The notes under the pieces are model-generated. The model worked only from the letters and a program-made list of their open reading frames with translations, did no database searches and was not told the origin of the DNA. Below, piece by piece: positions 1 through 33,054 of a stretch of DNA of 33,054 nucleotides. The stretch comes from a virus, in the IMG/VR virus record IMGVR_UViG_3300025914_000033, positions 1 to 33,054 of that record; one strand, 5' to 3'. Within the stretch, counting starts at the first letter, position 1. Each line of letters starts with the position of its first letter. The position numbers and the translations under genes are program-made.

Positions 1-16
1 TTCCAGAACCGTAGTG

Positions 17-103
17 TCAGGAGTCCTGTTCTCCCTCTGTACTGAACAGTATCAGGTAGATCACTCCACCCCAGAGAGCCAGGAAGATCAGTGAGCCTAT
101 CAT
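17..103 (-). CDS. possible 28-aa single-helix membrane protein
   Basis: Reading the minus strand from the ATG at 103 gives 28 residues ending in TGA at 19-17. Residues 2-20 are almost entirely hydrophobic (MIGSLIFLALWGGVIYLILF), followed by a short polar tail, as in a tiny inner-membrane protein. The leader GGTAAACGATTAAGCCC is A/T-rich but has no strong ribosome site. The same amino-acid style is seen in a better supported minus-strand gene at 17753-17926. The product is too short for homology to be expected, the window edge hides its neighbours, and chance cannot be excluded. No function is assigned. Confidence 0.33.
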   Translation of the reverse strand: MIGSLIFLALWGGVIYLILFSTEGEQDS

Positions 104-211
104 GGGCTTAATCGTTTACCTAAGGTAACAGATCCATAGCAGATTATCAATACTACAGTTCTAGTAGAATGTATATACTGTTCTAAGTGATACAGATACC
201 TGTCAGAAAGA

Positions 212-307
212 CCCCGGTCAATCCTGGATATAGATAGAACCCCCGGGTACCTTCTGTGGAGATAGAAGTACCCCGGTAAAATGCTGTGTATATAGGTAAC
301 CGGGTAC
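212..307. repeat. three tandem ~30-bp imperfect repeats in a divergent intergenic region
   Basis: Units begin at 212, 241 and 271, each with CCCCGG followed by a T- and G-containing stretch and a GATAGA/ATAGGTA end; a fourth unit is cut after CGGGTACC at 307. Spacing is 29-30 bp. The rest of 104-407 holds no convincing gene, a small hairpin CACTC/GAGTG at 326-338 and a CCCCGGGG palindrome near 352. Evenly spaced G/C-rich repeats between a possible minus-strand gene and the plus-strand gene at 408 could be operator or activator sites, origin iterons, or a short repeat-coding remnant. The repeat is seen; its role is inference. Confidence 0.65.
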
Positions 308-407
308 CACCTCATTCATCACATCCACTCCATGAGTGTGCTGCGCAACCCCCCGGGGCAGGTGAAGCGTTCTAACATTCAAACATTACACTCAAAACAC
401 TAAGTCA

Positions 408-623
408 ATGAAAAATCTGAACTACATTCTGTTCTACGTGGCACTTATTCTGGCTTGCTTGTCTGTCCTATCTGCACCTACAGCGGAAGACTATACCATG
501 CATACAAGTGATACAGCTATGAACAATGTGCTTATGCTATTAATCCTTGCTGTACTCTGTATAGCAGGTGCAATCGTGTTATCGTTATCTGATGAGTCCG
601 GAAGGACGAAACAGCAACTGTAG
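408..623 (+). CDS. small two-helix membrane protein
   Basis: The 71-residue product has an N-terminal hydrophobic segment at about residues 5-24, a short polar loop containing EDYTMHTSD, a second hydrophobic segment at about 39-60 and a polar, basic-acidic tail. This fits two transmembrane helices with a loop outside the cytoplasm, or a cleaved signal followed by an anchor. The start follows an A-rich leader (CACTAAGTCA) without a Shine-Dalgarno sequence, as is usual for Bacteroidota transcript-leading genes. It is the first of about eight tiny membrane proteins in the window. I do not recognise a family. Confidence 0.62.
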   Translation: MKNLNYILFYVALILACLSVLSAPTAEDYTMHTSDTAMNNVLMLLILAVLCIAGAIVLSLSDESGRTKQQL

Positions 624-631
624 TCCAATAC

Positions 632-690
632 ACTATGGTTCTGTCATAACGTAGTATTAAAAACCTTATGGTGTACAGGTCAACCATAGT
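632..690 (+). promoter_or_regulatory. long interrupted hairpin in the leader of the 697 gene
   Basis: ACTATGGTT at 632-640 is the exact complement of AACCATAGT at 682-690. Inside it CTGT (641-644) pairs with ACAG (675-678) and CATAA (645-649) with TTATG (666-670), giving about 18 pairs with small bulges on the 3' side only. The 3' strand ends seven bases before the ATG at 697, so the folded form would hide the ribosome entry site. This is the kind of element expected for translational or self-regulation, but no regulator is visible. Confidence 0.6.
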
Positions 691-696
691 AGTATC

Positions 697-1104
697 ATGG
701 CTAAATTATCAGTTATCAAAGCAGACCAGAGAGAGGCAGCTTTAGAGGCAGCAAGCAAAGCAGGTGCCAAGACCTTGGCAGGTGGATTGAATCTTCCTGA
801 GGGAACCTATCCTTTTCAGGTTGCAGACAAGAAAGCCTTTGGCTTATTGGAAGTGGAAAGTGCTGCATCTGGCAAATGGGCTTTGCCTATCGTTGCCGGA
901 TCAATGAAGGTGAACGGTAAAACCGAAACCTTTGTATTGAGTGAAGAACCGGGTGCAAAAACACTGGTTATTCCTGATGCGTTCTATACTGCAATGCAGA
1001 ACAACGCTATCTACAACATTACTATTGGCAGCCGTAAAGGTCGCAAAGTAGTAACTGGTGTAGAACCAGCAGAAGCAGGTGCAAGCACAGAGGATGACGA
1101 CTAA
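697..1104 (+). CDS. hypothetical protein with acidic C-terminal tail
   Basis: The product has 135 residues. Residues 1-30 are rich in Lys and Ala and probably helical; residues 35-118 alternate hydrophobic and polar residues with many Gly and Val, suggesting a small beta fold; the end is a flexible acidic tail (EAGASTEDDD). A basic or beta-rich body with an acidic tail is the layout of phage single-stranded nucleic-acid-binding proteins, but I see no OB-fold signature, so this is only a possibility; an abundant early or decoration protein fits as well. It stands alone between a hairpin leader and a long structured non-coding region, which suggests separate, probably strong and regulated expression. 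Confidence 0.75.
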   Translation: MAKLSVIKADQREAALEAASKAGAKTLAGGLNLPEGTYPFQVADKKAFGLLEVESAASGKWALPIVAGSMKVNGKTETFVLSEEPGAKTLVIPDAFYTAMQNNAIYNITIGSRKGRKVVTGVEPAEAGASTEDDD

Positions 1105-1117
1105 ATCTCAGTCTTGT

Positions 1118-1364
1118 AGGGGTAGGTGATGTACTCACCTATTCCCTATCTTGTTGATAGACAGCGTTGTAGCAGCATCGATGATGTAGTGGATGAGTGG
1201 TCCTGGTGGCCAGCCTCTCCGAGGCCTTCCTAACCTATCTTGACCTTGCTTACAATCCTGATCAGGAGTCAGATACCTAACTACAGTCGTATCTACCTTA
1301 CTAAAGTACTACGTTAGATCAGCACTGATTACAGCTTATAAGCATCCACTGGGATAAGCTACAA
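1118..1364 (+). ncRNA. candidate multi-helix structured RNA
   Basis: This 333-nt gene-free stretch (1105-1437) holds a strong hairpin AGGGG-TAGGTGA/TCACCTA-TTCCCT (1118-1147) and a closed domain. TTGTAGC (1167-1173) pairs with GCTACAA (1358-1364), and inside it AGTGGATG (1188-1195) with CATCCACT (1343-1350). Enclosed hairpins are CTGG/CCAG (1203-1213), GCCTC/GAGGC (1213-1225), the palindrome TCCTGATCAGGA (1256-1267) and AGATAC/GTATCT (1271-1294). Nested long-range helices enclosing several local arms are hard to explain by chance. It has no start-to-stop reading frame of note. The strand is inferred from flanking genes. The family is unknown. Confidence 0.5.
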
Positions 1365-1368
1365 GCTA

Positions 1369-1376
1369 TATCTTTG
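1369..1376 (+). promoter_or_regulatory. Bacteroidota-type promoter -7 element
   Basis: TATCTTTG matches the TAnnTTTG -7 consensus of the Bacteroidota primary sigma factor exactly. It lies just 3' of the structured region and about 60 bases before the ATG at 1438, so it could start the 1438-2959 gene string. No clear -33 TTG element is present at the expected distance. Confidence 0.5.
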
Positions 1377-1437
1377 TACCTAGATACCAGAACTGGAGAG
1401 ACATAACAGACCATTAACCTTAAATCTTAAACACATA

Positions 1438-1734
1438 ATGGAAACATCAAAACCTTGGGATATAGCTAAAGAAGCTGTCACCCAGATTACAGCCTGGCTT
1501 GAAACTACTCAGGGAGGAGCATATGAGTTCACAGATGAACAGAAGCATCAGATGACTACACAACTTCACCCATATATTCGTAATCATGGCTATGCCGAGT
1601 ATCAGAGAGCACAGCAGGAAGTAACCAATGAGATACTAATTAAGCTTATCCGTAACTTAGGGCCTAAGCAGGTAGACTCCATTGTATCCTGTCTGAGTAT
1701 GGAGATACATACTGATAACTCCATTAACCACTAA
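1438..1734 (+). CDS. hypothetical small helical protein
   Basis: The product is 98 residues and looks almost wholly alpha-helical, with amphipathic segments at about 8-20, 31-60 and 62-90. There is no signal peptide, membrane segment or Cys motif. The start at 1438 follows the leader TTAAATCTTAAACACATA, an A/T-rich Bacteroidota-style entry site. It is the first gene after the promoter element at 1369 and heads a run of small overlapping genes. I do not recognise the family; a small regulator or host-inhibitory protein would fit its place but nothing in the sequence proves that. Confidence 0.68.
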   Translation: METSKPWDIAKEAVTQITAWLETTQGGAYEFTDEQKHQMTTQLHPYIRNHGYAEYQRAQQEVTNEILIKLIRNLGPKQVDSIVSCLSMEIHTDNSINH

Positions 1735-1752
1735 AACATAGGAGATAACATC

Positions 1753-2025
1753 ATGAAATTCCCAGAATCTTTTGAAGAAAGAGTACATCCTGTAGTTCCA
1801 GGGGCTACACAATGGTTATACTTTATACCAGACAATCATCCAAATCCAGAGCTTATAGCTGGACAAACTATTATTTCAATAGTTGGAGGAGGACACGGTT
1901 TACATGGTGATGGTGTAGATACATTTGAGATGTGGGATTTTAGAGAAGATAACCCACATGGCTATCTTACAGCTGAAGAGATTAATCAACATTTACAGGA
2001 CCATCCACTAATCGATAAGCCATGA
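1753..2025 (+). CDS. hypothetical acidic protein
   Basis: The product is 90 residues, acidic and rich in Gly, His and Pro. The middle reads IISIVGGGHGLHGDG (residues 40-54), then TFEMWDF. It resembles a small beta-sandwich or enzyme-accessory fold, but no catalytic pattern can be named. The start follows GGAGATAACATC, with a weak GGAG. Its TGA overlaps the next ATG in an ATGA junction (2022-2025), so it is translationally coupled to the membrane protein that follows. Family not recognised. Confidence 0.66.
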   Translation: MKFPESFEERVHPVVPGATQWLYFIPDNHPNPELIAGQTIISIVGGGHGLHGDGVDTFEMWDFREDNPHGYLTAEEINQHLQDHPLIDKP

Positions 2026-2201
2026 CACAATACCACCTAATCAACGCAGTAATACTCTTATTCGCAGTAGCTATGTCACAGGTCAGCCTGGATATGATGA
2101 TCAATGACAAAGCAATGAAAACTAGATATGTACTCCTCGTAGTCATGCTAACAGCTGTATGCTGGGCTGCATTCTATTACTTCTCAACACTAAAGACATG
2201 A
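2022..2201 (+). CDS. small two-helix membrane protein
   Basis: The 59-residue product has hydrophobic segments at about residues 6-20 and 37-53, separated by a polar loop with DMMINDKAMKTR, and ends in STLKT. Positive charges before the second helix suggest both ends face the same side. It is joined by ATGA overlaps to genes on both sides (2022-2025 and 2198-2201), which strongly supports it despite its size. Function unknown; it is one of a series of tiny membrane proteins in the left third of the window. Confidence 0.68.
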   Translation: MTQYHLINAVILLFAVAMSQVSLDMMINDKAMKTRYVLLVVMLTAVCWAAFYYFSTLKT

Positions 2202-2419
2202 GACCAACCATATTAATGATAACTGCGGCCTTATTAGTCCAGGCCCAGGCAGGTTCTGAACTATTCTCTAATGATATGGAGCAACGAGCTTTAGATAAAT
2301 GGGAGAAGAGTAAGTCATTGCCCCGTAAGCAGAAGAAGCGTATGCGTAAGGATGCATTGCTAGACTATGCATTTGCTACTTTCGCCAGAGAGTATTCAAG
2401 CAACTTATTTAACTCCTAA
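2198..2419 (+). CDS. small secreted or periplasmic protein with signal peptide
   Basis: I take the ATG at 2198, which overlaps the previous stop, and not the upstream in-frame ATG at 2159 that lies inside the preceding gene. The 73-residue product begins with a short basic and hydrophobic stretch ending in VQAQA-G, which fits a signal peptide cut after residue 18. The mature part is highly charged, with a Lys/Arg-rich middle (PRKQKKRMRKD, about 46-56), and looks helical. A phage-made periplasmic or envelope-acting peptide is plausible. No family is recognised. Confidence 0.66.
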   Translation: MRPTILMITAALLVQAQAGSELFSNDMEQRALDKWEKSKSLPRKQKKRMRKDALLDYAFATFAREYSSNLFNS

Positions 2420-2423
2420 AGAC

Positions 2424-2669
2424 ATGAGAGCACAATTCAACTTTAACTCACGGGGAGACACAGTATGCCCCATCTGTGGTAAGGGCACACCAGAGCCTGC
2501 GATACTGGTACCGATCAATACAGAAGGAGCTACTCCCAGTAGCACTGTAGAAGCAGTACAGATACACGTAGAGTGTATCCTGCACAGTATAGAATACCTC
2601 AGGCTGGAGAGTGGCTGTGTGATCATAGCTGTTTGTGACCATCTGGTAAGAAAGGAGAGAAAATTATGA
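2424..2669 (+). CDS. small Cys-rich, probably zinc-binding protein
   Basis: I use the ATG at 2424, after the leader CTCCTAAAGAC; the earlier ATG at 2367 would run through the previous gene. The 81-residue protein has CPIC at about residues 15-18, an HVEC at about 48-51, and further Cys residues near 63 and 69. The first two pairs look like a treble-clef or zinc-ribbon-like site. It is coupled to the next gene by an ATGA junction (2666-2669). Small zinc-binding proteins are common among phage early genes, but no specific function can be given. Confidence 0.66.
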   Translation: MRAQFNFNSRGDTVCPICGKGTPEPAILVPINTEGATPSSTVEAVQIHVECILHSIEYLRLESGCVIIAVCDHLVRKERKL

Positions 2670-2959
2670 TGGTACAGAAATTACTAGGTAAGTACTTAGG
2701 CTTTCCAGACTGTTGCATTAAGTTCTTTACAGAGAGTTCAATAAATACAGTTAGAGAGAATCACGATGTAGCTGATGGTGGTTATGTTCCTTGTAATGCT
2801 TGTGCAGAGCGTATACGAGCGGGTGAGATTAAACTGGAAGAGCTAGTAGGTAGCTCTAATCCCAGGTTAACTGAGCACCCATTCTCTACCAATATTGAAT
2901 GGTTTCAGGACCCTGGCTTCATAGCTTATATACAGGAACATGGTTATATTCTAGCCTAA
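2666..2959 (+). CDS. hypothetical protein with GFPDCC and CNAC motifs
   Basis: The product is 97 residues. An LGFPDCCIKFF motif at residues 11-21 is followed by YVPCNACAERI at about 40-50. A Gly-aromatic-Pro-x-Cys-Cys pattern with a later CxxC occurs in several uncharacterised phage and archaeal protein families and suggests a metal site. A GGAGAG lies 8-13 bases before the start, inside the previous gene. The N-terminal Met-Met leaves a one-codon ambiguity (2666 or 2669). It ends this coupled set; 31 bases of A/T-rich leader follow. Confidence 0.68.
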   Translation: MMVQKLLGKYLGFPDCCIKFFTESSINTVRENHDVADGGYVPCNACAERIRAGEIKLEELVGSSNPRLTEHPFSTNIEWFQDPGFIAYIQEHGYILA

Positions 2960-2990
2960 GATTATTAACTTTACTCTAAAACTTATAGCT

Positions 2991-3218
2991 ATGTATCACA
3001 ATTCGATAATGGAACAGCTCCGTAAGTCAGGAAGACTGGAGGCTGAGCATAAGAATATTACAGTAACAGTATGCTGCGGAGATCCTGTACTGGTCTATAC
3101 AGACCCGGAACTAAAGCTCTCAGGGCATCTGCACTGCATAGACGAGAAAGGAATAAACACAGTTAAAGACCAGCTGGATGTAGAACTGTTCCAGCGGGTA
3201 TATAGTTTAGTCAGTTAG
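2991..3218 (+). CDS. hypothetical protein
   Basis: The 75-residue product begins with a short helix (residues 5-20, SIMEQLRKSGRLEAE) and continues with a beta-rich part containing VTVCCGDPVLVY at about 25-36 and a GHLHCID at about 45-51. The leader CTCTAAAACTTATAGCT is A/T-rich. Its stop lies two bases before a perfect 12-bp inverted repeat that opens a structured RNA candidate. Family not recognised. Confidence 0.62.
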   Translation: MYHNSIMEQLRKSGRLEAEHKNITVTVCCGDPVLVYTDPELKLSGHLHCIDEKGINTVKDQLDVELFQRVYSLVS

Positions 3219-3219
3219 T

Positions 3220-3432
3220 ACGCTCTGGGAGAAATCTCTTACTGGGTTGGCCCATACAGTTGGGTATAGAGGAATAGATAACCATCTCTCAGTATTGCTC
3301 CCAGAGCGTTTTAAGAACTTTCACTTAGGTGATAGGGCTGTAGTTAAAAGAGCACGATTAGCAATGATAGTCGGATATAGACTTTATCAAGCCCTCCGTA
3401 TATCCAGCAGGGAGAATCATTGTAGCTACAGC
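3220..3432 (+). ncRNA. candidate structured RNA with nested helices and pseudoknot
   Basis: Two domains are seen. First, ACGCTCTGGGAG (3220-3231) is the exact complement of CTCCCAGAGCGT (3298-3309), closing a 66-nt insert with its own TGGG/CCCA hairpin. Second, three perfect 7-bp helices nest: GCTGTAG/CTACAGC (3337-3343 with 3426-3432), CAATGAT/ATCATTG (3362-3368 with 3416-3422) and GGATATA/TATATCC (3373-3379 with 3399-3405). CCCT in the innermost loop (3392-3395) can pair with AGGG (3409-3412) outside it, an H-type pseudoknot. A TTG-started frame across this stretch (3247-3456) looks non-coding. The class is unknown. Confidence 0.6.
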
Positions 3433-3474
3433 TTAAACCAACATCTGCAAATCTAAAGTAGCAGAGTGAATCAC

Positions 3475-3600
3475 ATGAAAAGAACAACTTACACACGTCA
3501 GCCGGTCATACCACAGGGATGGACAGGCCGGGACTTTAACAACTGGGCTAAGTATATCGATACGCAGGTCAGGAAGTTATTATTCAAGAAACAGAATTGA
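3475..3600 (+). CDS. 41-aa basic peptide
   Basis: An ATG at 3475 opens a 41-residue frame ending in TGA at 3598. The product is strongly basic (about ten Lys/Arg) and aromatic, with PQGWTGRDFNNWAKYID in the middle and a KLLFKKQN end. The leader carries ATCTAAAGTAGCAGAGTGAATCAC with no clear ribosome site. The composition (Trp-Gly, Asn-Trp, amphipathic C-terminal helix) looks like a genuine small phage peptide rather than random translation. It could bind nucleic acid; this is inference only. Confidence 0.5.
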   Translation: MKRTTYTRQPVIPQGWTGRDFNNWAKYIDTQVRKLLFKKQN

Positions 3601-3624
3601 TTAACCCTTAAAAACTCTAGAACA

Positions 3625-4080
3625 ATGAATACATTTGAAACTATTTGCCAGCTAGTCGGAGTACTATTGCTGGTAGCTGCTCTGGCCAGTATACTGGTTG
3701 TAGTATTGAAGCCAGCAAGGGGCCTGCTTGGCCTCCTCTTGGTTCTAACCTTTGGGCTTACCAGCTGTAGTGGCCATATCTGTGCAGGAAAAGACTGTGG
3801 TGTTTATAAAGAACATGATACAGGTACCTATTACCGTTACAGAGCTATTAACCTGAGAACAGGGCATATTCAGCTCGCCAAGATAGATACAGTCTGGGAT
3901 GTTTACCAGGCTGTAGATACCGTATTCCTGGACAAGACGGGCTTTATTGCTGCAACTAAGGATAAAATAGCAGATACTGTGAAGCTCGGAATATGTATAG
4001 GAACTGTAACTTTGCAGGATGATACACTGATACTAAAGTCTAGTAAGTTAACTCCAGGAGATCTGGGCACTGCTGACTAA
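3625..4080 (+). CDS. membrane-anchored protein with a lipobox-like second segment
   Basis: The product is 151 residues. A first hydrophobic segment covers about residues 8-28; a second covers 33-46 and ends in LTSCSGHIC. LTSC fits a lipobox, but it sits unusually far from the start, after a first helix. The rest (50-151) is a polar, beta-rich soluble domain with the repeated pattern DTVWDVYQAVDTVFLD. The leader TTAAAAACTCTAGAACA is typical of this phage. Either a two-helix membrane protein with an outer-side domain, or a lipoprotein started further downstream, would fit. Family unknown. It is followed at once by the 4083-4426 structured RNA candidate. Confidence 0.64.
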   Translation: MNTFETICQLVGVLLLVAALASILVVVLKPARGLLGLLLVLTFGLTSCSGHICAGKDCGVYKEHDTGTYYRYRAINLRTGHIQLAKIDTVWDVYQAVDTVFLDKTGFIAATKDKIADTVKLGICIGTVTLQDDTLILKSSKLTPGDLGTAD

Positions 4081-4082
4081 TC

Positions 4083-4426
4083 TATACGCCTGTCTCTGGC
4101 TACTGAAGTCCCTGCTGGAAAGCCTAGGAAAACGAGCACACCTGTATACCAGGGCAGACGTATAAAGACATTGGGGATTAGGGAGGCAATATACCGGTTC
4201 CATCTCGGCTTACGTTAGTAGGCAATAACAGACGTAATGGACTGTTGTCCCCAAACTTATTAGATAACCTTCCAGAACTCAGACAAGCGGTGCTGAGCAA
4301 AGCTGGAGGTTATCTTCTCACATTACTCTATGAGTCCGCAGTAATAAAAGGCAAGAGTAATAGCTGTATGAGAGGGTAGCTCTGTCAAGGTCTCACCACC
4401 AAGATGGGAGTCAAGCTACTCTTCTC
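4083..4426 (+). ncRNA. candidate large multi-arm structured RNA
   Basis: Five consecutive arms fill this gene-free stretch. Arm 1: TATACG/CGTATA plus CTG/CAG and CTCTGG/CCAGGG (4083-4099 with 4149-4164). Arm 2: TTGGGGA/TCCCCAA (4171-4177 with 4248-4254) enclosing TTACGT/ACGTAA (4210-4215 with 4232-4237). Arm 3: GATAACCT/AGGTTATC and CCAG/CTGG (4263-4275 with 4303-4314) with CTCAG/CTGAG inside. Arm 4: ATTACTCT/AGAGTAAT (4322-4329 with 4354-4361). Arm 5: GTAGCT/AGCTAC (4376-4381 with 4414-4419), extendable. All closing helices are perfect or nearly so. No frame of note is open. The layout recalls the size class of large phage RNAs such as GOLLD and ROOL, but I cannot match it to either. Confidence 0.62.
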
Positions 4427-4461
4427 TACAGTTCTAGTCTATAACCTTAAACTTTAAAATC

Positions 4462-4569
4462 ATGGAAAAGAATGACAAATCTTCTGAAAACATAGCAGCA
4501 GCCATACTAATAGGACTGTTCTGCTTAGCAGTGCCAGCTCTCTGGCTAATCATCTATATAGTATTTTGA
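4462..4569 (+). CDS. 35-aa single-helix membrane peptide
   Basis: The ATG at 4462 follows ACCTTAAACTTTAAAATC, a strong A/T-rich leader. The 35 residues begin with a charged stretch MEKNDKSSEN and continue with a single hydrophobic helix from residue 11 to the end (LIGLFCLAVPALWLIIYIVF). It ends two bases before the start of the next gene. A holin-like or regulatory membrane micropeptide would look like this, but nothing identifies a function. Confidence 0.52.
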   Translation: MEKNDKSSENIAAAILIGLFCLAVPALWLIIYIVF

Positions 4570-4571
4570 GC

Positions 4572-5015
4572 ATGGAAAAGAAAATCGTAATGAGAAGCGA
4601 CAATCCCGAATGTGATTGGCCTGAAGACTTTGAACATGAAAATGGTAATTACATATGTCAGTGCTATAAATGTGGTAAAACGTTTCATGGACATAAACGG
4701 CGCGTAAAATGTAAAATTTGTGCAAATGACAGCGAGTCCCCACTAGTAACAGGCACGGCAGAGGAATTTAAGTCGTTTGGAGAATTATGCAATGAAGCAT
4801 TCGGTTTCAAGGTTTGGCATGACATTGAATTTTATACGTATGAGGAATGCGCAAGAAATTATGCAGAGAGAGCAGTTAAAGCTCTAACATCCACCCAATC
4901 CACCACCATAGAAAGGTTGACTAAAGCGCTGGAAGAGATAGTACATTTAAAAGACCCATATACGGGCCACTATAAAAGAATTGCTCGCCAAGCCTTAGCA
5001 AATATTAAAAAGTAG
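4572..5015 (+). CDS. phage protein with N-terminal zinc ribbon
   Basis: The product is 147 residues from the ATG at 4572; a TTG at 4566 would add only two residues. CQCYKCGKTFHGHKRRVKCKIC (about residues 28-49) holds two CxxC knuckles around a basic GHKRR loop, a compact zinc ribbon. The second half carries a helical region with YEECARNYAERAVKAL and an end rich in Lys and Ala. Similar zinc-ribbon plus helix proteins are widespread, uncharacterised accessory genes of tailed phages. The codon use is more A/T-rich than in the replication genes, so it may be a recent arrival. Confidence 0.72.
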   Translation: MEKKIVMRSDNPECDWPEDFEHENGNYICQCYKCGKTFHGHKRRVKCKICANDSESPLVTGTAEEFKSFGELCNEAFGFKVWHDIEFYTYEECARNYAERAVKALTSTQSTTIERLTKALEEIVHLKDPYTGHYKRIARQALANIKK

Positions 5016-5022
5016 AAAGACC

Positions 5023-5232
5023 ATGAGCACAATATTAATTGCTACCTTAATCGTATCAGTACTGTTCGTTAGCCTAGCTATCGAACTACTGATCTACGGT
5101 TTCCTTACAGCCAAATCTCCCAGGGAATTCTTCCAGGAGACGACCAGGCTTGGAGCCGTATTCGTAATAGCTACTGTACTCATCATGTCAGCAGCCATTC
5201 TATCGCTCATTAATATTTACATCCCGTTATGA
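5023..5232 (+). CDS. small two-helix membrane protein
   Basis: The product is 69 residues. Hydrophobic segments cover about residues 4-29 and 44-66, with a polar loop between (TAKSPREFFQETTRLG) that carries the basic residues and so probably faces the cytoplasm. It overlaps the next gene in an ATGA junction (5229-5232). Only seven bases separate it from the zinc-ribbon gene, so the three genes from 4462 to 5232 are probably one transcript. Family unknown. Confidence 0.65.
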   Translation: MSTILIATLIVSVLFVSLAIELLIYGFLTAKSPREFFQETTRLGAVFVIATVLIMSAAILSLINIYIPL

Positions 5233-5672
5233 AATTAGTAACTTTGAAAGAACTGAAATCAGGAGATACATTTCGTTACCAGAATTCTGATGAGCAAGAC
5301 TGGCATACTGTATCTGCTGTAGATGAGGACAGGTTATATTATCCTGGCAATATAGCTCAGAGTAACCACAGGTCAGATAATGTACTGGTGATACTGAAAG
5401 AAGAGAGTCCAGAACCAGAGGAAAGAATCCCTGGGAGCATCGATATAGAAACTACTGGACCTGGAGATAAAGTCCGGATAATAACTAAGAACGGTGAACC
5501 CTGGAATGGCTATGATACAGATAAAGAGATGGTTAAAAAGTATCTGGATTTAAAGGCTGAGTATACTATCAGTAAAGTAGATATCCATAGCTGGGTTACT
5601 TATGTTAGCCTCGTAGAAGTACCAGACAGAGTATTTAACTCAGTTAGTTTCTACCTGAGTTCTAGACTCTAA
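5229..5672 (+). CDS. hypothetical acidic protein
   Basis: The product is 147 residues. Residues 1-55 look like a small beta-barrel (VTLKELKSGDTFRY, WHTVSAVDEDRLYY), a pattern seen in short phage domains that carry a conserved LKxGDxF turn. Residues 60-75 are an acidic linker (EESPEPEERIPG). Residues 76-147 form a second beta-rich part (GDKVRIITKNGEPW, YTISKVDIHSW). No catalytic motif can be seen. It is coupled to the preceding membrane protein and is the last gene before the structured RNA and tmRNA region. Confidence 0.68.
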   Translation: MKLVTLKELKSGDTFRYQNSDEQDWHTVSAVDEDRLYYPGNIAQSNHRSDNVLVILKEESPEPEERIPGSIDIETTGPGDKVRIITKNGEPWNGYDTDKEMVKKYLDLKAEYTISKVDIHSWVTYVSLVEVPDRVFNSVSFYLSSRL

Positions 5673-5680
5673 GCTATATC

Positions 5681-5908
5681 AGCGTATGGGGTTGCAGGAG
5701 AACTGCAGACGGGCGAAATTGGTTAATCAATCGTGATTGTTAATGTGCTTAGGCATGGCCTTAGGGAACAAAGCTGATTATTTAAAGACGCTGCATGCGC
5801 TATCCAGTAAGCTTCTGGCGTGACCCAACACAGTACATAATGGGAAACTAGTCAGCCCGTGGGCGACACTACCTGACTGACTCATATCGGCCTGAGTATA
5901 ACTGGCCG
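5681..5908 (+). ncRNA. structured RNA candidate directly upstream of tmRNA
   Basis: This stretch between the 5672 stop and the tmRNA 5' end holds no gene. AGCGTATG (5681-5688) pairs with CATGCGCT (5794-5801, one G-T pair) and encloses hairpins TGCAG/CTGCA (5693-5707), TTAATCAAT/ATTGTTAA (5723-5743) and AGGC/GCCT (5751-5761). AGTCAG/CTGACT (5850-5878) and CGGCC/GGCCG (5888-5908) follow. No TAnnTTTG promoter is visible, so it may be the 5' part of a longer tmRNA precursor or a separate RNA processed from it. Confidence 0.42.
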
Positions 5909-5914
5909 TACCTT

Positions 5915-6219
5915 GGGCTCGACCGGAATTGACTGGCTGCTTAGAGTAATACAACAGGTGATGGATGATACTGTACATCTAAATTCGTATCAAGCTATAA
6001 CAGGCAAAACAGAACAAATAGGCACTATGAGCTTCGAGGAAGCTCTTGCCGTAGTTTCTAACGAAGAGCTAGCTTTAGTCTAATCTTCAAAAGATTTGCT
6101 GCATAGATCAATGCAGCTGGTGGAGCAAATAAGAGAGCTACTCTATAACTAGCTAAACCTGTAAGTGATTGTATTATTTGACGTTTCTCAGGACGAGGGT
6201 TCGAATCCCTCCGGGTCCA
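5915..6219 (+). ncRNA. ssrA: transfer-messenger RNA (tmRNA)
   Basis: tmRNA frees stalled ribosomes and tags the unfinished protein. GGGCTCG (5915-5921) pairs with CGGGTCC (6212-6218) as the acceptor stem, with G3-U70, the alanine identity pair. A T-arm GAGGG-TTCGAAT-CCCTC lies at 6195-6211. The long helix 2 is AGTAATACAA-CAGGT (5945-5959) with ACCTG (6157-6161) and TTGTATTATT (6169-6178). The tag frame ends ...SNEELALV at TAA 6081-6083, followed by the expected hairpin AATCTT/AAGATT. The resume codon is probably GGC 6021 or ACT 6024, giving a 20- or 19-residue tag, longer than usual. CCA is not encoded (A-CAA). At about 305 nt it is short for the class. Confidence 0.93.
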
Positions 6220-6280
6220 CAAGCAGTAAGAGATCTGTTCTAAAATCTCATTATTTTTAATTGTGATAAGGTTTAGGTTG

Positions 6281-6320
6281 AAGGAGCTAAAGCGCAAGGC
6301 CGAAGCTCCTTTATTTTATT
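6281..6320 (+). terminator. rho-independent terminator after tmRNA
   Basis: AAGGAGCT (6281-6288) and AGCTCCTT (6304-6311) form a perfect 8-bp stem, followed by TATTTTATT. It lies 60 bases after the tmRNA 3' end and 30 bases before the next gene, so it probably ends the tmRNA precursor. Confidence 0.78.
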
Positions 6321-6351
6321 AAATTCGTAACCAAATTAAAACACTATACTC

Positions 6352-6858
6352 ATGCCAAGATCAAAAAGACCCAGAGTGTCAAAGGTAATTGTAATGCCAA
6401 CTCTAAAACAAGTAAAAGTAGCTGTACCAGACTATCATGGGCAGCATGCCTCATCCTCATTCTTCCGTAAAGCTCATACTTATATCAAGAGCATATATGG
6501 GCAGATCACTATGCGTAGATATTACAAGGATACCATAGGAGGTATATTTTCAGCTACCAAGATTGATTATACTGGTCGGATGAAGCCACTGGATGAAGGA
6601 ACCTACTCCAAGACGGAGATCAGGCCTGAACACCCTACCACCACAAAGAAAACGACTGCCTGGAATCATCCAAATAAGCAGCAAACACGCAGTGAGAAGG
6701 CCAGGGCTCCATTCGTTAAAGCCCAGAAGGAGAAATACACTAAAACCAGCAGGACTCCTACGCTTATCTGGGGCAACGGCTCCCCTTTCGTTGGTTCTAT
6801 CAGAGCTACATTTACTGGAGCCAGGAGAAATAATATAGTAGCTTCTCCAAGCTTATAA
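6352..6858 (+). CDS. basic hypothetical protein
   Basis: The product is 168 residues and strongly basic, with a Lys/Arg/Pro-rich N-terminus (PRSKRPRVSK), a middle with ITMRRYYKDTIGGIFSATKIDY, and a Thr/Lys-rich tail that looks disordered (TTTKKTTAW, about 96-104). There are no Cys motifs or membrane helices. The charge suggests nucleic-acid binding, but no known fold is seen. The leader AAATTAAAACACTATACTC is A/T-rich and the gene starts a new unit after the tmRNA terminator. A competing frame inside it (6593-6838) is a shadow. Confidence 0.62.
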   Translation: MPRSKRPRVSKVIVMPTLKQVKVAVPDYHGQHASSSFFRKAHTYIKSIYGQITMRRYYKDTIGGIFSATKIDYTGRMKPLDEGTYSKTEIRPEHPTTTKKTTAWNHPNKQQTRSEKARAPFVKAQKEKYTKTSRTPTLIWGNGSPFVGSIRATFTGARRNNIVASPSL

Positions 6859-7044
6859 TCTATAGCAGTGTGTTCAGTCTCCCGAGGAGCATTGAGGGAC
6901 TTAATGTTGACCGTTATCAACAGCTGCTTAATTTACTTATCTTTATCTAACTGCCACATGCGTTAACCATTACCGGTGAGTGCAGCATTACCTAAGCCTG
7001 GTCTTTGAGAAGGGATTAGGCTTTACTTTTAAACTCTAGAACTT
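6859..7044 (+). other. gene-free leader with several hairpins
   Basis: No open frame of interest. Visible helices are TGTTGA/TCAACA (6905-6922), AAGCCT/AGGCTT (6994-6999 with 7018-7023, followed by TACTTTTAAA, possibly a weak terminator) and a longer-range GCTGC/GCAGC (6923-6927 with 6982-6986). TATCTTTA near 6939 is one base off the TAnnTTTG promoter element. It is less convincing as an RNA gene than the longer regions to its left. Confidence 0.35.
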
Positions 7045-7401
7045 ATGAAAACATTAACAACTCTCGCATTATTTCTTATTTTGGTCTCCTGTAAAAAGGA
7101 GGGCATAGCTATTATTATCCCGGGGAAGAAGTATAAGATCAAACAAGATAACCTGATCTTTAATAAAGGGGCTTTTCAGCCCATGTCTCCTGCTCTGGTA
7201 CTGGACTTATACATCGAGTATGACGGTATTCCTTATGCGCACATAAAATCTCCCGTAAACTGGGCAGCTATGGCACTGGAGGCCGGAAACGGAGTAAAAC
7301 AACAAACTATCGAAGGTAACCGGTTATCTCTGATGAGCGTAGCTTATGGGGATACCACTTCTTTAACCTGGTCTGTGCCACAATGGGATCTTGAGCCATG
7401 A
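7045..7401 (+). CDS. putative lipoprotein
   Basis: The product is 118 residues. Residues 1-16 read as a lipoprotein signal with lipobox LVSC (Cys 16) and a following KKEG. The mature part is beta-rich (IIIPGKKYKI, LVLDLYIEYDGIPY) without recognisable catalytic residues. Lipoproteins of this size in phages may mark the infected cell surface, for example for superinfection exclusion; that is inference from location only. The leader CTTTTAAACTCTAGAACTT is nearly the same as the one before 3625. It overlaps the next gene by four bases. Confidence 0.72.
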   Translation: MKTLTTLALFLILVSCKKEGIAIIIPGKKYKIKQDNLIFNKGAFQPMSPALVLDLYIEYDGIPYAHIKSPVNWAAMALEAGNGVKQQTIEGNRLSLMSVAYGDTTSLTWSVPQWDLEP

Positions 7402-7583
7402 AAAAATACATACCTCAAATAGGAGTGGTCGCACTGGTAGTGTGCCTGCTCATCCGTAACCCGAAGCCATACTCTTACCTGGATGCACTCAAATCAGCAT
7501 GTGGTATTACTTTTATAGTCGTACTCGTATATTTGTTTTATCTCTGGATCAAGATTATACACCGGGATAAACGGTTCCTTTAG
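7398..7583 (+). CDS. small two-helix membrane protein
   Basis: The product is 61 residues. Hydrophobic segments lie at about residues 7-20 and 36-51, joined by a loop with RNPKPYSYLDALKSACG, and it ends in a basic tail (KIIHRDKRFL). Both termini carry positive charge, so both probably face the cytoplasm. It is coupled by an ATGA junction to the lipoprotein gene at 7045, which suggests the pair acts together at the envelope. Family unknown. Confidence 0.64.
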   Translation: MKKYIPQIGVVALVVCLLIRNPKPYSYLDALKSACGITFIVVLVYLFYLWIKIIHRDKRFL

Positions 7584-7605
7584 CCATTAAATTTCCAAAC
7601 TATAG

Positions 7606-7770
7606 ATGTGTTACATTATCAACTCCAATGGTCATTTACAGGTGATCACACAGAGCAAGAACCTGAGCCAGCGTGTGCTGGACTATCTTGCTAAGCACTC
7701 CATTACCAGCTTTCTGCTCCGCTCATCTGAAAATGAGCCTATCCAGGATGCCGTACTGATGAGTATTTAA
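7606..7770 (+). CDS. 54-aa hypothetical protein
   Basis: A frame of 54 residues runs from ATG 7606 to TAA 7768-7770. The sequence begins MCYIINSNGHLQVI, then an amphipathic helix (QSKNLSQRVLDYLAKHSI) and a polar end with SSENEPIQDAVLMSI. Codon use resembles the neighbours and it fits neatly between the membrane protein at 7398 and a terminator-like hairpin at 7787. No function is recognised. Confidence 0.55.
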   Translation: MCYIINSNGHLQVITQSKNLSQRVLDYLAKHSITSFLLRSSENEPIQDAVLMSI

Positions 7771-7786
7771 CTCAATTTCTTTCACT

Positions 7787-7823
7787 GCCGGCCTGATTTC
7801 TGCCAAGGGACAGGCCGGCCTTT
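7787..7823 (+). terminator. terminator-like hairpin
   Basis: GCCGGCCTG (7787-7795) pairs perfectly with CAGGCCGGC (7811-7819), followed by CTTTACACTT. The T-run is short, so termination may be partial. It separates the 7045-7770 set from the next operon, whose leader ACTTAAAGCT overlaps its 3' side. Confidence 0.55.
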
Positions 7824-7835
7824 ACACTTAAAGCT

Positions 7836-8120
7836 ATGATCATATATCTTATAATAATGCTTACGCTAATACTGGCTTGTATGCCAGCACTTACCTTCCT
7901 GATTATATCTTGGAGTAACCCTGAAGCTACTGGCCAAGAAGTTATGGAAGAATCGGAGATGTGGATACTTAAAAGAAGAGTTATAGGCTGGTCTTATGCA
8001 GCTATGATAGTTGTTATTGTATCTTTCACCCTAACAGTTTTTGGTGACTTCTTTAGAGCTAAAGAAACAAAAGCACAGTATCAGCCGGTTCAGGAACAAT
8101 TATACAGGAGAGTACCATGA
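7836..8120 (+). CDS. two-helix membrane protein
   Basis: The product is 94 residues with hydrophobic segments at about residues 2-27 and 51-70. Between them is an acidic loop (EATGQEVMEESEMWILKRR), and the C-terminal 20 residues are polar (RAKETKAQYQPVQEQLYRR). It follows an ACTTAAAGCT leader and probably opens the operon that runs into the glycosylase and polymerase genes. An ATGA junction couples it to 8117. Function unknown. Confidence 0.66.
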   Translation: MIIYLIIMLTLILACMPALTFLIISWSNPEATGQEVMEESEMWILKRRVIGWSYAAMIVVIVSFTLTVFGDFFRAKETKAQYQPVQEQLYRRVP

Positions 8121-8491
8121 TGGAGATACTGACTAAAGAAAACTTCTGGAACGAGATGGAACAGAAGTACCCCAAAGCTATGAAGCACTTCCAGAACTGG
8201 ATTGACGGGTACAAGAAGGCTAATCAATGGCAGCTGCTGTTTAATGGCATGGTGGTTACACACTTAGACTCTGATACTAAACAGCCTCAGTATACATTTG
8301 CACCTAAGTACCATGAGCTACCTATAGCTATGCAGTTTGGTATCTTTGTGGAGTTTATTACTTACTCTGAGCCTAAACTTAATAAGCCATTTTATCCTTA
8401 TAAGCTATTCTTGAATCTGAGGAAGAATATTGATCTAGTAGCTCGTAATAAGATAGAAAGGTTTCTCAAAGAATTGGAGGACAAAGTATGA
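8117..8491 (+). CDS. hypothetical protein
   Basis: The product is 124 residues, mixed helix and strand, rich in aromatic and Lys residues (FWNEMEQKYPKAMKHFQNWID at the start; YPYKLFLNLRKNIDL near 94-108). There are no Cys pairs or membrane segments. Start and stop overlap the neighbours in ATGA junctions, and GGAGGA lies ahead of the next gene, so the block is translated together. It resembles small uncharacterised proteins encoded next to phage replication genes, but I cannot name the family. Confidence 0.66.
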   Translation: MMEILTKENFWNEMEQKYPKAMKHFQNWIDGYKKANQWQLLFNGMVVTHLDSDTKQPQYTFAPKYHELPIAMQFGIFVEFITYSEPKLNKPFYPYKLFLNLRKNIDLVARNKIERFLKELEDKV

Positions 8492-9153
8492 TTATTTCAG
8501 AAAGCTGGGATAAGGTCCTGGCTACTCAGTTCTCAGAGCCTTACATCTTCAAGATACAGACAGCTTTGAATAAAGATGCCGGTAAGCTCTGCCCCAAAGT
8601 AGAGGATATCTGGAATGCTTTTAAGCTGACTCCATTCGAGAATGTAAAGGTAATAGCTCTAGGACAATCACCATATCACGATGGATCAGCTCATGGCCTA
8701 GCCTTTAGTTCTAGGAGCGGGTACCCACCCTCACTCAAGGTGATATTTAAAGAGCTGAGAGAGGAATATGGCAAAGTAAGAGAAACTCCCAACCTTACGG
8801 ACTGGGCTGAACAAGGTGTACTGCTGATGAACACAGTACTTACTACAACTCAAGGTAGTGCTACAGCTCATTCCGGAATAGGTTGGGAGAAATTTACCGG
8901 GTATATACTGATGCGACTGGCTCTGGATCCCAAGCCTAAGGTCTTTATGATCTGGGGCAAACCGGCTAGGGAGCAAATGCAGAAGTATATCTGTCCATAC
9001 GATACTAAAGGGAACCACTACGTTCTGACAGCTGTACACCCGGCTGTAGATGCTTATGGTGGCAGTCCTTATTCATTCACAGGGTGTAACCACTTCAGGA
9101 AAGCTAATGACTTCCTGGGGGAAAATAACAGAGGGAGGATCAAATGGATTTAA
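8488..9153 (+). CDS. ung: family 1 uracil-DNA glycosylase homologue with altered active site
   Basis: Family 1 enzymes cut uracil from DNA. The 221-residue length is normal. LGQSPYHDGSAHGLAFSS (residues 58-75) matches the water-activating loop GQDPYH, but the catalytic Asp is Ser 61. The LLMNTVLT motif (112-119), WEKFTGY (133-139) and VFMIWG (152-157) are intact. The second catalytic motif has His 184 (AVHPAVDAYGG) with an insertion before TGCNHF (198-203). The Ser suggests low or lost catalysis with uracil binding kept, or an unusual mechanism. It sits four genes before the polymerase; the poxvirus glycosylase D4 shows that such proteins can be polymerase cofactors. Confidence 0.88.
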   Translation: MIISESWDKVLATQFSEPYIFKIQTALNKDAGKLCPKVEDIWNAFKLTPFENVKVIALGQSPYHDGSAHGLAFSSRSGYPPSLKVIFKELREEYGKVRETPNLTDWAEQGVLLMNTVLTTTQGSATAHSGIGWEKFTGYILMRLALDPKPKVFMIWGKPAREQMQKYICPYDTKGNHYVLTAVHPAVDAYGGSPYSFTGCNHFRKANDFLGENNRGRIKWI

Positions 9154-9560
9154 AGCGAACAGAACGAGGCTGGACTAGTCACTTTATCTGTGGTAGCCGC
9201 TGTATGTGGCACCGTAATACGCTTCTGGAATATGGAGATATAAAGATAGTGGTTTCTAGCCTGGGTAATATGATAGATTATCATGCTCCTGGGTTCCCTA
9301 ACAAGATTACTGTTGATAGTATAGGGCATCAGCGATACTTTGAAACTATGGTATTCCATACAGATAGAAAAGAGTTTAATGATGCAAATGTAACCAAGCA
9401 GATATACGTTACTGCTAATTGTGGTATAGATAAGCCCTGGAAAGAACTGGAGGCTGAGGCTATGCATGAAGCAGTAGTAGCTGAGATCTGTGAAGGGCTA
9501 TTAGCAGGTAATAAATTTCCAACAAGTAGGGAGGAGTATCCAGATGGAACTGAACAATAA
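9144..9560 (+). CDS. hypothetical phage protein
   Basis: The product is 138 residues. The N-terminus RGWTSHFICGSRCMWHRNTLLEYG (about 8-31) has the look of a conserved phage family with a G-W-x-x-H-F-I pattern and aromatic-rich strands. The rest contains MVFHTDRKEFNDANV and a helical end (KELEAEAMHEAVVAEI). No catalytic assignment is possible. It overlaps the glycosylase by ten bases and the next gene by 17, with GGGAGGATCAA before its start, so it is coupled to both. Confidence 0.66.
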   Translation: MDLKRTERGWTSHFICGSRCMWHRNTLLEYGDIKIVVSSLGNMIDYHAPGFPNKITVDSIGHQRYFETMVFHTDRKEFNDANVTKQIYVTANCGIDKPWKELEAEAMHEAVVAEICEGLLAGNKFPTSREEYPDGTEQ

Positions 9561-10110
9561 AAATGACCTGAAGGCTATCATGGCCGAGTCAGCTATGCAG
9601 GCGCTCAATGAGCATGGAGAATTTGAGTCCTTCAGTGTATTTGAGGGAGTAGATAAGGCTACTGCTTACCGTATTTTCAGAGAGACCCGGGAGAATATCA
9701 AAACTTACCTGAATGAACAGCAGTTCAGAAATGGCAGGATAGAGATGACTGCCCTGGAGATTCTTAAAGTGGGTATGCGGAATGTCGATCTCCATACCAC
9801 AGCTGAGGTGTTGCACTTTGTTTACGAGTGTGGCCGGGTTCACCAGGAGATGGAGATGAAGCTTAAAGTGATGAATGAATTTGAGGAAGCTCAGAGACAA
9901 GAAGCAGAGAAGCTAAAGGATGTTCTTCCAGAACTGGATGGAGAGTCTGTGCTGGCCATAGCCAAGGCATTGGATAAGCAGATCTTCGATCTCACTGAGA
10001 TGGTCAAGCAACTCCCTATTCCACAGTTCTGGCCTCAACTGAAAGAGTGGACAGCAGATTATAATAACCGGCTGGAGGTAATCAGAGTATTAATTACTAA
10101 ACTATATTAA
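9544..10110 (+). CDS. hypothetical helical protein, partly coiled coil
   Basis: The product is 188 residues, almost entirely helical and charged. Residues about 95-135 (VHQEMEMKLKVMNEFEEAQRQ and following) have heptad-like spacing and could form a coiled coil. The N-terminal part includes VDKATAYRIFRETRENI, which could be a small helix-turn-helix, but the match is weak. It lies between the glycosylase cluster and the polymerase, so a replication-accessory or regulatory role is possible. GGGAGGAGTATCCAG precedes the start. Confidence 0.64.
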   Translation: MELNNKNDLKAIMAESAMQALNEHGEFESFSVFEGVDKATAYRIFRETRENIKTYLNEQQFRNGRIEMTALEILKVGMRNVDLHTTAEVLHFVYECGRVHQEMEMKLKVMNEFEEAQRQEAEKLKDVLPELDGESVLAIAKALDKQIFDLTEMVKQLPIPQFWPQLKEWTADYNNRLEVIRVLITKLY

Positions 10111-10111
10111 C

Positions 10112-10315
10112 ATGATAGATTACGAAGAACCACAACAGTCACCAACAGGTATAGTTAGATGCACAGAATGCTATTTACTAATGGTGCCTGAGCATACCTG
10201 CGAATACTCTAAGAATGGGTACTGTGCTGTCTATCGCTTTCAAGCTGCCAAGGATGCTATTACTTATAATATGCACCCATCAATTCACACTAGAGCTAAG
10301 GAGGAGTCATCATGA
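10112..10315 (+). CDS. small Cys/His protein
   Basis: The product is 67 residues with RCTECYLLMVPEHTCEYSKN at about 16-35 and a further Cys near 38. CxxC plus H-x-C spacing is compatible with a zinc site. The remainder is a short helix (AVYRFQAAKDAITY) and a polar tail. An ATGA junction couples it to the next gene, and TAAGGAGGAGTCATC precedes that start. Family not recognised. Confidence 0.6.
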   Translation: MIDYEEPQQSPTGIVRCTECYLLMVPEHTCEYSKNGYCAVYRFQAAKDAITYNMHPSIHTRAKEESS

Positions 10316-10776
10316 TAACTGTAGAAGGACAGCCGTTTATGAAATACCAGTATGCTATTTATACTTGGGGAGGGTTCTATAATCAGGAATACCAGTCCCA
10401 GCATAAATATGAGCCTGGCCAAAGAGTATTCGATACTAAAGAAGAACGGGATGATTATATAGCTGATCTCAGGGTTAAAGAAATTAGTCTTGATGCACGC
10501 CATTTGATGATGGTCTTGGATGAAGGCTTTGCTGTCAATGAGGTTCTGACTTGTCATCGGGTTATTAAATTTGAAGGCAAGTATTACTATTCTTCAGATG
10601 TTATTAGTGTCTGGGGTACTTTTGAGGAAGGTGTATTTGGTACAGCCAGTTATCATATGAGATGGAAATGGTATCCTGGGTTTAATGATTATCCTGCAGG
10701 AGAAGGTAAGGACTACTCTAAGGCTGAAGTAATACAGGAATGGATAACAGGGGCATTTAAACCAGATGAATCATGA
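10312..10776 (+). CDS. hypothetical aromatic-rich protein
   Basis: The product is 154 residues, rich in Tyr, Trp and Gly (YAIYTWGGFYNQEYQ near 13-27; YYYSSDVISVWGTF near 90-103; MRWKWYPGFNDYP near 116-128). It looks beta-rich and soluble. A central helix carries DTKEERDDYIADLRVKE. It overlaps the polymerase start by four bases. I do not recognise it; the position directly before the polymerase suggests shared regulation, not necessarily shared function. Confidence 0.62.
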   Translation: MITVEGQPFMKYQYAIYTWGGFYNQEYQSQHKYEPGQRVFDTKEERDDYIADLRVKEISLDARHLMMVLDEGFAVNEVLTCHRVIKFEGKYYYSSDVISVWGTFEEGVFGTASYHMRWKWYPGFNDYPAGEGKDYSKAEVIQEWITGAFKPDES

Positions 10777-12749
10777 TCTATACAGTAGGTAATCTACCTG
10801 ACTCCCACAGGTACGTAAGAACGACATTCCAGCATTTCCTGGACTGGGAGAAAGTACAGAGTGCCTGGCAGCTGGATTTGGAGACTAATATTACCAAGAC
10901 CAGGCTGGGCAGGATCATTCGTACCATCCAGTTTGGTGAGGTTAGGACCAGCTTTAATGACCTGGGCATACGCTGGGTACTAGTCTGGGATGATCTTTCA
11001 GAACTGGAGAGAAAGCAGCTGGAGGTGATCCTAAGCAATCCAGGTAAGAAGAAATATATCCATAACGCTGACTTTGAGTACCAGACCCTACTAAACTATG
11101 GTATTGTACTGGAGAACGTAGTGGATACCATGCTGCAGGAACAGATCAAGTGGACCGGCTATTTCACCGGAGAAGAAGATGACAATGGCAACAGCTTTTT
11201 CAGCTTAGCCGGTTGTCTGCACCGGTATTGGCAGATCGTACTGGATAAGAGCTATCAGGCTGCATTTGTACCGGGTATCCCACTTACTGAAGGCCACGTG
11301 GTCTATGCAGCAGATGATGTGACTCATCTGGATATGCTCTCTGATGCCCAGCTTAGATTCCTGAAACAGGAAGGACTACTGAACGTAGCAGCACTGGAGA
11401 ACGAAGCCGTATTGGCATTCGGAGACATTAGCTGGAACGGAATGCGGCTCGACAAGGATAAGTGGATGAGCAATTACGAACTGGCAGAACCGGAAGTAGC
11501 CAAGTACAAGAAGATCATGGACGAATGGCTCACCAAGGATAAGGTATTGCATAAGTATGCCATCGAGAACGAGATTATCTGTACGGAAGATACGGTAACC
11601 TTTAACAGGAATGCACCCAGGCAGCGGGAAGCTCTGGTTCAGAAGCTATTCTCGGATATTCCAGGGGCTACTAAGCCTATACTGCTGAAATACCTGAAAG
11701 ATAACCGGGAACGCCTGACTGAGGAACAGCAGCAAATGCTGGAGGAAATGGCCGGTGGGGACTACATACGGGGGTATACCCACCTGGCTCATTTCCATAG
11801 GGACTGGCTACTGGAGCAAGGCTTCCTGAGACCTAAGGGAAATATCGAGATCAACTGGAATAGCCGGGACCAGATCCTGCCAATGTTCCAGAAGCTGGAT
11901 AAGAAGCTGAAGGATCTCTCTGAGAAATCCAGGAATGCTTTCGAGCACCCGATAGTAGCTGACTTTGAGAAGTATAAATCTTCTCTGAAGCTGCTGAATG
12001 CCTATGGCTTGAAGTTCTTTGAGCATGTGGATATGGATGGGATGGTACGGACACGCTTCAACCAGGTTCTGAACACAGGCCGGGTAAGCTCCAGCCAGCC
12101 AAATATGCAGCAGATTCCTCTGCTAGACGAGGATGGGCCGGATCCATATCGATATCGGAATGCTTTCGTCCCTGCAGAACCTGGATATGTATTCGTAGAC
12201 TCGGATTATAGCTCCCAGGAACTAGTTACCATTGCTGAGATCTCCAGGGATCCTGTATGGCTGGAAGCATTAGCCAAAGGTCAGGATCTCCATTCCGTAT
12301 GTGCCCATATGATGTATAAGAAACGCTGGGAAGATGCCACAGAACCTGGTTGTAAGTACTTTGCCAGGGATGAGAAGGGAGAGATCCTGAAGAAGAAGTG
12401 CAAGTGTACTAAGCATAAGACTATGCGATATGATACCAAATGTGTGGACTTTGGATTAGCATACGGCATGTCCCAGTTCAAGCTGGCAGGGGAGTTAAAG
12501 ATCACTGTACCTGAAGCTGAGAAGCTAATGGTGGAGTATTTCACTACATTCCCCAGTATCGGACAGTGCCTGGCTAACTTTGGTGGCTATGGAGTACAGA
12601 CAGGGATGATCAAGACCCTGGCTCCGTTTAACCGGAAGAGATGGTTCCCTGAATGGGCTAAGGTAAAGGATCATATCCCTTATCATATACAACGTATCAA
12701 GTATAATTCGACTTTAGGAAGTATAGAAAGAGCTTCCAAAAATTTGCCT
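10773..12749 (+). CDS. polA: PolA-family DNA polymerase, exon 1 (exonuclease, motifs A and B)
   Basis: Exon 1 encodes 659 residues of the replicative family A polymerase. The 3'-5' exonuclease comes first: QLDLETN (Exo I), IHNADFEYQTL (Exo II) and YAADDVTHLDML (Exo III). Polymerase motif A is FVDSDYSSQELVTIA and motif B KCVDFGLAYGMSQ. Motif C is missing here and lies in exon 2 at 13612. The frame continues to a stop at 12836, but those last 29 codons are intron; the natural exon end after ...SIERASKNLP is fixed by P1 pairing. Spliced, the enzyme has 743 residues with no 5'-3' exonuclease domain. It overlaps the preceding gene by four bases. Confidence 0.93.
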
Positions 12750-13611
12750 AGACGTATGGGCAGTTTAAATCGGGTGAACTCAGGGAAGGCTAAAGCTTGT
12801 AAGACAGCCATGCTAATCCTGAGCCAAGCCGCGTAGGACTTTGGTTACGCGGAAGGTGCAACGACTAGAGAGATGAGTTCCAACAATAATTCTCTCCAAG
12901 AGCGCCCGAACTTTGTAATAATATCATATCTTTATCCTATTATGGAAAAGATATTATGTAGAGAATGTAAACAGTCAAAAGAGTTAGACGAGTTTTATAG
13001 GAGAAAATCAGATGGTAAGCTTACTAATAAAATTTGTAAGACCTGTCGGAGAGAACAAGCCAAGAATGCTTACTATGAGAAAGGTGGTTTTGATGCTTTA
13101 AAGCAATGGAGAGAAGAAAATCCAGAGCTTTATAGATTACAGCATCAAACTAATAATCGAAAAAGAAAAGAGAGAATGGCTATAGATCCTGAGTTTGCTA
13201 ACTATGTTAGAGAACAGAAACGTCTAAATCATAAAAAGAACTTTATTAGTGGTATGGTTTCAAGAGCAAGACAAAGAGCAACTAAATTAGGACTTCAGTT
13301 CGAAGTAACAGTAGAAAATATTGTTATTCCTGAACTTTGCCCTATTTTGGAAGTACCTCTTGTTCTAGGGACTAAAGGAGATTACCAATTCTCCCCTTCT
13401 ATTGATAGGTTAGACTCAAGTAAGGGATATACTCTTGATAATATTAGAGTTATTTCTTCGCTAGCTAATACAATGAAGAACTGTGCTACTAAAGATCAGT
13501 TACTTACATTCTCCAGGAATATTCCTGTTTATATACAAAGTGTGATATAGTCTGATCTTACGGGAAAACCGTAAGAATCTGAGGATAAAGAGCCTCAGAG
13601 ATAACAAATTG
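12750..13611 (+). mobile_element. group I intron (IA-like) in the polymerase gene
   Basis: Exon end TTGCCT (12744-12749) pairs with GGGCAG (12758-12763) as P1 with the required U-G at the cut, and GTAT (12754-12757) pairs with ATAC at the start of exon 2 as P10. P3 TCGGG/CCCGA (12770-12774, 12905-12909), P4 CTCAGG/CCTGAG (12779-12784, 12818-12823), P5 GGCT/AGCC, P6 CCGCGTA/TACGCGG (12829-12852), P7 GACTA/TAGTC (12863-12867, 13548-13552). The hairpin GAGAGA/TCTCTC between P7 and P3 is typical of subgroup IA. Two 7-bp hairpins (13557-13575, 13578-13599) form the P9 region. The last base is G 13611. Length 862 nt. Confidence 0.93.
12942..13550 (+). CDS. HNH homing endonuclease inside the intron
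   Basis: The product has 202 residues from ATG 12942; an upstream ATG at 12873 lies in the intron core and is unlikely. The N-terminus has two CxxC pairs (C6/C9 and C32/C35), a zinc finger, followed by a basic helical linker. The C-terminal core ELCPILEVPL...SPSIDRLDSSKGYTLDNIRVISS is the HNH fold of endonucleases that cut intron-free alleles. The stop TAG overlaps the 3' strand of P7. It is much more A/T-rich than the exons, a sign of separate origin. HNH enzymes in group I introns of phage polymerase genes are known from the SPO1 group (I-HmuI). Confidence 0.9.
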   Translation: MEKILCRECKQSKELDEFYRRKSDGKLTNKICKTCRREQAKNAYYEKGGFDALKQWREENPELYRLQHQTNNRKRKERMAIDPEFANYVREQKRLNHKKNFISGMVSRARQRATKLGLQFEVTVENIVIPELCPILEVPLVLGTKGDYQFSPSIDRLDSSKGYTLDNIRVISSLANTMKNCATKDQLLTFSRNIPVYIQSVI

Positions 13612-13866
13612 ATACAAGGATCGTGCGCGGATATGATGAAGTATGCTCTGGTTCTGGTAAGAAGGTATATCAATGATAATGGCCTGAGACATAAGGTAAA
13701 GATGGTTATGCAGGTGCATGATCAGTTGACCACTGAGTGCATAGAGGACTTTGCAGATGAGTGGGGTAAGATCATGACAGGGCTAATGGAGAGAGCGGGT
13801 AAGCTGATTATCACCTCAGGTATATTAAAAGCGGATACTAATAAATCACCAATATGGACCAAATAA
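13612..13866 (+). CDS. polA: PolA-family DNA polymerase, exon 2 (motif C)
   Basis: Exon 2 adds 84 residues and restores the family A order: after ...SKNLP comes IQGSCADMMKYALV, the segment that normally follows motif B, and then motif C MQVHDQLTTE with the catalytic His-Asp. The usual HDE is HDQ here. A TTG at 13609 gives the look of a separate gene, but it belongs to the intron end. Exon 1 and exon 2 lengths (1977 and 255 bases) keep the frame. The stop overlaps the next gene by 13 bases. Confidence 0.92.
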   Translation: MQGSCADMMKYALVLVRRYINDNGLRHKVKMVMQVHDQLTTECIEDFADEWGKIMTGLMERAGKLIITSGILKADTNKSPIWTK

Positions 13867-14099
13867 TATTTACACCAGAACAACTCAAATTAGTATTTGA
13901 GTTCGCTGAGTGGCTAGAGGAATTTGCTAGAGCTAAGGTCAGCCTTGGAATACCAAAGAAAAATCCCAGAATTAGATTTTGTTGGTCTGTACCCAGGAAG
14001 ACTAGAAATGGAGAATGGTACTCTAATTGGACTACAGAAGCACTCTGGAATCAATTCCTTAAATGGAAAGAAGAGAATGCCAAAGGGCAGGATTTGTGA
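13854..14099 (+). CDS. hypothetical small protein
   Basis: The product is 81 residues. It starts inside the end of the polymerase gene and is rich in Trp, Phe and Lys, with helices at about 7-30 (PEQLKLVFEFAEWLEEFA) and 65-78 (LWNQFLKWKEENA). A short strand RIRFCWSVP lies between them. Of two competing frames here (one would start at 13924) I prefer this one for its coupling to the polymerase and its regular amphipathic helices. Family unknown. Confidence 0.6.
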   Translation: MDQIIFTPEQLKLVFEFAEWLEEFARAKVSLGIPKKNPRIRFCWSVPRKTRNGEWYSNWTTEALWNQFLKWKEENAKGQDL

Positions 14100-14177
14100 G
14101 GGTGATACCTTAATTAGCTTAACTGGTGGAGAGTATAGCTCTCCCCTTTTAAGCATAAAGCAGAAAGGAGGATTTTA

Positions 14178-15185
14178 ATGAAAGTAGAAGGGATGACCCC
14201 GGAGAGAGATAAGTTTCTGATTGAGCATAGTAAGTGGTATAACCGGGTGTTCAAATCTAAGGAAGAGATACAGAATATGCCTGATCATGGAGGGGATGAG
14301 TGGCAATACGGTTGGTATAAGTATGGTGGAAGAGCTCCTATATTTACTCAGTATTTTATTGGGAAAGGAATAACTAGAATATTTCAAGATTGTATGTTAG
14401 CTTTCCATAGTTCCGGGGCACTGGGAGATTCCAATACAGGGCCTTATTCTACAGAATGGCTTATTAATACTAACGGTAAAGAAGGAGAATCTTACCAGGA
14501 TGCTTTTGATGCCTGTTTCTGTGAGGAGATGTTTGTTCCCTTAGTTCTAGACTCTGGATATCTCCCAGTAGATTCTAGTAGTTCATTCAGGATGGGATCA
14601 GACTATGAAATTACCTGGTGGCCAACTGTAGAAGAAGCTATAGCTAAAAGCGGGTTTGTTAAAGCTATAGTTAGTATGAAGAACCTTAATATGATCTTTA
14701 GCTACTGGGATGAAGACAAAGGAATAATGGAACAGACTACTCAGCTTCCTACCTTCTACAAGCCCAGAGCTGATCTTCCAGAACCAAAGAAAGAAGTACC
14801 TGATGGCTGGATTCCCTGGTCAGATGTAAAGAAGCCTTATGATGGAGCAATCTGTGACTTTTGCTATGACCTCAGTATGGATATTTATACTGCGGAATAC
14901 CGGAATTGGATCTCTCACCCCGGTGGAGAAGCTACAGCTAATGCTGGGCCAGGATTCGTAGATGAGCATGGATTCCCAGCTTATGAGGAGCCTATCTGGT
15001 GGAGATACCATGAAGAAGAATCTGGTGCTATCTCTATAGGGCAAATCAGTCCTGAGCCATGGGTACCTCTTCAAGGTTCTGACTATGATATTGACAAACA
15101 GTACCCCAGAACTCCAGGGGAGTGCTTTCCTCCTGGTTCTAAACCAACATCGTCAGAAGATGACGATTATTACTCAACGCTATGA
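14178..15185 (+). CDS. hypothetical protein with acidic YY tail
   Basis: The product is 335 residues. AAAGGAGGATTTTA before the start is one of the best Shine-Dalgarno sequences in the window. The protein is rich in Trp, Tyr and acidic residues, with GDEWQYGWYKYGG near 40-52 and PDGWIPWSDVKKPYDG near 208-223. The last residues SSEDDDYYSTL resemble the end of the next protein (QDEDYYATI). I see no enzyme signature. It may be two related domains, since W-rich strands recur in both halves. Family unknown. Confidence 0.72.
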   Translation: MKVEGMTPERDKFLIEHSKWYNRVFKSKEEIQNMPDHGGDEWQYGWYKYGGRAPIFTQYFIGKGITRIFQDCMLAFHSSGALGDSNTGPYSTEWLINTNGKEGESYQDAFDACFCEEMFVPLVLDSGYLPVDSSSSFRMGSDYEITWWPTVEEAIAKSGFVKAIVSMKNLNMIFSYWDEDKGIMEQTTQLPTFYKPRADLPEPKKEVPDGWIPWSDVKKPYDGAICDFCYDLSMDIYTAEYRNWISHPGGEATANAGPGFVDEHGFPAYEEPIWWRYHEEESGAISIGQISPEPWVPLQGSDYDIDKQYPRTPGECFPPGSKPTSSEDDDYYSTL

Positions 15186-15613
15186 AAGTACAGATAATAA
15201 ACCTGCTATTAGATACAGTTAGCTCCCAGGGAGTTAATGACTCCGGCTATAACCGGTATAAGCATCTGGTATGTGTACAGAATACTGTTACTAAGAAGAA
15301 TACTCACTTCGACTATCATACCTCTTCTAAGGTTCTGGAAGCACATGACTATAAAGATGTTTTACAATGTCTATATAATGATGCTGTGAGCTCTGAGGCT
15401 GGTCTTGGAGAGTTCTGTGCTGATCTGGGCTATAACCCAAAGAATACTGATGATATAGCTGTCTATGAAGCCTGTAAGAAGATTTATAGTCAGCTAAAGT
15501 ACCTAAGTATTGACCTGGATACCTTTGAGGAACAATTAGACCAGGCAGATCTGGTAATTATTAACGATCCTACCCTTGCTCAGCAGGACGAGGACTATTA
15601 CGCAACAATTTAA
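15182..15613 (+). CDS. hypothetical protein with matching acidic YY tail
   Basis: The product is 143 residues. An N-terminal beta part (VQIINLLLDTVSS; HLVCVQNTVTKKNTHFDYH) is followed by helices (HDYKDVLQCLYNDAVSS; IAVYEACKKIYSQLKYL). It ends LAQQDEDYYATI, nearly the same tail as the gene before it. The start overlaps the previous stop by four bases. A shared C-terminal peptide on two coupled proteins suggests a common binding partner. Family unknown. Confidence 0.7.
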   Translation: MKVQIINLLLDTVSSQGVNDSGYNRYKHLVCVQNTVTKKNTHFDYHTSSKVLEAHDYKDVLQCLYNDAVSSEAGLGEFCADLGYNPKNTDDIAVYEACKKIYSQLKYLSIDLDTFEEQLDQADLVIINDPTLAQQDEDYYATI

Positions 15614-15626
15614 AAATCCAATAACA

Positions 15627-15950
15627 ATGACAACCACTAAAGAAGCAGTTAAAGCTGTAACAATTGCCGATTTCTGGGCACAATCAGAAAAAGAGATCAC
15701 CGAGGCAGCTAAATCTAAGCGTCTTAAAGCCTTACAGCGTGATGGTGAGATAGCTATAGCCAAACTGGAAAGTGAAGCTGATGCTGCTGATGCTAACCTG
15801 GAGGCCAATATTCAGGCAGCACTTGCAGGCGGATCCACTATGGATACCTTATTTGCCCTGAAAAGGTCAGCTAAGATAGCCCGGGCCAAGCATGCTGATG
15901 CCCTGAAAGACTACGAAGAGTTCTTCGGAGAGAAACCAAAACTACAGTAA
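15627..15950 (+). CDS. helical Ala/Lys/Glu-rich protein
   Basis: I place the start at ATG 15627 after AAAAATCCAATAACA; an in-frame ATG at 15576 would lie deep in the previous gene. The 107-residue product is highly helical, with long runs of Ala, Lys, Glu and Asp (IAIAKLESEADAADANLEAN near 44-63) and probably forms a coiled coil or helical hairpin. No motif is recognised. A hairpin with a UUCG loop follows its stop. Confidence 0.66.
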   Translation: MTTTKEAVKAVTIADFWAQSEKEITEAAKSKRLKALQRDGEIAIAKLESEADAADANLEANIQAALAGGSTMDTLFALKRSAKIARAKHADALKDYEEFFGEKPKLQ

Positions 15951-15956
15951 TTAACC

Positions 15957-15970
15957 GGGGCTTCGGCCCC
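15957..15970 (+). terminator. terminator-like GGGGC-TTCG-GCCCC hairpin
   Basis: A five-pair stem capped by the very stable TTCG tetraloop, seven bases after the stop of the 15627 gene and followed by ATTACTT. The T-run is poor, so it may act as a 3'-end stabiliser or partial terminator. Confidence 0.5.
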
Positions 15971-15985
15971 ATTACTTAAACTCTT

Positions 15986-16147
15986 ATGGATAAGCTAACA
16001 GAACTATGTGAGTTCCTGGCCTGGGTACAGGATAACTATATTGAAGAGGCAGATGATTCCTTTATAACTACTGAAGGCTCTCCTAAAACTATAACCCGGG
16101 AAGAAGTAGTAACCCAGTATTTAAAAGAGAAAGGAGTACTATCATGA
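15986..16147 (+). CDS. 53-aa hypothetical acidic protein
   Basis: A 53-residue frame runs from ATG 15986, after TTACTTAAACTCTT, to a TGA that overlaps the next ATG (16144-16147). It starts with an amphipathic helix (LTELCEFLAWVQDNYIEEAD) and ends with another (TREEVVTQYLKEKGV). The fusion-like ATGA junction and typical composition support it. Such small helical acidic proteins are often phage regulators, but the role is unknown. Confidence 0.6.
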   Translation: MDKLTELCEFLAWVQDNYIEEADDSFITTEGSPKTITREEVVTQYLKEKGVLS

Positions 16148-17133
16148 CACAGTGGTGGAAGGGTATAGGTCTATTCCCAAATTCAAGCCTACCTTCCTTT
16201 CAGGAATGGGCCAAGATCAGGACTTTTCCTATAGATATTAAAGATAAGGCTCATATTACTGAGGAATATGAAGATCTGAAGGAGAGACTCGAAGCTGTAT
16301 TTGATAATCCTGCTCTCTCAGATCAACTTGATGAAGAAGATGAAAAAGCAGCTTCTAACTTCCTCAATCACTGGAAATTTCTTTATGACGAACGTACTAA
16401 CCAGGAAAAGATCAGGGAAACTATACAGAACTTTTGTTTATATAGTGGAGGTAGTTATGATAGTGAAATGGCTCATTATTATCCTGAGGAATATAACAAG
16501 AAGTTACCTAAAGGTGGAGGCTGGATTATAGTCACTACTGATATACCAGTAGCTCCAGCTAATAAGCCCCATTTATTTGGAGTATACTTTGCTAAAAATG
16601 CTAGTAGGTCTAAGTATATAACAGTAGAATTTATAAATAATCCTGTACATTTTCAGTACTATATGGTACAGATCACTACTGAGGCAGGAGATGTTTCTTT
16701 GAATCCTCACGAGTATATGATTGTATCAGATATGAAAGAGATACTAGGTAGTGTAGGCAAGGAATTTGATATGATTAAGCTTGGAGGAGATACCAATTAC
16801 GACCAGGCTAAGGTACACTATCTTGCTACCAGAGGGATTCCACAGTATGAAGCCTATGATATGCTCCTAGGTTCTGTTAATAGTACTAAGTTTGCATACT
16901 TTAAGCTCAGACCTGAATGTGAGGAGATGTACACCTTCTTCTTTGATTGCTATGCCAGAGGTATTAGGCCAGAAATGGCTGAGAGACTATGGGCACATAA
17001 ATTATCAGGTAAACCATTATTTAAGGTAAGGTACATGAAAGAAGGAAAGGAGGTTAGTCAAGATGAATTTGAGTCTGAAAGAAGTAAGAATCGGCAGGAA
17101 AAAGATCCTGGGGAACATAAAGATGCAAGTTAA
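16144..17133 (+). CDS. unknown protein with SufB/D-like C-terminal segment
   Basis: The product is 329 residues. Residues 1-95 are helical and acidic, 120-200 beta-rich (GGGWIIVTTDIPV; FGVYFAKN; KYITVEFINN). Residues 222-243, AKVHYLATRGIPQYEAYDMLLG, recall the YLRSRGIxxxEAxxLL segment that ends SufB and SufD, the scaffold partners of SufC; a second RGI-like turn (CYARGIRPEMAERL) follows at 269-282. The next gene is a clear SufC relative whose start lies 71 bases inside this gene. The rest does not show the SufB/D beta-helix, so the link is suggestive only. An in-frame alternative at 16301 on another frame is a shadow. Confidence 0.62.
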   Translation: MTQWWKGIGLFPNSSLPSFQEWAKIRTFPIDIKDKAHITEEYEDLKERLEAVFDNPALSDQLDEEDEKAASNFLNHWKFLYDERTNQEKIRETIQNFCLYSGGSYDSEMAHYYPEEYNKKLPKGGGWIIVTTDIPVAPANKPHLFGVYFAKNASRSKYITVEFINNPVHFQYYMVQITTEAGDVSLNPHEYMIVSDMKEILGSVGKEFDMIKLGGDTNYDQAKVHYLATRGIPQYEAYDMLLGSVNSTKFAYFKLRPECEEMYTFFFDCYARGIRPEMAERLWAHKLSGKPLFKVRYMKEGKEVSQDEFESERSKNRQEKDPGEHKDAS

Positions 17134-17743
17134 ACCTGGACAGGTATATGCTATTTTAGGTAAGAATGGATCAGGTAAATCTACATTACTAAACTCTATT
17201 ACCCAGCATCCAGCCACGTCATATACTGGTAAGGTACAGTTGGAGACTCCTATATTCCTGGGGTTTCAAAAGCCAGTAGAGGTACCTGAGTTACTTACTA
17301 TGAACTTGCTGATACATTTAGAGAATCTTAGTTCAGGACAGCATTTTATAGCTGAAGAGCTTATAGCTAAGTACCAGAACCTGATTGATAAGCTGGAGCT
17401 TACCCAGGAGATGCTTAGCAGGCCATTAAACACACAAGTTTCAGGTGGAGAGAATAAACGTATCGAGGTACTACAGATGTATATCATTAAACCTAAAGTG
17501 CTTCTGCTAGATGAGATTGATACAGGTCTGGATCTTGATGCTCAGATCCTCATTGGTTCTATTATACGGGATTACATTAAGAAATATAAGCCAGCTACTA
17601 TAGTAGTGACCCATAATATGGGATTTCTAAAGTACTTCCCAGTAACTAAGACTATGGTTCTATCAGAAGGTAAAGTGATAGCTGAAGGTACTTCTGCTCT
17701 TATCAAACAGATAGAATCTAAGGGGTTTAGCTCCCTGAACTAA
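17063..17743 (+). CDS. sufC: SufC-type ABC ATPase
   Basis: SufC is the soluble ATPase of the SUF iron-sulfur cluster assembly complex. The 226 residues carry Walker A GKNGSGKST (33-41), the SufC-like Q-loop LGFQKPVEVP (66-75), signature VSGGENKR (126-133), Walker B VLLLDEID (146-153), a D-loop TGLDLDA and H-loop His 184. LQM after the signature and the end LIKQIESKGF also match SufC rather than transporter ATPases. AAAGGAGG 11-18 bases upstream supports ATG 17063 despite the long overlap with the previous gene. A phage copy could support cluster supply or have been recruited for another partner; no transporter membrane subunit is present. Confidence 0.82.
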   Translation: MNLSLKEVRIGRKKILGNIKMQVKPGQVYAILGKNGSGKSTLLNSITQHPATSYTGKVQLETPIFLGFQKPVEVPELLTMNLLIHLENLSSGQHFIAEELIAKYQNLIDKLELTQEMLSRPLNTQVSGGENKRIEVLQMYIIKPKVLLLDEIDTGLDLDAQILIGSIIRDYIKKYKPATIVVTHNMGFLKYFPVTKTMVLSEGKVIAEGTSALIKQIESKGFSSLN

Positions 17744-17752
17744 AGTGGTATA

Positions 17753-17926
17753 CTATAGCCGGACGTGGAATATGATCACGGCTACTATTAAAATCCATCC
17801 AAAGATTGCCATAATCAATGCTGTACCACGGTAAGCCCTGTAATAAGGTACTGCTACCGGATAAGAGAATGCAGCGAGAGTGAACACTATCGTAGCGATC
17901 ACAATCCAGATATTGATGAAGTTCAT
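17753..17926 (-). CDS. 57-aa two-helix membrane protein on the minus strand
   Basis: The minus-strand frame from ATG 17926 to TAG 17755 gives 57 residues. Hydrophobic segments cover about 5-20 (NIWIVIATIVFTLAAF) and 35-53 (GTALIMAIFGWILIVAVII), joined by a loop with VPYYRAYR. The leader TAGTTTGTAAACT is A/T-rich. It is the only well supported minus-strand gene of the window, convergent with the SufC gene (nine bases between stops) and divergent from the transcript starting near 17961. Function unknown. Confidence 0.66.
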   Translation of the reverse strand: MNFINIWIVIATIVFTLAAFSYPVAVPYYRAYRGTALIMAIFGWILIVAVIIFHVRL

Positions 17927-17960
17927 AGTTTACAAACTACTGAGATTCAATATTGTTTTA

Positions 17961-17968
17961 TAACTTTG
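17961..17968 (+). promoter_or_regulatory. Bacteroidota-type promoter -7 element
   Basis: TAACTTTG is an exact TAnnTTTG match. It lies 34 bases from the divergent minus-strand start and just before three hairpins and the tRNA-like element, which would begin the transcript. The expected -33 element is not obvious. Confidence 0.55.
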
Positions 17969-17973
17969 AAGAT

Positions 17974-18035
17974 ACTGGACTGATAACCAGTTAGGCACTT
18001 AGTCGATTTTCTGCCGTACTCCGGTCTAGGACCGG
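17974..18035 (+). ncRNA. three consecutive hairpins before the tRNA-like element
   Basis: ACTGG/CCAGT (17974-17978 with 17987-17991), GGCA/TGCC (17994-17997 with 18012-18015) and the perfect CCGGTC-TAG-GACCGG (18021-18035) follow one another directly downstream of the promoter. They could be the structured 5' part of one RNA that ends in the tRNA-like fold. No reading frame is present. Confidence 0.4.
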
Positions 18036-18039
18036 ATAT

Positions 18040-18114
18040 CCCAAGGTAGCTCAGTTGGTAGAGTAAATCCCCCTCGTGGGGAGAAGGTCAGTGGTTCGAG
18101 CCCACTCCGAGGGG
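18040..18114 (+). tRNA. degenerate tRNA-like element (closest to tRNA-Thr, CGT)
   Basis: The D-arm (GCTC-AGTTGGTA-GAGT, 18049-18064) and T-arm (AGTGG-TTCGAGC-CCACT, 18090-18106) are canonical. The anticodon arm TCCCC-CTCGT-GGGGA has a 5-nt loop instead of seven, as if the two bases after anticodon CGT were lost. The acceptor CCCAAGG/CCGAGGG has two internal mismatches (A-A, A-G). CCA is not encoded. Opening the top pair would give a 7-nt loop with TCG centred, without U33. It is therefore a tRNA relative probably unable to decode normally: a decayed gene, or a tRNA-shaped processing or binding element in the leader of the 18142 gene. Confidence 0.5.
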
Positions 18115-18141
18115 CAATGGGAAATGTCTCCCAGGTTTAAA

Positions 18142-18414
18142 ATGCGCGAAATGTCACAGAAGGCAAACGAGGTAGAAAACCCAAGACAGGAAGTAGCACA
18201 GATGCTACTCCTATTAATCAACCAGATACTGGATGGAGTATTTCCAGGATCAATTACCACAGTAGTAGGTGGTACTGCCAAGATTCATGTAGAGTCCATT
18301 AATCATGACCAGTTTCTGGTATTGGCAGGAGTAGCCAAGAAAAATCCTGATCTACGAATCTTTATGAAACGGTCAGGTACTGGGATCACTGTCATATTTA
18401 CCAGAGAGAAGTAA
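18142..18414 (+). CDS. small hypothetical protein
   Basis: The frame opens further upstream inside the tRNA-like element, so I choose ATG 18142, preceded by AGGTTTAAA; ATG 18151 is an alternative. The 90-residue product has a helical, hydrophobic middle (VAQMLLLLINQILDGV, about 18-33) and a beta-rich second half (IHVESINHDQFLVLAGVAKK; LRIFMKRSGTGITVIFT). It looks like a small alpha/beta protein. The family is not recognised. It lies alone between the tRNA-like element and a pseudoknotted 3' region with a terminator. Confidence 0.6.
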   Translation: MREMSQKANEVENPRQEVAQMLLLLINQILDGVFPGSITTVVGGTAKIHVESINHDQFLVLAGVAKKNPDLRIFMKRSGTGITVIFTREK

Positions 18415-18420
18415 TTTACT

Positions 18421-18531
18421 GGTGGTTACACACCTGTATAGATACAGAGGAGAGTTAAGTGATACCGGTAACAGGACACGCCTCGATGACTGTCTATGCC
18501 GTGCGGTCCTGCAGGCATCGTCAACTTAACT
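18421..18531 (+). ncRNA. structured 3' region with a pseudoknot
   Basis: After hairpins GGTG/CACC (18421-18434) and CTGTA/TACAG (18434-18447), AGTTAAGT (18453-18460) pairs with ACTTAACT (18524-18531). Inside, CAGGAC (18472-18477) pairs with GTCCTG (18506-18511) while CGATG (18484-18488) pairs with CATCG (18516-18520); the two cross, forming an H-type pseudoknot. It could protect the mRNA 3' end or be a separate RNA. 18532-18599 holds only weaker pairings. Confidence 0.45.
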
Positions 18532-18599
18532 GTAGGAAAATACTGGAGACTGTTAGACTTACTTACAAGATAAGAGAGGAGCTAACTGATTTCCTTATA

Positions 18600-18632
18600 G
18601 GGTACATGCGATAAAATGCTGTACCCTTTTTT
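18600..18632 (+). terminator. rho-independent terminator
   Basis: GGGTACA (18600-18606) and TGTACCC (18620-18626) form a perfect stem followed by six T. It ends the transcript that starts near 17961 and lies back to back with the next promoter. Confidence 0.85.
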
Positions 18633-18639
18633 AATTTTG
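18632..18639 (+). promoter_or_regulatory. Bacteroidota-type promoter -7 element
   Basis: TAATTTTG matches TAnnTTTG exactly and sits between a strong terminator and the ATG at 18655, with only about ten bases of leader (AAAACTTAAAGCT). It probably drives the helicase operon. Confidence 0.6.
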
Positions 18640-18654
18640 TAAAAACTTAAAGCT

Positions 18655-19071
18655 ATGTATAAGATAGAACTTAAAACTACTCTACAGATGGTTAGAGATA
18701 GTAAACCTAAGATGGTCTTCTATGGTGCTAATACTTGTTGGTGGACTACCAATCCAGAGGATCTAGGAACTACACAACCTAGAAATGACAGGTTTATGGG
18801 TGAGCTACTACCAGATCCCGGAGGTATTCCATGTGATCCCAGAGGTGGTGTATTATTCCAGACAGAGAATGTAGAGAACTTCCTGGATACAGCTGAAGCT
18901 AATGCTAAGCACTATGGTCCTAATGGTCTGGATGCTTTCATGGCTGCTTACCATGGTAATCTTATGGCTAAGAGTAATACAAATCCTGATGCTGACTGGA
19001 AACCATGGTGCTTTGCCAGCTGGGGAGAATACAATGTAGTTCTGGACGAAGACAAATTAAAATCACAATGA
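18655..19071 (+). CDS. hypothetical protein, first gene of the helicase operon
   Basis: The product is 138 residues. It has a short helical start (IELKTTLQMVRDSKPK), then MVFYGANTCWWTTNPEDLG, a Pro/Gly-rich middle with LPDPGGIPCDPRGGVLFQ, a helix (NFLDTAEANAKHYG) and a Trp-rich end (DWKPWCFASWGEYNVV). The W-rich and CD-P patterns look conserved but I cannot name the family. It follows a terminator-promoter pair and ends two bases before the helicase gene. Confidence 0.7.
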   Translation: MYKIELKTTLQMVRDSKPKMVFYGANTCWWTTNPEDLGTTQPRNDRFMGELLPDPGGIPCDPRGGVLFQTENVENFLDTAEANAKHYGPNGLDAFMAAYHGNLMAKSNTNPDADWKPWCFASWGEYNVVLDEDKLKSQ

Positions 19072-19072
19072 G

Positions 19073-20743
19073 ATGAATAAATGCCCAAAGTGCGGTAAGG
19101 ATTTCCTTGACCAGCTTGCATGTACGGAGGAGTCATGCCCTTACGACCCAGGTAACCCTGCCGGTCATGAGTTAGTAGAAGTTCCTTTCGATGACTTACT
19201 AGAACCAGAAGAGAGTGCACCAGAGAATCTCTTCGCAGAGCCGGTAAAGCTGCCAAAGCAGATCAGGCTCTCCAGTGGGAAGATGATCACTCTAAACTCC
19301 CAGCAGGAAGAAGCACTGGAGCTTATCTACCAATGGCAGGATGACCGGACTGATCTATTCTTTGTACTATCAGGCTATGCAGGTACAGGTAAGACCACAA
19401 TTGTAAAGGAAGCACTCAGGAGATGGGCTAACCGCTCTCCCTATGGTTCTAGTTCTACAGGAGTGACAGCGCCTACCCATAAAGCCAAGAAGGTGATTGC
19501 TGATGCTACCGGATTACAAGCCTCTACTATTCAGAGCCTACTGGGATTACAGCCTAATGTAGACCTGGCAGATTTTAATATCAATAAGCCGGAGTTTGCT
19601 ATGAAAAAGGACCCCCAGATCAAGCACTATAAAATGCTGGTACTGGATGAGGGCTCTATGCTGAATAAGGATCTGTGGAAGATGCTGAAGGATCAGGCTA
19701 ACAGGTACAATACCAAGCTCATTGTCATGCTGGATGAAGCCCAGCTCCCTCCTGTAAAGGAAGAAATCTCTGCAGTTCTATTGGATGAGGAGATCCGGTA
19801 CAAGTATCAGCTAACTAAGGTAGAACGCCAGGCCGGAGATAACCCTTTGATGGAGCTATATGACCTGATCAGAAGTGATATTCATTCTAAGACAGATAAG
19901 TACCATAAGGAGACTAGTACTATACCTGCCCCAGTGACTATCCAGAATCTTGGGATAGACTGGCTGGGGTATATCTTCACTCCTGATCTAATGTCATTTG
20001 GTAGAGCTGTAGTAGATTCCTTCCGGTCTGAAGCTTTTGGTATGGATAAGAACCACTGTAAAGTCTTATGCTGGACTAATCAGCGGGTACAGTTCTGGAA
20101 TGCTTCGGTAAGGAAGACCCTACTAGCTGACCTGGCTAAGAAGAATATCCCTGCCGAGCAGATGCTGCATGCCCAGACTATTATGCCTGATGAGCTCCTG
20201 ATGGGGTATAAGAGCTATATTGATGGGATTGAGAACTCAGGTGAGTACGAGGTAATTGAGCTTCAATACTCTTCTAAGGTTCTGACCCATACCTCTACCA
20301 GTAAGGATGGCCAGAAGAAAACCACTATCGAGCGGGAGGTACGAGGCTATCGTGTAGCTCTGCAGGATGTAGACCAGGGAACTATCCTGAATGCTTTCAT
20401 CCTGGATCCGGATAGTGAGGAAGAAAAGAAGTTCACTACGATCTTCAATAGTTATCTGTTTGCAGCTAAAGCCCATAAAGCATGGCCGGCTTACTTCAAC
20501 TTCAAGGCAGAGACCTTACTGATGCGAGCTATCCGGGATAATACCGGTAGCCTGATATGTGATAAAGATCTGGATTATGCCTATGCATTGTCTGTCCATA
20601 AGTCTCAGGGCAGTACCTATGACCAGATCTTCGTGGATGAGGCCAATATTAACCTTAACAAGATTCACACCGAGAGAAATAAACTAAAATACGTAGCTTT
20701 CTCCCGGCCAAGGTATCTTGCTACAATATTGACAGGAGCATGA
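19073..20743 (+). CDS. SF1 DNA helicase, RecD/Dda-like, with N-terminal zinc finger
   Basis: The product is 556 residues. CPKCGKDFLDQLACTEESC (4-22) is a zinc finger not found in all relatives. Walker A GYAGTGKTT is at 101-109, motif Ia region TAPTHKAKKV, Walker B LVLDEGSM, motif III-like MLDEAQLPPV, and the C-terminal ALSVHKSQGSTYDQIFVDE and YVAFSRPR of SF1 helicases. T4 Dda and RecD2 are the closest functional models: 5'-3' unwinding and fork remodelling. It is the second gene of the operon opened at 18632 and overlaps the next start by four bases. Confidence 0.9.
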   Translation: MNKCPKCGKDFLDQLACTEESCPYDPGNPAGHELVEVPFDDLLEPEESAPENLFAEPVKLPKQIRLSSGKMITLNSQQEEALELIYQWQDDRTDLFFVLSGYAGTGKTTIVKEALRRWANRSPYGSSSTGVTAPTHKAKKVIADATGLQASTIQSLLGLQPNVDLADFNINKPEFAMKKDPQIKHYKMLVLDEGSMLNKDLWKMLKDQANRYNTKLIVMLDEAQLPPVKEEISAVLLDEEIRYKYQLTKVERQAGDNPLMELYDLIRSDIHSKTDKYHKETSTIPAPVTIQNLGIDWLGYIFTPDLMSFGRAVVDSFRSEAFGMDKNHCKVLCWTNQRVQFWNASVRKTLLADLAKKNIPAEQMLHAQTIMPDELLMGYKSYIDGIENSGEYEVIELQYSSKVLTHTSTSKDGQKKTTIEREVRGYRVALQDVDQGTILNAFILDPDSEEEKKFTTIFNSYLFAAKAHKAWPAYFNFKAETLLMRAIRDNTGSLICDKDLDYAYALSVHKSQGSTYDQIFVDEANINLNKIHTERNKLKYVAFSRPRYLATILTGA

Positions 20744-20922
20744 GAAGGGTAACACTTAAAGAGCTTGAGCAGGCTAGGAAGATCCTGGCGGCCAAGCGAT
20801 ACGCCTGTGGAGATGGTCTTTTACAGGATGCCCTGGAGATTGGAGAAGCTCTGATTAAATTAGCTATCCATGACATGGGAAGACGAGAATTAAATTACAT
20901 ACTATTGGAGGAACCAGAATGA
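20740..20922 (+). CDS. small helical protein
   Basis: The product is 60 residues, basic at the start and acidic at the end (LLEEPE), predicted almost wholly helical (LKELEQARKILAAKRYACGDG; LQDALEIGEALIKLAIHD). It is coupled by four-base overlaps to the SF1 helicase before it and to the gene after it; TTGGAGGAACCAGA at its end serves the next start. Such tiny proteins between helicase genes may be loaders or regulators, which is inference. No family is recognised. Confidence 0.62.
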   Translation: MRRVTLKELEQARKILAAKRYACGDGLLQDALEIGEALIKLAIHDMGRRELNYILLEEPE

Positions 20923-21239
20923 GAATAGTAATTTTCACACTTAAAGAAACCGGTAATACCTTCGTATGTGATGTAGATACCTCTAGTGCCTTTCCTCTAA
21001 TAAGGATGGGAGCTGACGGATTTACAACACCGAAATTAGGTGTAACTAACCATTCTGCTGAGCTAGGGAAACTTAGAAGTATGTTTCCAGAATTAAAACC
21101 TGGAATGGTAGTAAGATTAGAAGATAAGATACGAGAAAGGACTAATGTAGTTTATATACAGGCTGTATTTAGTACTCCTAACCCTCTAGCCCCTCAACTT
21201 ACATTAGAAGATTTATTTGGAAAGGAAGAATTAGAATGA
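20919..21239 (+). CDS. hypothetical protein
   Basis: The product is 106 residues with a beta-rich N-terminus (MRIVIFTLKETGNTFVCDVD), a middle with PELKPGMVVRLEDKI and an end LTLEDLFGKEELE that looks like a short acidic helix, a shape often used as a protein-docking tail in replication factors. It overlaps both neighbours by four bases and lies between two helicase genes. Family unknown. Confidence 0.64.
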   Translation: MRIVIFTLKETGNTFVCDVDTSSAFPLIRMGADGFTTPKLGVTNHSAELGKLRSMFPELKPGMVVRLEDKIRERTNVVYIQAVFSTPNPLAPQLTLEDLFGKEELE

Positions 21240-22390
21240 CTAAAGTAGATCAGAATAAAGCAATGGTACAGGAGGCTGCGCTGAAAGCCTGGAAGGATGG
21301 TGGAGAATGGGGGCTACTGGCTATGGCTACAGGTACCGGGAAGAGCAAGATTGCTATCGATGTAGTCACAGAACTCAGTGAGCCGATGTTTGCTGAGCCA
21401 AAGATCCTCCTGATTGTGCCTACTGAGAAGCTCCGGGACGATAACTGGCTGGATGAGTTCAATAAGTGGGGTGCCGGCAAATGGTACAAGAACCTGAGAA
21501 GAAGCTGCTACGTGAGCGTGACCCGTTATGAGTACCAGCAGTATGACCTGGTGATCCTGGATGAGGCCCATAACCTGACCGAACGTAACTCGGATTTCTT
21601 CCGCAACAACACGGTCAAGCGGGTTCTGGCCTTAACTGCTACTCCGCCTGATGCGAAAGGTAACGAGACGGAGAAAGGTAAAGCTATCCTGTTTAAACAG
21701 TTTAGGCTAAAGACTGATTTCCACTATACCCTGGAACAGGCGGTAGCTGATAAGCTGGTAGCACCTTACGAGATCCGGGTGATCGAATGTAACCTGGATG
21801 ATTCCAGCAAGTACATTAAGGCAGGTACCCAGGCTAAGCCCTTTATGCAGACCGAACAGCAGCGATACACCTGGCTTAGTTCCATCATTCTACGGATGCA
21901 GATCAGTAATAATCCTGCCGTCCAGTGGAAATACCTGGAACGGATGCGGATCGTTCATAATTCTATAGCTAAGCAGGCTATAGCCCGGAAGATCATAGAC
22001 AAGTATATCCAGGGGGACCGTGCCCTCGTCTTCTGTGGTTCTATTGCCCAGGCGGAAGCCTTATGCGGTAAGCAGGTATACCACTCCAAGACAAAGGATA
22101 CTGCCTTAACCCAGTTCCAGAACCAGGAGATAGATTTGCTGGGTTGCGTAGAAGCATTGAATGAGGGAATTAATGTACCGAATGTGGATCAAGGCCTGAT
22201 TGTACAGCTCTCCAGTTCTGTAAAGGACCTGGTACAGCGTATAGGCCGCCTGATCCGTAAGCGGCCAGGGCATAAAGCTGTTGTCTGGATTGTAGTTGCA
22301 CTCAATACAGTGGATCAGAAGTGGTTTGAAAAGGCAATTGCAGACTTTGATAAGTCGGTGATTACGTATATCAACGCTAAAAATCTGTAG
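21236..22390 (+). CDS. SF2 DEAH-type helicase
   Basis: The product is 384 residues. Walker A MATGTGKSKIAIDVV (30-44), motif II ILDEAHNL (107-114), motif III ALTATPP (132-138) and the C-terminal lobe (RALVFCGSIAQAEAL; LNEGINVPNVDQGLIV; LVQRIGRLIRK with the motif VI Q-R-x-G-R) are all present. It is a compact DNA/RNA helicase of the type phages use in recombination or origin melting (compare T4 UvsW and crAss-like SNF2/SF2 helicases). No extra domain is attached. It overlaps the gene before it by four bases; 58 A/T-rich bases follow. Confidence 0.9.
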   Translation: MTKVDQNKAMVQEAALKAWKDGGEWGLLAMATGTGKSKIAIDVVTELSEPMFAEPKILLIVPTEKLRDDNWLDEFNKWGAGKWYKNLRRSCYVSVTRYEYQQYDLVILDEAHNLTERNSDFFRNNTVKRVLALTATPPDAKGNETEKGKAILFKQFRLKTDFHYTLEQAVADKLVAPYEIRVIECNLDDSSKYIKAGTQAKPFMQTEQQRYTWLSSIILRMQISNNPAVQWKYLERMRIVHNSIAKQAIARKIIDKYIQGDRALVFCGSIAQAEALCGKQVYHSKTKDTALTQFQNQEIDLLGCVEALNEGINVPNVDQGLIVQLSSSVKDLVQRIGRLIRKRPGHKAVVWIVVALNTVDQKWFEKAIADFDKSVITYINAKNL

Positions 22391-22448
22391 AAACACTTGC
22401 TAATATGGGTATTCTTAGTTATCTTCAAATCCCTTTAATTTCTAAAAA

Positions 22449-23045
22449 ATGAGTAACTCAAAACTAACAGAAGCCTTAAAACTGCTCGTTTCGGAATACT
22501 ATATCGTCTTTATAGACGGGCAGGCCCAGATCACCAATAAGTTCCAGCGGGAACTTGACCAGGTAAAACCAGAAGAGTTATATGAGGTTCCCAAGGTGGA
22601 ACCAGAAGCTCCACTCCCCGTGGAGACTATCGTAAAAGAGGTCAAAAGAGAAGTAATCCCTTTACATTCCAAAACTAAGCAAGTCATTCTCACCCCGGGA
22701 GTGCAGCAGCCCCTGGCAGAGTTCATTCTACAGGCGGAAGTACCTCAGAAGATCAAGATGGACAACGGCAACTCATTCTGGGCAAACAAGTATAACAAGG
22801 AAGCTGATCTGGAACTCAGGCGTATTATAGCTGCCGGCTATGACCTGAAGATCCTGATTGGAGCGACCAAGCTGTACTATAAATCAGGAGCCTGCTGCGA
22901 AGCAGTTAGTAATTACATCCTGAGAGGGACCTGGCTCACTCATTATGAAGCACTAAGACAGTCCCTGGAAAATGGTACTGTAGAAACCCATATTACCAAA
23001 TCCCTCGATAACTCTGAAGGGAAGCCCACTTATTATTCAAGATGA
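22449..23045 (+). CDS. hypothetical protein before the DnaB-type helicase
   Basis: The product is 198 residues. Residues 1-50 form a small alpha/beta part (KLTEALKLLVSEYYIVFIDG), 55-85 a Pro/Glu/Val-rich linker (VPKVEPEAPLPVETIVKEV), and 100-198 a mixed domain with NSFWANKYNKEADLELRRII and YYKSGACCEAVSNYILRG. The domain layout and the four-base overlap with the helicase gene make a helicase loader or primosome protein attractive, but no known loader motif (Walker A) is present. TTTAATTTCTAAAAA is its leader. Confidence 0.66.
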   Translation: MSNSKLTEALKLLVSEYYIVFIDGQAQITNKFQRELDQVKPEELYEVPKVEPEAPLPVETIVKEVKREVIPLHSKTKQVILTPGVQQPLAEFILQAEVPQKIKMDNGNSFWANKYNKEADLELRRIIAAGYDLKILIGATKLYYKSGACCEAVSNYILRGTWLTHYEALRQSLENGTVETHITKSLDNSEGKPTYYSR

Positions 23046-24211
23046 CAGAAGAAAGCATACTTGCAGATCTGGAGAAAGTCACTTCAGACAGCTTTCTCCA
23101 TGATGTAGCCCGGGGTATACGAGGTATAAACCAGGGTTTTGACAATGGTCTGGGGCGGGCAGGAGAATTCCTCTATGGGTTACAGCCATCTACTTATTAC
23201 CTTATCGGAGCCGACAGCGGCGTGGGCAAGACCACATGGGCAGATGAGCACCAGGTGATCCAACCCTGGCTGAGTTCTAAACTCTCCACTTCAACCCGGA
23301 AAATCAAGTACGTTTATTTCTCCTGGGAGATCTCCAAGCCTCGCAAGAAGCTTCGGTTCGCTACCCGTTTCATGGCAGCTGAATGGGGTGTGCGCTTACC
23401 GGTAGCCTATATATTAGGTAAAGGTAAGTACCGCTGCAGTGCCTCTCATTGGGAACTCTGTAAGGCGATAGAACCACAGGTAGAGGAGATCTTTAATGAT
23501 ATCGAGATGATCGATGAACCTTGTAACAGCAGAACTGTGCTCAGGTTACTGACCAAGGTAGCAGAGACTTATGGTACGTTTACCAAAAGAACTACTATAG
23601 GCGCTGACGGGGAACAGCATGAAGAGATCACAGGGTACATTCCTCACGATCCTAACCTGGTGATCGAGGTTATCTTTGACCACCTGGGCCTGGCCGATGC
23701 TGACTCCGGGATGAGCCTGAAGCAGACAATGGACCGGATCTCTCAACAGGGGGTCTATTTCCGCAACCGTTGTGGCTGGAGCTTTACTTTTATCCAGCAG
23801 TTCAATAATAACCTGCAAAGTACGGAGAGGCGTAAGCTGGATAAGTCCAATATTATTCCTGTAAGAGGTGACTTTGGAGATTCCACCTATACTTTCAGGG
23901 ATGCAGATGTGGTATGGGGACTGGTTTCTCCTGCCCAGTTCAGCTTCCAGGAGTTCCAGGGCTATAATGTAGAGAAGCTGGGACCGAGCTATATCCATGG
24001 CTTTCTGATGAAGAATCGGGATGGCCCGCCTAATATGAGCTATCCATTCTTTATGGATGCTGTAGCCCATCACTTCGAGGTATTGCCAAGCCTCAAGTTT
24101 GATCTGAATGGCAGAATTAACGATTATTTTGAACTGGCGAAGCAGTTTAGGGATGAGCTGGATAAAACAGACTTCTCTGATCAGGTGCCAATTAAACAAT
24201 TAAGCGCATGA
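23042..24211 (+). CDS. dnaB: replicative DnaB-family helicase
   Basis: The product is 389 residues, a RecA-fold hexameric helicase without the usual N-terminal domain: Walker A GADSGVGKTTWAD starts near residue 59. YVYFSWEISKPRKKLRFA matches the E-x-x motif after H1, LVIEVIFDHLGLAD the Walker B segment, and FTFIQQFNN motif H3 (usually SQLNR). GDFGDSTYTFRDADVVWGL fits the H4 region with its arginine finger area. It should drive the fork with the primase at 26712. It overlaps its neighbours by four bases on both sides. A long minus-strand frame opposite it is a shadow. Confidence 0.85.
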   Translation: MTEESILADLEKVTSDSFLHDVARGIRGINQGFDNGLGRAGEFLYGLQPSTYYLIGADSGVGKTTWADEHQVIQPWLSSKLSTSTRKIKYVYFSWEISKPRKKLRFATRFMAAEWGVRLPVAYILGKGKYRCSASHWELCKAIEPQVEEIFNDIEMIDEPCNSRTVLRLLTKVAETYGTFTKRTTIGADGEQHEEITGYIPHDPNLVIEVIFDHLGLADADSGMSLKQTMDRISQQGVYFRNRCGWSFTFIQQFNNNLQSTERRKLDKSNIIPVRGDFGDSTYTFRDADVVWGLVSPAQFSFQEFQGYNVEKLGPSYIHGFLMKNRDGPPNMSYPFFMDAVAHHFEVLPSLKFDLNGRINDYFELAKQFRDELDKTDFSDQVPIKQLSA

Positions 24212-24942
24212 GTGCAATCCTTGTATTAGGGGAACCCGGAAGCGGGAAATCGCGGGCTATCAAGAACCTGGACCCCAAGAAAACAGTGATCATTAAGCCG
24301 AATAATAAGCCGTTACCATTCCCGGGATGGCAAAAGAACTATGGGCCAACCAATATGTTCATGATGCAGACCTTCGAAGGTGTGTATAACCTGATCATTG
24401 GCTGGGATCCAAAGGAAAAGAAGAAGACCGGGAAAGGGATCAATGATGCTCCGCAGATCACTACGGTGGTGATTGAGGACTTTACCCACTATATGACCAA
24501 GAAGGTAATTGATGATGCTAATATCACCGGCTACCAGAAGTGGACTGAGATGGGGGTAAAGGTATTTAATAACATCATCCAATTGGAAGCACTGGTAAGG
24601 CCTACCCTGGATATTATCCTGATCGGCCATGTTACTGCTACCCAGGATGCTGCTGGTAACGTAGAGATTGGCCTGCAAACTGCAGGTAAGCTTCTTGACC
24701 AGGTAGTCAAGATCCCGAGCTACTTTACCTATATCCTTCACACCGTGATTGACTATAGCAGCGGAGAGCAGCCTATTTATCAATTCCAAACTAACCGGGA
24801 CGACCGGAGACTAGCCAAGACGCCTGAGAAGATGTTTCCCCTATTTATCGATAACGACTATGCTTTGGTTCTGGACAGGATCCACAAGTATAATGCAGGG
24901 GAGATAGATTTCGAGGCAGAAGAGGCCGCAAAAACAAAATAG
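24208..24942 (+). CDS. Sak4-like RecA-fold ATPase
   Basis: The product is 244 residues. Walker A GEPGSGKS is at residues 8-15, right at the N-terminus; Walker B TTVVIEDFTHYM lies near 88-99, followed by DIILIGHVTATQDAAGN, a typical sensor strand of Sak4/AAA_24 phage proteins. These act in single-strand annealing or recombination together with a single-stranded DNA-binding protein, and the next gene is a candidate for that partner. It overlaps the DnaB gene by four bases. A plain AAA helicase-loader ATPase is the alternative. Confidence 0.78.
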   Translation: MSAILVLGEPGSGKSRAIKNLDPKKTVIIKPNNKPLPFPGWQKNYGPTNMFMMQTFEGVYNLIIGWDPKEKKKTGKGINDAPQITTVVIEDFTHYMTKKVIDDANITGYQKWTEMGVKVFNNIIQLEALVRPTLDIILIGHVTATQDAAGNVEIGLQTAGKLLDQVVKIPSYFTYILHTVIDYSSGEQPIYQFQTNRDDRRLAKTPEKMFPLFIDNDYALVLDRIHKYNAGEIDFEAEEAAKTK

Positions 24943-24944
24943 CC

Positions 24945-24952
24945 TAAGTTTG
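24945..24952 (+). promoter_or_regulatory. Bacteroidota-type promoter -7 element
   Basis: TAAGTTTG matches TAnnTTTG exactly, three bases after the Sak4-like gene and 53 bases before ATG 25005. It would give the next, probably abundant, protein its own transcript, ended by the terminator at 25755. No clear -33 element. Confidence 0.45.
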
Positions 24953-25004
24953 CCCGGCTTGATAGGGTAGATGTAAATGATTCAATAACTTAAATTTCAA
25001 ACTG

Positions 25005-25727
25005 ATGAAAGGATTAGATTTCCTGAAGAAGGCAAGCTTAGCTGCCAATGAAGTTGTTAAACCTGCTACAGCCAGGACTACTACGGCTAAAGCCCGTACT
25101 CCTGAAACAGCAGATATCCGTGTATTCAAAGACGGATCCGTGTTCCCGTCTGTAGCCCTGATCAAGGAGTTTGATCTCCAGTATCGCGCTAAGGATGTAG
25201 AACCTAAAGGTAATGGCTTCGATGTGTTCAAGTCAACTGACTTCCCGAATACCCAGCACTGGCCGAAAGATAACCGTATTATCTTTATCGCTGCTGTAGA
25301 TAAAGCAGAAGGTAAGCTGGACCTGTTTGGCCGTACTACTTATGATGAGACTGGTGCTGCTTCTGACGTACTGACCCAAGGTGCGACTACTTTTGGTAAG
25401 GTTCTGTTGGAGCACATCAAAGAAGTGTATGGGGAGGAGCCAAACGAACATGGCTTTATCGACCTGGTAATCGCCCGTGACAACAGCTTTAATACCGATA
25501 ACGGGAAATATTACATCCCTAAAGTAGTGAGCCGTGGCGATAGCAAAGGTGAATCTACCGTAGTGACCAGGGAGAACCTGACCTTATTCCCTTTAATTCC
25601 GGTAAGCTGGGTTAATGAGGAAGAAGTTGCTTCAGAACCGGAGAAAGAGGCTGCACCTATTGCTCCTGAAGAAGATGATGCAACTACCCGTGGTTCTGTG
25701 ACAGTAGCTCCCGGGGCTGCAAAATAA
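25005..25727 (+). CDS. possible single-stranded DNA-binding protein
   Basis: The product is 240 residues: a Lys/Ala-rich start (residues 1-36, FLKKASLAANEVVKPATARTT), a central beta-rich domain (about 38-200, with IRVFKDGSVFPSVALIKEF, RIIFIAAVD and GKYYIPKVVSRGD) and an acidic, Pro/Ala-rich tail (EEEVASEPEKEAAPIAPEEDD). A body plus disordered acidic tail, its own promoter and terminator, optimised codons, and the place after a Sak4-like gene all fit an SSB. No SSB family signature can be confirmed by eye; a structural or other abundant protein is possible. Confidence 0.75.
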   Translation: MKGLDFLKKASLAANEVVKPATARTTTAKARTPETADIRVFKDGSVFPSVALIKEFDLQYRAKDVEPKGNGFDVFKSTDFPNTQHWPKDNRIIFIAAVDKAEGKLDLFGRTTYDETGAASDVLTQGATTFGKVLLEHIKEVYGEEPNEHGFIDLVIARDNSFNTDNGKYYIPKVVSRGDSKGESTVVTRENLTLFPLIPVSWVNEEEVASEPEKEAAPIAPEEDDATTRGSVTVAPGAAK

Positions 25728-25754
25728 GCACACACATCAACCATCTATATAACC

Positions 25755-25780
25755 AGGATATCCCTTTCGGGGGATATCCT
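25755..25780 (+). terminator. rho-independent terminator
   Basis: AGGATATCCC (25755-25764) and GGGATATCCT (25771-25780) form a perfect ten-pair stem with a TTTCGG loop, followed by TATTCC. It closes the 25005 transcript. Confidence 0.75.
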
Positions 25781-25809
25781 TATTCCGTAAACAGAAAATT
25801 ATAAAAACC

Positions 25810-26709
25810 ATGATAAAAGTAGGTGTTAATGAACCGGTATTTATTGAAAAAGCCGAGAAGAATGAAAAAGGTACGCTGGCTGTAACCTTCAAGGAAGCAG
25901 GTGGTGAGACTAAAAAGAAGCTTTCTTTACTGGAGCAGATGAATGAGAGTTCAGATGCTTCAGGTAGTTCTGCAGGTGCTACTACTTTCCTGATGTTTCC
26001 TCCAAGCAGGGAATATCAGAATGAGTTACAGGCTCCTGAGAAGTTATTATCTAACCTGATGAACTTCAAGAACCAGCTGCACCATATCCTGAAACGTTTC
26101 GTTACCTCTAACCAGATCCGCTGGGATGTGCTGAAAGGTATTGGAATGATCAAGACAGATGAGGATGTACTGAAAGCTGTTGAGGATGAAACCAAGTACA
26201 GCCAGATCTATGCTAATATCGTAGATCAGTTCCTGACTATGGGAGCCCAGTTTAAGATCACTGATCCTGCCAAATTATCCCGTTTGCTATTGGTTCGCCA
26301 GAGTAAGGAGAAACACTTTGGTCGCTTCCGTGACAAGTTCCTGGAAGAGCAACCATTCCTGGAGGATGTAATGATCCCTAAGGATAAATCCAAACTGTAT
26401 ATTAAAGCCGGCACTAAAGGTGCTACCACGCTGTTCGAGGCAGATGCTGATGGCTATGTGCCAAAGTTCACTGATTATGAGATCAGCAAAGGTCTGGATA
26501 ATCCTATCCAGTCTGCTACTGCATCAGATGATTCTGCTCCTGCTCCTGAAGAAGTAGCAAAAGTAGAAGGTTTATTTGGCCAGCAACCTGAGGCTCCGGT
26601 GGATTTCTCAGCTCCTGCTGTGGAAGTTACCCCAGAACCAGAGAAAAGTGAAGAAGCTGCTCCGTTAGCTACCGATCTTTCACAATTTGCAGAACCGGAA
26701 GGAGAATAA
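25810..26709 (+). CDS. hypothetical replication-region protein with acidic tail
   Basis: The product is 299 residues. Residues 1-45 are beta-like (KVGVNEPVFIEKAEKN), 46-65 a Ser/Ala/Gly linker, 70-200 helical with charged repeats (LMNFKNQLHHILKRFV; FGRFRDKFLEEQPFLED), and 225-299 a long acidic, Pro-rich disordered tail. Basic core plus acidic tail between the SSB candidate and the primase suggests a second nucleic-acid-binding or mediator protein of the replisome. The leader GAAAATTATAAAAACC is A/T-rich. No family can be named. Confidence 0.7.
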   Translation: MIKVGVNEPVFIEKAEKNEKGTLAVTFKEAGGETKKKLSLLEQMNESSDASGSSAGATTFLMFPPSREYQNELQAPEKLLSNLMNFKNQLHHILKRFVTSNQIRWDVLKGIGMIKTDEDVLKAVEDETKYSQIYANIVDQFLTMGAQFKITDPAKLSRLLLVRQSKEKHFGRFRDKFLEEQPFLEDVMIPKDKSKLYIKAGTKGATTLFEADADGYVPKFTDYEISKGLDNPIQSATASDDSAPAPEEVAKVEGLFGQQPEAPVDFSAPAVEVTPEPEKSEEAAPLATDLSQFAEPEGE

Positions 26710-26711
26710 GT

Positions 26712-27704
26712 ATGGCCTCACTCGAAGATGCAGCCAGGAGATTCATCCTGAGTGATGAAGCCATCCTGGAACGGGTCAGCGAGTATACGTTATACTGCAA
26801 GTACTTAGGCTTCGAGCCAGAACTCAGGACTAAGTACAGGTCGAGAATACGGACAGGGAACTCTGATGAGTTCCCATCCTTCTCGATATTTGAGTCCCAC
26901 TATTCCCATAGGGAGTATATGTGGAAGGACTCAGGAGGCAGAGGCTTATCAGGAGATATCTTCCAGCTTATCAAGAAACTGATGGGCTATCAGGGAGCTG
27001 ATGCTTACCAGAAGGTACTGCAGAAAATTGACTTCGACTTTCAGCTAGGCTTTGGTTCTAAGGAACCGCCTAAGGAAAAGATCGTTAACTATGTAGCCCC
27101 TATTGCTGTTCCGGCTGAAATCAGGATCAAGTCCAGACCTTTCAAACAGGTAGAACTGGATTACTGGTTACAGTTCGGAGTAGATCAGGAGCTGCTACAA
27201 AGGTTCAATACTAAAGCTGTAGAACTCTACTGGTTAAGAAAAGATCAGCCTGGTGGGAGTACTCCCCGGCATGGCTTATGCTTCGCCTATCAAATACTGA
27301 ACCGTTATCAAATTTATCAACCTTTTGCACCACCGGATAAGAAGTTTCGCCAGAGCCTGACCGACAAGGACCTGCATGGGTTTCACCAGTTAGAGTATTC
27401 AGACCGAAAGCTGATCATTACCAAGGCCCGTAAGGATGTGATGTGCCTTACTGCTCATGGGTTTAATGCCGTAGCTCCCAGGTCTGAGAATACACCTATT
27501 GTACCGGAATATCTCAGGTACCTGGAAGGAAAGTATGACCAGATCTTCGTCCTGTTTGACAATGATGGGAAGCACCGGGCTGACTTCTACCCATATGATC
27601 AGCGGGAGATCCCCCAGTCCACAGGCTGTAAAGATCCAGCTGAGTTCCGGGCCAGGTATGGAGCAAAAGAATTTATTAATCTTATACAAACACTGACAAC
27701 ATGA
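26712..27704 (+). CDS. DnaG-type primase with divergent Toprim domain
   Basis: The product is 330 residues. The N-terminal part (residues 1-110, with NSDEFPSFSIFESHYSHREYMWKDSG and GDIFQLIKKLMGY) matches the zinc-domain/primase entry region but lacks the zinc Cys. The Toprim part has LIITKARKDVMCL near 234-246, where the usual Glu of the EGxxD motif is Lys, and IFVLFDNDGKHRADF near 280-294 for the DxD. This ITK-x-x-KD variant occurs in other phage primases. It lies three bases after the acidic-tail protein and overlaps the next gene. It should prime the fork with the DnaB-type helicase. Confidence 0.82.
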   Translation: MASLEDAARRFILSDEAILERVSEYTLYCKYLGFEPELRTKYRSRIRTGNSDEFPSFSIFESHYSHREYMWKDSGGRGLSGDIFQLIKKLMGYQGADAYQKVLQKIDFDFQLGFGSKEPPKEKIVNYVAPIAVPAEIRIKSRPFKQVELDYWLQFGVDQELLQRFNTKAVELYWLRKDQPGGSTPRHGLCFAYQILNRYQIYQPFAPPDKKFRQSLTDKDLHGFHQLEYSDRKLIITKARKDVMCLTAHGFNAVAPRSENTPIVPEYLRYLEGKYDQIFVLFDNDGKHRADFYPYDQREIPQSTGCKDPAEFRARYGAKEFINLIQTLTT

Positions 27705-28009
27705 AGTTTCATGAGAAATTTATAGAAATTACTACGGGTAGATTTGAGAAGGATTATTGTTTGTTAAAGTTAGCTGAGGAATGCTCAGAACTATCTGTAG
27801 CTATTACTCAACTCTTTACCAAAGGTCTAGATCCAGGACTCTATAATGAGTTTCTGGCGGAGATAGCTGATGTAGAGATGATGCTGACCCGTGTAAAGCA
27901 GAAACTACAGATATCTGACTTAGTTCTAGATAGTATAAAGGAGATAAAGTGTGAGAAAGTTCAAGGCTATATCGAAACTATACCAAATTTTGGGAGGTTA
28001 CAGAGATGA
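27701..28009 (+). CDS. MazG-like nucleotide pyrophosphohydrolase
   Basis: The product is 102 residues, all helical. LAEECSELSVAI (24-35) and EIADVEMMLTRV (53-64) form the EExxE and ExxD metal-binding motifs of the MazG superfamily, which hydrolyses (d)NTPs to monophosphates. This would supply dNMPs or cleanse the pool, alongside the dNMP kinase and ThyX that follow. It overlaps both neighbours by four bases, with TGGGAGGTTACAG before the next start. Confidence 0.8.
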   Translation: MKFHEKFIEITTGRFEKDYCLLKLAEECSELSVAITQLFTKGLDPGLYNEFLAEIADVEMMLTRVKQKLQISDLVLDSIKEIKCEKVQGYIETIPNFGRLQR

Positions 28010-28872
28010 TTATCGGGCTATCAGGCTATATAGGTGTCGGAAAAGACACGGTAGCCAAGATGATACAGTATCACATGCTGGGTAGAACTGATCCTGATGG
28101 TTACAGGAATAACAGCTCCAGAGATTACTCTGGTTCTGGATGGCATATTAAGAAGTTCGCCTACAAGCTAAAGCAGATGGTCTCCCTACTTACTGGTATT
28201 CCAGTTGAAGACCTAGAGAAGCAAGAAGTGAAGAGTAGAGAACTTGGGCCTGAGTGGAACTGGTACGATTATGCTATTCATACTGGAAGCTATAAGTCTC
28301 CAGGTACTCCCAGAGATAGAACCGGAGAAAGAAACCGACTTTCATTAGGATCTTATGAAAGAGCCAGTTTAGAAGAGAGGGAATACCATGATATGCAAGT
28401 ACATGCTATGACTGTCCGAGAACTCCTCCAGAAGCTGGGTACAGATGCAGTCCGGGATAAGGTACATCCTAACGCATGGGTAAATGCCCTGATGTCAGAA
28501 TATACTCCTAGAGTATCTGGAAGAACTGTACTAGTAGATTTCTCTAATGATGGCCCAGTACAAGAGGTGACTACACCTATATATGGTGAGTATCCTAATT
28601 GGATCATCTCAGACTGTAGATTCGAAAATGAGGCACAGGCTATCAAGGATAGAGGTGGAGTAATCTGGAGAATTAACCGAAGTATTAAGTATTGGGAAGA
28701 TCCTGAATGGCTTAAAGGGGGAAAAGTATATACTGCTCCAATACCACATAGCTCCGAGACTTCATTAGATAACTGGCCATTTGATAGAACCATAGAGAAT
28801 AATAGCAGCTTAGAGGAGCTTCTCTCTAAGGTTCTGGAAGCACTCAAAGAAGATAACTTATTAAAAACTTAA
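28006..28872 (+). CDS. deoxynucleoside monophosphate kinase
   Basis: The product is 288 residues. The P-loop GYIGVGKDT is at residues 7-15. LLQKLGTDAVRDKVHPNAWVN and the later WIISDCRFENEAQAIKDRGG and HSSETSLDNWPFD match phage dNMP kinases such as T4 gp1. It phosphorylates dNMPs released by DNA breakdown or made by ThyX. A stretch at about 85-125 (KSPGTPRDRTGERNR) is an extra loop. Only three bases separate it from the thyX gene. Confidence 0.83.
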   Translation: MIIGLSGYIGVGKDTVAKMIQYHMLGRTDPDGYRNNSSRDYSGSGWHIKKFAYKLKQMVSLLTGIPVEDLEKQEVKSRELGPEWNWYDYAIHTGSYKSPGTPRDRTGERNRLSLGSYERASLEEREYHDMQVHAMTVRELLQKLGTDAVRDKVHPNAWVNALMSEYTPRVSGRTVLVDFSNDGPVQEVTTPIYGEYPNWIISDCRFENEAQAIKDRGGVIWRINRSIKYWEDPEWLKGGKVYTAPIPHSSETSLDNWPFDRTIENNSSLEELLSKVLEALKEDNLLKT

Positions 28873-28875
28873 ACG

Positions 28876-29865
28876 ATGACGGACGTAAAAATAATTTGTG
28901 ACAGCAAAAATGAATGGGGTCAGAGAATCATCTCCGCTATCTGTACCTTCCCTCGCTACCTATTAGCTGAGGTCAACACTCACAGGATGCTCTCCAGGAA
29001 CTCAGCTTCCAGTAGAGCTATCCGGTTCGAGAAGATGGTAGAATCAGTTCAGAAGAATCCATTCATACCTAAAGAATGGCAATTAGATCATGCCGGTATG
29101 CAAGGGAAAGAACTTATATCTTCTGTACATGCTTTAGCTGCTAGAGATACTTGGTTAGAAGCTAGAGATCAGGCTATTGCACATGCTACTTACCTAAACG
29201 AACAACTTGGTGTAACCAAACAGCTTTGTAATAGGTTACTGGAACCATTTATGTATCACACAGCCTTAATCACAGCTACAGAATTAGAGAACTTCTTTGC
29301 TCTCCGAGCTGAAGGTATGGCCGAAGTACATCTACAGGAGCTGGCTTATAAGTATCTAGATGCCTGTAATGCTTCTGAACCAAAGCTACTGAAAGCTGGG
29401 GAATGGCATATTCCATTTGGGGATCAGTTTGATACTCCATCTCTCCTCTCTGTGATTCCTGAAGATAAGAAATTTAGACCTCAGGGGATGTTTAGTAGTG
29501 TAGTAGAAGATGTAGTTCTGGATATGACTAAGGTTAAACTTGCTACAGTTCGCTGTGCTCGTATCTCCTACGTTACTCCAGGTTCTGAACAGAAGATTAA
29601 CTATGCAGCTGACTTAGAGCTACATGATAGGCTAGAGAAAGCCGGGCACTATTCAGCATTTGAGCATTGTGCTAGAGCTATGTCAGAGTTTGAGTTTTTA
29701 AACTCTAAAAGATGGGAAATGACTGAGGAGTCAATTAATCGTAAGGAAGAGAATAGAGGTAAAGGATTAAACTTTGGCTGGTATGGAAACTTCCGAGGCT
29801 TTATCCAATACCGCAAGATGTTCGAGAACGAGAACCGAAGAGATCCACGACTATTAAAGAAGTAA
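28876..29865 (+). CDS. thyX: flavin-dependent thymidylate synthase
   Basis: ThyX makes dTMP from dUMP with FAD, NADPH and methylenetetrahydrofolate. The 329 residues contain the motif THRMLSRNSASSR (35-47; consensus RHRxxSxNxxSxR with Thr for the first Arg). KLATVRCARISYVTPG near 215-230, AGHYSAFEHCARAM and FRGFIQYRKMFENE near the end are conserved regions. It is longer than the bacterial form but typical for phage ThyX. It completes the dTTP route with the dNMP kinase. Confidence 0.92.
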   Translation: MTDVKIICDSKNEWGQRIISAICTFPRYLLAEVNTHRMLSRNSASSRAIRFEKMVESVQKNPFIPKEWQLDHAGMQGKELISSVHALAARDTWLEARDQAIAHATYLNEQLGVTKQLCNRLLEPFMYHTALITATELENFFALRAEGMAEVHLQELAYKYLDACNASEPKLLKAGEWHIPFGDQFDTPSLLSVIPEDKKFRPQGMFSSVVEDVVLDMTKVKLATVRCARISYVTPGSEQKINYAADLELHDRLEKAGHYSAFEHCARAMSEFEFLNSKRWEMTEESINRKEENRGKGLNFGWYGNFRGFIQYRKMFENENRRDPRLLKK

Positions 29866-29869
29866 AGAT

Positions 29870-30085
29870 ATGGCAGACGAAGTAAAGAAGCCTCCATTAG
29901 GATTAACTCCCAGGTTAATATCAGAGATGAGTTATCTTAGGAATCGTAATGAAAGAATCACGGAGGCTGTAGCCAGATATATGGAAGCTGAACTTATAGT
30001 TCCCTCTTACTGGCTAAAAGAGTACCATGATAATATTAATAGAATTAACAAACTAAATCAGGAAGGTCCAGATGGCAATACTTGA
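29870..30085 (+). CDS. small helical protein before the rIIA-like gene
   Basis: The product is 71 residues with helices at about 13-45 (LISEMSYLRNRNERITEAVARYMEAEL) and 50-65 (YHDNINRINKLNQEG). The gene lies five bases after thyX and overlaps the rIIA-like start by 14 bases, which supports it. No motif is recognised. Confidence 0.62.
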   Translation: MADEVKKPPLGLTPRLISEMSYLRNRNERITEAVARYMEAELIVPSYWLKEYHDNINRINKLNQEGPDGNT

Positions 30086-32789
30086 ACAACCAAAAACAGA
30101 AGGGGAATCAGGCTTCAAGAAGAAGTTTGAGGAAGGTACCGAGGCTATCCTGTTCGATTTCATTCAGGGTACCCAGTATCAATACCCGATACCCTCAGCT
30201 ATCCGGGAGCTTGTCTCCAATTGCAGGGATAGTATTAATGAGAAGCAACGCTTCTTCCTGATCAACTCAGGTAAGGCCAAAGTGGAAGATTTCTATATTG
30301 ACCGGGACGGAGAGCTATTCAAGGATAGCAAGTATGACCCGTCCTACTATGACGAGAAGTGGCTCAGTAAGACCAGGAATGAGATCCAGCTAATCTATAG
30401 GGTAAATAATAATGCTCAGCGGGATACCTTCCATATTATCGATACCGGTGTAGGTTTGGGAGGGCTGAGATTAGAAAAGCACTTTAATCCGCTCTATTCT
30501 ACCAAGCGGAATTCCAAGGATGACCTGGGTAAGTTTGGAGTAGGCTCTAAAGCAGGGCTAGCACTGGATATCCCTTACTATGGCCTGATTACCCGGTATA
30601 ACGGGATGGAGTTTCACTTCAATGTTTATGGCTACAAGGTGGATTCTATCGTTCCCAGGTTTAACCTGATTACCGGAGAGGAGAATCCTTTCTATGAGAT
30701 GGTCACCCAGGAGAACCTGAAGGTCCATTACTATCCTACCACAGAACCAAATGGAGTAGAAGTGATCTTGCAGGCCAAGAAGGGCTTGAAGAAGGACTTC
30801 ATTGAGGCTGTAAAGAGTCAGCTGCTTTACCTAGATGGGATCAAATTCGAGATCCACGAGGATGGCCAGGTTCTGGAACAAGAGGTAAAGGCTAAGATCG
30901 AGTATGAAGATGATATCTTTGTGATGCCAACCAAGGAGAGTACTTACTATTCCAAGCCACATCTGATCCTGAATGGGATCTGTTATGGGTATGTAAATTT
31001 TCTGATGCTGGAAGAAGAAGAGCGGGTGGGTAATATCGGGATGAAGATCAATCCATCCCTGGTAGATATCACTATGAACCGGGAGTCTGTGAGATGGACT
31101 GAGAAGACCAGGGAAGCTATCCATTCCACTTTTAAAGAAGGGGAGCATACAGCTGAGAAGCTACTGAATGCTGCCCTGGTATCCGATGACTTAATCGACT
31201 GGGCGCTTAAATCTGCTACTGCCGTAGGCGGGATGGATAAAGGTTCAGTAATCGGCAGGTTCAGTAATATCGTAGAACTGAAGTCTATCAAGCCAAAGTT
31301 CAAGCCACTGCCTAAGATTAAGTTCTCCCAGAACCCAAGTGAGCTGTTTACGGGGTACGACGTGGTAGAGGTGACTAAGACTGTCAAGTATTCCAAGGCT
31401 AAGGGAGTGAATATTAATTCCCTATCCAGGAACATGGTACATAACTGGGGACAGGTTAATGGTAAGCAGATCTTCTACCAGGAAGGGGATACTCATTTCC
31501 GTCAGGAGATGTTTATGCTCACGATCTACCCTCATGGCTTTATCAAGGTTATCCCTAAAGGAAGAGCCGTATTCAAGGATCCGGAGAAGCTAAGCAAAGA
31601 AGAGCTGGAACTGGTAGAAATGAGCTATGATGAATGGAAGAAGCTTGACCAGGAAGGCAGAGATAAGGCATTCGATCTGCAGTTTAAGAAGTTCAAACAG
31701 GACCAGGAATTAGTAGATCAGCTTCTTCGGGATAGCAAGTTCACTGAGTTCTATGAGAGTATCGTAGTGCCAGAAGACTTCCGTGCTAACGAAAAAGAAG
31801 AAGACGAGGATACGGAGGCTGCAATTGAAGAGGTGAAGTCTAATCTGACTCCTGCTGAGCTAAGAGCACTGGAGAACCGGATGGTCGCTACTGGGTTTTA
31901 TGGAGATCCATGGAACTATAGAGGAGCACCGGCTTATCGTAGGAAGAGAGAACCTAAGATCAAAGAAGTTCTTCAGGATAAAGGGCTAATTATTTATGGC
32001 TTCCAGGAGGATGAAGCAAATTTAAGCCTGGCTGGTGAATTACTAGGAGAGCTCATACAGAATCATCCAGATGGTGGTAAGTATATCTCCGAAGATTCTC
32101 TCTGGAATGATGACCTGAAGATCATGCTGGTTTCCCAGTCCAATGCCAAGTATCTGAAGCCTCACCTGTTTATCGATGATTTCTTCATGAGTTTTAACCC
32201 TGAAACAAAGACTATATCTATGCACAACAAATTAGTAAAATGGCAGACTGCCCGAAAGATCCAGCAGCGCCTCTCTTCACTCCAGTTCTTGAAGAACTTC
32301 GGAATATTTGACCCGATAGCCAGTAATACCTGGCAAGAACTGGTTGAGTATGTCCGGGTAAACTATAAAGACCTGAAGGGGGAAATGGCCAACCATAAGG
32401 ATGGTAGCGGGACAGAGCTGATCCAGAACCTGGAGCTATTTGCAGATAAAGTAACTGAGCTTCAGCTATTCGTTACCAAGAACCCTGGTAACTTACAGGC
32501 TATTGCAGCTAAGAGTAAGGCCCTGTTCGAGACCAATGAGGAAAACTCTTTCGAGGATGCCTTAGGTGTGGAACTGGAGATCTATGAAAAACTACAAATG
32601 CTCCTGGAAGTTACTGAACATGTCCAGCCATTACTAAACCAGGTGAATTGCCTGGTAGAAAAGCGTGAAATAACCCATGCTGTGGAACAGGAAATACGTG
32701 AGTACCTGGACCTTAAAGGTTATATTTGTATACCAGCTCAGCAGCCAGTGCCTCAGGTAGCTGATCCTGGAGTAATAATTGAGGCGTAA
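30072..32789 (+). CDS. rIIA: rIIA-like GHKL ATPase
   Basis: The product is 905 residues. The N-terminal GHKL ATPase (shared by gyrase B, Hsp90, MutL) shows the N-box RELVSNCRDS (45-54), G1 IDTGVGLGG (123-131) and G2 GKFGVGSKAG (153-162). The rest is helical, with an acidic segment near 575-595 (NEKEEDEDTEAAIEEV). T4 rIIA has the same domain and is a membrane-linked factor that protects infected cells from prophage-borne exclusion. It is longer than T4 rIIA (725). The next gene is rIIB-like, which supports the call; a MutL or gyrase is unlikely as the transducer and MutL domains are not seen. Confidence 0.82.
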   Translation: MAILEQPKTEGESGFKKKFEEGTEAILFDFIQGTQYQYPIPSAIRELVSNCRDSINEKQRFFLINSGKAKVEDFYIDRDGELFKDSKYDPSYYDEKWLSKTRNEIQLIYRVNNNAQRDTFHIIDTGVGLGGLRLEKHFNPLYSTKRNSKDDLGKFGVGSKAGLALDIPYYGLITRYNGMEFHFNVYGYKVDSIVPRFNLITGEENPFYEMVTQENLKVHYYPTTEPNGVEVILQAKKGLKKDFIEAVKSQLLYLDGIKFEIHEDGQVLEQEVKAKIEYEDDIFVMPTKESTYYSKPHLILNGICYGYVNFLMLEEEERVGNIGMKINPSLVDITMNRESVRWTEKTREAIHSTFKEGEHTAEKLLNAALVSDDLIDWALKSATAVGGMDKGSVIGRFSNIVELKSIKPKFKPLPKIKFSQNPSELFTGYDVVEVTKTVKYSKAKGVNINSLSRNMVHNWGQVNGKQIFYQEGDTHFRQEMFMLTIYPHGFIKVIPKGRAVFKDPEKLSKEELELVEMSYDEWKKLDQEGRDKAFDLQFKKFKQDQELVDQLLRDSKFTEFYESIVVPEDFRANEKEEDEDTEAAIEEVKSNLTPAELRALENRMVATGFYGDPWNYRGAPAYRRKREPKIKEVLQDKGLIIYGFQEDEANLSLAGELLGELIQNHPDGGKYISEDSLWNDDLKIMLVSQSNAKYLKPHLFIDDFFMSFNPETKTISMHNKLVKWQTARKIQQRLSSLQFLKNFGIFDPIASNTWQELVEYVRVNYKDLKGEMANHKDGSGTELIQNLELFADKVTELQLFVTKNPGNLQAIAAKSKALFETNEENSFEDALGVELEIYEKLQMLLEVTEHVQPLLNQVNCLVEKREITHAVEQEIREYLDLKGYICIPAQQPVPQVADPGVIIEA

Positions 32790-32803
32790 CCCTTTAAATC
32801 AAA

Positions 32804-33054
32804 ATGATGATTACAGTAAATCGCATTGACAATGCAATCACCGGCTCTGTAAACGGTAAGAGCTTTGGAGTGAACTACTCTGAGGAGAAGTACAAGGAGA
32901 TGAAGCGTCTGGAAGTAGAAGCTAACCAGGCTGTCTCCATGACTGCTCTTCAGGCTATAGTAGACCAGTTCCTGTTACTTACCGAAGAAGGCTATAAGGA
33001 CATAGTGGAAACAGCCTGTCCTAACCTGGTAATTAACGAGGCTACCAGAAAATT
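32804..33054 (+). CDS. rIIB: rIIB-like protein, N-terminal part (runs off the window)
   Basis: The 83 residues visible start MMITVNRIDNAITGSVNGKSFGVNY (read in two parts), then a charged helix (YKEMKRLEVEANQ) and helices with MTALQAIVDQFLLL and YKDIVETACPNLVI. The ITGSVNG-x-x-F/Y start and the place behind an rIIA-like gene match phage rIIB-like proteins; the short visible part and T4 rIIB share only the general pattern. Start 32804 or 32807. The leader CCTTTAAATCAAA is A/T-rich. The 3' end is outside the window. Confidence 0.6.
   Translation, partial: MMITVNRIDNAITGSVNGKSFGVNYSEEKYKEMKRLEVEANQAVSMTALQAIVDQFLLLTEEGYKDIVETACPNLVINEATRK

Follow-up and report, generated by a model that had tools for sequence, protein, structure and literature searches.

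Among phage-encoded RNAs, the closest described counterparts of the candidate considered here are GOLLD (RF02032), ROOL and phage tmRNA (RF00023). GOLLD is an RNA of ~833 nt whose 3' region is universally conserved (PMC12286853), while ROOL is a phage-encoded, ornate RNA located close to tRNA islands (PMC12286853), with a secondary structure that includes multiple pseudoknots (PMC12286853). GOLLD is also found near tRNA genes, and lies upstream of polA in one relative (L019) of the virus studied here. The window, i.e., the whole stretch of DNA that was analysed, is a virus record of 33 kb. It encodes a tmRNA 1.5 kb downstream of a gap between two genes, in which an RNA with five successive arms had been proposed from the DNA letters.

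CrAss-like phages were among the matches of the UDG, PolA and Dda-like helicase of the window; the top matches of the helicase and PolA were mostly Crassvirales records, and those of UDG included unannotated records. The genes on the side of the candidate RNA all point in the same direction, and upstream of ung-polA, where the candidate is sited, the DNA is rich in gaps. For L009-L012 and L014, the closest relatives with enough upstream sequence and the ones on which these shares are based, 12-21% of ~8 kb upstream of polA was devoid of plus-strand ORFs, compared with 0-1% downstream, at an ORF cut-off of 55 aa, so that genes shorter than 55 aa could lower the upstream figure. For relatives such as L019, L033 and L037, non-coding shares reaching 60% ahead of polA were discarded, as they partly reflect minus-strand genes. 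The PolA gene of the window (10773-13866) is split, with an HNH-type ORF at 12873-13550 (recognised by eye) inside it and the C-terminal part (MIQGSCADMMK...) at 13609-13866, 3' of that ORF. This split resembles the insertion of an intron or homing element, and no group I/II intron was detected at the Rfam gathering score.

Five-arm fold of a non-coding gap

The gap holding the candidate is non-coding. On the plus strand, no ATG start giving ≥50 aa was present in 4081-4461, and the longest open frame, 65 codons without a stop (4182-4376), had a codon score of -0.076 as compared with 0.03-0.50 for 22 genes of the window. Searches against Pfam and PHROG at E ≤ 0.1 returned no match for the gap, nor did tblastn of the open frame. 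Protein-coding conservation, which the original prediction had named as a finding that would speak against an RNA, thus left no sign in codon score, Pfam, PHROG or tblastn. Reading of the gap as a recoded gene (TAG or TGA read through) was also rejected, as the gaps persist in relatives and the frame continuing the upstream gene contains all three stops, meaning that no single stop-codon reassignment opens that frame.

The minimum-energy fold of 4081-4440 has an energy of -114.7 kcal/mol and comprises five arms that span the gap, which runs from the stop of ORF 3625-4080 to the ATG at 4462 (Table 1). The closing helices of arms 1-5 showed mean pair probabilities of 0.82-0.95; the proposal of five arms side by side, filling the gap between the genes, was therefore confirmed by fold and pair probabilities, each arm lying where it had been placed. 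The apical loop of arm 1 is A-rich/purine-rich and carries the self-complementary palindrome CCUAGG, and arm 2 encloses two hairpins (4208-4223 and 4227-4246). Perfect helices occur in arm 3, where GATAACCT (4263-4270) pairs with AGGTTATC (4307-4314), and in arm 4, where ATTACTCT (4322-4329) pairs with AGAGTAAT (4354-4361). Arm 4 abuts arm 5, so that stacking of the two is possible. Arm 5 is not followed by a U-tract, indicating that it is not an intrinsic terminator, and terminator prediction listed none there; no promoter or terminator for a discrete transcript from the gap was identified.

Table 1. Positions of the candidate RNA, its arms and neighbouring features in the window
Feature	Position	Strand	Details
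Hammerhead-like site	574-663		Rfam HH9, 22.2 bits, below the family cut-off
Upstream gene, 151 aa	3625-4080	+	Function unknown; from the ORF list; its stop is the 5' border of the gap
Non-coding gap holding the candidate RNA	4081-4461	+	381 nt; no plus-strand ORF ≥50 aa
Arm 1	4083-4164	+	Helix 4083-4103/4144-4164, 18 pairs with bulges; pair probability 0.87; z -0.9
Arm 2, multibranch	4165-4258	+	Helix 4171-4178/4247-4254; z -2.2
Arm 3	4262-4315	+	Helix 4262-4275/4303-4315, 13 pairs; z -4.2, 0/500
Arm 4	4322-4361	+	Helix 4322-4332/4352-4361; z -1.6
Arm 5, long hairpin	4362-4433	+	Helix 4362-4381/4414-4433, 19 pairs; z -3.3, 1/500
Downstream ORF, 35 aa	4462-4569	+	Hydrophobic; best PHROG E 0.15; no confident family
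Downstream gene, 147 aa	4572-5015	+	Matches phrog_8931 and phrog_10481, both of unknown function
Conserved leader element	5777-5844	+	TATCCAGTAAGCTTCTGGCG and a hairpin with loop AACACAGTACATAAT
tmRNA	5915-6222	+	RF00023, 77 bits against a gathering score of 47

Comparison with shuffled sequences revealed that the candidate folds only moderately better than chance. The whole fold had a z of -3.31 (0/100 shuffles) in one test and of -2.33 (5/300 shuffles) over 4083-4438, and the signal came from the 3' half (z -3.45, 2/500), namely arms 3 and 5, as opposed to the 5' half (z -1.1); arms 1 and 4 were not significant alone. The minus strand of the candidate folds too (z -1.7), and 28 of the 182 windows of 360 nt matched or beat the z of the candidate, many coding windows among them. 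For non-overlapping perfect Watson-Crick arms, P was 0.08, 0.07 and 0.04 at 6, 7 and 8 bp, respectively, so the argument that such arms are not to be expected by chance is weaker than claimed. Better-than-chance folding stood for the 3' half and arms 3 and 5 and failed for the 5' half and arms 1 and 4, and the number of perfect arms was borderline. As yardsticks, the tmRNA of the window had a z of -2.7, the GOLLD of a relative -1.5 and a tRNA -0.1; since the values of known RNAs are no sharper, a modest z is compatible with a real RNA without proving one.

Known RNA classes and homologues

All 4227 Rfam families, GOLLD, ROOL, raiA, OLE and HEARO included, were searched on 4070-4470 at E ≤ 10 without a match. 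Likewise, no self-cleaving ribozyme or group I/II intron core was found in this stretch at E ≤ 10, and the tmRNA model RF00023 gave no match there. The GOLLD 3' region was not found in positions 1-7000 of the window at E ≤ 5, and a scan of the full 33 kb at the gathering score did not reveal it either; the same Rfam library detected GOLLD in L019 and L091. Hence, the comparison with GOLLD and ROOL that had been drawn originally received no support from these models as one of family membership, while the assignment to no known class held, the stretch being non-coding, significantly folded in its 3' half and free of Rfam matches at E ≤ 10. A tRNA with an intron was dismissed as a candidate, the very permissive ARAGORN run behind it having predicted 225 genes, which is meaningless. 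An 11-nt complementarity between 3403-3413 and 4109-4119 was dismissed as well, being compatible with chance (three such pairs against an estimated ~1.6 expected in the region).

With both flanking proteins as anchors, no relative was found among viral contigs. The sequence of the closest relative by PolA (L002, 96%) starts only within ung, so that the candidate region is missing from it. An alignment-based PolA scan yielded 80 loci, to which 68 further loci were added, and blastn and nhmmer searches of the candidate RNA against these 80 and 68 loci revealed no homologue; with 541 queries, weak nhmmer matches (E 0.016) are to be expected. Single-sequence covariance models of the 3' half (R2) and the 5' half (R3) were run on most loci, and in a total of 1.58 Mb of DNA from related phages they identified the window only, other matches having E values of 0.1-3.4. 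The same models found nothing on 41 whole contigs, which held no positive control, and the DNA pattern of the arm 1 loop had no match in the viral contigs. The candidate RNA thus appears to be an orphan within the sets searched, to which its absence is limited; single-sequence models are weak detectors, so that it is not proven unique.

Leader element and other RNAs of the neighbourhood

Several further RNAs were identified near the candidate. The tmRNA of the window (5915-6222) was not called by ARAGORN, and possibly has an unusually long tag frame ending in ...MSFEEALAVVSNEELALV and a stop. By eye, the hammerhead-like site displays a CUGAUGA...GAAA core, stem II, a GUC cleavage site (645) and three complete stems, with a stem I of 6 bp (CGUUAU 583-588/AUAACG 646-651), suggesting that 583-651 is probably a hammerhead self-cleaving ribozyme; it overlaps the 3' end of ORF 408-623. 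A further RNA candidate is the non-coding gap 3219-3474, which has a z of -2.9 and contains the long hairpin ACGCTCTGGGAG/CTCCCAGAGCGT. Among relatives, the GOLLD upstream of polA in L019 scored 222 bits, and the same region held tRNAs and, in L032, a predicted permuted tmRNA. Some environmental crAss-like phages thus have several RNA genes upstream of ung-polA. The five-arm RNA becomes more plausible solely through its location among these RNAs.

The leader element lies 1.3 kb from the candidate RNA, immediately before the tmRNA. The gap holding it (5673-5914) shares 27 of 28 identical nt with a gap of L051 (element at L051:5222-5262), and the pattern TATCCAGTAAGnnnCTGGCG was found in 68 stretches of viral contigs, of which a few could be chance matches at such a length. 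Besides the window and L051, carriers include L088, L089, L091, L097, L103, L120 and ~60 more. No match of a related pattern was found in 84,980 prokaryote species genomes, no Rfam match in the L051 stretch, and no match of the representative stretches of L103 and L120 among 50,697 phage records. The copies consist of two tandem hairpins and, after them, a third whose type can be exchanged; the loops stay constant while the stems vary. In the first hairpin, compensatory changes were observed in 6 of 7 pairs (27 sequences, 57 cells), with a covariation score of 0.506 versus 0.188 for shuffled data (0/500) and 0.01-0.11 in a sliding control. The second hairpin is invariant and hence conserved, yet covariation gives no test of it. 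In the copy of the window (26 bits, E 1e-6), the first hairpin is shortened and the second kept, and the third has CCC/GGG around AACACAGTACATAAT, where relatives have CTC/GAG or TTC/GAA around the same loop. Given this strong covariation, the leader element is a well-supported RNA family absent from Rfam. A scan of 4081-4461 with the leader model revealed no copy.

Whole contigs carried one copy of the leader element in 16 of 18 cases and two in the other 2, and 4 of these 18 carriers had a polA of the type seen in the window, indicating that the distribution of the element extends beyond phages with that polymerase. In the L097, L120 and L126 contigs, a GOLLD match starts ~500 nt downstream of the leader element on the same strand, and in L098 the element is followed by a tmRNA-like match and then GOLLD. 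By eye, it sits elsewhere before an ATG (L114) or before a terminator-like hairpin (L095). The GOLLD variants downstream of the leader are divergent (L091:111-493 on the minus strand, L120, L126 and L097), scoring 88-117 bits, below the gathering score. Hatchet and Pistol ribozymes were observed in leader-carrying loci (L151:10438-10575, minus strand; L113:1434-1498), as would fit with self-cleaving ribozymes being located close to such RNA genes. The element could be an extended 5' part of GOLLD, outside the 3'-region model of Rfam, whereas the copies found without any GOLLD match favour an independent leader. We infer that it might act in antitermination, or else in the processing of RNA units that are not translated. 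Occurring before RNAs such as tmRNA and GOLLD, the leader element offers an unexpected way into the question of how they are made or processed; it is a stronger result than the five-arm RNA and the part of the region best worth following.

Readings of the candidate and known large phage RNAs

The gap is best read as holding a structured RNA of the phage that fits no known class and is either a stand-alone RNA or part of a UTR. Tentatively, we prefer the form of this reading in which 4081-4461 encodes a structured RNA of ~350 nt in the RNA-rich region of a crAss-like phage. It is somewhat unlikely that the arms are instead UTR elements of the flanking mRNAs, serving stability or translation control of the 35-aa ORF, with no separate RNA: the unidirectional genes, the A-rich leader before the ATG at the gap end, like that of other gaps in the region, and the failure to find a promoter or terminator belonging to the gap are consistent with such elements, whereas a phage UTR of 350 nt with five arms would be a long one, and nothing known of the two flanking genes calls for it. 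Chance folding of non-functional intergenic DNA appears rather unlikely. The values for perfect arms (P 0.04-0.08), the 28 of 182 windows folding as well by z, the low z of the 5' half (-1.1), the folding of the minus strand and the lack of conservation in the sets searched would all fit with it, but the z values of arms 3 (-4.2) and 5 (-3.3) and the real RNAs in neighbouring gaps argue against it, and useless DNA of 380 nt is rarely kept by phages.

A divergent GOLLD, ROOL or other known large phage RNA, as might be suspected from the similar order of size, the many arms and the GOLLD that one relative carries upstream of polA, is very improbable in view of the empty Rfam search at E ≤ 10 and the missing GOLLD 3' region. 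Similarly, an overlooked or decayed coding stretch would be placed in 4182-4376, where the plus strand has one stop-free run of 65 codons, and the lack of an ATG ORF of ≥50 aa, the negative codon score (-0.076) and the lack of Pfam, PHROG or tblastn matches make it highly improbable.

If a separate structured RNA is encoded, as we prefer, it would be produced as part of the rightward transcript from the gap-rich stretch that precedes ung-polA and would act as a folded non-coding RNA, not as spacer DNA. Since searches of the candidate revealed no core of a known ribozyme, a scaffold or a platform for RNA-RNA interaction is more probable than a ribozyme. The CCUAGG of the arm 1 loop might, at a guess, be a dimerisation or kissing-loop site. 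A bolder proposal, which we consider decidedly unlikely, is that the candidate is the first member of a new class of ornate phage RNA, belonging to a set of dedicated RNAs that environmental crAss-like phages keep upstream of ung-polA, and that it may assemble by loop-loop contacts as GOLLD and ROOL do.

Compared with the known systems, the candidate lacks the RF00023 match expected of phage tmRNA, which has tRNA-like ends and a T arm, and its structure is less complex than that of ROOL, to which no Rfam match links it. It differs from GOLLD in size, GOLLD being at least ~800 nt and the candidate ~356 nt in a gap of 381 nt with no trace of the GOLLD 3' region, and resembles it in being large, many-armed and phage-encoded. 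If real, it would be an orphan joining the few large RNAs known from phages, represented by GOLLD and ROOL, whose function has long been open.
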